A DNA stretch of 64,000 bases, taken from the NCBI GenBank assembly GCA_963971285.1, contig OZ020244.1, forward strand, positions 20,956,001 through 21,020,000. Reading direction: 5' to 3'. A program made the translations under genes and the position numbers. Below are positions 1 through 64,000 of the stretch, piece after piece. Origin of the DNA: Astropecten irregularis (Eukaryota; Echinodermata; Asteroidea; Paxillosida; Astropectinidae). The notes beneath the pieces are model-generated. The model worked only from the letters and a program-made list of their open reading frames with translations. It did not search any database and was not told the origin of the DNA. Position 1 is the stretch's first letter; the number at the start of each line of letters is the position of its first letter.

Positions 1-30
1 TTCAACATGGACATTAACTAGAATTGCGTG

Positions 31-418
31 TAACAATGTGGGAGTTTTCAAATGGTAGGCCTAAATTTATTGGTCTAACCCTAACATGTAAATTTCGGGG
101 AGAAATTTGGTAAATGGCTTGTTTGTGAGTTTGTATTTAATAATCAGCATATCAGTTTGATTAAAAATGCATCTTAATTAAGAAAATTAACCAAAAATTT
201 AGTTTGTCAGTAAAATAAAAAAGTACATGTATGGTTTAAAAAACAACAACAACATATTATTCATTTAATTATCATAATTTTTATTAAGAATTAAACAAAC
301 AAACAAGTATGATGTTTTAAACAAACTCATGGACAACCCGTTTTATATCAAACTTCCACCCCAAATTTGGATGGTAGACCAATAAATTTAAGGTTTGAAA
401 ACTCCCGCATTGTTGTTT
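31..418. repeat. Foldback element, arms about 65-70 bp
   Basis: The left arm (about 31-100: AACAATGTGGGAGTTTTCAA then TTTATTGGTCTA) recurs inverted at about 352-418. The spacer is AT-rich with no open frame. Ends are approximate. It looks like a decayed MITE or hairpin. Confidence 0.7.
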
Positions 419-3400
419 CCAGATCATAAAAATAGCGACGATATGTACAGTATTAACTCCATATACATGTACATGCATTTTCTTGTTTGAAAAAAACGTC
501 TAGAAAGAGGAAACATCTTTAACCACTAAAACACAGTATGCCCAATTGTCTGTTCAAAATTAAAAACTAATTCTTGTGATGGCTCGTGCGGGATCGAACC
601 TAGGATCGATTGCCTGAGGAAAAACCCATATATTTAAATTATGCTGTTGATGACTTCAGCCATACTTTTTGCAAATAGGGCATTAAAATAGTTCTTGCTC
701 TGAAAGACAGGACAGATACATGTAGGTTTACAAATATTTGGTATGCAGTTTCTATACATGGTGTCCTAATGATTCTTATAAACCCTTCCAGGGCTGGAAA
801 TAAGGTTTGGTGAGAGCAAGGCCAATTTTCCATTGCAAGGGGCACTTCCATTGGAAAATCATAATGTCTATGGAAACATTTGAAGGGGCACCAAGGCCAA
901 GAACCAGGGCAACGAAGGCCATGGTCTCCGTGGCCTCCATTTATTTCCAGGCTTGCCCCTCTGGGGAGGGGGATCCACAAACCCATGACTTCAACTAGAG
1001 TTTGAATGTCTTTGTTGAATTACAGACAATGGTGTTTGCCTTTAGAAAGTGTCTCCGTGTCAGTTGTCATTTTTGATAAGTGTGACATGATAAATTTGGA
1101 TGAAAATATATCAGTCTGTCCATGTATGGTGATGTAATTAACACCACATTTTAGTCTTGGTTCTCAAGAAGGATAAGTGGCAAGGCTGATGGATTTCATT
1201 TGTCCAGCTACCTCTTCCATTACAGTCCTTCATTTCAACCATTAAACTCTGCACACATTCATGAATGTGCATTGCAAGTTGAAGGTGACCAGTTGTGGGA
1301 TGCCTTGAACCCTGTACATTCCCCTGTAATGACAGTGCGCACTGACCAGTGCCCTTTACCGCATAACACACCCCCTGTCGACTCAGCTATTTTTCATCAT
1401 TTTTTTTTTTAAGATTGGTGTATGTTCTTGAAATCTAATGAAGATTATAATTTGCTTGGTATGTACAGCCTGCATCTTGCACTGTATTAAATTATTGATA
1501 TCCAGTGCAATAAATAGGAGGAGCATTTTGGGGCTTCAAATAGCCACTGCCCACTGGGCCAAGCCAAGTGATTTGAATGCTGGTCCATTGCACTCCTTCA
1601 AACCATGGAGAAATAAGACACATTTCAAAGTTCAAACCAAACCAGTCCAATAATCTACGAGTTTCACATTTGTGTATTGGTACACATCTCACTGCTACTT
1701 TTTAACTTACCGGTAGGCGGTACATTATTTGGATGCATGGAGATGTATGTAGGCCCTACAAAATAGGCCTAGTAATGCTAGGGTTGTAAATTTTGTGGTT
1801 TTGATTTGCAGTTAAATTGTGGATTTTAGATCGACTTTCAAAATATTATGCCATGGAACCTGAAAATCCAATGAATAAATGTTTGGCTTGATTGTCCAAA
1901 ATCCATACATATAGGCCCATATGCTTCATTGCTTATGTATAGGGCCTATAGACCTACGTGTATTTCTGACACATTGCAGTTTCTTTGAGCATAAGGGGCC
2001 GTATGATCATATGACCCATGTGATGAAAATCAGTGACTTTTAACTCTTTCATCACCAACTGTGCAGTGGGCGGCCTCTCTTTATTTTGATGTAGGATAGG
2101 CCTACTCACTGTCCCTATTTCCTTTATACCATACATGTAGGTGACTGATTAACAGACTAACAGCCATCACAGATTGACAGCCATCACAAACTAAAAATAA
2201 ATACTTTTTGTATAGCACAAATTCCACAAAATGTTGACACTCGAGGTGCTTTATTATAAAAAATATACAAACTTTCAAATAAAATGAATATTTAGTACAG
2301 TAATCAAAAGCAGAATCTAACATAGGCCTTAGAATAAAAAAAACTGAATAGATTTATTAGATAAATTAACATTAAGAACCCTAAACAAAACACTCATACA
2401 AGAATTTCCAGTCGTGAAAATTGTCTAAAATCCATTCAAGTGGAATCAAGCAGAAAACAAAACAACTCTCAGCAATAATATACAAAGTTTGTCAAATTAA
2501 TGCAAATTTAAGACAAATATTAAAACTAAACACTTTTGTATGCTGTATCATATAGGCCTATTCATACACTTTTTCTGTTTTTATCATTATAAAAGATGGA
2601 GAAAGATTAAATCCATCTTTCTAATGATGGTGGAGGAAATATGTGTTGTTCTTATGGGAGTCTTCCAATCGAGCTTTCAAAAGAGTCAGTCTGTTTGGGT
2701 CCACTTCGTACATGATCTGTCACAAACTCCCAGTCGTGCTGTGTCTAATAAAGATCATGGTATCCAATATTGGTCACAAACACAATTTCATGGTTTTCAA
2801 CTGGGGGAATTTGTGTGCATTCCGCAAGATACAATATTTTGCTTGTTTATATATGGGCAATTCCAAGCGTAACGCGACTGACCGTTCACTGTACAAAGCC
2901 AGCAATATTTCCAATAGCATTACTTAAAGCTTTGGATGTCAAGTTAGAATCAGTGTATAAACTTGACAGAAAGACTCATCCTTGTAAAACTTATACCACC
3001 AAGTTCTTAATAGAATTGACCAATTGTGTAATGCGACTGAGCATGAAATCGCCCATTTTGCTTGTTTTATTCCTATCACCATACCACAGTATATAAATTA
3101 TGCCAAAATAATTGCTGGATATTAGGATGCGGCACATACATGGTGTATATGCAGTATTATAATGCACACACTCGGGGACAAAATGGGGGAGAGGGAGGAA
3201 ACCACCTTGAACAAAAACTCAATAACAAACATGGGGCCACCTTCATATTATAAACCCTTCCCCAACATGGCAGAATGGCCGAGACCTACACACCCTCCCG
3301 CCCCTCAACTTTATGAATGGGCCATCAGTACAAGGCCAAGTAAACTGGGAAGTGTAGGCCTGTGGCCTGTAGAATTCCAGTTGTGTATGGTGTTAAATGT

Positions 3401-3560
3401 CAAGCGCTGGGCACACATGCTGGGTCCAGCCAGACACATGATCCCATGACAATCTCCAGGATGATTACAGTGGTGGTGTGCCAGTACTGTGATGTTGGAG
3501 AATTCCCAAGCCAACATGTCTTGCATCATGTCCAAACCCTGCTTGTGTGCAGTCCCTATA
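419..3560. other. Noncoding stretch; fragments of repeats only
   Basis: A tRNA-SINE B-box remnant lies near 574-605 (minus strand GGTTCGATCC). A stretch at about 786-1010 resembles 10648-10770 in inverse orientation. A short tandem motif (ACAGCCATCACA) occurs at 2159-2189. I see no exon with convincing splice sites. Confidence 0.5.
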
Positions 3561-4548
3561 CACCGTGTTTACACTTGATCGCGCAACGGAGAATCAGATC
3601 CTGCGGTCGCAATCAAGCTCGAGGGATCTGATCCATGCCGCGTTTATACTCGATCCTGATCCCGCAATGATCGTGCGTTGGACAACGGAAGCAAGCGTTC
3701 AAAGGTTATTCATTTCGCGCGAAAACAAACCGATCGTATTTTTCTGTGGTCTTACATTTCTCAGACGGTCTTCACAAATCCCATTTTCTTCAAGCTCTGT
3801 GAGATTGTGTTAAACATCGCTATGTTTCGAGTGGTGCCATCCAGTTTGTCCAGTCAACTCTCGTGTGTCCACAGCCGACCGCGTATTGCTCCATTCGCCA
3901 TCTTGCAACGTGGCTGCATGCCGTGTGGCGTGTTCTCTAAAAACAAATTGTTGATGTTTTCCACACAAATTTCCTCATGGAAAAACACTGGCTTATAAAA
4001 CTACTACGTCTAATAAAATGGCTAAAGCATGCTAGAGAGTATACCCTTAAAGAAAAAATCACAATGTGACGGGATTTAAGCTTTGGAACGGCGATCGAAA
4101 TAATCATGAAGACAGGAAAAGGAGAACGAAAGCTGCAAGTACCAGTTATCGCTTATTAGGCACACGTGCGTGCAGCTCACAATATTGGTTACCAGCGTAA
4201 TGTTGTTTGTATTTTGGACCATGCTGTCTGTGCATCGTGCAATAAACAATACTTGCAAGTTGCAATGGCTGGTAAAATACGGACTTGTTTTCGCGCGCTT
4301 GGCCATGCTTGCACCGGATGCCGTCACTGTAAATTGCAGGATCCGATCCCGCGTTGCGTTTACACTCAAACCTTGATCCCGCACGCGAGATCGGAACCGG
4401 ATCCGATCCTTCCCGAGAGGTGGATCAGATCCCTCTTCATCCCGGGATCGGATCCTGATCGCGGGAGCGTTTACACTCATCGTTGATCGCGCGTTGATCG
4501 CCCTCGCGGGATCTGATCGCCCTCGCGGTATCAAGTGTAAACACGGTG
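3561..4548. mobile_element. 0.99-kb nonautonomous DNA element with terminal inverted repeats and subterminal motif array
   Basis: The left end CACCGTGTTTACACTTGATC is mirrored at the right end (GATCAAGTGTAAACACGGTG with one insertion at 4530). Variants of GTTTACACTyrATC followed by GATCCCGC recur subterminally (near 3643, 4357, 4467), clustering at both ends. The interior has no transposase-like frame. No target-site duplication was evident, so the superfamily is open. Confidence 0.75.
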
Positions 4549-7074
4549 GAAGTGAATGAAAGGCAATTCCACCGCAGGCATATAGGAAGAAAACACCACA
4601 GTCTGAATGAATTCCTCTGGGGCGGAAATTTCAATGAAACCTGTCCACATCATCCATCTTTTTGGCAGGATTTCTGGAAAATTTCCTGTCCCAAGTTTGA
4701 CTTCCGTTGACAAACAGGGCATCCAAATATTTCAATTTGTATTAATGTACATTTTACATTTAAATTGCCATAAGAAACAAATAGACCAAAACAGCTTCTG
4801 TACACACCTCTGACTAAAACCTTAAAGGTACAAATCATCTAGTTTTCAAACAAATAATTAAACAAACAAACAAACACCCCAACAGGCAGCCCAACAGACA
4901 GACAAACAGACCACCCAACAAACAAGAGCAGACAATCAAACAAATAAATAAACAAACCAAATTCTTGAAAAGTTCATCAAATCAGTGTTCCATTTTATTT
5001 TTAAAAAGTCATGAAGGATGAACATTTTCTGTTTTTACAATTTAAACAGAGTGACAATTTCAACATAGTTGTGAGTTTGTGACAACCAGAAGTCATTATT
5101 TCACTTGAATACTGTATCTATAGTAGTTCCATATTACTTCCTAGGTCTATGGTTGTAGTATTTATAAGCTTTAAAAAAAAATGTAAGCTTTTAGATGTTT
5201 TTGATCCTTGCGGATTCCACCTCACAAAGCACAAACAATGCTCAGTATGATCATAGCTCTATGGTATGATAAAGATATATTTCACAATTGTTACATACAG
5301 TAGGCCTACACAGTGCCCTATGTGATGTACCAGTTGTATACATACACATTCAAAAAGCATGTGATTTCTTGTGGTTTCAGTTAACAACCCATGGTGTCCT
5401 AAAACTAGTGAAATTTGAATCAAAATTGTCTGCATGTATATGTAGTAAAATTTGGTGACTCTGTTTGCAAAACCTTTTTAAGGGTGACCCCACTTCTTTG
5501 ACGGGAGATGAGCACTTAACATTTGACCGGATGTAGGTAGGGCTTTACTGAGTGGCGTTTTGCAGAGTCGCACGTTCGCACTGAATTAATTGTCTTGGTT
5601 AAAGTGACCTGGTTACTTTTGCCGGGTAGAGGTTGGCCGGTAAAAGTAACCACTGGACTCAGCTAAAGTAATTGAGAGGAAATTTTCCAAGGCCATTCAG
5701 ACTGGACTTACATGTCAAATGGGTGAGTTTTACCTAAAAATGTCCATTCCGAATGGGGCTTTAGAAAATTATTGGCTACCCCATTGTCCACCATCTGCCC
5801 TAGGGTAAAAAAACTGTGTCTTTGCAGCTGTTGTTGTGACATATCAACAGTGATTGGAATTGCAGCAAAATGTGTAAACTCCCGATGTACTGAATGAAAT
5901 GTGCAGTCCGCATAAATTACATCTCCTGTAGACAGAGTGATTTATTAACCGGTACCTATCTATCTATTATTATTATTGGGGGGGAGTTTTATTTTTAAAT
6001 GAAAATTTGTTTTGTTGTTGTCCGCTTGGCCTTGCTACTCATGTACCGGTAAGCTTATTTCAACCATGGAGCTAATAATAAACTAAAATCTCCATGCGAC
6101 AATGTCTTCCTTAACGCCCACTTTCTACGGCCGGAGTGTCTTGGGAAATCATGGACATGGATACGCATGTACTGTTAGTGTAATATGCTCAAGGGAAATG
6201 GAGTCACCAAAAGCTCTCAGCCCATGATCACAAATTACTGGACTCCTCTAGTCTGGTCGTAGCTTTCATTAGTCTCGGTGCAGTATGTGATTTATTTGCA
6301 TGCTTTTGTCCTTGTGCTTTTTCGGTTTTCCTTCATATTAATATCATATTCTGTTGCAAGCTCACTCTGTACACTGAGAGATTGATTTAAAGGTACATGT
6401 ACAGTACAGGATTTGTAACATACCCAAGTAGAAATGTTCACAGATTTATTTATAACTTTCAAGATATGAAGATGGTGCTGCTAGAAACATACTGTTAAAA
6501 TATTTCTACCTCACTGAAATGGTGTATTTACACATGTAATCTATTTATCCAGAAATAAGTCAAGACCGAAAAAAGTTTTAATCATGTGTATGATCAAAAT
6601 TATTCTTTATGTTTCGTAAGAAAAACTGAATCAGATTTTCACTATTTTCCCGTGACTCAGATGTCGGATTGAGCTCAAATTTTTACAGGTTTATCATGTT
6701 ATGCACATATTGGATCAGACAAAGTGTGAGTGCTGTTCTGTGACATTTAGCCTACCAATCATGTGTTAGACCCTAGGGCCTATACTTTTAAGTCATGGGT
6801 GAACAAAGTTAGAGGATAATTTAACCGTACATATGCATCTTTACTTTTGGAATTAATTATTAATAGTAGTTAATAATTATTTATTCATTATGTTTATTTA
6901 TTTTATTTGGTTATTTATTCATTATTTTTCTGTTTTATTATTATTATTCTTTTTGGGCATGGGGTGGGGGGGGGGGGGTAGTCTGGGACAGATGTTATTG
7001 TCCACTTATTATAAACCTTATTCAAGAAATTCAATTTTGGCTTAATTCTTTTTTTAGAACCTGCCTCTATTCCC
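4549..7074. other. Noncoding stretch with AAAC-rich simple sequence
   Basis: 4850-4965 is a degenerate AAAC/ACAG-rich microsatellite. 5967-5977 is a short ATT run and 6961-6979 a G run. A TTAAAGGTACA-type element begins at 6387. No gene is seen. Confidence 0.5.
6387..6790. repeat. TTAAAGG-type foldback family, subfamily 2 (start clear, end approximate)
   Basis: It starts TTAAAGGTACATGTACAGTA, then CAGGATTTGTAACATACCCA, and continues with blocks shared with 29338 and 42896: GAAATGTTCACAGATTTA, TATGAAGATGG, GAAACATACTGTTAAAATAT, TGACATTTA. The right end is degraded. Confidence 0.65.
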
Positions 7075-7422
7075 TTAAAGGTAGTATCATACTTTGGTTT
7101 TTATCAAAGAAATAGATTCATTGGCAAAAATATCAAGACATGTACAGTAACAGTCATCTGTGAAAATTTCAGTCCCATACGGTGCCCACGTTTTTAGGAA
7201 ACAGTGGAAAACTGCCACAGTATTTCTTAAGTCTTTTCTTATAAAAAAGATCAAAAAGATTTTTGGTCTTTGTTTGACTAATTTCTGGATAAAAACACCA
7301 TTTCAGGCGGAAACATTTGAACGGTATGTTTCTACCACCACCATCTTCATACCCTGTAAGTTATACATAAATCTGTGAACATTTCTGTTTGGTTTATTAC
7401 CAAAGTATGAGACTACCTTTAA
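7075..7422. repeat. Palindromic MITE, TTAAAGGTAGTATCATAC family, copy 1
   Basis: It begins TTAAAGGTAGTATCATACTT and ends in the inverse (AAAGTATGAGACTACCTTTAA). The interior carries blocks shared by all copies: GAAAATTTCAGTCCCATACG, TCTTAAGTCTTTTCTT, AAAAAGATC and ACACCATTTCAGGCGGAAAC. Confidence 0.85.
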
Positions 7423-8017
7423 GAGATACATGTATAATGTGGGTGCCTTACAGTCCACCAATACATCTAGATTTGTCCAAAGATGTTCAGAAGTCGACGT
7501 GTGGTATTAAAACCTATGGTTCTATTACTCCCAGAAGAGGTATTTATACAGTTCGCCATGAACCCTCAACTCTCTGTTGATTGAATCTTGGGGTCAACTT
7601 GGTTTTATTGGAATTTTTGGGGAATAATGTGAGGAATTTCTCCCCGATAAACAAAAAGAAAAAGGCTGATGATGAAAATTGGAGGGGGAAAATTTTTAGA
7701 TTATGAACAAGACATTGTACGTGGTTAATTGTGGTCAAGTATCATCAAGTGTGGGGGTGAAATTGGTTACTTTTATGGTCAGCAATTAAAGCTGAGTGGG
7801 GAGCCAGACAGCAGGTGGTCTGCCTACAAGCTAGTGGCCCTCCCATCCCTCAGTCACATCTCTGGTCTGAGTCTGCCCTATGGCCACACAGCCTTGGCCT
7901 GGTAATTGTTTAGATGATGCTATAGGTGAAGGTATTGGTAAAGGCTGACAAAACCAAATAAGATATCAGACCTTTTTTGCCAGCTTTAATTTGTAAAATA
8001 AGATTTACTTTAACATA

Positions 8018-8133
8018 GGGCTGGATAGCTCAGTTGGTAAGAGTGACTGGTACGGTATTCCAGAGGTCGCTTGTTTTTCACTTTTCAATGATTTAAAAAC
8101 CAGTCAGTTTCCCTTGTAGTTATTTTTATGATT
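8018..8133 (+). repeat. tRNA-derived SINE, partial plus-strand copy
   Basis: GGCTGGATAGCTCAGTTGGT is a pol III A box/D arm; the B box is damaged (AGGTCGCTTGTTT). It is followed by the family tail TCACTTTTCAATGATTTAAA and CAGTCAGTTTCCCTTGT. Confidence 0.7.
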
Positions 8134-8394
8134 AAGATTTATTGAACGTCAGGTAGACCCCTAATCATTTGAATGTATCCATTTTAATTGAAGCCCATAG
8201 TGGATCTTAAAAAAGTGAAGAAGAAAATCAAAATTGTTAAGTTCAAACGTGATGCAAGGAGATGAAATACTCCTTTTATTGACTGAAACTTGAAACAGCA
8301 TCATGTGTGTATTTTATAGTTATACCATGCATGCACTAAACTTGTAAAAAGAAAAGGGCAGTGCAGAAAAAATAAATTGTCTTTTTTTGATAAT

Positions 8395-8603
8395 TTTCTT
8401 TTTCACCAATCTATTAGGATACTCTTTTAAGTCATTGAAAGGTGAACACAAAGAAAAAAATGATTGGTGCGGGATTCGAACCGGTGACCTCCTGCCAACA
8501 GGCGCTCTACCAACTGAGCTATCCAGCCCTTCATGTACGTTGGTGGGTGTCCCTATTTAAAATAGTCAATTATCTTTGTTCGTTTGGCAGTCGGAAGCCA
8601 TGA
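8395..8603 (-). repeat. tRNA-derived SINE with conserved upstream block
   Basis: On the minus strand a conserved block (GGCTTCCGACTGCCAAACGA) precedes the tRNA-like head GGGCTGGATAGCTCAGTTGG, then GGTTCGAATCCCGCACC, then the tail TTTGTGTTCACCTTTCAATG. The anticodon arm does not fold, so it is not a functional tRNA. Confidence 0.8.
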
Positions 8604-9668
8604 CACAACAGACAAACCGATACAAGGATACTCTTTTGTTATTACCTTGAACACGTCACATTTTTGTGCCTCCAAATATAGAAATATTTTCAGAAAAACA
8701 TTTGTTATTTTGCATAGGGCCTCATGTTTTATAGATACATACATACATGTAGGCCTAGGCCTACGCTTTCAGCATACATGTATGTACAGGCCATAGGGCC
8801 TTTAAACTATAATGTTGAATATCATGAATGTATTGGGATTCCCATTTGGGATTTCATGGTGTGATCAGCAGACTTTTTATCAAGTCTAAGCAATTGCCTG
8901 TCTTTCCCCTCTTGGTCTTAATTTTGGCCCTATGTGGCACCACACAATTCAATTTTGTGAATGTTGTGCGCCTCAAGTACAGTCTCTTCCTCTCAAGATT
9001 GCATTTCGCTGCTTTCATTTCGCCAGATTTGTTTACAATGAAGCCGTTTTTCAAGGCAAATGGAATAATTTGTCCGATAAACCAATATGATTTGGTTGCA
9101 AGTGTATGCAGTTGCCAGTGTGATGATGCTGTGTTGGGATGGATTCGGGCCAAGATGTCTGCTATTATACCATCTTCAGCTATAAATTGGTCAGGTGCTT
9201 TTATGACGCTCACACACCCACTGTGAACTGTGTCATTAGCTGTGCCCCTCCCCATTTCATCACATGGCTCAACTGGTGCTAATAGTCAGGGGAATTCAAA
9301 TTACTGAATGTGCTTGCAGGCAAATAAAGTCAGTGTGCTAGACTTTATTCAAATCCAACAAATTCAATATTTCAGTACCTAAAGACCAAGACAAAAATAT
9401 AAACAGACCCTTGTGGTCCTGGCCTTGCTTCCAAATTATCTTTGAGTATGTGTATGTTTATACCAAAGCTAAACATAAAATGGTTCCAATGCCAACTATT
9501 CCTTGAAGTTTTGGTTTTGATTGACACTTTGACAGTGATTTATTTATTGTTTGGTTCTTTGATAATTAGGCCTACTCCCAATCTAGATAGATACTTGGGG
9601 GACAAATAACTATTAAAATTCTGCTTAGTCTGTTAAAGCATGGAGCTAAACTTGTTATAGCTCCATGG
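8604..9668. other. Noncoding stretch with an unusual two-strand open segment
   Basis: 8854-9226 is open on both strands for about 130 codons, but neither product resembles a known family and no splice context stands out. The rest is AT-rich with TAGGCCTA-type words (8750-8762). Confidence 0.4.
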
Positions 9669-10050
9669 TTAAAGGTAGTATCATACTTTGGTAAGAAACC
9701 AAAACAGAAATGTTCACAGATTTACGTATAACTTACAGGGTATGAAGATGGTGGTGGTAGAAACCTACCGTTTAAATGTTTCCGCCTGAAATGGTGTATT
9801 TATCCAGAAATTAGTAAAAAAACGACAAAAAATCTTTTTGATCTTTTAAAAGATCAAAAATAAAAGAGAAAAGACTTAAGAAATGCTGTGGCTGTTTTTC
9901 ACTAAATTCTCAAAAAGTGGGCACCGTATGGGACTGAAATTTTCACAGATTACACACATTGTACTTTTACTGTATCTTCCTTGATATTTTTGCCCACGAA
10001 TCTGTATTTCTTTTACAATTACAAAAACCAAAGTGTGATATTACCTATAA
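9669..10050. repeat. Palindromic MITE, TTAAAGGTAGTATCATAC family, copy 2
   Basis: It starts TTAAAGGTAGTATCATACTT and ends ACCAAAGTGTGATATTACCTAT. The centre is a hairpin GATCTTTTAAAAGATC. It shares its interior with the copies at 7075, 25709, 37348 and 49044. Confidence 0.85.
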
Positions 10051-10454
10051 ACTGCTTGAGGTACTATCACTAGCATTATTTATAGTAGGTGTAGACAATT
10101 TCATAGCCCAGACATGTCTTCAACTTCATTATAATGAACTAATGTCACTAACCCCAACCAAGGATTGAAAGGGGGTGAGGTCAACCATGGACCTATGGAC
10201 CTCATGCATCCCCCACTCCTTACCCACTGGCCACTGCCACCTGCTAGTATCTAGACAAGGAATGATTGCTGTTAAGACTGTTCCCCTTATTTCATCCTCT
10301 TGACACTAAAGAAACAAAACTTTCACAGAAGCCACAGGCATTCCTAGGTCATTCCATTCCATCAAGTTGGGGCATGGGTTGAGGGAGGGACCCCCTTGTA
10401 ACATTAGTACCATCTTGTCTGCGTCATTTATGAGTGACTGTGTGCATTCACTGT

Positions 10455-10614
10455 TTGAGCCTTTTCGAAACAGAGGTTCAGGCTCTGGCACCATTTTGTG
10501 AATCCATTCTAAAATAACGAGCATCACAGGTTCCGGTTCAGTACTGAAAATAATTTTCAGCACGGAACCGGAGCCTGAGCTTGACAGAAAGCTTCCGTTT
10601 CAAAAAGGCCCTTA
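10455..10614. repeat. MITE with GRGCCTTTTyGAAAC ends, copy 1
   Basis: The left arm GAGCCTTTTCGAAACAGAGG and AGGTTCAGGCTC is mirrored on the right (GAGCCTGAGC ... TTTCAAAAAGGCCC). A related element lies at 60993-61231. Confidence 0.6.
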
Positions 10615-12285
10615 GTCTACATGCCCATTGCCTAGTCAGTTCTAGTAATGGTGATTGTCATGGTCTTCTTTTCCTTGTATTCCCTACATGTGTTCCCATA
10701 GACATCCTGGTTTCCTAGTGGAAGTGCCCCCTGCAATGTCAAATTGTCCTTGCTTCCACACGCCTCCCCCTCTCCCTCAAGAATCAAATTCAAGGCCTTG
10801 GGTCATGCCCATGGTGCTTAGAGAACTAAAGTGCTTTATCACTATTTGCTTCTCCCCAAGGATGAGTTCATATCTGTTTGTTGCTCTCTGCTTCATGAAT
10901 GTGTACATCTTGAGACTGTTTCTCCATGCTCTGAGTGTATGAATAAAGCTCCATTTGCTATTATTAAACCAGGAAGATATTATGGCCGCCCATTATATCC
11001 ATGAGGCTTTTAGAAGAGATGGTTTCAGGAGTGATAATTTAGATGCCCCCTAATGACCATTGAGGTATAAAGTGCTTTCAGTTTCAGATGGATATGTACA
11101 GTACTTTTGTCATTATTATCTGCATTATAAATCACATCAAATATATATACTGTACATGTACATGTACATGTAATAAATCATAGGAGGACAACCTTCACAA
11201 TACCGGACCCTAACCTGAGACCCTGCTTCATGCCTAAAATATATGGTACAGCTACAGGTACATGTAGTTAGGAAGTCAGACATAATATTGATGGAGTATG
11301 TTGATAACCTTCCATCACCTCCTGGCTACTGAGAAGTTTCAGGACCAAGCTATGGTTAGACATAACAAATAATGGATTTTTTTGTTCAGGCAGATTGGTT
11401 GAATGGGGGTGGGAGGGGAGGGAGGAGATGAATTTTTAAGTTTTAGGCAGAGAACTGAATTTGAATCCAAGCCCATAGTCCACACTCTCCGTTGTCTTGG
11501 TCTATAATGTCCCCTTCATTGTTTCCCATTGACTTCCTAATTGAAAGCAATACTGGATTTATGCTTTAGCCCTGGTCCTGCTGAACTTTTGTGGGTAACA
11601 TTCTCTGAGACAGCAGTCACTTTCCATTTGGCATTTGCACGTAGGGTGTTTGTACTTTTAAATCAATCCAGCTGTTTCCTGAATTACTCAGGCTGGCCAA
11701 CTTGTACCTATTGAAAATCGTGTGAGTAGGGCTCTATTATGTAAAAGTTTGAGGTATTCCTATCTTGGTTTGGTCTATCTTGGAGTTGGAGTAGTGGTTC
11801 TAGTAAAATGGCCCTTACCACCATAAACGTAGGCCCTATCTACTGATATTCTATTAATTCGTTTGGAACATTTAGGAAGATAAAATAGAGTCAGTGTCTT
11901 TTTTACCACCTCCATGCTTTTACCAAGATGGTTAGTCCAGTGCAAGTGTGTAAATTGTCAGGAAAACTGGCACTCAGGAAAGCCCAAAGGACATTGTAAA
12001 TTTGTTATTGCGATTTGATGCATCCAGATTTTGTTAGCTTTGCAGACACAAAGGTCATGAAGCCTCTCAATTACATTTCTTAGAAAGGAAAAGTAATACA
12101 TGTAGTCCAAATGCTGTTGGCTGTAAGCGTAAGATGTAGGCTACCCCCATTTAAAATTTTACATTTTTCCGAGTAATTTCTGTTATCAAGACCAGTCTGA
12201 TCACACTGTATTGCCTTTCTTCAAGAGCCAATATCTATACATCTGTGAATAAGTCAAAGTGAAGTGAAGATTTCTGTTAACTGGT
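10615..12285. other. Noncoding stretch with minor repeats
   Basis: 10648-10770 is an inverse relative of 786-1010. 11145-11172 is an AT/ACATGT microsatellite. 11405-11435 is G-rich. No exon with good splice sites was seen, although upstream exons of the membrane-protein gene could be hidden here. Confidence 0.4.
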
Positions 12286-12424
12286 CAGGGGTCGATTTCA
12301 CCAAACTCATTGTAATCTTAGGATTTAAGATGCATTGCACATTGCAGACCTATGTAGGATACGATGGGTTATCCTTGTAATTCGAGTTACGATCGATTGT
12401 GGGGCTTTGTGAAATCGACCCCTG
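12286..12424. repeat. Palindromic MITE, CAGGGGTCGATTTCAC family
   Basis: It starts CAGGGGTCGATTTCACCAAA and ends GTGAAATCGACCCCTG. Inner halves pair around GATACGATGGGTTATCC. It lies 89 bp before the terminal exon of the membrane-protein gene. Relatives are at 50639, 59148 and 62822. Confidence 0.85.
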
Positions 12425-12513
12425 GAATCTCATTGTCAAAGGGGCAAGCAATACCCGTCATTACACAATATGCTGAACTCATATTCCTTTTTTTGTGTTT
12501 GTAATATAAATAG

Positions 12514-12924
12514 TTGGACGTCCAAGATATGAAAGTGAACAAGGGCATCTCAGGAGCCATACAGTCAACGTCCAAGCCAGGTGGGTCTGATAGAGTGAAC
12601 TTCTTCGGGAGTCAAGCCCTCTTCATCGTGTTGATAATCGTCGGCTGTGCCAGCATCGTCATCATCATAGCCGGCTTTATCTACCTGGTCTGTGACCGCA
12701 AGCGGTCCCGCAGCGGAGAGTACATCACAAACAATGTCAACGTTGCTGACCTGGAGGCGATGTCCTACGACAACCCGGGCATGGCAGAGCTGGACAAGGC
12801 GGCAGTGAACGGCAACGGGGCCCACCTCCTGAGCTTCAAGCCGGACGAGGGCGACATCGTGCCCTACAACAGTTTCAGCCCGGAGGATCTGATGAACTAC
12901 GAGGTGGAAGACACCCATCTCTAA
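12514..12924 (+). CDS. Last coding exon of a single-pass membrane protein (C-terminal 136 residues); family not recognised
   Basis: The open frame begins straight after a pyrimidine-rich tract and an ag at 12512-12513, so it reads as an internal-acceptor terminal exon, not a gene start. It ends in TAA at 12922-12924. In order the translation shows about 28 extracellular residues (Gly/Ser/Lys-rich), a strongly hydrophobic helix (ALFIVLIIVGCASIVIIIAG then FIYLV), a basic stop-transfer (CDRKRSRSG) and a tail of about 80 residues. The tail is acidic and contains YDNP and two further tyrosines near the end (PYNSF, NYEVEDTHL). This is the layout of the C-terminus of a type I receptor or adhesion protein; YDNP and the other tyrosines could be adaptor or kinase sites (inference). 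The exon is clearly more GC-rich than its surroundings, which supports coding. No extracellular-domain exon was found in the 12.5 kb upstream, so the preceding intron may be very long. I cannot name the family. Confidence 0.75.
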   Translation: MDVQDMKVNKGISGAIQSTSKPGGSDRVNFFGSQALFIVLIIVGCASIVIIIAGFIYLVCDRKRSRSGEYITNNVNVADLEAMSYDNPGMAELDKAAVNGNGAHLLSFKPDEGDIVPYNSFSPEDLMNYEVEDTHL

Positions 12925-15527
12925 GAGGACGAGGAGAGGGGTGCCGCAGCCAGCCTCAGAGGTTAGGAGTGAGACTCGCTGGCCATCTCTTCTCACCTAG
13001 GAAGGCAAGTTTGTCTCATAATGTAAATATGATAGGAGGCTTTGCGTGGTGGAAGATATCCAATCTGTATAGTGCCACTGATTCTCTGATTCTAAAAAAT
13101 GTGACTCAACCGGACAAACTGCGTCACACATCACCAAACCTGATTTTGACTTCAAGACCAAATTTCTGATCAAGATGTCCTTTTGATAATAGACCTGGCC
13201 AAGTTATATCCAAAATAGACAGCTAATAAAGATGTTCTAGCAGGAGTCAATTAAGCCCAGTGGATTCCTGGTGGCGTAGTTGCCAACCGTGAGTATCCTG
13301 CTCTGGTTCCAGGGCTATGTGTTGGGCGAGGAGCAGGACCAGAAACATGTGACCGACTCCCTGCATTCTGTTCCAAAGACTGACATTTGTTTTTGCCAAG
13401 TAGTTCACTTTCCTCATCCAATCATGGCCATGGACCAGACAGATTGGGTCCTCACTGGCTGTCCACCTGTCATTAATCATATTTTGTATGCCAACCTGTG
13501 CCCAATCATACTTTTGCATCCTAAATGTTTGTTCAAGTGTGCAGTATATGGACACTTGGGCGGTGCATCTTCCCTGATGATAAAAAAATGTTTATTGTGT
13601 TGTTTTTTGCTATTTGTAATTTGTTAAAAGTTGCCTTTTGCAAAGTTTTAAAAGAAAATAACCATGTGTGCTTTAAAAAGAAACAATTACTCCTTTTTTT
13701 TTTAAAATGATTAATCGTTTTTGGAACCTGTTTTGAAAGTGTTAGATGATCTTGTTTATTTGTTTGGACATTGTGGAGCCTTCTTGTTGGAATGTAATAA
13801 CACTTTGTTTTTAGGCTTGGTAGCTTGAAATATCCCAAATCTACCCAAATCCTTTGCTCTGTGTTTTGCTGAACATGTATTTCGATGGATTCAGGGCTCC
13901 AAAAAAATCGTATTGTTGTTGGATTTCAAGGGATACAGTGTTGAAGAAGTTTCTTTTTTACCCTTCAAAAGAGCATTGATGAAGGAACCTTTAGATTCAG
14001 TACTGCATTTTGTATGTGCCACAAAGTCAAAAAGTCAGAGGATGTTGACATATTTTTATGACAGTTCTGGTCAAAATATATAAAAGAGAACTAGAGTTGT
14101 GTTTTTATAAGTGTGTGGATAGGTAATGCACAGAAGATGGAAGGAAGATGGTTTTCAATTACATTGAACATGTACTATAAGTAAATATTATAAATGAACG
14201 TTTTTAAAGATATATCACAGTTGTTGCTTTGGAGGAGGTCCTTCATATAAGCTTGCTGTACAGTGTTGACCAATCTTGCCCAAGCATTTTCTAATATTGT
14301 CTTTGTTATGTTTGCAGTTTTGAAACTTGACATTTTATCTTGTTTGCCCTTGTGTTATACTGTATGATGCGTTTTTCACAGTTTTCCATGTGAATTTGAT
14401 CTTGCCAACTTTGTATATTGCGAATTTAAGCACAAATTATGTTAACCGTGAGTGTTAAAAATATGCCCTGTTTGTATGATGTTATAGGTTGCAGAAGTAG
14501 ATGGAATTGAGTCACCATGTGTTTAAGTTTCCTGGTTTGGGTGGTGTTTTTTTCTTTGTAAGAAAGTTTTTTTCTGTACTCTGGAGCCCAGAACAGGGTT
14601 TGTGATGCTTCTTGTGAAACAAAATTTATATTACTACTGGTCATTCAGAACAAATTTTGCCGGCTTAAAAAAAAGATCTTGTGCAAATTTCTCAATGCAG
14701 ATTCATATTTTCTTTTCTCTTGCCAATTTTCATGGAGATATGAACCAGGCTTTATGCTGTTTGATGTGTCGAGATAAGTGAGATTTAGAACTCTGTGCAG
14801 TAGCTTTAAGAGGTTAGAGTGTGACCATGAGTATGAATATATCATTCCTGGGATTAAGGAAGGCTCCAAGAAGGTTTTAATGATTTGGTGCTCTGGCCAG
14901 TGTGTTCTGGGAACCGATTTCATTATCAGTTTGCTTGGCAAAGAAGTCATCTAGTTGTCATCTGGTTCTTGCATAGGAAATCAGTTTTTCTCTGAGACAA
15001 ATCTTGTTACCATTGATATAAACCATGCTGGTTGGCACGAGTAGCTAATTAAATGCAAACAGAACATTCAATCTTGTTGAGATACCTTCTGGCCAAATCA
15101 AACATTCTTTCTATTTGACAAAAAAACAGCTCCTTATTGATTTGTAGTATCTTTCCAGCAAATATGACACCGTTGTTACTAATGTGGAACTAGAATGTAG
15201 CAAACGTTGATAAATTACTGCTCTTGGTTTGTACTGATTGCTTCCTGTGAATTGTCCAACTGTCCAAGAACATGATGAGGCTTTGTTGTAATCTGGTAAA
15301 GGTCATAACAAAGATCTATATTGGAATGCTGATGAAATTTTGTTTCTGGCCATAGTCCTGGACAGAAACCGACCTGGTTTTTCTCAGAGATCGTTCACTT
15401 GGTGGGGAGGGAGCAAGGGGCATGGTAAACCACAACCATGCAATCTTAATGTCAAGATACATGTGTATTACAAACCAGAGAAAGGGATGGGATCATGATG
15501 CATAATAGCTGTGGTATATGCCACCAT
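12925..15527. other. 3' region of the membrane-protein gene and T-rich noncoding sequence
   Basis: After the stop the sequence is T- and A-rich with many short homopolymers and no further exon. It may be a long 3' UTR. Open segments on the minus strand here are low complexity and not supported as genes. Confidence 0.45.
13225..13230 (+). terminator. Candidate polyadenylation signal of the membrane-protein gene
   Basis: AATAAA lies about 300 nt after the TAA stop of the membrane-protein exon. It is the first canonical hexamer downstream. A longer 3' UTR into the T-rich sequence beyond cannot be excluded. Confidence 0.45.
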
Positions 15528-15651
15528 AATGGGAGACTTTTGAGAACCGGTCTTCAAGTCAACAGCGCACACGCACGCAATTGTGAGTATGCGCGAGTTG
15601 TGTTGTGCGTGCGCTGTGGACTTGAAGACCGGTTCTCAAAAGTCTCCCATT
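15528..15651. repeat. 124-bp near-perfect palindrome
   Basis: AATGGGAGACTTTTGAGAAC followed by CGGTCTTCAAGTC recurs inverted at the far end with almost no mismatch over about 48 bp per arm. The short centre (AATTGTGAGTATGCGCG) does not pair. The low divergence suggests recent insertion or hairpin-directed gene conversion. Confidence 0.85.
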
Positions 15652-16371
15652 GTTTGAGGCTGTTCATTAAATTTATTTAACGAACATTGGCCCTGGCTAT
15701 CTGATTGCAAAACTGCTATTAGTATTAGCACTTCACACTTTGGCTCAGGAAACACAGGGTTACCAACCAGAATCACTGTGTTATGGATGCATGGTGTGAG
15801 GCTTTATTCTTTGAGCTGATTAATGCTTGACAATTACACAATTTCAAGTTTCTCCCTTTAGCAGCCCAGTGTTTAACCCATCAATAGTGTTTGTTCCATT
15901 TACAGTGGCTATGAGTATGTTTAATACATGCATCATAGTGTCATACTATACTGAGCAAAGATCATACACTCTATCTTCCCTACCCTGAGACAGTGAGATG
16001 GACCATTGTACAGTTTGAAATCAACCAAAGATAATGAATAAACACTATAAACTAGCATAATGTGGGATAGATTCTAATACAGGTTGTAATGAAGTGATAT
16101 ACAACTTTAACTTGAGACAGTACTTTGCACAATATATTTTGTTGTAAGTTAGTAGTTAGCTGTTAAGTGGTCTCCTAAGTAGTGTACATGTTGTGACATT
16201 GCAGATAGGGATTTACCTTTGAAGTTTAAACAGTGTTTTATCAAGCCAATTGGGGGAAAGGAATTTAAAAGTTTACATATTGGCCTATAGGAAATTCTTA
16301 TCACAATGTCGCAAATATTGCAGTAAAATTTGTGATCTGATATAATGAAAATGAAATAATCGGTTTGAGAA

Positions 16372-17495
16372 TAGCCTTGGTGAAGGCGTTATCGTATTTG
16401 TACCATGTGCATTATTGTTCAGAGCGCTCCCGATCCCATCCCCCGCACGATCCCGTCACGATCGTTTGCGCGTACAATGCACATAAGGCAAACAGCGACC
16501 TCTCGCGGTCGTGTGAAATATGCAAATTAGGTCTTCTGGTTTTAACCAGTGGCGTCACCAGACTTTTGAGTCTGGGGGGGCACAAGGGGGGCACTAGCAA
16601 TTGTTGGGGGGGGCAAACGTTTTATATACTATATATTTTTTTCACCAACCCAAATTTCAAATGGGGGGGCACGAGGGGGGGCACAAGGTTTTCCAGGGGG
16701 GGCACGTGCCCCCCCTGGCCCCCCCTTGGTGACGCCACTGGTTTCAACGCCTTGTACCAGTCGTCGACGGGAGGTGTAGTGGGCGGAGCTCATTATGCTA
16801 ATAGCGATAGACAGCCTTTTCAATAATGCTCTTGGATTGGCGCGTTGCGGCTCATAACAGGCTGCATTAATCAAATAGGCCTAGGTCGCGCGGGTTTGTA
16901 ACGGATGGAACGTAACTATGTTCTGCCAGTTGATCGATCGAGTAGTAGTCGGTGATCACGTTAAAAGACTGGTCGAACACTTTTTTACTTATTCGGATTG
17001 ATATTTTTACAGGTAGGCCTATTCAAATCATAGGACAACTGCCAATTGCCTTAGACCAATTCATCTATTGGTTCAAAATCAGTTCAATATGCATAATTTT
17101 ATATGATTTTCCTGCCTGACATGGAGTTTTCAACTTGTGCTAGCTATTGTCTATTGCGTTAAATTACAGACTTCCCGGGCCGTTGCATGCCTTTCGGTAA
17201 ATTCACGAAAGGATATGAAGTACCCACGGTACCCTGCAGAAAGTATTGAAGGCTTGCCACGAAAATCTCCCAACAGTTTAATTCAAACAACATACATGTA
17301 CACATGGACAATATTGGACATGTATTATGACGTACAACGTAGGCCTACTGTATACGTTGTGCAACATCAACGTACTGTTATAGCTAGACGTCTCGACAGA
17401 ATTGCCATTCATACACGGGATCGTGCTTTGGGATGGGATCGGGAGCGCTGTGAACATCACATGGTACGAATACGATAACGCCTTGACCAAGGCTA
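16372..17495. mobile_element. Mutator-like nonautonomous element with about 85-bp TIRs and perfect 9-bp target duplication
   Basis: The left end TAGCCTTGGTGAAGGCGTTA runs through AGCGCTCCCGATCCCATC. The right end is its inverse (GATGGGATCGGGAGCGCT ... TAACGCCTTGACCAAGGCTA). GTTTGAGAA flanks both sides (16363-16371 and 17496-17504). A 9-bp duplication with long TIRs is the Mutator signature (established knowledge). No transposase frame is inside. It contains a nested MITE at 16547-16740. Confidence 0.85.
16547..16740. mobile_element. hAT-like MITE nested in the Mutator-like element
   Basis: It starts CAGTGGCGTCACCAGAC and ends GGTGACGCCACTG. Flanking 8-mers are GTTTTAAC (16539-16546) and GTTTCAAC (16741-16748), an 8-bp duplication with one change, typical of hAT. 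The interior is G-run rich (GGGGGGGCACAAGG). Confidence 0.82.
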
Positions 17496-17504
17496 GTTTG
17501 AGAA

Positions 17505-18540
17505 TTGAACATTCCGAGAAATGTTTTCTCAAGTTACTTTGGTTTGCCTGGACGTGTATTTATTTCATTTTTTCTTTTCATTATATAATATATATATTTT
17601 TTCCATTGTATACACACATTTTGTTTTTGTATTAATTCATTTCATCGCTTTTCTTAATATAGAATCTCGCATAACTTTGCATTGATTGGGTGAACAAATT
17701 GAGTAACCTTTTTCTTAGAAGAAAAAAAAATGGCAATTTGTTGTCAATTCTTAAACGTCAATTTATATTTTAGTTTGAGCTCATTACTTTACCATGAATG
17801 AACAATTGAAATACATTACAGTAGAACATAAAAAGTTGTAAATGTGTTAAGAAGCGGGCAGTTACATGTATCAAATCTTTGATCTCCTAGCTGCTATCAG
17901 CCATTTTAAATTTCCATTTTGGCAGCCATTTTGATCAGAAAAGATGAGGGCCATTTTTCAGTCCTGTTGGCCAGTTGTTGTAAATAAGCTGGTGGTTTTT
18001 TAACAAAATTGTTGACAGTCATTTCCAGTCTGAGAAATCTTGTGAAATAGCATAATTAAAATAACACAGACTTCCCTGTTTTAAACGAAATCCAAATTTA
18101 ACGCTCCACTGTTTGTGTGTGTTTTTACTCTCAGCCATACAAGTTAATGAAAATTGTAGGGAGGCAGAACAATGCAATTGTGTGTGATACCTTCTCTGCG
18201 AGATTAGTGTTCCTTTCTGGATTTTTAATTTTCTTTTGCGAGAGGGGGTGAGGGAGAATTCTTTTGTTTCAAATGGATGTTGGTTTCTGTCTGTCTGGCC
18301 TTTTTTTTTTTAATCAAACCCATAAGGTTGTTAGGATTCAGTTACCTAGATTTTTTTCAGTTGTCTGGAATGTTATCTCATCCGGCAATTTGTTTTACAT
18401 TTGGCAGACGTTTTGGGGACTTCTTATCAGGGCAATGGCCAGGTTGGAATTTTTTGTCATCATGCAGGCCTACAGAATGCTTTAATTTTACTCACTAGAT
18501 ATCTGGTAATGTTATTCATTGTGCTGTGCAACATGTCACT
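17505..18540. other. AT-rich noncoding stretch
   Basis: T-rich tracts (17560-17640) and short repeated phrases are present but no gene, no SINE head and no clear foldback. Confidence 0.45.
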
Positions 18541-19213
18541 CATCTCATCTTGTTTTAACAAATGAGGAAGAAGTGCCATAAAAGTTTCACGTGCCCAACT
18601 GGATACTTCTCATCCAGCTCGTTTTTCACTCTTTTGGAACAGTGGGATTTTCCCGCCCAATTTGCTGCTAGGTGATATGTCTGGTGCTGTGCTATTTACA
18701 TGTATGTTGTAGCTTTATACCTCAAGCTGGAATCCTATGAAAGCCAGTGTCTCCATTTTTGTCCAAGATTGCACTCAGAAATTTGCCCACAGACTAGTCT
18801 GATTGTCTCGGTATGGTGGAAGGAGAATTAAGGGAAACTCCAGTATGTACCGGAGGGATTTGAGACATGCCAATTACTTTTCCATTAATTTTATTTCATT
18901 TCCCGTGAATTCATCTCATCGGGTTTTAACAAATGAGGAAGATAGTGCCATAAAAGTTTCACGTGCCCAACTGGATACTTCTCATCCAGTGCGTTTTTCA
19001 CTGTTTTGGAGTAGTGGGATTTTCCCGCCCAATTTGCTGCTATAGGTGATATGTCTGGTAGCTTTATACCTCAAGCTTGAATCCTCTGAAAGGTAGTGTC
19101 TCTATTTGCCCCAAGATTGCACTCAGAAATTTGCCCACAGACTAGTCTGATTGTCTCGGTATGGTGGAAGGAGAATGGAAACTCCAGTATGTACCGGAGG
19201 GATTTGAGATATG
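18541..19213. repeat. Direct tandem duplication, two copies of about 300-330 bp
   Basis: Copy 1 spans about 18541-18869 and copy 2 about 18912-19213. Shared blocks include AAAGTTTCACGTGCCCAACT, GGGATTTTCCCGCCCAATTT and CAGTATGTACCGGAGGGATT. Copy 2 lacks about 20 bp near TTACATGTATGTTG. Divergence is about 5-8% by eye. Confidence 0.85.
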
Positions 19214-19489
19214 TCTTGAAAATTTCATCCACAGGCCATGGCACCAGTTGAATAATTGCGTGTGTACTGTGTACCCTCGCTGGAACAACTGTGTCTTAAC
19301 AAGCCCCTCCCTAAAATGCCATGGCAACCTGGCATTTTCTTGTGTTGAACAATTCATACTTGTTTTGGGTAAAGACCAGCGAGCTATTATTAGGGTCCCT
19401 TGTGAGAGAGGCGTATTTATTTAGTAAATTCCATGCCCAGTATCAGCATTTTTGCGATTACCAGATTTTTCTTTGTTCACATTTCAAAG

Positions 19490-19535
19490 ACGCAAAATGA
19501 ATCCAGTCAGTTTCCATTTGTGGTTATTTGGTGAA
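19490..19535 (+). repeat. SINE tail fragment
   Basis: CCAGTCAGTTTCCATTTGTG followed by GTTATTTGGTG matches the 3' tail of the tRNA-derived SINEs at 8018 and 26880. The tRNA head is absent. Confidence 0.55.
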
Positions 19536-19650
19536 AAAACTAAGATGTATCATTGAATACATAAGAAGTACTGATTGGTTTTGTTTAAAGAAAAAAGTGC
19601 CAAACATTTGTAGATTTTCCCACCAACCTTTTACTAAATGTGCCTTGCTA

Positions 19651-19970
19651 TAGACCTTTCTTTTGCAACTTCATAGTCCGAGTTTTTGCCAACCAAGATG
19701 GCGGAAACTATGGAGAGCCATCAAAGCCAGGCATAAAAAAATAACCACAATTTGAACTTAATTTGTACACACTGATTCATAAACATTGAAAGATATTTCT
19801 GAATGTAATGGAAACAACACAAGCAATGATGTATTTTGTACAGCTATGGAAAGTTTGCAAAAATGTTGAATTTGGTCACGCCGTCTTTCCAGAAGGTGAA
19901 ACAGTGATTTGCAACATTTGGGCACCCATGCCAACCACAAGTCAATGGTTGTAAATAAAAGAAAGGTCTA
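19651..19970. repeat. TAGACCTTT-ended element, copy 1
   Basis: The ends are TAGACCTTTCTTTTGCAAC and AATAAAAGAAAGGTCTA. The interior (GCCAACCAAGATGGCGGAAA, CAAACATT-type blocks) matches 52721-53052 in inverse orientation. A tail fragment recurs at 61553-61602. Confidence 0.8.
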
Positions 19971-22900
19971 TTTTAACCGGTAGAGTGTCTTGAACTGCCA
20001 AAGCTTTATGGGTCAGGTTTTAAGTTTTCCTTTTAATTTGTTTTTCATATTACTTTCTTCAAACACTACAGCCACATTAGACATGTCTGTCGATGGCTTG
20101 GCTTGAAAATTGAAAATTTGGGTTTTAAGCCTTGGTGTTCGGTTTCGTTAGTCGGTATCTTCACATAAAATTACTCTAAAAAAGAATAAGGATGATAATT
20201 TCCTTGGAGACCTGTAATGGGTCAGTTTAGGCAGACCTCTTCATGTATACAGGGTCAGGTCAGGGACATTGAGGTCAGATCCTATTTATTGCCTTGTGGC
20301 ACTCTTGTGGACAGGCACTCCAATTTGTAATGGAATGGGGATCCATTTCATTGGGGATCCCCTGTGTAATTGATGACCAGCATCACATATGGCCCCAAAT
20401 TTTGGGTCAAGTTTAGGGTCTGTACATGTTGGGTGGGCACTAGTGTAATTTTTTGTTTCTCATACCAAATAAAGCAATTTGGTGCGCAAAAACAATGGTT
20501 TGTATTTATTTATTAAACCAATCTTGGAAGGGGTTTGACAAAATGACTTATTGCTGTGCGGCCTCATTAGAAATGAACTTAATGCTGGTCAGTTCCTACA
20601 GATAATTTATGTTGAAAAGAAGCATGAATCTGATGCTACAAATTCCCTTCGGAAATTAGCAAGACTGATGGTCATATGCAGAACTCTTCCTTTTGTTTTG
20701 CACGTTGTCATAGATGTTTAGGCCCACATGTACATAAATTATGTGATAAACTGGTTCCAATCAGTTGGCACGCCTTCATTCTGTCTTCCTGTTAAAAAGA
20801 CCTTGCTGCACTTGAAGAGCCAGTGGTCCTGTGATGATCAAATATTGATCATGGATCTAGTGCAGTGCTTGAATGGGAAACCAAAGATGCATAGAATTTA
20901 TGATGGTATTTGTGGTTGTGCTGACTAATTTACCCCAAAAGATGAGTGGAGACATTACACAATACACATATTAATTGCCTTGTCTGGTACAGTTGCTATT
21001 CCTTCCAGTCCTAAGTTATGTTGAGTGAGGAGAGACCATCACTGGTTTCATTGCTAGGAACTTCCAAAAGAAGCTATTGTGGAATGCATTGCCTTGATGT
21101 ACCTTTTCCTATTGGTACTGCTCAGAGACCATGTTGTTTCAGTATGAGGAACTGGTTTCTCTGGCCCACACCATAGCAGTGGATACATCACTGATTGGTT
21201 GCCCTGCTGTGGATTAGGTACCCCTTCCAGTTTATCCATACTGTAGGCCTGCAGAGAGATCATGAATCAGCTAGAGAACATCAGTCCTTATTGCAATAGT
21301 GTCAGCATGGAGGAAGAAGAACACTTTCCTCCATGGTGTGAGGGATCTGGTACTGGTTTCTCCACAAGCTCACTTGTCACACCTACATGTAAATGACTCC
21401 AAAACATGAACGTCAAATCATATTTAAACTATATGGCATCTCAAGCAAAGTCATGAATCCCAAATAGCCTTTTTTGGATGGCTTGACTGGAAGGGGAGGG
21501 GGGTCACTGATCAGAAATATCGCAGGTGTTGGTTGTCACAGGGACAGTTTATCATGCCCTCCTGCCGAGCGACATGCCTCTACTGTGTGCCTTTTCTCCC
21601 CTCATTTTGTGACTTTTATAAAAAGATTTTGACCCCAATGTCAATTATGCCTCCTTTTAACATTAAGCCCCAGGTACCTTAGCCATACTATTATTTCAAT
21701 TGGCCTGGATGGTGTCAGATCAGAATGCAGGGGGACCTGCCATTCCACTCATACAGGGCTTACCTCTTGTCATTACCTGGGGTCATATTTGTCGCCCCTA
21801 AGGGCATGTCCAGCCATATATGTACGCACCTGTTGTTAAGAATTCAAGTTCAGTTTTGTAAATTAATGTACAATGCTTTCATCTGGCGTATTTCAGGATG
21901 GTAGTAGTAGCTTGCGTATTAGGAAAGGAAAATCATATTTTATTTTATTTTATCATTTATTACAAAAATATGAAAATTTGACAAGTTTTTTTTTAACCCT
22001 GAAGAAAAGCCAGCTCTTACTCTTACTCTTACTCCTATAATTGCAGGCTACTTGAAAATTCATCCCATTCATTTGGAGCAAGGTTATCATCAGTAATTTA
22101 TCAATCAGTGATCGGTTAATTGTTGCAGCTTAACTGTCATTCATTATGTACACTGAGTTCAATCAAAGAGGAACAAATGACTCCTGTTTTTGAGAATAGT
22201 TGTTACACTTTTGTCACAGTTTGCACAAAGACATACTGGTACATGCTGACAACTTCAGTCAGATCGGTCGAAACTAGTCTAGTCAACTTGAACCATTATC
22301 AGCCAACTACATAATACCAGGTTTCTTATTACTATAGTAAAGGTAGTTTTGATCGAGCTTTTAAACAAATTATACTACCACAATACTTTACTGTGTCAAA
22401 TTAACACTATTCCCAGCTTTGAGATACAATCACAGTTACCGGTCCCATTTCCTTTCCAAATTGTGAATATTGTATAAAGTTAGCTTCTGAAGTTAAGGTG
22501 CTAAATTGTATTGTATTATTGTGGACGAAATTTTAATATTTGATGCTTGCCTTTTGTTTAATTTGCAGTATTACCTACAGGTTTTATGTAGGCCATATTT
22601 GTTTACATTAGCATACTGCTATAGGATATTATTTTAAGCTTACCATATAAGCCTATTTGTTTGCGTGTGGTTACATATTTCTTTTAAGTAGTGCTGTTCC
22701 TTATTAAAAATGTAGTTTTGTAGACAATTCTGCAATACAAACATACATACAAACAAACATCGCTATACAAGAATTATATATTATTATTATTATTAAACAT
22801 AAAACTAGCTGTTTTCAACTTGTTATCGGTACTTGTGACAAAAAAAGACAAAAGCACAAAAGTATGTATATAGAATAACTAACCAAAGCCAGGCAATGTT

Positions 22901-25708
22901 AAACAAAACTGTTGCAGATGAAACATTTGTTTAATATCTTATTCAGTATTATATTTTATTTTTGGACAAATTTACTCACAAATTTTAAGAAACATTTAAA
23001 CAGACATAAAAGACAGATGGTTAAAAGAAAAAAAAAGTCATATTATTGCTCTGTGTTTAATCAAGAAACAAAACGCAAAAAAAAAACCACCGATTTGACT
23101 ATTGAACAAAATGTATGTTATAGACCAATTATGTTATTTTTCCTCCTTAAAATTGTGTCATAAATTGTGTGTTATGGTTAAGTGTTTGAAAGCAATTAAT
23201 TATAAAAAAGATTCAAATTAATTGATTTTTTGTAAAGATGTATTGAGTTAAAGAACAAAAAGACAGTAAGGAAAAATAAACAATGTATTTGCTCTTTAGT
23301 ACACATTTTTGTTTGATTGTTTGAAGATCTGACCTTTTACTACTTAGTAGCACCGGTATCGGAAAAGAGTAGCCATTCAATATTCATTTGCTTAGACAGT
23401 CATGTTAGATAGGAGAGACATGCAATCCGCAGTCGATTTCAAGAATTCATTACAAATGTGAATCAATCTTAAATGCGAAGCCGAAAGAGTGATGTCACAG
23501 TACAAATCACTATGGCGATATTGAGAGTACAAATCACTATGGTGATACCGATGACTCATCTTAAGATTAATCTTAATATTCTGTGAAATGCAGTGGGGAG
23601 CTTTGGAGACTGAGAGTGGTGACTGAATGGGAGGTTTTATAATGATTCAACTTGGAACCAAGATGGCTGACTGTGCAACAGTATACACAGCACAGCGCCT
23701 ACACACTTCGATCTGCCCCACCTGTGGGAGAGGTAATTCCTTGCCGAGATTGGACTCTTCAGTCACCTCCGGCCTGACACATTACATCAGTTAATAACTC
23801 ACAAACTACCGTAGATGTTATGGTCATCTTCGATCATGAAGGATGAACAACAACAATACACAGATGATAGGCTGAACTCACTGGGGTGCATTTCGCAAAA
23901 TATTGACATCAATCGTAAGATGAATTGTCACTGAGGGCTTATAGCAATTTGCATTGTGACATCACACTTTGCTTTCACATTGTAAGATCAGTCTCAGTTC
24001 CTTGATGTCAATTAAGGACACATAATGAGCAGCTATTAATTTTGGCTTCCATTTCTGAAGGTGTTCAATTGTTTTTTTACAACTGATGCAAATTGTCCTT
24101 TCTTCTATTACCAATGCCTTTAGCAACTTCATGTACATTTAACATAGTGGAATTCAATGCATGTTATGTAATTTTACTTGCACATCCCACTTAAAGGATT
24201 GCCTTTACTGCTTTCTTTTAGCCATTTTTGCGTTGTTTCTTGCAAAGCAGCCACTTTATGCTTTGTTGATGTAACTGCTGGTATAGTACAATTGCAACCA
24301 TCATAGTCATTAATGATTGCATTAACCATAACCACACACCAAAGCCACTCAAATCTGAATTTATCTTGTTTATATGCAGGCTTGATAGCCCAATTTGACC
24401 CAAGATCTTGGCCTTTGCCCCCAAGAATTGCGTTTGAATTCTTATTCAAGTTCCTCACGGGGAAGTTTCCGGCCAATGGGCTTGGAGTGTCCTGATTTAT
24501 GTCATGCCATGTGAAAGTGAAAGTCACACAATTAACCTTGGGTAGTAAATATTCAGGAATGTACACAGTATTGGTCACTTTCACCTTTAAAAAGACAAGA
24601 AACAATTTGCTACCAGAAGATAGAATCATGATTTCCACAGGAAACAATTGGTGTGAGGATTTGAAGCAATTTCCTGTCTTACAGGGTGGTAATCGTGGAA
24701 GATAACTAATGCTGAATGCTTATTATGATAAATACTGAATTTATACGGTAAGGTATAACTCTTCTGGTAAGTATAATGCTCAGTTTTATGATGCACAATC
24801 TGATAGACTGCAGGTTATTGACACCTGTTGTAAAGATGCGTCAATTATCACCTTCCCATTAATGGCAAGGTGCTCCTGCCATTTGCTATACACGCACATT
24901 CATGGAAGTCACTTCCATGATTAATTACACTATTACAGATGAAGTGTATGATTCGAGTATAGCTTGAATCATGGAGTTAGGAACACAAATGTTCTATGAT
25001 GAACTGGCCTGATCTGGCCTAGATAATATCACTAAAAATATGAGCTGATCATTCTAAATGGAAATTTCCCCTGCATCATCTTGCCGAATGTATCTTCAGC
25101 CTGAGCTTGTTCAGTTTCTCAAGTACCATTACTGGGACACACCCAATTCACCTATGGCCTCTAATGGAAACAAATTTATTACCTTTGACTGAAAGCCCTG
25201 GCTTTGACCCATGTAGTGCTGAAGGCTGCCCTGAACTGGGGTGTAACAAAGATGGATATTTACACTGGTGTACTGAATTTGAAAGGCCATCATCTTTTTA
25301 ATGGCTTAAACTTGCTGCAAATTGTGGGCTAAAGACTTTCAGAAGTAAACTTCCAATAGTACAAGTGAAGGCCGGGCAGGGCATTTGGGTTTTAAGAAAA
25401 GGAATCAGTTCCTATATCCTCAATACAAACTCCCTGGAATTAGACATGTGAAATTTGAGATTATCTGTTGTTTTGTTGTTATTGCTATAGGCCTATTTAG
25501 TTGTCAAGGATATGGATTAAACCTGAACCAAATCTTTAAAAGAAAACAAAACCAAAAGAGCTTATTGAGCAATTGTTTGTAAAATGATTTATTTCATGTC
25601 GTAAAGAATACACCCTGCAGGCAGTGACTGACAAAAGCTGTGATATTTGGCTGGGCGCAATTTTTCAATTTGTTTGTACTTGCCCCCTCACCCTACAAAT
25701 GTCAATAT
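19971..25708. other. Gene-poor AT-rich stretch
   Basis: 22014-22033 is a CTCTTA short repeat and 22775-22800 an ATT run. 23400-23600 holds a degraded relative of the GATTTCA foldbacks, with an internal direct repeat GTACAAATCACTATGG (23501-23545). No convincing exon was found. A 157-codon open segment at 24174-24647 (minus) has no family likeness. Confidence 0.45.
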
Positions 25709-26044
25709 CTTAATTAGAGGTTGTATCACAGATTTACATCTAACTTTCAGGGTATGAAGATGATGCTGGTAGAAACCTACCGTTAAAATATTTCCGCCTG
25801 AAATGGTGTATTTATCCAGAAATTAATAAAACAACGACCGAAAATCTTTTTGATCTTTTAAAAGATCAAAAATAAAAGAAAAAAAAACTTAAGAAATACT
25901 GTGGCCGTTTTCCACTGTTTTCTCAAAGAGTTGGTACCGTATGGGACTGAAATTTTCAGATTACTTTTACTGTATCTTCCTTGATATTTTTGCCCATGAA
26001 TCTGTTTTTCTTTGACCAAAACCAAAGTATGATACTACCTTTAA
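25709..26044. repeat. Palindromic MITE, TTAAAGGTAGTATCATAC family, copy 3 (left end damaged)
   Basis: The right end CCAAAGTATGATACTACCTT is intact. The left end lacks the first block and begins near TTAGAGGTTGTATCA. The central GATCTTTTAAAAGATC hairpin and ATGGTGTATTTATCCAGAAA are shared with copy 2. Confidence 0.8.
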
Positions 26045-26682
26045 GGAGAATTTAACAGCATCAAAAATACAGAAGTTATAATTACAATACAGGCTATGAG
26101 GGCCACCCAGTTTAGACTAAATGGTTAAGTACACACATGTGTTTTGAATAAGGAAGAAATGACAGCTGTTTTGTGTAAAGTTGCTCATTGCTTGCACGTC
26201 ATGAATCCTGTATGTTCCAGTATCGCATGTCTTGGTGATCATCTCTCCCTGGCCCCACCCTTAGTATCATGATTGGGAGTTTGGAAATGTTTTCTAAGAA
26301 TTGCTATTTTGGGGACAGGAAATGTAGGTGGATAGTTGGGATACTGTGTCCATGGGCGTGTCCATGATGTGTTTATAGCCTCATGGATCTGGCATCAGAT
26401 GGAAATCATCCACAGATTCTCGACAGGTGTCATCAGGCTGTTCATCAGGCTGTCTGTGCTATTCATGTTCTGTTCATGTATAGACTAACTTCCCTCAGGA
26501 GTCAGACCGACCCTCAGGCGAGCTGGTTTCTTTCACACAGGGATCCGGATCAAGATCACTGACCCATACTTGTGATTCCTATAATCTAGATCCTGTTTGC
26601 TGAGAAGAGCATAATGGGAAGAGGAATCGTTGATAATTAATTGAGATCAGGTTCTGTGTGTGGGAAACAAATTTCAGGCCTG

Positions 26683-26879
26683 ACGTATGTGTGGGCTTAA
26701 TTTCAGGTATCTGCTTAGCACAGAATTTGCCGCTTATGATTCTAATTATATGCTTACTAGGTTAGCGTTGAATTTCTATGCTAGCCAAGTAAAGTAAGAA
26801 ATCCTTAGTTATGCATAGTATGCCCATGCGCAGTTGCACATAACTTAAAATTCCTCGCTAATTCCATGAAATAATTATC
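26683..26879. repeat. Degraded TTAGCACA-type foldback
   Basis: CTGCTTAGCACAGAATTTGC, GGTTAGCGTTGAATTTCTAT and AATTCCATGAAAT are shared with 40981-41183 and 33948-34135. The ends are unclear. Confidence 0.5.
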
Positions 26880-27087
26880 TCAAATAACCACATGGGAAAC
26901 TGACTGAATTTTTAGGTCATTCAAAGGTGAACAAAGAAAAATTGATAGAGCAGGATTCGAACCGGCGACCTCCTGAACACCATACATACAGGCACTCTGC
27001 TACCAACTGAGCTATCCAGCCCTATTTTGGTGGCGACCCTAGTACTAGTCAATTATCCTTGTTCGTTTGGCAGTCAGAAGCCATGAA
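26880..27087 (-). repeat. tRNA-derived SINE with conserved upstream block, copy 2
   Basis: The minus strand carries GGCTTCTGACTGCCAAACGA, then GGGCTGGATAGCTCAGTTGG, GGTTCGAATCCTGCTC, then TTTTCTTTGTTCACCTTTGA and the CAGTCAGTTTCCCATGTGG tail. It is the most complete copy and is collinear with 8395-8603. Confidence 0.8.
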
Positions 27088-29337
27088 AGCACACACATAG
27101 GGCCTACAGCCTAGTAGAAGTATGTTTTACGTTTTCCAGATCACATACCATGTACAGCTCTACATGTACCATATGCGAGCTATCCAGCTTTATGTTTGGG
27201 GTTTACTCCCATACATTTGTGCAGGGGGAGATAGAATCATGCATACTCCATTACCTGCCACATGGCAGGGATTTCACCTCATAATAAACTGATGCTTACA
27301 AGTTGTAAACCCAGCTACACCAGTGAGACATATCACATTAAAGATGCAGCTTCTCTTTGCTGATTCTAAAGCAATGTAGAAGAATTCATGGAAATTGACT
27401 GAGTAAATAAAGCCCATGGAGGAAAGAACACACCCTTTGATTTAAATGGCAGATGTCAGGATGACAGAGAAAACAACTGAACTGTACAAATAGTACCATT
27501 TAGTGCTAAGCTCAAAATCCTTATGGGACAAGTGCCAAGTTTGATGAAAAAGTATCAATTAGTTCAGTTCCTGGTTCATGGCTCAATCCTGAGAACCAAT
27601 CTTACCCAGGAAGAAATTTGCTTTCTGCTGGGTTTACTTTGGGGTCCATAATTTCTTCCTCCTTGGCAAGACCATGGAGGAAGTTCTTTCTCCATGGTAA
27701 GACCAAGACATTCCACCTCCCTGATGCCAGGTCATATTGACATACCCTAGTAGCTTGGACACACCATGGAGTACACACATCCAAGAAAGATACACAGGGA
27801 GTCACTGTCAAGTGTCTCTTTTTTTTTTAAATAATCAAGTGGCTACAGATCTAGAGTATCCACGCCCTTGGCAATTACATGTGTCATGCTTATGGAAGGT
27901 TGACCCACCCAAGGGCATCAAGACACAGTGCAGCAAGCTATGACCCTTCTACCTGACATATCAGCAGAATGGAATGGAATGCACTTGTTGGCATGTCTGA
28001 ACGATCCAGAAGGGACCGGCTCAGATTTCACTGGGCCCTACAAAATAACTTTAGGATCATCAGTTTGCCAGCAGGTATAATGTTATTTACCAGGAGTTGG
28101 AGAGGCTATACTGGAATGAGAGGACCTCTATGGGAGGACACAGCGTGATGAATGCAGTCCTTGACACCCGGCCAGAGTCTGCTTCTGAAGTTTCTGACAT
28201 CAAATTATTCAATCAGATATGTTTCCTAACCATGAAGCACTGTCAGGCGTCACTTTTGTTTTTTCCTCCCAATTTCAGGGTGTAGCTGGCTAGCTGTTCT
28301 GGCAAAACTTTGTTCAGCCTTCATTCAATCCAGATCAAAGTTCTTAGTGCATGTAGGCCTATATCTTTTTATGGAAGACGCCCAACACAAGGCCCCAGAA
28401 GGCCACTTATTAAAGGTGAGGGCTAAAAAAGTAATAAAAGAGAAGAACTGAGCACATGGAGGAAAAAAGATGCTGAGTGTTTATAATGATTTGTAACACA
28501 AATTTTGATTTATCTTCCCTTTGTAATTATTCATTGATTTAATCTGTGATGCTGTTCAAGCAACATTTTTCTGTGCTGCAGAATTTTGAAACATTCTGTA
28601 GTCAAAATGTTTGGTTAATTTTTTCATTATGTGATTTTACCATTTAACAACTATTTTGAACAGCACTCTACCAGAACGTGAGGCCATCAATGCTGCTAAT
28701 GGTAACACACCTTAAATAGATTGATTCAGCGACATGTGGAATAAAAATTTGGGGTGCAGTTCAATCTTCCAGCAGGGCAGGGTCCCCCCTATAAATTTCA
28801 CAGTAAAATTAGAAATTGGAACATGTTATTGGACTCCCAGTAATAATTTGTTCAGGAATCAGACATTTATGACTGGCAACCAAATCAAATGGTAACAATT
28901 ATTTGGTAATCATGACACCCAAATATCACAGGGCCAAATAGCTCGATCAAAAGACAATTAAGGGTAAATTAAACCCTGATAAAAATATAATTTGATATTT
29001 ATTGCTAACAGCAACAAGCAATTCGTTTGTAACCAGCACATGGTTCAGTTTTCACTTTTTTTCAGCAAGTAATCATATTTTCAGTATTTGTTTCTTGAAA
29101 TGGATCTCATGTTACTGGGCCTATATTAATGTTCTTATAATTGCTTGTTATACCAAGATGTGGCATGACTGCATACGTAGCACTATTCCATGAAACAGTG
29201 CTATAGTTGTCATTCTACCTCTTAATTCCTTTTCTTGGAATGATACAGGCCCTATTATAGGCTGCATTTAAGAAAATTACTAATTGAGGTTTGAAATGCA
29301 ACATCACAATAATTGGCAACAAGTATGGGATGGTAGC
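27088..29337. other. Noncoding stretch, nothing recognised
   Basis: Mixed sequence with short open segments only. No repeat family or exon was recognised. Confidence 0.4.
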
Positions 29338-29640
29338 TTTAAAGGTACAGGATTGGTAACATACCCCAACAGAAATGTTCACAGATTTACATATATAACT
29401 CTCAGGATATGAAGATCTATGGTGATGGTAGAAACTGTTAAAAAACATTCCTGCTGAAATGCTTTTTTTCTCCAGAAAATAGTAAAACAACGACCGGAAA
29501 CAGTTTTGATCTTGGGGTAAGATCAAACTTTTGTTTTTGTTTTATAAGAAAAATTGAGTTGGGTTTTTGCTATTTTCTTGTGACTCAAAATTTGACTGTT
29601 GTTCTGTGAACTTTACCAATCGTGTATTATACATTTGAAT
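29338..29640. repeat. TTAAAGG-type foldback family, subfamily 2, copy 2
   Basis: It starts TTTAAAGGTACAGGATTGGT and AACATACCCC, with GAAATGTTCACAGATTTACA and GGATATGAAGATC, followed by TTTTGCTATTTTCTTGTGAC, all shared with 42896. The right end is approximate. Confidence 0.65.
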
Positions 29641-32495
29641 TCAGTCTGTTTTCACAATGGATACATGGTGTAAATAGGACATATGTCCTGGTACACTGGT
29701 TATTCAGGATGACATTAAATATCACATTCCTTCTATAGTCAGAGTTAGTGCACATTCATGTACCAGTCTATTTTTAAGTTATTCTCCCTTACACCTTAAA
29801 AAATTACAAAATGTATAGACCGAGACTCCAAGACCAAGATGTTTGAAAGAGGATATGATTACGGCAAACAAAGTAAGATACCCACAGCATATGACTATTT
29901 CTATTGAGCGGGTTTACAGGCGTGAAATTGAAGATGATAAACAGAGAATTGTGAGGGTGATATAAAAAAAGAATGCGATGTGTTTGATCAGTGACGATGA
30001 AATGGTATAATGAAAATAAAACTACACATTCCACCAAGCAGTTATACAATGATTGTATAGGGGTTAAAAGTTGATATGAAAACAAATACATCATGTGTGT
30101 TTTTATCAAAAGGTCTGCATTCTTGAGACATGAAGAAATTTGGTGTCAAGTTGACACGAAGCGTACATGACTCAATGTATCATGGTATAGTGGTTTGTGG
30201 TGTGGTCACAGGACTACAGCAGTCAATAATAGACTTTTGTTCTGTACTAAACCACTACTAGACAATGTCAGACAAAAATGGCCACAAGTTGTTCCTTTTG
30301 CTTGCTATGAAAAGTGAAATATTGCCCTGCACCCACAAAAACAAAAGGAAACCATGGTCCAGACAAATAATGTTTAAAGTAGAAATGTATATACACTGTT
30401 CCCCCCAAAATGCAACACTTTGTTGGGAACCATTAGGCCTATATTAAAATTTAATTGTTTATCACTTCAAGATTCAGGTATATGATACAACCATGTCTTG
30501 GCTATAACCATGTAGAATTTAAGCAAAATCGGGCTGAAATTTGCGAAAATATGACCAATTGAAAGAGTACTCTTTATAAACAAATTTGCAGTATTCCAGA
30601 ATAAGATGTCAATACACACATAATTTGCATGCAAGAAAGATGAAAATCGGGTTTTGAGGTTGGGTAATTTAGTTTTAGTTTTCCCCCTCAATTTCAGTCC
30701 AATTTTACTCAAATTCTACATGTTGATAGCCAAGACAAAGTTGTATCACATATCTAAACTCTTGAATTGATAAACAGTTTAATTTTAACATAATGGTTCT
30801 CGACACAAAGTGTTACCTATTTTTTTGGGGGACACGCTGTGTATCAATGAAATTCATTAGTTGGACCATGGTTAGACATCGGCTTGAATTTTGGAGATGC
30901 CCAGTGACAAACAGCACCCTCTTACTGTATTCCTACATAAATATTAGTGGAGAGGGGTTGAGACTACAATTAACTTTCCATGGTAACCAAACAAAGGAAG
31001 CAGTTTCTGACCCCAAACAAATACCCTGTACAGGAGCATGACTGTATACTATAGTAGTAGTCAGGCACAAACTTGAGAGGTCCTTGAGGGACTAGGTATC
31101 TTTTATCACAGTGTAAGTGCTCCATGTATGTGGTGTGCCTATGTGTATTTAAGCAGCCCCAGTTTCTTCTCTTATCTTGGGAGGGGCTCCTAGGTCGCTC
31201 AGTCAGGCATTAACATTCCAAGATTGATGATGGTGGGGACTTCTAGGGTCAGTCCAGGGGAAGGGATCATCTTTTGTTTTCCCTGTAGTCTCTGTGTTTT
31301 TAGGGCGGTGGTTAAAATCTTGCCTGGTAAAGACATATTTATGGAGGGCGAGAGCTGCATTTGTCACTGTCATGATTACACAGTCAGCAGTCAGAAAAAA
31401 TATTTGCTTGAAGTGGTGCATTACTTAAAAAGTACACAATGTACTTACTGGTAGCTTTTCTCCCACAAAGCTATTGACTTGAAATGAATTGAAACAAATT
31501 GACAAATTTCAATACTTTAAAAACATATGAAGCCTGAAACATTTGTGTTAACTGGAATAAATCTTGTCTGAACACTTTTATTGGCAAGTACAAAATTAGA
31601 GAGTAAAAAATAAGAGTTTTTATTTTACAACACAATCATGGATATAAATAAAATATGAATTAAGTTTAAATAAAGTCTTGAACAAAGCTATAAGAGAAAA
31701 ATGTACAAAAAGTGACTGTTTGAGTTGAGTCATTCCACCAGGTTGGGGTATGATCTTGGTACCCTCCTTGTGGCACGGGTTAAAGCAAGTTACATCTCTT
31801 CATGATTAGGATTTCTTTCAACATCACAGGGAACATGTAACAAATCTTGGCCCAAGGTTGGAGGAATGTCCCCCAAACAACCGTACCCGAAATCAGGGAA
31901 CACTTATATACTCTTTACTTCAAAGTTTACTTTGACAAATAAGATAAGAAAGAGCAAAGTTGACACTTTCGGTCCATCAATTTGTCTTCACAAACTTGTG
32001 AAACGTTTTTGGTATGAACCTTTCTTTGGTATTAAGGCATTATGGTTTTGTTGTAAAAACTGAACTTTATAAAATCAACACAAAGTTGTTAATAGCACCT
32101 TCTACTATTTTGTTGTTTTGTTGTTGTTTTTTACTCAAAATTAAAATTGTAATTAAAACTGATGCAACGTCAAACATTGAAAGCTCAGAACTGGACAACA
32201 ATAAATGGAAGCTTAAAAAAAAATGTCTGTTCATCATACTTTGATCATAAAACAGATTAGAGCCTTTATAATTTAAAACTTATCTGTTGGTAAAATATAA
32301 AAATGTAAAAGTGATCAACTTTTGGAATGATAAACCCCACAAAAACCCAGATTATCTGTTGGGATTGTTTGGATGAAACAGATGTAAAGCCAATTTTAAG
32401 TTTAGAATACCCATCGTAAGATAAGGCACTTTGGCGTGCATGTAAATAAAAGCTGATCTGCAAAATTTATTTTGTTTTCATTGTCTGTCAGGTTA
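29641..32495. other. Noncoding stretch, nothing recognised
   Basis: AT-rich with homopolymer tracts. No exon or repeat family was recognised before the minisatellite. Confidence 0.4.
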
Positions 32496-33530
32496 CTTGA
32501 TCCAGGCCTCTGACTCAACTTGATCCAGGCCTCTGACTCAACTTGATCCAGGCCTCTGACTCAACTTGATCCAGGCCTCTGACTCAACTTGATCCAGGCC
32601 TCTGACTCAACTTGATCCAGGCCTCTGACTTAACTTGATCCAGGCCTCTGACTCAACTTGATCCAGGCCTCTGACTTAACTTGATCCAGGCCTCTGACCT
32701 AACTTGATCCAGGCCTCTGACTCAACTTGATCCAGGCCTCTGACTCAACTTGATCCAGGCCTCTGACTTAACTTGATCCAGGCCTCTGACTCAACTTGAT
32801 CCAGGCCTCTGACTCAACTTGATCCAGGCCTCTGACTCAACTTGATCCAGGCCTCTGACTCAACCTGATCCAGGCCTCTGACTCAACTTGATCCAGGCCT
32901 CTGACTCAACCTGATCCAGGCCTCTGACTCAACTTGATCCAGGCCTCTGACTCAACCTGATCCAGGCCTCTGACTTAACTTGATCCAGGCCTCTGACTCA
33001 ACTTGATCCAGGCCTCTGACTCAACTTGATCCAGGCCTCTGACTTAACTTGACCCAGGCCTCTGACTCAACTTGATCCAGACCTCTGACTCAACCTGACC
33101 CAGGCCTCTGACTCAACTTGATCCAGGCCTCTGACTCAACTTGATCCAGGCATCTGACTCAACCTGACCCAGGCATCTGACTCAACTTGATCCAGGCCTC
33201 TGACTCAACTTGATCCAGGCATCTGACTCAACTTGATCCAGGCATCTGACTCAACCTGACCCAGGCCTCTGACTCAACTTGATCCAGGCCTCTGACTCAA
33301 CTTGATCCAGGCATCTGACTCAACTTGACCCAGTCCTCTGACTCAACTTGATCCAGGCATCCGACTCAACTTGTCCCAGGCCTCTGACTCAACTTGATCC
33401 AGGCATCTGAGTCAACTTGTCCCAGGCCTTTGACTCAACCTGACCCAGGCATCTGACTTAACCTGACCCAAGCCTCTAACTCAACCTGACCTAGACCTCT
33501 GACTTGACTTGATCCAGGCATCTGACTCCA
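32496..33530. repeat. Minisatellite: 45 units of 23 bp
   Basis: The consensus unit is CTTGATCCAGGCCTCTGACT + CAA. The block length of 1,035 bp is exactly 45 x 23, so indels are absent or balanced. The left two thirds is nearly uniform; the right third carries shared variants (GGCATCTGAC, CCTGACCC, TTGTCCC) and the last units are the most degraded. It contains no stop-free repeat frame that suggests coding. Confidence 0.95.
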
Positions 33531-34282
33531 CTTGGCTTCAAAAACCAAAGTAAAAAAGAAAATCTGATCCCTTTTGTTGTTGTAAGGAATAAAGTAAAGT
33601 GTACGGAGATAACATCTGGATCAATCAGAAGGGGCATCACAAACACAAACCAGAACAAAAAGCCCAGAGCCTCCAAAACAGATAACAAACCTTTTAGGAT
33701 GATCATCCGATTCAAAAAAGATCAAAAGAAATTTTACAGACCACTTTCTGGAATGCTTACGGTATTTAAGAAAACAACAACTGAAACTTACTCACTTCTT
33801 TCTCAATATTTTGAGGATATAATTTTATTGTTAATAAAGAAATCCTGTGATTTTGATGCATACAGCAGTTTGAGATGATACCATGACAAAGTGATGTATG
33901 AATAATTTGTTGCACGTCACAAGATCAGAAACCCAATGTTATGGTGCTGCTTACTGCAGAATTCTGCACTAGCCAAAGAAATGAGAAATCCCTTAGTTTT
34001 GTGAATTCCATACGTGCAAAACTAAAATTTTCTTGGTTACTGGTGAAACAGGATCTTGTCAACAGTCTGCTTCCATAAATTCTACGCTTACGGTAAGCCG
34101 AGCCATAAAAGTGGGCCTAGTTTCAGCAGCCATTGTTTAGTGTACCCTCAGTAATCATAGTGTATTAGACCAAGAAAACCTCAGACTTGCCAATTTCAGG
34201 GCCCTGCTTACTTCAAGCACAGTTTTGCTGAATACAACATCATAAGATCTTGAAATTATCAATTTCCTTTGATAAATCTGAC
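33531..34282. other. Downstream flank / possible 3' UTR of the Tudor gene
   Basis: It contains the candidate minus-strand poly(A) signal at 33824-33829 and a degraded TTAGCACA-type foldback at about 33948-34135 (AAATTCTACGCTTACGGTAA). No other gene is seen. Confidence 0.45.
33824..33829 (-). terminator. Candidate polyadenylation signal of the Tudor gene
   Basis: AATAAA on the minus strand lies about 800 nt past the TGA at 34625-34627. A second overlapping T-rich stretch adjoins it. It is the first clear hexamer downstream of the stop. A MITE (34283-34438) would lie within the 3' UTR if this signal is used. Confidence 0.4.
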
Positions 34283-34438
34283 CAGAGGCCAATTTCACTA
34301 ACGCTTTTCGAATATCGCTAAAGCCCAAAGCCATCGCTAAATGGAAAATCCCTTGGCAAAGTAGTGATCGGTTTTCCGTTCAGCAACGAATTTGGACTTA
34401 AACGATGGTCGAAAAAGCGTTAGTGAAATCTGCCCTAG
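34283..34438. repeat. Palindromic MITE, CCAATTTCACTAACGC type
   Basis: CAGAGGCCAATTTCACTAAC and GCTTTTCGA are mirrored by TCGAAAAAGCGTTAGTGAAA and TCTGCCCTAG. The terminal motif resembles the CAGGGGTCGATTTCAC family but the interior differs. Confidence 0.75.
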
Positions 34439-34624
34439 GCCTTAGTTGGAGCAGCCATGTCTGGGGGCCATCACAGCTAGGGGGCCATTGCACAGACAAA
34501 TACCATCCTCTTGTCCTGGATGCATGAACATTGGCTAACAGGCAAATGCTATGTGGCCCTAGGCTATGGCTCTCTTCAAAGGCCTGGTCAGATTCACCAA
34601 GAGGGGGAAACTTGTAAAATTCTA

Positions 34625-37600
34625 TCAACCAGGAACTAGAGCGACTCTCCCTGAACTTGCCTCAGAGGTAGTACTCTGCCCGTCTGCTCCAGGTTTTGCG
34701 AAAGAACCTCTGTCCTCCGAGGAGATGGAAGAGTGGGGGCGTGACCCCCGACCTACTGCTGTAGCCAGTCTGTTCTCAATCAGAGCCTCTGCGATGTTGA
34801 TCTCAGATTTGCCGTTTGTGTCGTACAGTTCGACTGCTATTTCGCCGTTGCACAAACTGAGGATTAGCAGAAGAAGAAAGTTCCATGATTTATTAAAAAG
34901 AAAAAACTCAATTTTACAAAAAAATAGTCCTTGATCTGCCCAAATACAACAACACTATGCAGTATAAACCCTACGGCACCTTGCTTTTTTTGCATTGCAA
35001 ACACAAGAACCAAGTTGAGCCAGCTCACTCCAAAGTCAATTACAGTGCCTGGGATGTAGTATCGCTAAACCCTTGAAACCAGACAATCCATTTCAGTGGA
35101 TTTAGAATGATTAGGGCTGTGTCAAGCCATAGAATAAGGAAGAGTCTACTCTATTTACCATTGTCCCTTGTGTGACCAAAGCTATGGTGTGCCCATAGCT
35201 ATGGTCACACATGGTAATTGTTATACCCAACTTGGAGGCAAACAACAATACAACATGCAAAAGGAAAACTTCAGCAGATCAAAAAAGACATTTTTCTTGC
35301 AATATCTATCTACGAATCTCTGAACAAATGATGGAAACTGTTCGGATAAAAAAATGGTCCAGAACTGATTGCCTATTGCCTGTGTTACAGATGCCTTGAA
35401 GTTACAGATGCACTGTTAGCCATTTCAACATTTATGGATGAGAATATGTTCCACCAGCAGCCGATTTCACAAAACTTTCACGTAACTTACGCAACATTTT
35501 CCAGCCTTGGTTGCACAAGTTATGGCCGTTTCACGAAACTTACACAACATTTGTACGCAACGTAAGTTATGCAACATTCTGTAAAATTCAAATACTAGGG
35601 TTCCGTCAATGTACCATAACATAGATATGTAGAAGAGGATTGTCAGTTCAAACTTACACAGTGACAACATGAGCAACCAGCGTCTTGTTGCAAGCCATCT
35701 CCTCAAAGAATCTCCTGAAAGCCAGAAAAAGAGCAGATATTCAAGCATGAGGCCTAAAAAAAATTGTTGTATTGCCCTCAGCGACTGACCGTAAAATGCC
35801 AAAACTTTGGGTCGGGATTTTTTTTTTTTTTTTCTCCCAGTCCTGAAGCATAAAAACTCACAATTTTTTGCAGAAAATGTACGATTTAGCAGTAAAAAAG
35901 CATGTCTCCTCAAAAAGAACCCAAGACCGTTGGTTTATAAGCCCTGGTGACCATACATCCTGTATTTATTCTTAAATGTTTGAAAGTCAGCAAAAAAAAA
36001 AATTTTTCCACTTGAGGGCAACACAACAATTTTTTTTTTTCGGCCTGATCGGAAAGAAAATACGTCTCTTGCATTGCCATCTTCTGGAAGTGAGAACAGG
36101 GGCTAATTCCACGGCCCTGCTTAACACAAAAATTTGCTAACCATGAAATTTCTGTCTTAATGAAAGCAGGATTAACAACCAAATTTTCATATGTTGTGTA
36201 TCACTTGTGATTACTCTTTGGCTGTTGTTGGCTGACCATGAATATCAAATGGAATTTTTAATTGTGGATTGTTTTATTGTGCAAGAAATTTTTGTGCTAT
36301 ACGCATGATGGCATCAAACAATCAACAGAATCAACGGTGAATGATTTCTCTGTGACAAACATTAATTTTCTTTCCCTTTTTTAGGGAGTTTTAACAAGAC
36401 ATTCCAGAGATGTGTACCATTACATCTCATGTTTTCCCTTGAATTCTTGTATTAAATTTCCCTCCTGAAGCATAATGTCATTTGTAGTTGGCCCTTGTAC
36501 ACCGATTGGTGTAAAATGGATGTAATGGTTAATACAATGTTAATCCCAGCTGGAGCAACTAATAGATCAGCGCGGACATCCGGGTACTTTCATTCTCATA
36601 ACTTGACAACCGATGGAAACTAACATGTAGATGGCGCAAGCTACGGACAAATCATGGACAAATCACGCACAAACCGTCTGTCGTCGAGAATTGTTTTCCG
36701 AATATTTTTGTCAAGAAGCAGAAATCGTGTTCTGTAAGACTTTCATTGTCGAGTCATAGTTTTTCCTCAGACAATATCCTTCTTTGAAGTACCCTGTAAT
36801 AAGATTAAACAATTCTGGCAGCTTTTTGTCTTAAAACCTGTACAAATTAATGCATTATTTTCATCGGCTCCAAGGTCGGCGAGTAGGAATGATGTCACTC
36901 CGCGCTGATCTATACAAGAAGAATGGAAGAATTTCACTATCATTCCTATCTAACATTTGGACATTGTTTGGGCTCAAAAACGGCAACAGTAAACCAAATT
37001 CAAATCACATAAAAATTGACCCAATAAGCGCAGTTTCTGACTGGACTATCGAGGCATACACAAAATAAATGAGGCTGGTTTCAAACAGCTTGATATCCCA
37101 CCTTGCCTCATCGTCTGGTCTGGACCCGGCCTCTACATTGTCATCTAGAGGCCTAGCCCCGACCAGGCGACACTCCACAGCTTGCACTGGTAGGTGCATA
37201 AACTGCTGCTGTAGGTCGTGCACATCAGACTCTGGCACCCACTCAGAATTGCCGTAGTCAACATAGCAAACCTAAGGAGATGACACACAAAGGATTGACA
37301 TTTTGTTTTTCAAAAGAAACTGTGTACATATTTGGCAAGACGCTACTTTAAAGGTTATATCATACTTTGGTTTTTGTCACTGAAATACAGATTCAAGGGT
37401 ATAGTAAAAGTCTGTGAAAATTTCAGTCCCAAACAATTCTCACTTTTTGAGAAAACTGTTAAAAAAGCCACAGTATTTCTTAAGTCTTTTCTCTTCTAAT
37501 TTTTAACTTTAAAAGATCAAAAATAATTTGGGTCACTGGTTTCACTCTTTACTGGATAGATTAAGCATTTCAGGCAGAACAATTTTAACAGTATATTTCT

Positions 37601-40600
37601 ACATCGCCATCTTTATACCCTGTAAGTTATAGGTAAATCTGTGAAGATTTCTGCATCGGTATGCTACCAAAGTATGATACTACCTTTAAGACAAACAGCT
37701 CATTTTTAATGAATAATAAGATCCAAATTGTAAACTGTGGATTTTACATAGGAAAAGTTACAAGCTTATATTTGAAACCTTGAACATAAGATTCTCAGAA
37801 GAATTAAATGTGCAGACAGAACATTGTAAGAATCGATTAAAAATTGCTGTAGTAATGTTCATTTTCCATTTTTTTTTTCATTATCGGTGATAACTTTTCC
37901 ATTTTACAGCACCAGGTTACATAATGTCCAATGACTGAACTACACAGCAAGAACCTGATAATTAATTTTGAAATAATGAGAGGAAAGATAGAAAACTCCA
38001 AAAGAAGAGGTTGACGAGTAGAAGCTCTTTTCCCTGGGCTGGATTTCACAAAACTTTACAGTTCAGGTTGCATTGTATCCATGTCTCCATGATAACTTGT
38101 ATTAAAGTGTCACACTTTGCAACTAGGAATTAAGATTGCTAAGACCAATTTCTTGTACTTTGAATGAAATTAAACTCAAATGATGATAACAGTGTTTCAG
38201 TCGCTGAGGTTTTTTTTTAAGCTGAGAGGTCACATGTCCATTGAGTACCTGTATGGCATCTGTGGCAACTTCACTGACTCTTGCACGGTAGTAACGCTGA
38301 TCTTGAGGGCAACGGCAGCAGACCATCTCCCCTCGAGCTCTCAGCGTCAGACTGGTGACTCGTCGGTGCTTGGATACTGAGTACGTCCGGCTGTTTGGAT
38401 ACGTGGAACAGGAGGAAATACAAGGCAGGGTACTAGATCATACTCAACACTACAGGAATGGGCCAGCTGTGTTTAGTTAACTCAAGGTCCTATTGCTGAA
38501 TAAGGTTAGCCCTCACCAACATGCTAATGCACTCATTTCTCTCCCTTATGAGGTCCTATGAACAAGACAGTGCTGGCATCTAAGGAAGGATTCTAAGGCT
38601 GTGTCCCAATACTCTGGCTGGGACCACAAATAAAATACAAATCTATAGAAATGACTATTCACTGGCTTGTGGCTGCCATAGGTACATGCGTAATTTGCAG
38701 CCGCAGCCAGAGAATTGGGACACGAATTAACCAACAATTCTTTTCCCCAAGTGCAGAAACCTTTCATAAATAGCTCTATTACAAAAATAGCCACTTTCGT
38801 CTTAATAATGTAATCTGTATTGTGGCGCGTACTGCAGCCAACCACATAGATGTTAGATGTTTCATCATGTTGTAGTCACAGGTGCCTCACCACGGCTAAA
38901 CCAAATGTCCTCTGACTGACCAATGATTTCTTTTCAGTCATATTTTTTCTATGTTAAGATTGAAACTGTCTGCAGTGAATCCACTGATGAGAGCCTGAGA
39001 GGTGGGGGGGGGGGAGCTTGAGTCCCCCCAAATTGGACTCAAGCCCCCCCCCCCAAAAAAAACCAAAACATGCAATTGAAAAACAAATGCTGGACTTATA
39101 CTGGATTTACTTATTACACACCAATTACATGAAAAACATGTTGTGTAGGCCATTGATGCATGCTTTTCTACTCCTAATAAGACCCAACAGAAGCGAGTAC
39201 AGTGAGAAGAAGGGTCTAGCCCCCAAAAATAAGTTGCTCTTCTAGCCCCCCAAATATTATTGGCTCTTCTACCCCCCAAAATATATTGGCTCTAGAACTG
39301 CGCCTGAGTGAATCTAGTTGAAGTTTATTCTAATTCCGGAATAAGTATTGTTTTATTTTACTTATATGTCCAGCAAAGACTCACTTTAACGACTCCTCTA
39401 GAAGCTCCAGAGTTTCCTCGTCGTCGTCCTCTCCGATCAACGGTCTTCGCTCCTGGAGACGGTCCAGTGGTCTCGCAAAATACGGTAACTGAGCCCAGAA
39501 ATGAAACGCGTTGAACAGGGCCGTTATCTCCAGGGCCACCACGCTGCCGGCTGGTGGCAGAAGGACTCTGTCGTTTGACGAGAAGACATCCACTGATTCT
39601 AGCGGTCTCTCGCCTGTAGGGTGATGCACAGAAACAAAGGAAAATGAGACGCAATTGGGTGAAGTTCTTGTCTGAGGGTCTAGGGGGATTTTTAGATGTT
39701 TACTTTTAATTCTTACACACACCAGAAACCGACAGAACAATTTTTTTTTTCAATAAGGTGATGTGGCATCACAGACTGAGTGAAGAGTTGACAAAGGTCA
39801 CCAGCCAATGAAGCTTTTCAATGACAGCATTTTGTTGAAGTATTTTACTTTGATGCTAAATCTGGAGGAATTGGAATTTTCAGTGCTTTGATGATTTGTT
39901 GCCTCCACAGGAACAATGTATATAAAAGATGAAGAAAACTTCTGCCAAACAACACTTTCCAACACAAATTCCAGAGTTCTCAAACAAACATCGTCCACAT
40001 ACACCATGATATGAAAGGGAAAGATGAAAGGGGAGGGGCAAAGACCCAGAAATGAGGGGGGGGGGGGGGTGAGCAGAGGAGAAATAGCTGTGAATGAAGC
40101 ATGGATGCAGTGCTTGAGCGTGAACAATGAGCCTTTTATGTGAGTTAACTTTGTCCTGAAACAGATTCCCCCTGCCACAGCCTTCATGTGAATGAGCCTG
40201 TATCCAAAACAGACTTCAAGAGCTACGGCTATGTCTAATGTTAGCGAATTCCAATGCATTTGCAACAGGTTAATACCTAGACCTAGCTCTAGACAGCTGG
40301 TTTTGGATGCAGCCTAAGCCTCGAGAAATGAAATTTAAAGGTCTGGTACACTGACTTGTTTTCATTGCACTTGCACAAATTCCAATTCCCCTGACCAAAT
40401 ACACTGTTGCTATATCACACCATTCAGGGCCAGCCCTTGCATATTAGGCCGTGTCCCAATTCTCTGGCTGCGACCGCAAATAACACACAGGCCTTTGGAA
40501 ATGACTGCAGTCACTGGCTAGTGGCTGCCATAGGTACATGCGTAATATGCAGCCGCAGCCAGAGAATTGGGACACGGCCTTTATCTCCAAGTTTTGGAAT

Positions 40601-43600
40601 GGTATGGTGCCTTTATGCCTTTCTCACTCATTGCGAAAGATGTTGGCAGCATTGGCCTTCAATGTGATATTGAACCATGCCCAAAGTCTCGGGACTTGTA
40701 TGACCATGCACATGACATGTCAGGGTACCAGACTTGAGTCAAAGTTAACTCACTAATAGGGCTCAGTATAGTGAGATAATTTAAATGAGGGTGAATTCCT
40801 GCACAAAACAGAAGGCAGCATCATGAACATGTGCACAGGCAAATGGATTGTTTGGCGTGCTTCCAAAGCTTGAACACACTTAAAGCTGGTTGATTCATGC
40901 GAGGTGAATAAGGCCTTTTGTGTGATAACTTGCCTAAATAATGCACTGCATAATTATAATGAAATGGACAAATGAATACACTGGGCCCACACTCATGGCT
41001 CTGCTTACCATAAGTTTACAATAAATAGAGAGGAAGTTTCAGTTGTGTGCGTGCGTATTTCCCATAACTATGGATTACTTGCTTAATGGGTTAGCATAGA
41101 AATTCAACGCTAACCCTGTAAGCAAAGAATGAGAATCAAAGCACCAAATTCTGTGCCAAGCAGAGTCGTGAAATTGAGCCCTGATGTCACTAAGACACTG
41201 CACCAACAGCGTAAATACCCAAATAAACAATATGAATACAAAAATGAATGTCAGTATTAAAAATAACACTGAACAATTGAGGAAAGTCTTTTCTGAACTT
41301 CTTTATTAAACAGATTTGGTAGATCTTTATAAATTCCTGATATGGGGAATTTTGAGAATCTGGCCTATTCTGCTCGATTCTGGCAAACATTTGCAGCTCT
41401 CAGTTCTGTATGACTTAGAGCCGACACTGGAAGCCTGATGGGTTAGGGTTAACAGGCTTGAGAATCAGGCATAATGAAAGAAAAAACATTTTAAAATCGC
41501 AGTTTGCTGGTATTAGTTTTGATGATGTCATGCTTCCTGGGTTTTTGTTTTTGGGTCTGTCCTGACGTTACCTGCTGGATGGATTAGATGTTAGCGTATC
41601 TTGGAGGGCGGTGTGCTTGGACGATGATTGTTTCTTCACTGGAACAGGGGTGTGAGAATGGCAATGAGGCTATGCATGGTAGGAAACAGGGTGCCAGACA
41701 CACGGCAACTTGGATATTAAGTCATGGCACCCAAGTCCGGCTGGTGTGGTTTTCAACTGAAACATTTCTTTTTCTTTCACCTAAATCGTTTCCAGATATG
41801 TGCTGGAACTTATCCTCCAAATAATGCATACCATAAATGTTCAATTAATGGTTGGCTGTTTGAATAAACAATATTTTGAAAAAATATGACATGTAAAACT
41901 TCAATTATGGAGACACAGTGAGTATTTTTTACCAAAATATTATTCAAAGTCTGGCTACAGGCAATGACAAAATGTGCTTTGAAATAAAAATGGTACCCAT
42001 GTATTCACTTTAGTGATCGAATGTTTGTGCAGTCTAATGGTGTAGACTTGGTGGTTTTTGTTTTGGATATAATCTGCATTCATCAGCAATGGAACCAGAC
42101 CCCAGGACAACTTTCAAATAAGATCTACATGAATATCTGATTATTGTTGCATTACTTTGACCCAAATTCTTGACCATGGTTGGAAGGAGATGCAGCATTC
42201 ACTATTTGTTACTCACACATTAAAACACTAGTGGCAAATTTCACAAAAATCTGCTCAGCAAAGAAACATGTTGCTTACTACCAAACACCGGTTACCAGCC
42301 AAAAACACCATGTAATGTTTATTGATTGTGACTGTTCACAGCTGATTCCCGCTAAGCATACACATTTGCATATTAAGCAATATTTGCACGGACATGTAGA
42401 AGTCATGCTCCACCTACCTGGTTTGGCATGTTCATAGGGGCACTGCTTGCCACGGTAACACAACTTCCCAGTAGAAAAGAATCTGCACAACTGGCGTGTT
42501 GATTCGGCTTCTGAAAAAAAAGGAAAGAAAAAGGGAATACCCAAATTCAGACACTGAAGACAAACAATCCTGCCTTGAGGTATAGCATATCAAACTCCAA
42601 TGAATTGTACAAGCAGAAAGAAATTCAATACAAACTTCAAACAAACTGCAAACCGCTCATCAACCTGAAATACATAGTAAGATCTATGGAAATCATTCAT
42701 TTAGTCTGGAACACTAAATTCAAGATCTTGTAGATACCTTGTAGGTAGCAACCTAGCTATTAACCACTTGGAATAGGTTTTTGGAAGGCCAACCAGTTAA
42801 AACAAGGGACCAACAAGCCACCCTTTTCAAATAAGGGTCCAATGGACCATGCAGTCACCAAGTTCAACTAGGGACCAATGGGTTTCAAATAGGGGTTAAA
42901 GGTACAGTACAGGATTGGCAACATACCCAAATACAAATGTTCACAGATTTATGTATAACTTTCAGGGTATGAAGATATGCTGGTAGAAACATACAAAAAA
43001 TTGAGTTGGGTTTTCGCTATTTTCTTGTGACTTATAAGTCTGATTGAGCTCAAATGTTCACAAGCTTATTATTACATGTACATGTTGTGATCAGACAAAG
43101 TGTGAGTGCTGTTCTGTGACCTTTACCAAAAATGTACTATATTTTCAAAAAGGCAATACTATTCAGACCTACAAGTAGTTCATAGATGCATATAATGGGC
43201 AACCCACTTCAATTAGGTGTCTCAAGATGGTACCCAATTCAGATACAGGTGGAGATACCAACCCACTTGCAAATAATAGAACAAAATGAAAATGACTCAC
43301 TGTAACCCACAGTAGCCACTCCTGGATCGTCAGTGTCGATGCTGTAGCTGTTGCGAGTGGACTCAAAGTCTGACTGCATGGGATCCCAGCCACTGCATGG
43401 CGGGGGAGGGCCCACCTGCGACTCCTCCGGTACGGGGTCGTAGCCTCCCTCCATGTACTTCTTGAGATGCCATCTCTCTGTGGCCATGAGGAGCTGCCGA
43501 TCTGTGATCTCATTGGATAGCTTGCCTTCTGTGGATGGAAAAAGGAGCTCACATCAGGGCCCAATTTCATGGAATCCGTTACCGTTAGCAAAAATTCTTC

Positions 43601-46600
43601 GCTTACGGTAGCAGATTTTTTTGGTTACGATTAGCGTCTTTCACGGGTGAGTTTTCTTTTTGGTAATGGTAAGCAAGGAATTTGTGCAGAATGCATATGA
43701 CAGCGCGCTAGCAGAAAATAATCACGGTTACCCGAGAAATTATTCACTAACCGAAAGTCTTGCTTACGGATTCCATGAAATAGATTACATGCGTAGCAGT
43801 GCCAATACTTAGCACAAAAATAGGCCATAACGGATTCCATGAAATTGGGCCCAGGCCATTTATTGGGTTGACAGTTGACACGATCTGAATATTGCTCTTA
43901 TTCACTTTAATGCTGTGCCCAGGAGGTTGACACAGCATTCGTCATCCAGAACTATTACCAAGTAAAGTAATCCTTTGGGAACCATGCCAAGGAACAAGAA
44001 CAGGTGGTAGAAAACAAACAAACTACATTAGCATGCTAAAGAGGGACAATTGTTTAGACTGTATCGAGGAGCTAAGAACTCCCATGTTGGATAGAATGGC
44101 TTAGAGGGGATACGTTCATGGTGACTGAGCAGGCATTAGCTAAAATCATGTCTAATGTCTTCCCCACATAATAGTAATATGTGACCAACTATTAACGTAA
44201 ATGTGACCCTACTCTTGTTTCCTACCTTTTTGAGGTTTTTCTGGCACAAATCTGGTAGAGGCAGCCAGACCCCGGTTGACTAGTTCCTGATTAATGCAGA
44301 TCTCCCAGGAGCTGGATGGATCTAGGAGGACAAGTGGCAGGGGATCCTCACTGGCCATTCACGGGAAGAAAAAAAGAAGAAAATCAACAGATTGTTGGCA
44401 CAACAGGCTTCCCATAGCGTTTCTGGAATTCTGTCTTCACAAGAACACGATGTACTGGCCATGAATATGCAGTCATTCCCATCTTGGCAGATAAACATGA
44501 TGAAGGTTTTTTTTTATAACAAATCATTGGCCTGAATGAGTAAACCCCTGTGGAGTATATTTTCTATAACATTCACTGTCAATGTCAATGTTACTATAAG
44601 CATATGAGCTATTCCTAGTTAACTGTGTGAATCAAACTCCCTGACAACCCTGTCACCACTGTCAATGTCACTGCCAATGCCATTAGTATCCTAAGGACTA
44701 TTTCATTGTCACTGTCCATTCCACTTTTATCCTATTAATGGGCTGACCTTGTTACCCGTGTGGACCATTATTCCCTAATGAGTCTGTCACTGCCACTGTC
44801 ACTGTCAATGTCACTGCCAATGCCATTAGTATCCTATCCTATCTCATTGTCACTATCAATGCAACTATTATCCTATAAATGGGTTGGCATAGTTACCAGT
44901 GTAGACCATTATTCCCTAATGATTCTGTCACTGTCATTGTCAATGCCACTATTAACCTATAAATGGGCTGACCTTATCGTGTGGACCACAATCCCTAATG
45001 AGTCTGTCACTGCCACTGTCACTGTCATTGTCATTGTCACTGTCATCACAACACTGGATTGGCTGAGTTACCTGTCAGGATCGTAATCTCTAGTAGGTCT
45101 CCCACGTAACTTCTTCTCAAATCCAGTCATCTTGGTGAACTCCTTGATCGTGTCTTCACACCATTCTCCAGGACGATTTCCTGCATTGTGGCCCCAAAAA
45201 ATGAATCAAAATGGTACAGCATTATCTTCCATCAATAACAAATATATGGCATATATAGGCCTTTCACAAAATTGAATTGTCTAGAACACACTGGTTGTGA
45301 TGCTTGTGCACACCAAATATCCCATAACTATACACTACCCACACACCGACCAAACAATTAGCCATCCAACCCACCAAACCATAAGTAATATACCCTGTTG
45401 CTTTATCAAAGGATTTGTGAGTATAGAGCGTTTGTGCAGTAAACCCCCAGCTTTGTTAGAATGTGTTTATGTCATTCTCACTCACTGTGAGTAATGAATT
45501 ATTAATTAACTTCTCAAAGTATCTAGCTGATAGTTTGACCCAAATCCTGTGCTATACAACAGCGTCCTTCATCTGTGGAATTAATATTTAAAGATATGTA
45601 AAAGCATCAGCTATTAGTCTGTATGTCAGCCATTATTCAAACTAAATTCACAAAATGCTATGGAGACACCATTGGGATGAAATTTTCCTGCCCAGAGCAA
45701 TGCGATGAGATACTAACTGAGATGAATCACTACACACCTTCTGTCTTGGTAGCTTGGCTCTCCCAGTCTTCCTTGCTCTCTAGAGGGTTGATGTGGGCCA
45801 GGCTACACTTGATGACCTGCCCCGGCAGCTCGTAGAAGAGGGCCTGTAATGGTTTGAGAGCGTCTGCCTTTTGCCATTCCTGGTTCCCGTAGTCGACAAA
45901 CATCACTCGAACTTGTTTTCCTGGGACACGCGAATCAGGTCCTTCTGAGGATGTGGCTACCTCTACGTCACGGATGCTGATGATCTTGGCACGGTACCAA
46001 TCCCCGTCTAGAGTGTACTTGGCAGCACAGAGAACACCGGGTTCCAGGCGCAACTCTTCAGACATGTTCTCTGCTTTCTCACTGTTGTAGAAAGCGTTGA
46101 GGTCATCGGCAAGATAGTCCAGTTTGGTAGCGTCAGGGGTGACAAGATGGATGTAGAACTCCTGAGGGCTCACAATATGTGACATAGCTAGTGGGAAGCA
46201 GCTATTCTCTATAAACAGACTGTCCCTCTTGCTTAGCTGCAGATCCTGACAGGGAGGTGACTTGGGATTGGGTCTGCGTCTGGCATCAACAACTTCAGAG
46301 GATGAGCTGTTCTCAGAAGCGGAGGGAATCGGGGTCTTCTTGGACCCCTTGGAATCTATCTCAGTGAATGCAGAGTAGAATGAGCTGCAGCTTGAGGACA
46401 GATTCTTCGAGGACACACTCAAGGGCTTGTTGAGGCCTCCCGTGGAAACTTCTTCTGTTTGTTCCATTTCCTGATCCTCATCTGCCTTTTCACTGTCCAA
46501 GTGCTCGCTGTTCATTTCAGATGAAGACATCTTGGATATGATGCATTTCAAGTCGCTCTCAGCAGCATCTCGAACAAGTTTTTCCTGACACTGCTCCTTG

Positions 46601-49529
46601 ATGCTGCACTCTTCTTGGACATCTTCTTCCTTAGATTTTTCTGTCTGATCAGTAATCTTCTTCACACTGCTCTGCACTGAGTTGCAACTTGAAACCCCAC
46701 TGGAAGAGTTAGGACTGAACCTCCCATACCCGTTTGCTTCAGGAGTGTTCTTTGCTTCCCCGTGAGAGGAAGAAGAACTGTCTGGATCTTTGACAGGCCT
46801 CTCCTTCCTCTTTTGATTTACAGCTTGTTCATCATCCACCTTGGCATCCTGATAGAGGCCATGCTCCTCAGACTTTGCAGCATCTTTCTGGTTTGAGATA
46901 GCGCCATACGCTTTCCCAGTACTATGACAATCTGCATCTTCTCCTTTCATGACAGATGCGGTTGTCTTGCTTCCTTGATGCATCTGTTGTACATTCTTCT
47001 TGAGGTTGTGTGGCTGCGGGGCTTGCATAGAACCCTTCAACCTGCTTCCCCGGCCAGCCCAAGAACCCTTCTGTTTGGGACTACCTGTTTGATCTGAATG
47101 GGGAGGGCTGCGCTGACTAGGCAGAGATACCGAGTTCCTGTTAGCTGTCTTGATAGTAGCATCCTGATGCAGTGGTGGTTCCTTGCTCGAACCCTTGTTC
47201 GTGTAAGTCTTGACTGAATCAGAAGACTGGGGAGGAAGTCTTTCTTCATCACCTCTGAGCTCAGTGTGCAACTTTCTCCAGGCGGGGTCAAATATGTGTT
47301 TTGCCTTGGGGAATGCATTTACCTCTTGATCCTCCAACTCATCATATACCATCAGGGTACTTCCACTTGACCGCTTTACGTCATGATTAGAGTCACTCTT
47401 TGGTTTGGCTCCTTTAGGATCCGCCGCTTTCCGTCCAGTCTGTTTGTCCATCTGTGTAGGCTGTGCCTGTTTGGCTGGCTTTTTTGGTGCAGAGCTGGCA
47501 TTTCTGTCGACAGACCTACTCTGGTCGATGCAGCGTGTCTGAACTTGACTCAGGTTTGTTGCTGGAGTACTGCAAGCTTTGCTACTGTTACCTTCCGTCC
47601 TTTGCTCAGGCTTCTTGGTATCTGGACCGCAATCAGAAGCAGCACTCACCGTCTTGGAACCGACTTGTGGACTGGGGTCTTCAGCCCTCCCTCCTTTCGT
47701 CTGAGTAGTGTTTCGTGGCAAGGTGGGGTCTCCAGAAGCTTCTGTCCAAATTAAAAAAACAACAGCCATGTACAAGAAGCAATTCAAGATAGGCTAAACA
47801 AGGAAAACGTGTTTTTTTGCAAACTTAATCCTCTGATTATCTTACATATCATGGGAGTATTTCATCCCGAGGAACATGTGAAAAGTAATCCACACAAAAA
47901 CAAGCAGGAATGTGATTAAGGTTAGGACTGAGGTACACGTCATGGTCTTTCACTTGTGGAAAAAAAACAGTCCTTGAATTGCTTGGAAGTGTGGGATGTG
48001 GATAGAGCAGAGCAGCATGTTGTTTCTTATGCCTTCCACAGGCAGTTTGCAAAGCACAGAGCATAAAATGCTACAACATGTTAAGAATGGCGGATGTTTT
48101 ATATGAGAATATGTCCAGGTCCTAAAATGTTTTAAAATAAGAATCGTCTTTTCTTTCCTTCTCTCAGATCAAAGGAACTTGGAGAAGGGTGGTAGCTGTC
48201 CGGCTGATCAACTGATCGGGATACCCATCATGAATGGGCACCCCGCTCAGGTCTTTTCTTGATATTTACCTGAAGGTTTTGTGTCTCCCTCCTGAGGTTC
48301 GCAGCCAGCAATATACTGGGCCATTCCTCTCTGGACCATTTCCTTGGCCACATCAACCTGAGAGAGAAGTAATTTGATGATCTGTAATAGTATAAATAGC
48401 ACAGGCTGCTGCAAAATGCTCACCAACTGGAAAGAAGTACATAAATCAAAAGTGCGAAAGAGCATGATGCTTCTATACCGGCAGAATCCACCTCAAGGGC
48501 TGAATGGGGAAACCTTCAAGTCCTGTTGAGACTGCAATCTTAAAAGAAACTACTGAAAGCCTTGTTTGTGATGATTCAGAAGGTGAGAAGATTCTTTGCT
48601 TGTAAATGCAAGTCTGTGAACCATCACCCTATAGTCTCATCAACTGAATGAGACTTGGCCTTGATATGACCTTTGTAAAAACAGTCTACGATGATGGCAG
48701 TAATTGATACGTACATGTTGGTCTCCAGAGGGCGTTCTATCAGGCATAACCGGCACTAGCATATCAAGTGAGTGCATTCGACTGTCCTTGCAGGGCGTGG
48801 TGAGTGTACACCGAATGATCTTACCAAAGACTAACGTCTCAAACAACTTGATGTGATCCTTGGCCCAGGATCGGCCAGGATCCGGGGGCTTGACCTGAGT
48901 TCACGAGTGGAGAATTCCAGAAAGAGGAGGGGAAAAAAAGGACCAAGATGATGATACAATCCCAGTTTGAAAAGCAACGAGTGATGTCCATCAAGAACTA
49001 TTAAGCCGATGCTTGTAATACATTGAGTCAGATGGGCCTCCATTTAAAGGTAATTTCATACTTAGGTTTTTGTCAAAAAAATGCTGATTCATGGGCAAAA
49101 ATATCAATAAAGATACAGCAACTGTCGTCATCTGTGAAATTTCCAGTCCCATACGGTGCCCACTTTTTGAAAAAACAGTGACAAACGCCCACAGTATTTT
49201 AAAATCTTTTCATCGTTATTTCTGATCTTTTAAAGATCAAATTTGCTTTTTTCTTGATAAATACAGCATTTCAGGCAGAAAAACTTGAATGGTATGTGTC
49301 TACCATCACTATTTTAATACCCTGAAAGTTATAAGGCAAATCTGTGAAGATTTCTGTTTCAGTATGCTATCTAAGTATGATAGTATGACTGTATTTTAAA
49401 TGTGTGTATTTTTATGTTTTATTTAAAACAATGTGTTTATTTGTTTATGTTTTATTTTAAATAATGTGTGTATTTTTATGTTTTATGTCAAAGGTCAAAT
49501 TAATTTCCCCTGGTGGGACGATAAAGTTT

Positions 49530-49576
<47 letters not shown>

Positions 49577-52500
49577 GTACCTTTAAACAACAGAAAGTGC
49601 AAATTTGGTAAAAAAGGTTGACTGTAGGACACACCTTTGCGAGTGAGCAGCAGAAAGTTTGGGCCGGGAGCCTGGTGAAATCGGGGTGAATGACCCTCAG
49701 TCGGGTCAGGTTCAGTCTCTCCTGATTGCCATAGTCCACGTAGATCACACCCACGGTGATGCCGATAGGATCGTCAAGGTTTGGGGGCTTCCCAGGAATC
49801 TGACCCTGAACATCTGTTAACAGGTAAAACACAAAACCTCCTGACTGTAATATTTTCCATGATATGGCTTGCAGCACTTAATCCCTTCATACCACAAAGA
49901 TACCTTCCTGAATCTGCCCAAATAAGCAGTATCCATTTGGTGCATTCTCTGGGCTAAAGCAATGTACGGCCAGCAAGCCTGAAATAAAGTCATGGTGGTG
50001 TGGGATCTGCTTTAAAGAGCCAATATGTCAAATTGCAAGGCCTAAGAGGTAATTCAACATAACAAATATGGTGTTTTTTTTTAAGTCTGCCCTAATAAAC
50101 ATAATCCTTATAACTAACCAAATGTTCAGGTGATGCTTTAGTGCTTTTGACTTGTATCATGTTACTGTTTGCAAATCATAGAATTCAATTGAGGGGGTAT
50201 TGGTCAGCAACCCAATTCAAATTTTGTAAGGTTTTCATCTTTCGGTGATTGTTTTTGTGCCTCAGCAGCTGAACAATGTTGGTGCCTGATGCTTTGACCA
50301 TAACAGAATACATCTCTCGACATTCGGATTTGGAAATGTCAAATAGTAAATTTGGGATGGTTAGGGCACATTCTTAGCAAAACTGCTGAAGTTTCTTATT
50401 CTCTTAGGGGGGAGGAAGGAAGCAAAGCCAAACTCCGACATGCAGGAATAACAGCTCACCTATAACACGAGCCCGATACCAACTGTTATCCTGGGTAAAG
50501 CACGCACAGCAGAAGACACCGACAACTGGAGCTGGGATGGGAATGTTCTGGTGAATAGAGTAGAACTGACTGCAAGGAAAGAATAAGGACACAACACTCA
50601 ATCAATGCAATGCTGCTAACTTCAATTATACACAAGTTTCTGGGGACGATTTCTCTAAACTTACCATCTATCGTAAGACATATATGATGCATTGCAGTCG
50701 TACCTAGCTAGGATACGATGGGTTATCCACTGTAGTCTATTTAATGATCAATCGTAGGGCTTCGTGGAATCCACCCCTGGACTAATTAAATGTCTTTGTG
50801 TAATTGTTCCATCTTTCTCTAAAATAATGCAACTTTCTTATCCTCAAGATTTTTAACCAGAAAAAAACGCTGAATGTACTGCCTTAAACTATCCCAGGTT
50901 GTTGGCTCAAATTTCCCGATCCTGAAAATACCTGAACATCCTTGAGACTACAAAGTTAAGAAAGCAGAAGCCATTTCTACTGTCATCTTAATTCCTGCCT
51001 TGCCCAAGGACTTGGATAATATTAACCCAACAATCTGTGACTGAGTTCAATGACATGAGACACCATCCTAGTATTGATGACTTGATGAATCTGTGTGAAA
51101 TCTTGGTTTTTAGCCATGGGTGTGTCCTTGGTGTCTCTTTCCCTGAGTAATGACACCATGTGTGTTTTCCCAGCAATTTAGCTGAACAGGTGATGAAAAC
51201 GACTGGTTTATCTGCAGAATGTTGCTGAATGTAATTCAAACAAACATTCCAACATTTTTGGAAAGAAAAGGAATGAACAATAAGGGAACCGAATACTCAC
51301 TTCAGCTGTTGCGAAAAGGTTCCGAGAGGTGAATCTGCCAGCTGCACCCAGAAGATGTTTGGATTCCTGACCTCACTCACCACAACGTCCACTTGACCAT
51401 CAATCTTAGGCTCTAGAGGGCGGATGACGGCCTTTTGTTTTTCCTTCACGACGCGAAGCTGAGAGGTGGGACATGGCTGGCTCTGAGCCGGGTAGGGTGT
51501 GGGGTTGTTGGTGCCAGGTGGCTGTTGTGGCTGAGCAGAATTTGGCAGATATTGATGCTGGACAGCAGGTTGCGATGTCGAGGCTGTGCTTGGATCTGCC
51601 GGTGGGGTTTGACGTTGATTCTGTAGCTGTGCATTCCCACAACCATCAAGCTGTTGAGGTCCCTGCGACAAGACCTTCTTCTCCAGAGTGCTAGACTTTC
51701 CTTCTGGATGGAAATCCCTGTTTTTTGTTGGTTCAGCGGGTACTCTGATTGCCTTTTCTAGGGTGCCCTCAGGAGGTTTGAGACCAGGAGGAACCCTGGA
51801 GCTGCCCATTGTTCCAGAGGGAGGTCTGCTGGCATGCAAGAGGCTCTTCGAGTCTCTACCCTGCATGCCGACATCAAGCGATCCCAAACTGGCATCCCCA
51901 GGAGGTCCCATGGAATGCTTTGGCACTGTTCCACTCCCACTATGCTGCACAGTGCCCCCGTGAGTCACATTCGCACTCCCTCCTGTGTCGCCACCATCGC
52001 CAGACCACTTCCTCGGGCTGTCACTACTCATCAAGTGTTGAGTTTTAGTCCCTGAACTGCAAGATGAGACAGATGCGATGCTGACAGAAATGTTGTCATT
52101 GAGCGTTGAGGTAGACTCCGGGCCAGAACTTGTACTGGAGCTAGAATCACTGTCATTGTCTGCAGAAGGCCATACAAAAGACAAGTCATCATTAAGGAAA
52201 AAGATTTATCTTTAACTCTTTTTATGAATCAAAGGTGCTTAGGGAATAAAATCTCAAGCTATATCATCAGTAATCCATAAAAGACACTGGCTAGATCAGG
52301 AAGCCACACACGTCCCATTACCATGGAGGAAAGAAGGACCTTCCATCTTCCGTGGACCAATAAAGAATCTAGCGAGTAGCAACACAGCAAACTCAATGAA
52401 GGTAGTTCACGATATAGGACACCATACATCAACATTGGCTATACCATGGAATTGAAGCGTGACTTGGACTTCTTTCTTACTTACCACAATCTGAGGATGG

Positions 52501-53220
52501 GAAGGAGGCAGTGAGTGTTATCAGGGTGCTAAGGCTGGTCTCCAGGGCTGGGTTGACTTGCTTGTAGCGCTTCGCAAACTTCTTACGGTCGGCTTCAGTG
52601 AGTAGCTTCTTAGCATCAGTAATAGTCTGAAAAGGACAACACCAACATACAGCTCAATACATCAATACAGCTGGTTGTTATAAGGTCAATCAAAATAAAT
52701 GACGTTTTTCCTTGAAAGAAATGACCTTTATTTTGTTTACAAACATTGACTGGTGGTTGGCAATACTTGGCATGGGCGGCCAAATGTTGCAAATCATTTC
52801 ATCTTCGTGACAGACGGCGTGACCAAATTCTACATTTTTGCAAACTTTCCATTGCTGTACAAAAAAACATACCATCATTGCTTGTGTTGTTTCCATTACA
52901 TTCAGCAATATCTCTCAATGTTTATGAAACGCTGTGTACAAATTAGGTACAAATTGTAATTATCTTTTATGCCAAGCTTTGATGGTTCTCCATAGTTTCC
53001 GCCATCTCGGTTGGCAAAAACTCTGGCTGTAACGTTGCAAAATAAAGGTCTAGGACATTTTAAAATAAACTCAGTGAACCATACCACTGCCGAGATGGCC
53101 TTGATTCTGCTCATAAGCCACTGTTCACGTTCTTCAATTTGGTGTATTTTCTCAAGGAGGAAGCGTTTGTCATATTGCATCAACTCTTTCTTGGAGGACG
53201 CCATCTTCTTGTGATCAAGA
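34625..53220 (-). CDS. Multi-Tudor-domain protein with a CCCH zinc finger, 16 coding exons, 1,683 residues
   Basis: Coding exons in transcript order: 53204-53085 (ATG at 53204; this exon starts at 53220 after an acceptor, so a noncoding exon lies upstream), 52626-52485, 52159-51301, 50569-50460, 49813-49635, 48894-48715, 48357-48270, 47741-45738, 45180-45072, 44350-44226, 43528-43301, 42510-42418, 39613-39385, 38390-38249, 37271-37060, 34856-34625 (TGA). All junctions are GT-AG and phases match, giving 5,052 nt. Three Tudor cores end in VDYGN (residues about 436-440, 1175-1179, 1540-1544), each preceded by WYRA or YYRA and followed by SNase-like extensions. A CCCH finger lies at C1390, C1399, C1405, H1409. 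Residues about 560-1070 are Ser/Lys/Gln-rich and probably disordered; the N-terminus is a short charged helical region. Tudor proteins of this kind bind dimethyl-arginine on PIWI proteins in germ granules (family knowledge); a piRNA role here is inference. The weakest joint is the donor at 37059 (GTATGC). It is not confidently assignable to one named TDRD. Confidence 0.88.
35751..36046. repeat. Foldback in Tudor intron 15
   Basis: AGGCCTAAAAAAAATTGTTG and TATTGCCCTCA on the left are mirrored by TGAGGGCAACACAACAATTT and CGGCCT on the right. It lies between the coding exons at 37060 and 34856. An open frame across it is an effect of the repeat. Confidence 0.7.
36563..36912. mobile_element. TIR element TAGATCAGCGCGGA, copy 1 (Tudor intron 15)
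   Basis: Perfect 14-bp ends TAGATCAGCGCGGA / TCCGCGCTGATCTA. The interior (GACAACCGATGGAAAC, TTGTCAAGAAGCAGA, GTCGAGTCATAG, TCCAAGGTCGGCGA) is collinear with the inverse of 53632-54020. Confidence 0.82.
37348..37689. repeat. Palindromic MITE, TTAAAGGTAGTATCATAC family, copy 4 (Tudor intron 14)
   Basis: It starts TTAAAGGTTATATCATACTT and ends CAAAGTATGATACTACCTTT + AA. It lies 77 bp before the exon at 37060-37271 on the minus strand. Confidence 0.85.
38596..38727. repeat. Palindromic MITE GGCCGTGTCCCAATTCTCTG, copy 1 (Tudor intron 13)
   Basis: The left arm GGCTGTGTCCCAATACTCTG + GCTG and the right arm GCAGCCAGAGAATTGGGACAC are inverse. The middle GTGGCTGCCATAGGTACATG is identical to copy 2. 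Confidence 0.85.
39011..39298. repeat. C-run element (CCCCCCAAAA ... TTGGCTCTTCTA), copy 1
   Basis: G/C-run ends flank a core (CTTATTACACACCAATTACA, AGCGAGTACAGTGAGAAG) followed by three repeats of CTCTTCTAGCCCCCC-AAAT-ATTGG. A relative lies at 59705-60172. Confidence 0.65.
40446..40580. repeat. Palindromic MITE GGCCGTGTCCCAATTCTCTG, copy 2 (Tudor intron 12)
   Basis: AGGCCGTGTCCCAATTCTCT + GGCTGCG is mirrored perfectly by CGCAGCCAGAGAATTGGGAC + ACGGCCT, making about 27-bp arms. It is the more intact of the two copies. Confidence 0.88.
40981..41183. repeat. TTAGCATA-type foldback with GGGCCCA ends (Tudor intron 12)
   Basis: CTGGGCCCACACTCATGGCT and GCTTAC on the left are mirrored by GAAATTGAGCCCTG and AAGCAG on the right. 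GGGTTAGCATAGAAATTCAA lies in the centre. Confidence 0.6.
42418..42510 (-). other. Tudor gene exon 12: CCCH zinc finger
   Basis: This 93-nt exon encodes CRFFSTGKLCYRGKQCPYEH, a textbook C-x8-C-x5-C-x3-H finger at residues 1390-1409 of the joined protein. Fingers of this spacing commonly bind RNA (family knowledge). It sits between the second and third Tudor modules. The acceptor follows a long pyrimidine tract on the minus strand (42511-42535), and the donor is GTAGGT. Confidence 0.88.
42896..43150. repeat. TTAAAGG-type foldback family, subfamily 2, copy 3 (Tudor intron 11)
   Basis: It begins TTAAAGGTACAGTACAGGAT and contains CAGGGTATGAAGATATGCTG and GTGTGAGTGCTGTTCTGTGA, the latter shared with 6728. 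It ends 151 bp before the donor side of exon 43301-43528. Confidence 0.7.
43555..43854. repeat. Palindromic MITE GGGCCCAATTTCATGGAATC (Tudor intron 10)
   Basis: CAGGGCCCAATTTCATGGAA + TCCGTTA is mirrored by TAACGGATTCCATGAAATTG + GGCCC. The inner part has a second nested inversion (GCTTACGG / CCGTAAGC). It lies only 27 bp upstream of the acceptor of exon 43528-43301. Confidence 0.85.
44575..45060. repeat. Degenerate higher-order tandem repeat (Tudor intron 9)
   Basis: CACTGTCAATGTCACTGCCA-type hexamer arrays (CACTGT/CATTGT) are embedded in longer units of roughly 110-130 bp. Each unit contains GGGCTGACCTT, GTGGACCATTATTCCCTAAT and GAGTCTGTCACTG. At least three long units are visible. Confidence 0.75.
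45738..47741 (-). other. Tudor gene exon 8: 2,004-nt exon with disordered linker and Tudor 2
   Basis: This is the largest exon of the gene (residues about 560-1228). The first 500 residues are rich in Ser, Lys, Gln and Glu with no fold visible. From about residue 1079 a Tudor module is clear: SPQEFYIHLV, then DGDWYRAKI, then VDYGNQEW. The SNase-like extension continues into the exons at 45072-45180 (EWCEDTIKEF) and 44226-44350 (ICINQELVNRGLA). The acceptor at 47744-47742 and the donor GTGTGT at 45737-45732 are good matches. Confidence 0.9.
49044..49388. repeat. Palindromic MITE, TTAAAGGTAGTATCATAC family, copy 5 (Tudor intron 5)
   Basis: It starts TTAAAGGTAATTTCATACTT and ends ATGCTATCTAAGTATGATAG. 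It shares GTCCCATACGGTGCCCACTT and AGCATTTCAGGCAGAAA with copies 1 and 4. Confidence 0.8.
49398..49576 (+). repeat. Retrotransposon 3' end with ATCT microsatellite tail
   Basis: A short tandem (TGTGTATTTTTATGTTTTAT) leads into AATTTCCCCTGGTGGGACGA + TAAAGT, then TATC repeated about 11 times (49531-49576). This ending is typical of CR1/L2-like LINE 3' ends in marine animals (family knowledge). No reverse-transcriptase sequence is present. Confidence 0.6.
50639..50780. repeat. Palindromic MITE, CAGGGGTCGATTTCAC family (Tudor intron 3)
   Basis: CTGGGGACGATTTCTCTAAA opens it and TCGTGGAATCCACCCCTGG closes it. GGATACGATGGGTTATCC is shared exactly with 12286-12424. It begins 69 bp upstream of the acceptor of the exon at 50569. 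Confidence 0.75.
51301..52159 (-). other. Tudor gene exon 3: disordered Ser/Pro/Gln region and start of Tudor 1
   Basis: The exon opens after a ctgcag acceptor with an Asp/Ser run. It continues as a Ser/Gly/Pro/Gln-rich low-complexity stretch (residues about 88-330) and ends in a beta-rich segment (SEVRNPNIFWVQL) that begins the first Tudor module. The core of that module is completed by the exons at 50460-50569 (DNSWYRARV) and 49635-49813 (VDYGNQE). The exon is 859 nt with phase 1 in and phase 2 out. Confidence 0.85.
52721..53052. repeat. TAGACCTTT-ended element, copy 2 (Tudor intron 1), inverse to copy 1
   Basis: ATGACCTTTATTTTG opens and CAAAATAAAGGTCTA closes it. The interior (CATGGGCGGCCAAATGTTGC, CATAGTTTCCGCCATCTCGG) matches 19651-19970 in reverse. 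Its right end lies 32 bp from the donor-side edge of coding exon 1 (53085). Confidence 0.8.
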
Positions 53221-53316
53221 CTGAAAATAAAACATAAAAAGAGGTCTGAATACCGAATTGGACTAACATCCACAAATGCCCTTATAGACCAATCCAATGG
53301 CAAGATATACTGTCTG

Positions 53317-53488
53317 CATTACTGTAGTGTCCCCGCCTGCCTTTCGTCCGGCAACAAACGAATTTACGCTCTGCCGCACTGTATAATTGCAGGGCTAGGA
53401 GACGTGCACCGGCCCTGCAGTATAGAGTGCAGCGGACGTAAATTCTTTTGCTGCCAGGCAAAATACGGGCAGGGACACTGCAGTAATG
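53317..53488. repeat. 172-bp foldback upstream of the Tudor gene
   Basis: CATTACTGTAGTGTCCCCGC and CTGCC on the left are mirrored by GGGCAGGGACACTGCAGTAATG on the right. Inner arms GAATTTACG / CGTAAATTC and TGCAGGGC / GCCCTGCA also pair. It lies about 100 bp upstream of the first coding exon. Confidence 0.82.
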
Positions 53489-53631
53489 GCAGGGGTTTCC
53501 TACCTCCATGGCCCCGCCGTCAGATCGGTATATAGGAGAGATTATTGTACATGGTTCTTATGCAAACCTTAAATTATTAGTACTTCCACCATACATAGCT
53601 TCAAGTCTTGTACTATAGCTATGTAGGTCAC

Positions 53632-54020
53632 TAGGTCAGCGCGGAGTGACGTCATTCAAATCGCCGACCTTGGAGCGATGAAAACAAAGCGACAAAGCTG
53701 TGTGGTTTTTAAGACAATAAGCTGAGACTGGGATTGTTTAATCTTAGTATACGGTACGGTACTTCAAAGGGTTATTTCTTGTCTGAGAACAAGCTATGAC
53801 TCGACAAAGGCAGTACAGAATACAATCTCTGCTTCCTGACAAAAATATGGTACTCAGAAAACAATTCTGAATTGTGAAGACGGACGGTGTGCTATTTTTT
53901 GTACGCCTAACGTTAGAGGCCTACGTGATTTGTCCGTAGCTTGCACCATATGTTGGTTTTCATCGGTTGTCAAGTTCATAAAAATGAAAGTAGGCCTACC
54001 CGGATGTCCGTGCTGATCTA
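53632..54020. mobile_element. TIR element TAGRTCAGCGCGGA, copy 2
   Basis: It starts TAGGTCAGCGCGGAGTGACG and ends CGGATGTCCGTGCTGATCTA. It is collinear with the inverse of 36563-36912 but about 39 bp longer. It lies in the divergent intergenic region. Confidence 0.8.
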
Positions 54021-55194
54021 TACTACTAAATTTCCATAGTTTTCAATGGTTAAAACTCGGGCGTCCATGTGCATAAGTCCAACTCTTTATCAGTAGGGTA
54101 TGGTTACGAGACTAGGCAGTAGGCCTAGGCCTAGCCCTAGTAAACCGTGTAAACCAGGGACAGGGCCGGTGGACTAATGCACTTGAATGCCAAAACTAGA
54201 GTACTGACAAACTGGTAAATGGTATTAAACACACTCTGACTCTCATTATCACACCGAATGGGGCCTACATCACCCGTCCAAATAGCGTCATGACGTGTAC
54301 AGGTGTAGTGTAACTAAAAAAAAAAGTCTAACTCACTGAAAAAAATATTAAAACCTGGAATAGGATTAAGTTACACAGTTTAACTTTAATAACTAACGTT
54401 ATCCAAACGAAGACCTGTCATGCAGCTTCCAGATGACAACCACAAAGCTAAGTTGACAAACAAAACTTAGACCAGTGCCAGGCACTTCCCCTTATTCTTA
54501 GCCTTTTAATGGCTTTTTCAGCCACAAACATTCAGCCACACATCCGATTAAGCACGTGCACACTGCAAGTTCTTCACGGATTTTGCGAATTTCGTACACA
54601 ACATTCTGACATGACCGGACCATACCAACGACAGAGGGCGCTCTAACTAATGGGACAAGGCAATTAATTATTATTTTACTAGTTAGTACTAGTACTAGGC
54701 CTACTATACTACATGTATTTACACTAACTTGACTAACGTTAAGCTTATGACCTTGAAATTGAAAATAATATTCTTGCATGCAGCTGGATCTTAACTTTCC
54801 CTGATGTGGTGAGGTAGTATGTGCTCTCTGTTTGGAGATTTCGTTGGCTATTTGCAAATGGCATGAAAACAAGGTAGGCCTAAGGGTAATGATCTTTGCT
54901 TGGGCTGCCTTGGGCCGGAAAGAATTGGGAGGGGGGGGGGGCTAGGCCTACCTGCTAAGCCTTAAGGCCAAAGTCATAGGCCCCCTACTTTTTAGTGGTT
55001 TTTTTTTTTTGCCCAGGCCTACAACTTTTACAAGTTACAGGCTGCAGAGCTCTTGATAGACCTAAGCTAGTGACAAAATTAATCAGTTAGGCCTATTTTC
55101 AATATTCGATCCTTATTCGTTTATTATAATAATATTTGGTTTTTCTTTTGAACTTTTCATCGGGGCAGCTAGGCTGCCGCTAGCCGCTTGAATT

Positions 55195-58100
55195 ATGGCT
55201 GGATCAAGGATGAATAAGAGACTGTTCCTCATCTTAACGTTGTTTATCATCTTCTGCTGCTGTGGCTGGGTGCGGCTGCTCTTCATTATGAAGTCGTACG
55301 ACCTGGAGCCGAGGCACGTACCCGTCACTCAACTGGCATCCTTCTCAACCAGAGTTGAACATAATCATGTGAGTATTCAGACTTGTATGACTGACTCTTG
55401 TCGTTTCAATGATCATAACCCTTGGTCTGACATGGGGACGGGGTCCTAAAGGTCAGACCAAGGGTTACGATCATCGCAACTAGTATGACTCGTGACTCAG
55501 ACTCGAGACCGACTCAAGTCGACCTGGATGTCAGACTTGCGACTCAGAGTGACTCCAAGTCCCTCCGACTCAAGAGATGTTACTCGGACTGGAACTCGAT
55601 ATTAAATTGTGACTCAAATACAAGTCTGTTACTATTATTCAATGCTCATACCGTACTCATAGCTGCATTTGGATTAGATCCAGTAAATGAAGCCCTATAT
55701 TACTCCTTATTAATGATTTTGACAGAAGGAATAATATCTAAAACTTTCGCGGCTCAAGTTGCTGGATCCAATCATCTAATGCTGGGTGATGTGAGGTTAA
55801 GGATGCCAATTGTGTCCAACGTGTGGCACTAGGAGGAGCTTCAACCTCACAGAGGAAACAGTGATGCCCCCGGTCAATGCAGTAGTGTACACAGGGTTTG
55901 GACGTCTTGAATGAGAGTAACACAAAACACAAGTAACACAAATTGCCTTTGTACCAAAGGAACAACTATTAAAAATTGCCTTGCCCTGTAATATCCTTTT
56001 TCCTGACCTTTAAAATTTTGTTAAATAACATGAAAGGATTACAAATAATTGTCTTTCTCTCTGCTTGCAGGATTGGTACCAGTCGATGTGTTTCAGTGGC
56101 ATTGAGAATGAGTTGTCCATTTCAACTTTAGATGACTTCATCGAGAAATGGCAGGGGTCTAATACACATGCAGACTGCAGGTATTATGCATGAAGACAGG
56201 ATGCGACAGTTTTTGTGTTGTTGATATTGTTGTTGTTTTGCATGTTTGGAGTTAACAGGGCTTGACATTTCAATTCTAGCAGAATCTTTCTCAAAAGCTA
56301 AAAAGCCTTAAATAGTCTTTGAGAAAGATCCTTCCTTATGATCAAACATCAGGCCCTATACTCCAAGCATTCTATATTTCAGTTCAATATTTCGGATGAT
56401 GGGCTGTTTGCTGCACTTGTATTGAGATTTTTGACATCAGCTGTCCCTATATTAGCATGACTGGAGCAATTTATCCATTCTCAAATGCAGAATGCCATGG
56501 TGATCAGGTTGATGGGAGATAATGTTTATCATGTGGTTACAAGGGTGCAATAGCTTTGCAGAGAGAATATTAAAAGATGATCTCGTTTCCTCATCTGAGG
56601 ATGCCAAACCACTCTTTGTGGCTGTACTTCAATATCCACTCAGGGACCATTGAACAACCAAAGGCAGTCGAGTTGCGATGTAGCGTCCAATCCCTAAATC
56701 TTTTGGGAAAAAATTGTGAAGAGAATCTCACTTGATCCATCATCTTCCCAAATCTTGTCGTCTTGGGATTCTTGCTGTGAGCATTTCTGATTTCAACTCC
56801 CTTTACCTACAGCAACATGTACAGCACCTTCTCCAGCATCTACAGTGTGAATCGCCGGTCGGGTCAGCTCATCATTCCCGAGACGTTCCAGACCAAACTC
56901 CTCAAGTGGCTTGGAAATGACGAGGAACTTCTTAAGGAGGCCAAACTCCAGGTACTGGGGCCAATTTCATGGAGCTGCTCAGCACACACACAAAATGCTT
57001 AGCACAAAAATGTCTTGCCCAATAAAAATTCCATTTCATAGTCATGGTCCGAGAACAACAGCCACTAAGAACAATCAAAAGTGACAATACACATGGAATT
57101 TGGTTGTTAATCCTGTTTTTATTAAGACAGAAATTTCATGGTCAACAAATGTTTGTGCTAAGCAGGGCTGTGAAATTGGCCCCTGATCATATGCTGTCTT
57201 GGCTCATGACTGTGGTATTTTCCGTGTTTATTCCAATCTAAACCCCACAGCAAATTTCAACAGAGGGCGCTGTATTGCCATCATGAGTAGAAAATCTTTG
57301 GGTATATGACTTCCAGCTGAAAGTGTACTGTATTTGAACATCAGCAGAGTGTCACTGCAAAGGAAAGTAAAAAAACAGAATCCCCAAAACAAGAATTACC
57401 TATTTTACAGAACTTTCAAATCTGTATAGTAGGTGCACTATACTTTTTTCGTGATCTCGTACTACAGTTTTATTTTTTATTAAGGTTTCCTTCTTTGATG
57501 TGTATCAGCACCAGCTACTGTTTGAGTGACGGTGAGAACATCAATCAAACCCATAACCTCCTGGCCCTACGTACTAGTAGAGATGTCTATAAATCTCTAG
57601 CAACGATTAGTGAGATCGGAATTCGTTCAAATCCAGTATTGCAGCAGGTGCTTCAATCAACCAGCATCAGGCTTTATGCTTTCAGTGCGTATCACTGGCA
57701 TCCTGGGACAAACGGGCAATGAGATGAAACCCTTGGTTTGTCCTCCCCTCTCTTCCTAATGTAGTTCATCACATCGATATACAACAAGTACACCCACGAG
57801 CACACCCTTCTGAATCCGCTACGAGCCAAGAGACCTGGGGTCAGTAACGCGGAGGACATCAACGAGTTCATGGAGGAGCTGATCAAGAAGTCTGAGAAGA
57901 ACTGCGACTTCTGCGACTACAAATAGTGAGTCAGGATCTTGCTGGGTTTCCACACTTCCATGAAAACAGGACCCAAAGAAAACATAATAAAAAAGCTAGT
58001 GAGAAGCCATACTAGTGACAACCTGGAAGCTACACACACATGCCTCTGTATCCCAAGGATAAAGTAGGCTAGCCACATATGCAAAGCTGAAAACTTAAGA

Positions 58101-61100
58101 ATAGACATCATTCAAAGAGGATACATTTTTTTAATTTCAAACCACGGCCACAAGGGATATTGACTGGATTTTAGTGTAAACCAGAGATGCAACTTTTAAG
58201 ATTTTAATCCAAAATCAGATTTTTGCGTGGCCCTGCTTTTGTCTTCACGCAGCACACATATAACTATCTATAACATAGACTATCTATAACAAAGATAGTC
58301 ATTTCCAGATTTTTTTTTACATAGGCCAGTTGCATCTGTGATGAACCGAAGTCAAAATTGGCTGAAGCAGGATTCGAACCTGCAGATGACAACATCCGTG
58401 CTCTGCCAACTGAGCTATTACTCGGTCCTAAATTGGCAGTGAGCCAAAGAGCCAATCACATCTGGTGCTAGTCAGATGGTGCTGGTCGTTATGGAAGTCA
58501 TTGCGTGGAGCTGAAAGTGAAAGTCCATTTTGTGGTATTAAAGGATTTGGACAGATCAGGACAGTAAGGCCCAGGCATTGTCTATCTTAATGGAGTCTTG
58601 CCAGCCCAATGTATTATTAAGTCCAAAGAACTTTGGATTGGATTGTGGTAGATTCATAGATTCATGAAGGTTGCTTGTTAGTTATAAAACAAAATGTTCA
58701 GCTTTTTAGGGATTGAAATTTGACTCCTTTCGGGTTTTTTTTCCCCAGCAAAACAGCAGAGGATACGTTTGGGAGGATCGAATCGGAGCACAGTGCCACT
58801 GCGGCCAACGCCTTCAAGATGGATGGCTTCCATTCCCTGCTCATCTTGAAGAAACACGATCCCAGAATGATCACAGAGGAGCAGTTTCTGGATGCGATGA
58901 ACGTGGCCATGAAATGGTGAGAGGACGGGAACTAAGCAATGTCTTCATCAGGTTTTTCCTGCATTGTGTTTCCCCTAAGAGAGTGCATCTTTTATGGTCT
59001 TAATAACTGGAATATTATGGATAATTACAATCGTGCAAGATGTCATCGTTTCTGCGTTGCCACCAACCTCCACAGACATATCAGGGTCTGGATTATTTTG
59101 TCATGAAAATTCAAATTTACAAGCAAGCTATGGCTTGCTATTAGGTTCAGGGGTCGATTTCACGAAGCCCTACAATCGATCGTAACTCGAGTTTCGAAGG
59201 ATAACCCTTACGTAGGGCTGCAATGCATCATAAGTCCTATGATTGATCGTAAGTTACGATGAGTTTGGTGAAATCATCAACCCCAGGTTCATGCTGCTGC
59301 AAGCTCCATCTGACTTCACAAAATAAACGTTCAATCTTGTAGATCCTTCAAATAATTTTGGAAGGTTGAAGGTGTGATGTATTAATAACTCAAGAGGCAG
59401 TAATGAAAGAACTGGAGACCTTTTATTCCCATGTACATGAACAAATTAAAGTTTCATTTCCGGACTAGCCTTACTTTGTCCCCTCTTTTCCACCAGGTAC
59501 ATGAAGGTGTACGATACAGACAAACAGTATCGCTATCCACATATGATATGGGATAATCTACCTAAGTCCAGCGCCAGCCAGGTCCATCCCCATGCACATG
59601 TATTACTTAGCCCAGTCAGGCACTACGGTGAGTCTAAAATGCAAGGTGCCAATAGGGCCACAATGATCATCATCAGGTCTCAAAATTACCCAGTGGAACA
59701 TTAGAACTGAGGGGCTTGAGCCCCCCAAAAATGTTTGTCTAGCTCCCCCCCCCCCCAAAAAAAAAGAAGAAAAAAAAGAAAATGCAATAGCGCTCCGCAC
59801 TAATGATGTCACAAAATCCCCGGATGTCAGACAAACATTGTCTCACACACGTAGGTACATGGACGCGCACACCCACACACGTTTGCATGGTTGCTATATT
59901 TGTCTGAGATCTGGTGCTATTTTTAGTGCGGAGCGCTATTGAAAAAAAAAACTCTGGAAAATACTGGATCTTTTCAGTTATTCAGCGCCAATTACATAAA
60001 AAATGTGTTGTGTAGGCTATATGTGCATGTTTTTCTACTCCTAAAAAGATATAGCAGAAGCGAGTTTTAGAAAAGGGTCTTGCCCAAAAATATTGGGTCT
60101 TCTAGACCCCCCCCCCAAAAAAAAAATAAAAATAATAATGGCTCTTCTAGCCCCCCCCCAAATATTGGCTTATACATGTATATTATAGGGCTAGATAGTT
60201 CAGTTAGTAGAGCACCAGTATGGTATTCAGTGGGTCATAGGTTCGAATCCAACTCCTGTCAATTTTTCTTTGTTCACCCTTTTCAATGACTTAAAACCTT
60301 ATTTTCTTTTTGCTTTTATCTCATTTCACCAGGCGGGATAGAACATTTTAGGGTGGCTTCAATAAAGTACGGTCGAGAAAACCAAGGCAGAAATTATTTT
60401 GCAGATCTCCTTAAAGTAAGTGTCAATAAATGATGCAGTGCCATTGTGATTGATGGACTTCATTGCGTCAAAATCTCCAGAATTGATTCAGATTTTAAAT
60501 AACAGTTTCCAAGGAACAATTGATTGCCATGTATGGTTGGAAAGCTCTCCTCCAGTTTATCTCAGCGGTGAAAATATCTCTAGTTTGGATTAGGTGTTCA
60601 CAGAACCTCAACCTTGTTGAAGATTTATTGGGTGACCTGGTGGAATCCACCCACTTTATGCAGATCCTCTTGTCAAATAATGCTTCCCGATGTATGTTTG
60701 GTTTCTGTCGACACCAGCCTTCATTCCAATCTCATTTGTGTCTCATTTTGATTTACCAGGTCCACAATGCCCTGGGTTTGACGGTACACAAAGGCAATGC
60801 CTCAGTCTTGGCCTACCTCACACCGAAGAGAGACAACGACGTCATGATTCTGAGCAAGACGCCATGCCAAGATTTCTTCAGGTGATTCGAAATGAAAGAG
60901 TGACATTCTGCCAGTTGGTGATTTTTTTTTTAAAGAAGACTCCAGGATTTCACAGGATTTTCTGCAGCCTCGATTTAACACCGTCCGTTATTGGGCCCTT
61001 TTTTAAACCTCAGCTATGGCTCAGACTGCGGCTCTGTCTCCATTTCATGAATCCATTAAAAAATAACAGGTATCAAAATAGAGGTTTTTGGCTGTGGTTC

Positions 61101-62649
61101 GGCAGTAGATTTTCTGGTTTGAAAAGGAAAACAGAGCTTCAGCTTCAATGAAAAACCACAAGCTATATTTTCAGCATATGGATGACAGAGCTGAATCCGG
61201 AGCCAAAGCCAAGGTTTGGAAAAGGCCCTTAGTGACTTTTGGTTTTCTTTGCAGATTGGTGTACTATTGTTTGAGGGCTTTTATCGATCTGAAGTTATAT
61301 GCATGGAGCATGGCCATGTTTTTACCCAAATTGGTGAGTGATTCCTTCTTTATACTCTAGGTCAATTCCTTGATATTGGAATTTTGTCCTTATTTTGTAA
61401 ACCATAAGAAGTCCCTACAGTCAATTGTTCTGTCACGTATTCTTTGCACACAATTAGCCTCTCGAAAATTAAAATGAATAGTGACAAGTTCACAGGTTTC
61501 ATTCACTTCCCATTTGCATTCTAAACTTAAATTTCTCTCTTTTGGTATTTGGTTATCCATGCCAACCACAAGCAGTTTGTATGAAATAAAAGAATGGTCT
61601 ATTAAGTCAGTGGACCAAACGTGTGCCTGAGTTTATAACTCGCGTAAAAAGTATTTCCCTTCACATTTTGCATACAATATAGAAGACCAAAGTGATTTCA
61701 GGGTTAATTTATTCAAGTCTTCCATATTTCACCCTTCATAAAGGAACCGTGGAGCACTCCAGACTACGATGACATCCCAGCCATTGCAAGAATTGTCACA
61801 CGAGGGCCTGCTTCAAGCTCCAGAGCAGACGTGGGAGCTATGGAACTTTTTTCAGTGAGTTCCATAAGAAGTATTCCATAGAAATTGTGAGGGAGAAACT
61901 GATTCATGTGTATGAATTAAGGAGTACCACAATGTAGTTGCAAAATTTCAAAAAAAGATAAGTTTTTAAAGTGGAGAAAGGTTAAAGCATCTTTTCAATA
62001 ATTTTTATTTCACCCGATGCATTCTTTATCCCTTGTACAGATAAACAACGTGAATATTGACCCATTTTTGGTCGTCCAGAGACTAAAGAAGACTGTGGAT
62101 TCACTTGGCCAACCACACAATCCTTTAGAAGATGCCAAGGCCCAGAAACAAGAAATCCAGCAGCAGATTCTAGAACTGCAGCAGAAACAGCTGGAAATCG
62201 ACAAGCAGGTGATGCAGCAACAGCAGCAGCTGGTTCCAGGACAGCAGCAGAAGCAACCACTTCCACTGCAACAGCAGCAGCAGCAGCAGCAGCCACTTCC
62301 ACTGCAACAGCAACAGCAGCCACTTCTGCTGCAAGTGCAACAGCAGCAGCCACTTCCGCTGCAGCAGCAACAGCAGCAGCCTCTTCTGCTGCAGCAGCAG
62401 CAACAACTGCAGAACGAGTTGCAGGCGGGACCACAGCAAGCTTTAGAAGGGCAGCAGCAATTCCCTCAACAGCAGCAGCCACTTCCACTGCAACAGCAGC
62501 AGCAGCAGGAGCAGTTTCTGGGAGTGCAACAGCAACAGCAACTGCCTCCAAAAGACATCGGCGAGTTGGAGCTTGCAAAGGAAGTGGCGGAAGACAGCAA
62601 GCAAGCAAACATACCTCAACAGGCAAACAAAGCTTTCATTGGAAGTTAA
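55195..62649 (+). CDS. Membrane-anchored HIT/GalT-like protein with Gln-rich C-terminal tail, 11 exons, 628 residues
   Basis: Exons: 55195-55368, 56071-56180, 56813-56951, 57765-57925, 58749-58916, 59497-59627, 60333-60415, 60760-60881, 61255-61333, 61744-61854, 62041-62649. All are GT-AG and in phase, giving 1,887 nt. The N-terminus (residues about 9-31: LFLILTLFIIFCCCGW) is an uncleaved signal anchor, suggesting a type II membrane protein with the enzyme domain in the lumen or outside (inference). C188-x2-C191 and H281-P-H-A-H285 match the zinc-type CxxC and the histidine triad of the HIT superfamily. SASQ before HPH recalls Ap4A-phosphorylase/GalT enzymes, but these end in Gln where this has His. 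Members hydrolyse or transfer nucleoside phosphates; the substrate here is unknown. Residues about 463-606 are Gln/Leu/Pro repeats. The start codon lies directly before the anchor. An alternative frame for exon 9 was rejected because it breaks the phase. Confidence 0.87.
55411..55474. repeat. Short foldback in intron 1 of the HIT-like gene
   Basis: GATCATAACCCTTGGTCTGA is mirrored by GTCAGACCAAGGGTTACGATC around a G-rich loop. A GACTC-rich stretch (55484-55600) follows. Confidence 0.75.
56955..57184. repeat. Palindromic MITE GGGGCCAATTTCATGG (HIT-like gene intron 3)
   Basis: CTGGGGCCAATTTCATGGAG is mirrored by GAAATTGGCCCCTG. Inner blocks GCTTAGCACAAAAATG and TTTGTGCTAAGCAGG pair. The element begins 3 bp after the GT of the exon 3 donor (56952-56953). 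Confidence 0.82.
58330..58430 (-). repeat. tRNA-like SINE head (HIT-like gene intron 4)
   Basis: The minus strand reads GGACCGAGTAATAGCTCAGT + TGGCAGAGCA ... GCAGGTTCGAATCCTGCTTC: A and B boxes are both present, but acceptor stem halves do not pair. It is a SINE or tRNA pseudogene distinct from the GGGCTGGATAGCTC group. Confidence 0.6.
59148..59285. repeat. Palindromic MITE, CAGGGGTCGATTTCAC family (HIT-like gene intron 5)
   Basis: CAGGGGTCGATTTCACGAAG + CCCTACAATCGATCGTAACT opens it and GAGTTTGGTGAAATCATCAA closes it. It is an inverse-oriented close relative of 12286 and 62822. Confidence 0.83.
59497..59627 (+). other. Exon 6 of the HIT-like gene carrying the histidine triad
   Basis: This exon encodes WYMKVYDTDKQYRYPHMIWD followed by LPKSSASQVHPHAHVLLSPV. 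The H-x-H-x-H pattern followed by hydrophobics is the HIT motif; the central His (H283) would be the nucleophile by family analogy. The exon starts after caccag and ends at a GTGAGT donor. Confidence 0.85.
59705..60172. repeat. C-run element, copy 2, carrying a nested foldback
   Basis: GGGGCTTGAGCCCCCCAAAA on the left, and the core GCGCCAATTACATAAAAAAT with AGAAGCGAGT and CTCTTCTAGCCCCCCCCC on the right, match 39011-39298. The foldback at 59786-59940 interrupts it. Confidence 0.65.
59786..59940. repeat. Nested foldback AATAGCGCTCCGCACTA
   Basis: AATAGCGCTCCGCACTAA is mirrored by TTAGTGCGGAGCGCTATT. TCAGACAAAC.. and ..TTTGTCTGA form an inner pair. It sits within the C-run element. Confidence 0.8.
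60187..60300 (+). repeat. tRNA-derived SINE, plus-strand copy (HIT-like gene intron 6)
   Basis: GGGCTAGATAGTTCAGTTAG, then AGGTTCGAATCCAACTCC, then TTTTTCTTTGTTCACCCTTT and TCAATGACTTAAAA. It ends 33 bp before the acceptor of exon 7. Confidence 0.8.
60993..61231. repeat. MITE with GGGCCYTTTTYMAAACC ends, copy 2 (HIT-like gene intron 8)
   Basis: GGGCCCTTTTTTAAACCT is mirrored by AAGGTTTGGAAAAGGCCC. Inner GGCTCAGACTGCGGCTCTGT pairs roughly with ACAGAGCTGAATCCGGAGCC. It ends 23 bp before the exon 9 acceptor. Confidence 0.65.
61553..61602 (+). repeat. Fragment of the TAGACCTTT-ended element
   Basis: ATCCATGCCAACCACAAG and AAATAAAAGAATGGTCTATT match the right end of 19651-19970. The left part is missing. 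Confidence 0.6.
62041..62649 (+). other. Last coding exon of the HIT-like gene with polyQ/QPLPLQ repeats
   Basis: Residues 427-628. After a helical start (DPFLVVQRLKKTVDSLGQ) the exon turns into Gln-rich sequence built on CAG/CAA codons, with recurring QPLPLQ and QPLLLQ units from about 62150 to 62540. It ends in a mixed charged tail and TAA. CAG and CAA are interspersed and interrupted by Pro/Leu, so this is a coding-conserved or old repeat rather than a pure CAG microsatellite. The antisense strand is open only because of this composition. Confidence 0.85.
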
Positions 62650-62821
62650 ACATTGATCCCCTGAAATCTTCCCATGGCATCCCCTTGCCCTCCCGCCTCC
62701 TACAAATTGTCAGGGTTTCCATCGGATGCAAATGGTTTTAACCCCTTCTCTTGCCAGATAGTTATCTGCTTTATGACTCCAAAGAGAACAAGATCAACGA
62801 GTAATGTATTAAGTAATTGAT

Positions 62822-62974
62822 CAGGGGTCAATTTCACAAAGCCCTACAATCGATCGTAACTTGAGTTACGAAGTATAACCCATCATAGATGGCCTATCCT
62901 ATGTGGGGCAGCAATGCATCAAAGATCCTACAATTGATAGTAAGTTAAGATAAGTTTGGTGAAATTGACCCCTG
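62822..62974. repeat. Palindromic MITE, CAGGGGTCAATTTCAC family (3' of the HIT-like gene)
   Basis: CAGGGGTCAATTTCACAAAG is mirrored by TTTGGTGAAATTGACCCCTG. CCCTACAATCGATCGTAACT is shared exactly with 59148. Confidence 0.85.
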
Positions 62975-63126
62975 CTGCTGTCAGATCCTGAATCTGCAAC
63001 AACTGAACTTGTCTTGTACCAGTTACGTCAGAACGACTTCAGAGAGGACCATAAAATCAGGTCAACGTCACAGTGCTGGATCTGCATCTGCTGTGTACTC
63101 AAGAATCTTTGAGAGCAGCACTCTTA

Positions 63127-63246
63127 GGGCCTGTTTGTTTAACGCAAAGGATCCGATATTTAGGGATCCACCTCCTATGCAGGGTACGCTAAAATGGGAT
63201 CCGGATCAGCAAATTTCGTGATCCTGTGCATTAATCAAACAGGCCC
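63127..63246. repeat. 120-bp MITE GGGCCTGTTTG
   Basis: GGGCCTGTTTGTTTAACGCA + AAGGATC is mirrored by GATCCTGTGCATTAATCAAA + CAGGCCC. The centre is rich in GGATCC and GGATCCGGATC. Confidence 0.8.
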
Positions 63247-64000
63247 CATGTTTGCAGGGAATACAGATTCAGGCTGCTGTTGGTTAACCATTGGTGGTTG
63301 TCAAGAAAGTTGGACCAAATACATCAAATAAAGGTTACAATAGTAAGTTGACATATAATGGCTACAGGTGTATATATTTTGGGGGTTTGATGGTAGTAGT
63401 TTTTTATTGATGTGGTGGTTAAAAAAACAAAGAAAAGGGTACTAGTTAAGTTTAATAGCATTTTTTTTTACTAGAGGTGTAATTTTCTTATTGATATATT
63501 TCCTTTTTTTAATATTAACCTGGAACAAATTTCCAGAACTTTACACTGCTGCCCAGCAGTCTAATTTTGCCAGGATTGATTTTTTTTTTAAACCTTGACT
63601 AAAGTTTGTCAAAAAGGGGGAATCTCAGAAAAGTACTAAATTTATTGCTCTCCTATTAAGGATTATGATTTAGCGTGAGTGAATTACCAAACCGTGGGTT
63701 GTTATCAAGGACTGGAAATTGCTGGAACCATGGACTAGCTTTCCATTGTACTTAAAAAGTGATAAATATTGGAAGCAGCCTACCAGGCCGACCGAGGTCC
63801 AGAATCGGGAATTACAGGATTCTTACGACAGAAAGATGTTTTTGTTGGGAACACCCCCACCATCTCTCCCTCCCTGTACGAGCCTACAAGAGACATCTTT
63901 TGGAGAGTCCATCTTGGAGAATGTAGACGTTTCGTGTTGTACTCATCAATATTTGCTTAAATAGACATGTTGACTTGTCCAAACATGGCCAAGTGCACAT
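63247..64000. other. 3' flank of the HIT-like gene; nothing further recognised
   Basis: After the candidate poly(A) signal the sequence is T-rich with no exon that I can support. A short open stretch near 63720-63960 has no family likeness. Confidence 0.4.
63327..63332 (+). terminator. Candidate polyadenylation signal of the HIT-like gene
   Basis: AATAAA lies about 680 nt after the TAA at 62649. No earlier canonical hexamer was seen. Two MITEs (62822-62974 and 63127-63246) would fall within this 3' UTR. Confidence 0.5.

Follow-up and report, generated by a model that had tools for sequence, protein, structure and literature searches.

Within the HIT superfamily, whether Gln or His follows the catalytic nucleophile usually divides GalT-type transferases and phosphorylases from HIT hydrolases, the hydrolases carrying His where GalT has Gln. 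The enzyme GALT is described in an excerpt of PMC5081055 as having a uridylylated residue, His166, that forms a covalent His-UMP, a zinc site composed of Cys52, Cys55, His115 and His164, and two iron-site histidines numbered 299 and 301; in the human enzyme, Gln188 contacts the bound UMP. An excerpt of the review PMC7705103 is in line with the Gln-or-His divide, yet it also describes an Ap4A phosphorylase from Mycobacterium tuberculosis that has a full H-x-H-x-H motif and is nonetheless a phosphorylase, so the last letter of the motif does not by itself decide for hydrolysis. The protein analysed here shares that H-x-H-x-H arrangement with the mycobacterial enzyme, as judged from the review's description.

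The gene encoding this protein, called the HPHAH gene after five residues of its putative active site, resides in a 64,000-nucleotide stretch of DNA from Astropecten irregularis (hereafter the window). Eleven exons between positions 55195 and 62649 join into a single frame of 1887 nt including the stop codon, which encodes 628 amino acids (Table 1). All ten introns begin with GT and end with AG, and an in-frame TGA lies two codons upstream of the ATG. The placement of exons 10 and 11 comes from direct inspection of the sequence. On the + strand between 54 and 63 kb, the top donor score (8 of 9) is attained by 4 of the 465 GT sites, and the gene model uses all four; likewise, acceptors with 14 of 16 pyrimidines occur at 3 of the 620 AG sites in this interval, and all three are used. 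The exon 1 donor and the exon 2 acceptor are among these top-scoring sites. Thus, the joined protein proposed in a preliminary description of this DNA, made from the sequence alone, stands: the frame is kept, the introns are regular and the best splice sites are used. Furthermore, archaeal homologues align collinearly with the stretch between about residue 101 and residues 443–450 or so, spanning exons 3 to 11, which rules out a chance chain of open reading frames for that part. No homologue was found here for exons 1 and 2 (residues 1–94) or for the Gln-rich tail.

Table 1 Exons and active-site features of the HPHAH gene (positions are those of the window)
Feature	Positions	Strand
Exon 1: start codon, short basic N-terminal tail (net +3), hydrophobic anchor at residues ~10–32 (55222–55290)	55195–55368	+
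Exon 2: residues 59–95, no homologue found	56071–56180	+
Exon 3: homology to the archaeal family begins at about residue 101	56813–56951	+
Exon 4: GalT-type R161-A-K-R164-P165 (57822–57836) and C188-D-F-C191 (57903–57914)	57765–57925	+
Exon 5: KKH231DP; H231 codon at 58855–58857; one of two alignment modes pairs H231 with H115 of E. coli GalT	58749–58916	+
Exon 6: putative active site D270-N-L-P-K-S-S-A-S-Q-V-H281-P-H283-A-H285	59497–59627	+
HPHAH codons: H281, H283 and H285 aligned with the GalT Zn ligand H164, the nucleophile H166 and Q168, respectively	59585–59599	+
Exon 7	60333–60415	+
Exon 8: KVHNALGL and LTPKR segments common to the archaeal family; sole N-glycosylation sequon N335-A-S	60760–60881	+
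Exon 9	61255–61333	+
Exon 10: IARIVTRG...ADVGAMELF, the C-terminal family signature	61744–61854	+
Exon 11: catalytic part ends, followed by a 43% Gln tail (residues 471–628) and the stop codon	62041–62649	+

Residues 59–450, searched against the same genome (168 contigs, 475.7 Mb), returned ten matches at E ≤ 1. All ten are exons 2–11 of the HPHAH gene itself, and hence no second copy is seen at the sensitivity of that search. Judged from its sequence, the HPHAH locus is a real enzyme-type gene for which no second copy was found. PF01087 does match elsewhere in this genome, at three exon-sized stretches above the cut-off (C21:13088459-13090987) that encode the motif NPHPHCQ. This separate locus with HPHCQ indicates that the HPHAH gene is not the GALT gene of the genome.

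Several other features of the window were observed. A large open frame at 45730–47793 on the − strand carries a Tudor domain (4.8e-22) and is probably part of a Tudor-domain gene. Two similar stretches with inverted ends, at 59145–59290 and 62820–62975, resemble a short mobile element by eye. Stretches at 58330–58420 and 60190–60265 look tRNA-like by eye, with a box-B-like GGTTCGAATCC, and are possibly tRNA-derived SINEs; ARAGORN calls no tRNA genes in the window.

Database searches with the single protein gave few leads. Residues 1–493 matched no Pfam family, neither PF01087 nor PF01230 included, residues 1–450 matched no PDB sequence, and the same residues yielded nothing of weight in NCBIfam, where the one match (Hsp33, 0.19) is irrelevant. 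When a 170-residue piece containing the active site was compared with phages and plasmids, nothing firm emerged besides a plasmid-encoded Halococcus protein called P0001, which carries HPHLQ (tblastn E 0.02). In a two-sequence comparison, P0001 and the HPHAH protein match at 5e-10. P0001 in turn matches a GalT-like protein, P0002, at 5e-4, and P0002 carries PF01087 (6e-13); P0001 served as a bridge between the HPHAH protein and GalT-like proteins. Two surveys, with models made from the bridge proteins and the core of the window protein, then reached a set of archaeal relatives. No report of such a protein was found among the titles and opening lines of abstracts of open-licence PubMed Central papers.

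The archaeal relatives define a family to which the window protein belongs. Its core matches 13 archaeal loci by BLASTP with 29–35% identity over 343–385 positions (E 3e-51 to 2e-64); nine of these come from the phylum of a Woesearchaeota record (L027) and four from the phylum of a Methanocalculus record (L023). A ten-row alignment, A5, which includes the window protein, was used to search for further members at E ≤ 1e-30. In the L027 phylum, 12 of the 261 genomes contain members, and in the L023 phylum 51 of 392 give matches. Among the latter, 43 score above 150 bits and the other eight score 107–122 bits; these eight are genomes that the earlier survey listed with HP/SHxQ sister-group members. 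We read 42 archaeal members, all 12 from the L027 phylum and 30 of the 43 from the L023 phylum. Identity to the window protein ranges from 27 to 36% (over 353 and 320 aligned residues for the lowest and highest values), and residues 101–470 of the window protein alone match the 42 members with a profile E value of 7e-58.

Phylogenetic trees agree with this assignment. In a first tree, the window protein forms a clade with 22 archaeal members (support 100/100), and in a second tree it does so with all 42 and with a protein called L156 (100/100). L156 is the family member found in a bacterial phylum, in 1 of 199 genomes of the phylum of an Acidobacteria record; among 4 genomes of its class, this same genome is the one with a member. 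In the phylum of a Verrucomicrobia record, 0 of 194 genomes gave a member, an empty answer that is uninformative. No branch of the second tree is longer than that of the window protein (2.08), and the row closest to it, L156, is placed there with support that is not firm (91/75), so that we are unsure of where the window protein sits inside the family. The two proteins share 35% identity over 356 aa (E 2e-70), and both carry xxLP and ASQV around the motif. A second archaeal GalT-like group, in which the motif is mostly HPHxQ, comprises P0001 (L001:2641-3645) and loci L083–L103, L105, L107–L110 and L112; it adjoins the archaeal family in the first tree, and the single member scanned, P0001, gave no Pfam match beyond one to DUF4921 that is below threshold.

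The same conclusion follows from conserved residues. Of 30 columns that are invariant in the 42 archaeal members, the window protein keeps 24, including H281, H283, R161, R164, P165, R409, D418, G420 and E423. Signatures common to both are N.....E....N.LR..RP, GR, W-x-x-L, HxHx, R.V.R....D.G..E and DP. The HxH formed by the nucleophile and its flanking His, the RxxRP element and the C-terminal D.G..E signature are all present, whereas the Asn and Gln that surround the nucleophile in 42 of 42 archaeal members are D270 and H285 in the window protein. Given the homology and the clade, we file the protein as a variant of the family by descent. The window protein also differs from archaeal members such as L111:1456-2490, L055:1321-2388 and L127 by its predicted N-terminal anchor and its Gln-rich tail; in alignments from which exon 1 was left out, the archaeal relatives have little counterpart of exon 2, and none for exon 1. 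The two family members scanned against Pfam and NCBIfam gave nothing of weight, a match to DUF3519 (0.03) being irrelevant. On the basis of these comparisons, we conclude that the product of the HPHAH gene, a nuclear gene, is a eukaryotic representative of a mainly archaeal, unnamed family of GalT-type proteins in the HIT superfamily.

Profile comparisons tie this family to GalT. A profile of the 42 archaeal members matches 21 GalT-type proteins at E 1e-13, and addition of the window row improves this to 3e-14 (Prob 98), whereas two reversed profiles and five unrelated families used as controls give E values of 0.15 or worse. Compared with 7 GalT-type proteins plus P0001, the window core attains a profile score of 59.6 (Prob 94), versus at most 26.8 for 242 controls, made up of 200 shuffles and of 21 E. 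coli proteins in both forward and reversed form. Omitting P0001 lowers the score to 41.0 (Prob 61; controls at most 28.0), and the half of the protein bearing HPHAH then aligns with the C-terminal repeat of GalT rather than the N-terminal one. Among 177635 PDB sequences, the family profile finds two at E ≤ 10, neither significant by itself: the HIT protein 1y23 (E 0.47), aligned through the motif, and the GalT-like protein 1z84 (E 1.4), with aligned pieces at RAKRP and the motif. These profile matches indicate that the archaeal family is a diverged GalT/HIT branch. Membership of the GalT/HIT superfamily, as the preliminary description had it, is therefore upheld by the family profiles, although the single protein has no Pfam HIT or GalT match, an outcome that the preliminary description had named as one that would count against it.

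Alignment places R28, R31, C52 and C55 of E. coli GalT at R161, R164, C188 and C191 of the window protein, and H115, S161, H164 and H166 at H231, S278, H281 and H283, with H115 shifting by one residue in a second alignment mode. A CxxC and a nucleophile position for H283 had both been proposed; the former is CDFC in exon 4 and the latter agrees with the alignment to H166. The window protein keeps all four zinc ligands C, C, H, H (C188/C191/H231/H281), as do 19 of the 42 archaeal members; the other 23 lack the quartet, so the family does not depend on zinc. Of the residues that we take to form the second metal site in E. coli GalT (E182, H281, H296 and H298, His in the K-12 sequence), none is conserved in the window protein as aligned. 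Thus, the R, C, H and S active-site residues of the GalT or At5g18200 type (PF01087; PDB 1z84, 1hxp and 5in3) align with the window protein, which differs from this type in having H285 for Q168 and D270 for N153 and in lacking a PF01087 match. With the HIT hydrolases HINT and FHIT (PF01230), it shares the last His of H-x-H-x-H, but it has the two-lobed length of GalT-type proteins, no PF01230 match and a family background of the Q type.

This background bears on how the HPHAH sequence arose. Codon placement in the joined frame confirms HPHAH at residues 281–285. The archaeal motif, WN[CFV]LW[KR][AS][GA][AG][ST]..H[GN]H[AMIL]Q, holds in 42 of 42 members, with the Asn, both Trp residues and the Gln invariant; the window protein departs from it at D270, P273 and H285. 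In all, six changes fall at the 30 invariant columns (Y219M, N270D, W273P, Q285H, K346R and N381S, archaeal letter first). The corresponding L156 sequence, NSLPRAGASQVHGHMQ, has the Pro at the place of the Trp and retains both the Asn and the Gln, so the Pro is not unique to the window protein. Gln also occupies the third place in 61 of 62 motif-bearing open reading frames at the top-ranking loci of two GalT-type surveys (30 of 31 in the first, 31 of 31 in the second), 13 of these 62 being family members; locus L053 of the first survey gave no motif. The sole exception, P0003, was picked precisely because it carries HPHAH. These counts bear out that a third-place His is rare, as the preliminary description implied. 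Because the window protein lies inside a Q-type family, the change from Gln to His, with that from Asn to Asp nearby, is a derived substitution. A 'chimeric' motif that combines a GalT or Ap4A phosphorylase lead-in with a hydrolase-type ending, as originally suggested, does not fit the H[GN]H[AMIL]Q background, and this reading was dropped once the archaeal family had been found.

Pattern searches provided one further instance of HPHAH. The pattern N..AS..HPHAH gave 23 stretches in genome contigs, one of which, in the Woesearchaeota record, lies inside a CxxC-bearing GalT/HIT-like open reading frame. This frame, P0003 (L027:1508-2683, − strand), encodes an archaeal protein of 391 residues with CNFC and AGASEAHPHAH, and its Pfam HIT match (7e-4, 20.5 bits) is just below the cut-off of 21.5. 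By BLASTP it resembles the HPHAH protein at the motif only, and therefore provides no evidence for close kinship. The other 22 stretches were judged chance or unrelated from their reading-frame context, nine of them having a stop inside the 16-residue stretch, and both stretches found in viral contigs were judged chance. A first scan of genome contigs with a two-row alignment produced 121 pattern stretches and no relative, and neither the window core nor the family alignment detected one in scans of viral sequences.

The N-terminus carries a predicted membrane anchor. The most hydrophobic 19-mer of the 628-residue protein starts at residue 13 (Kyte-Doolittle 2.46), and a nine-residue tail of net charge +3 precedes a 23-residue hydrophobic stretch whose downstream flank has net charge 0. 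The single sequon, at N335, lies within the catalytic part. Hydropathy and charge suggest a type II signal-anchor protein, and a short basic tail followed by one anchor and a catalytic part is the layout of Golgi enzymes. At the other end of the protein, the Gln-rich tail is encoded by CAG-type repeats (62213–62540) interrupted by PLPL-like steps, and long open reading frames in other frames of this region are probably a by-product of the repeat.

Genes adjoining the archaeal relatives offer a hint to the substrate. Neighbours within about 1.5 kb were collected at 20 of the 42 family loci, and 40 of the 49 neighbouring open reading frames of at least 100 aa were run through Pfam. Eleven of the 20 loci have an alpha-glucan, glycosyltransferase or sugar-nucleotide gene: PF05693 glycogen synthase (which we take to be the animal/fungal type) at five, NTP_transferase at five, debranching enzyme at two, GH57 at one and group-1 glycosyltransferase at two. 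The other nine, at which such a gene was absent or not seen by Pfam, adjoin genes for ribonucleotide reductase, tRNA synthetase, DHH, GTP cyclohydrolase, polymerase and repair, among others.

When sugar-related neighbours were used as tblastn queries, matches were found at 9 of 12 family loci in the L027 phylum (L114–L125) and 17 of 30 in the L023 phylum, compared with 15 of 21 GalT-type loci in the L027 phylum (L052 and the non-family loci of L057–L082) and 0 of 27 sister-group loci in the L023 phylum. Loci that supplied queries match by construction. Glycogen synthase lies near 14 of the 21 GalT-type loci and 8 of the 12 family loci of the L027 phylum, five of these eight having supplied queries; with query-supplying loci left out, it is near 3 of 6 family loci. 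In the L023 phylum, the same omission leaves a glycosyltransferase at 12 of 25 family loci, one also with a debranching gene, a figure that is weak because such glycosyltransferases are common genes. A glycogen link specific to the family was rejected, since GalT-type loci of the L027 phylum show glycogen synthase as often. From this shared neighbourhood, we infer that the archaeal family and GalT-type proteins share a kind of job, the handling of NDP-glucose or hexose-1-phosphate. The neighbourhood describes the archaeal relatives and GalT-type genes, not the window gene.

Our preferred explanation, which we hold tentatively as possible though somewhat short of probable, is that the HPHAH gene encodes a eukaryotic GalT-type family member that acts as a type II membrane enzyme, forms His283-NMP from an NDP-sugar and has a changed fate for this intermediate. 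The short basic tail would be cytosolic and a single signal anchor would place the catalytic part in the lumen of the ER or Golgi, or outside the cell. By analogy with GALT chemistry, His283 would attack the alpha-phosphate of an NDP-sugar-like substrate, the leaving group would depart and NMP would be held covalently on His283, in a pocket presumably shaped by R161, R164 and the zinc site C188/C191/H231/H281. The substrate would most likely be an NDP-sugar of the glucose type, as for the microbial relatives, because glycogen synthase, sugar nucleotidyltransferase, debranching and glycosyltransferase genes adjoin many archaeal members. Asp270 and His285 would most likely alter the fate of the His-NMP, passing it to water, which would make the protein an NDP-sugar or dinucleotide hydrolase, or to another acceptor. 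Weighing against this proposal are the second GalT metal site, which is not seen, the absence of the zinc quartet from 23 of 42 members, the longest branch in the second tree, the alignment of the HPHAH half with the C-terminal GalT repeat when P0001 is omitted, and a glycogen neighbourhood that GalT-type genes share and that 9 of the 20 loci do not show.

Loss of both polar amides beside the nucleophile could spell loss of activity. A pseudoenzyme, which would retain its fold and nucleotide pocket in a binding or scaffolding role after catalysis went with the equivalents of Asn270 and Gln285, seems to us rather doubtful. Its case is that an Asn and a Gln invariant in 42 of 42 archaeal members are both changed on what is the longest branch of the second tree, and that, according to the excerpt of PMC5081055, a Gln-to-Arg change at this position of human GALT leaves about 8% uridylylation versus 81% normally. 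However, both motif His residues, RxxRP, the zinc quartet and 24 of the 30 invariant columns are kept, and His is normal at the third place in HIT hydrolases, so that Gln-to-His is no arbitrary loss. The exchange might instead be simply tolerated, the protein retaining the phosphorylase or transferase activity assumed for its microbial relatives and making hexose-1-P plus NDP, or an NDP-sugar, in a membrane compartment. The H-x-H-x-H of the M. tuberculosis Ap4A phosphorylase (excerpt of PMC7705103) and the HPHAH of the separate GalT/HIT-like P0003 fit such retention, but the Asn is changed besides the Gln, 0 of 42 archaeal members have a third-place His and the microbial activity is itself only assumed; we regard it as unlikely. 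The membrane anchor would be lost if exon 1 were not joined, through another first exon or a downstream start, giving a soluble enzyme. Exons 1 and 2 lack a homologue and, in the alignments made without exon 1, the microbial relatives show no counterpart of exon 1 and little of exon 2, yet the exon 1 donor and exon 2 acceptor are top-ranked out of 465 and 620 candidates, joining them preserves the reading frame and an in-frame stop lies close upstream of the ATG, which together make a soluble form improbable.

That a eukaryotic branch of the family moved onto a membrane of the secretory pathway and, by exchanging the catalytic amides Asn and Gln for Asp and His, turned from sugar-nucleotide transfer or phosphorolysis to luminal hydrolysis of the HIT type (or to a new transfer reaction) is, in our estimate, rather unlikely; if true, it would represent a natural switch, within a single family, from one branch of the HIT superfamily to the other. 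Members of this protein family scanned against Pfam and NCBIfam gave no match of weight, and the family often resides beside archaeal glycogen or glycosyltransferase genes and has a eukaryotic descendant that is predicted to be membrane anchored. That one family exhibits a Gln-to-His change with the nucleophile kept makes the role of this residue directly testable.
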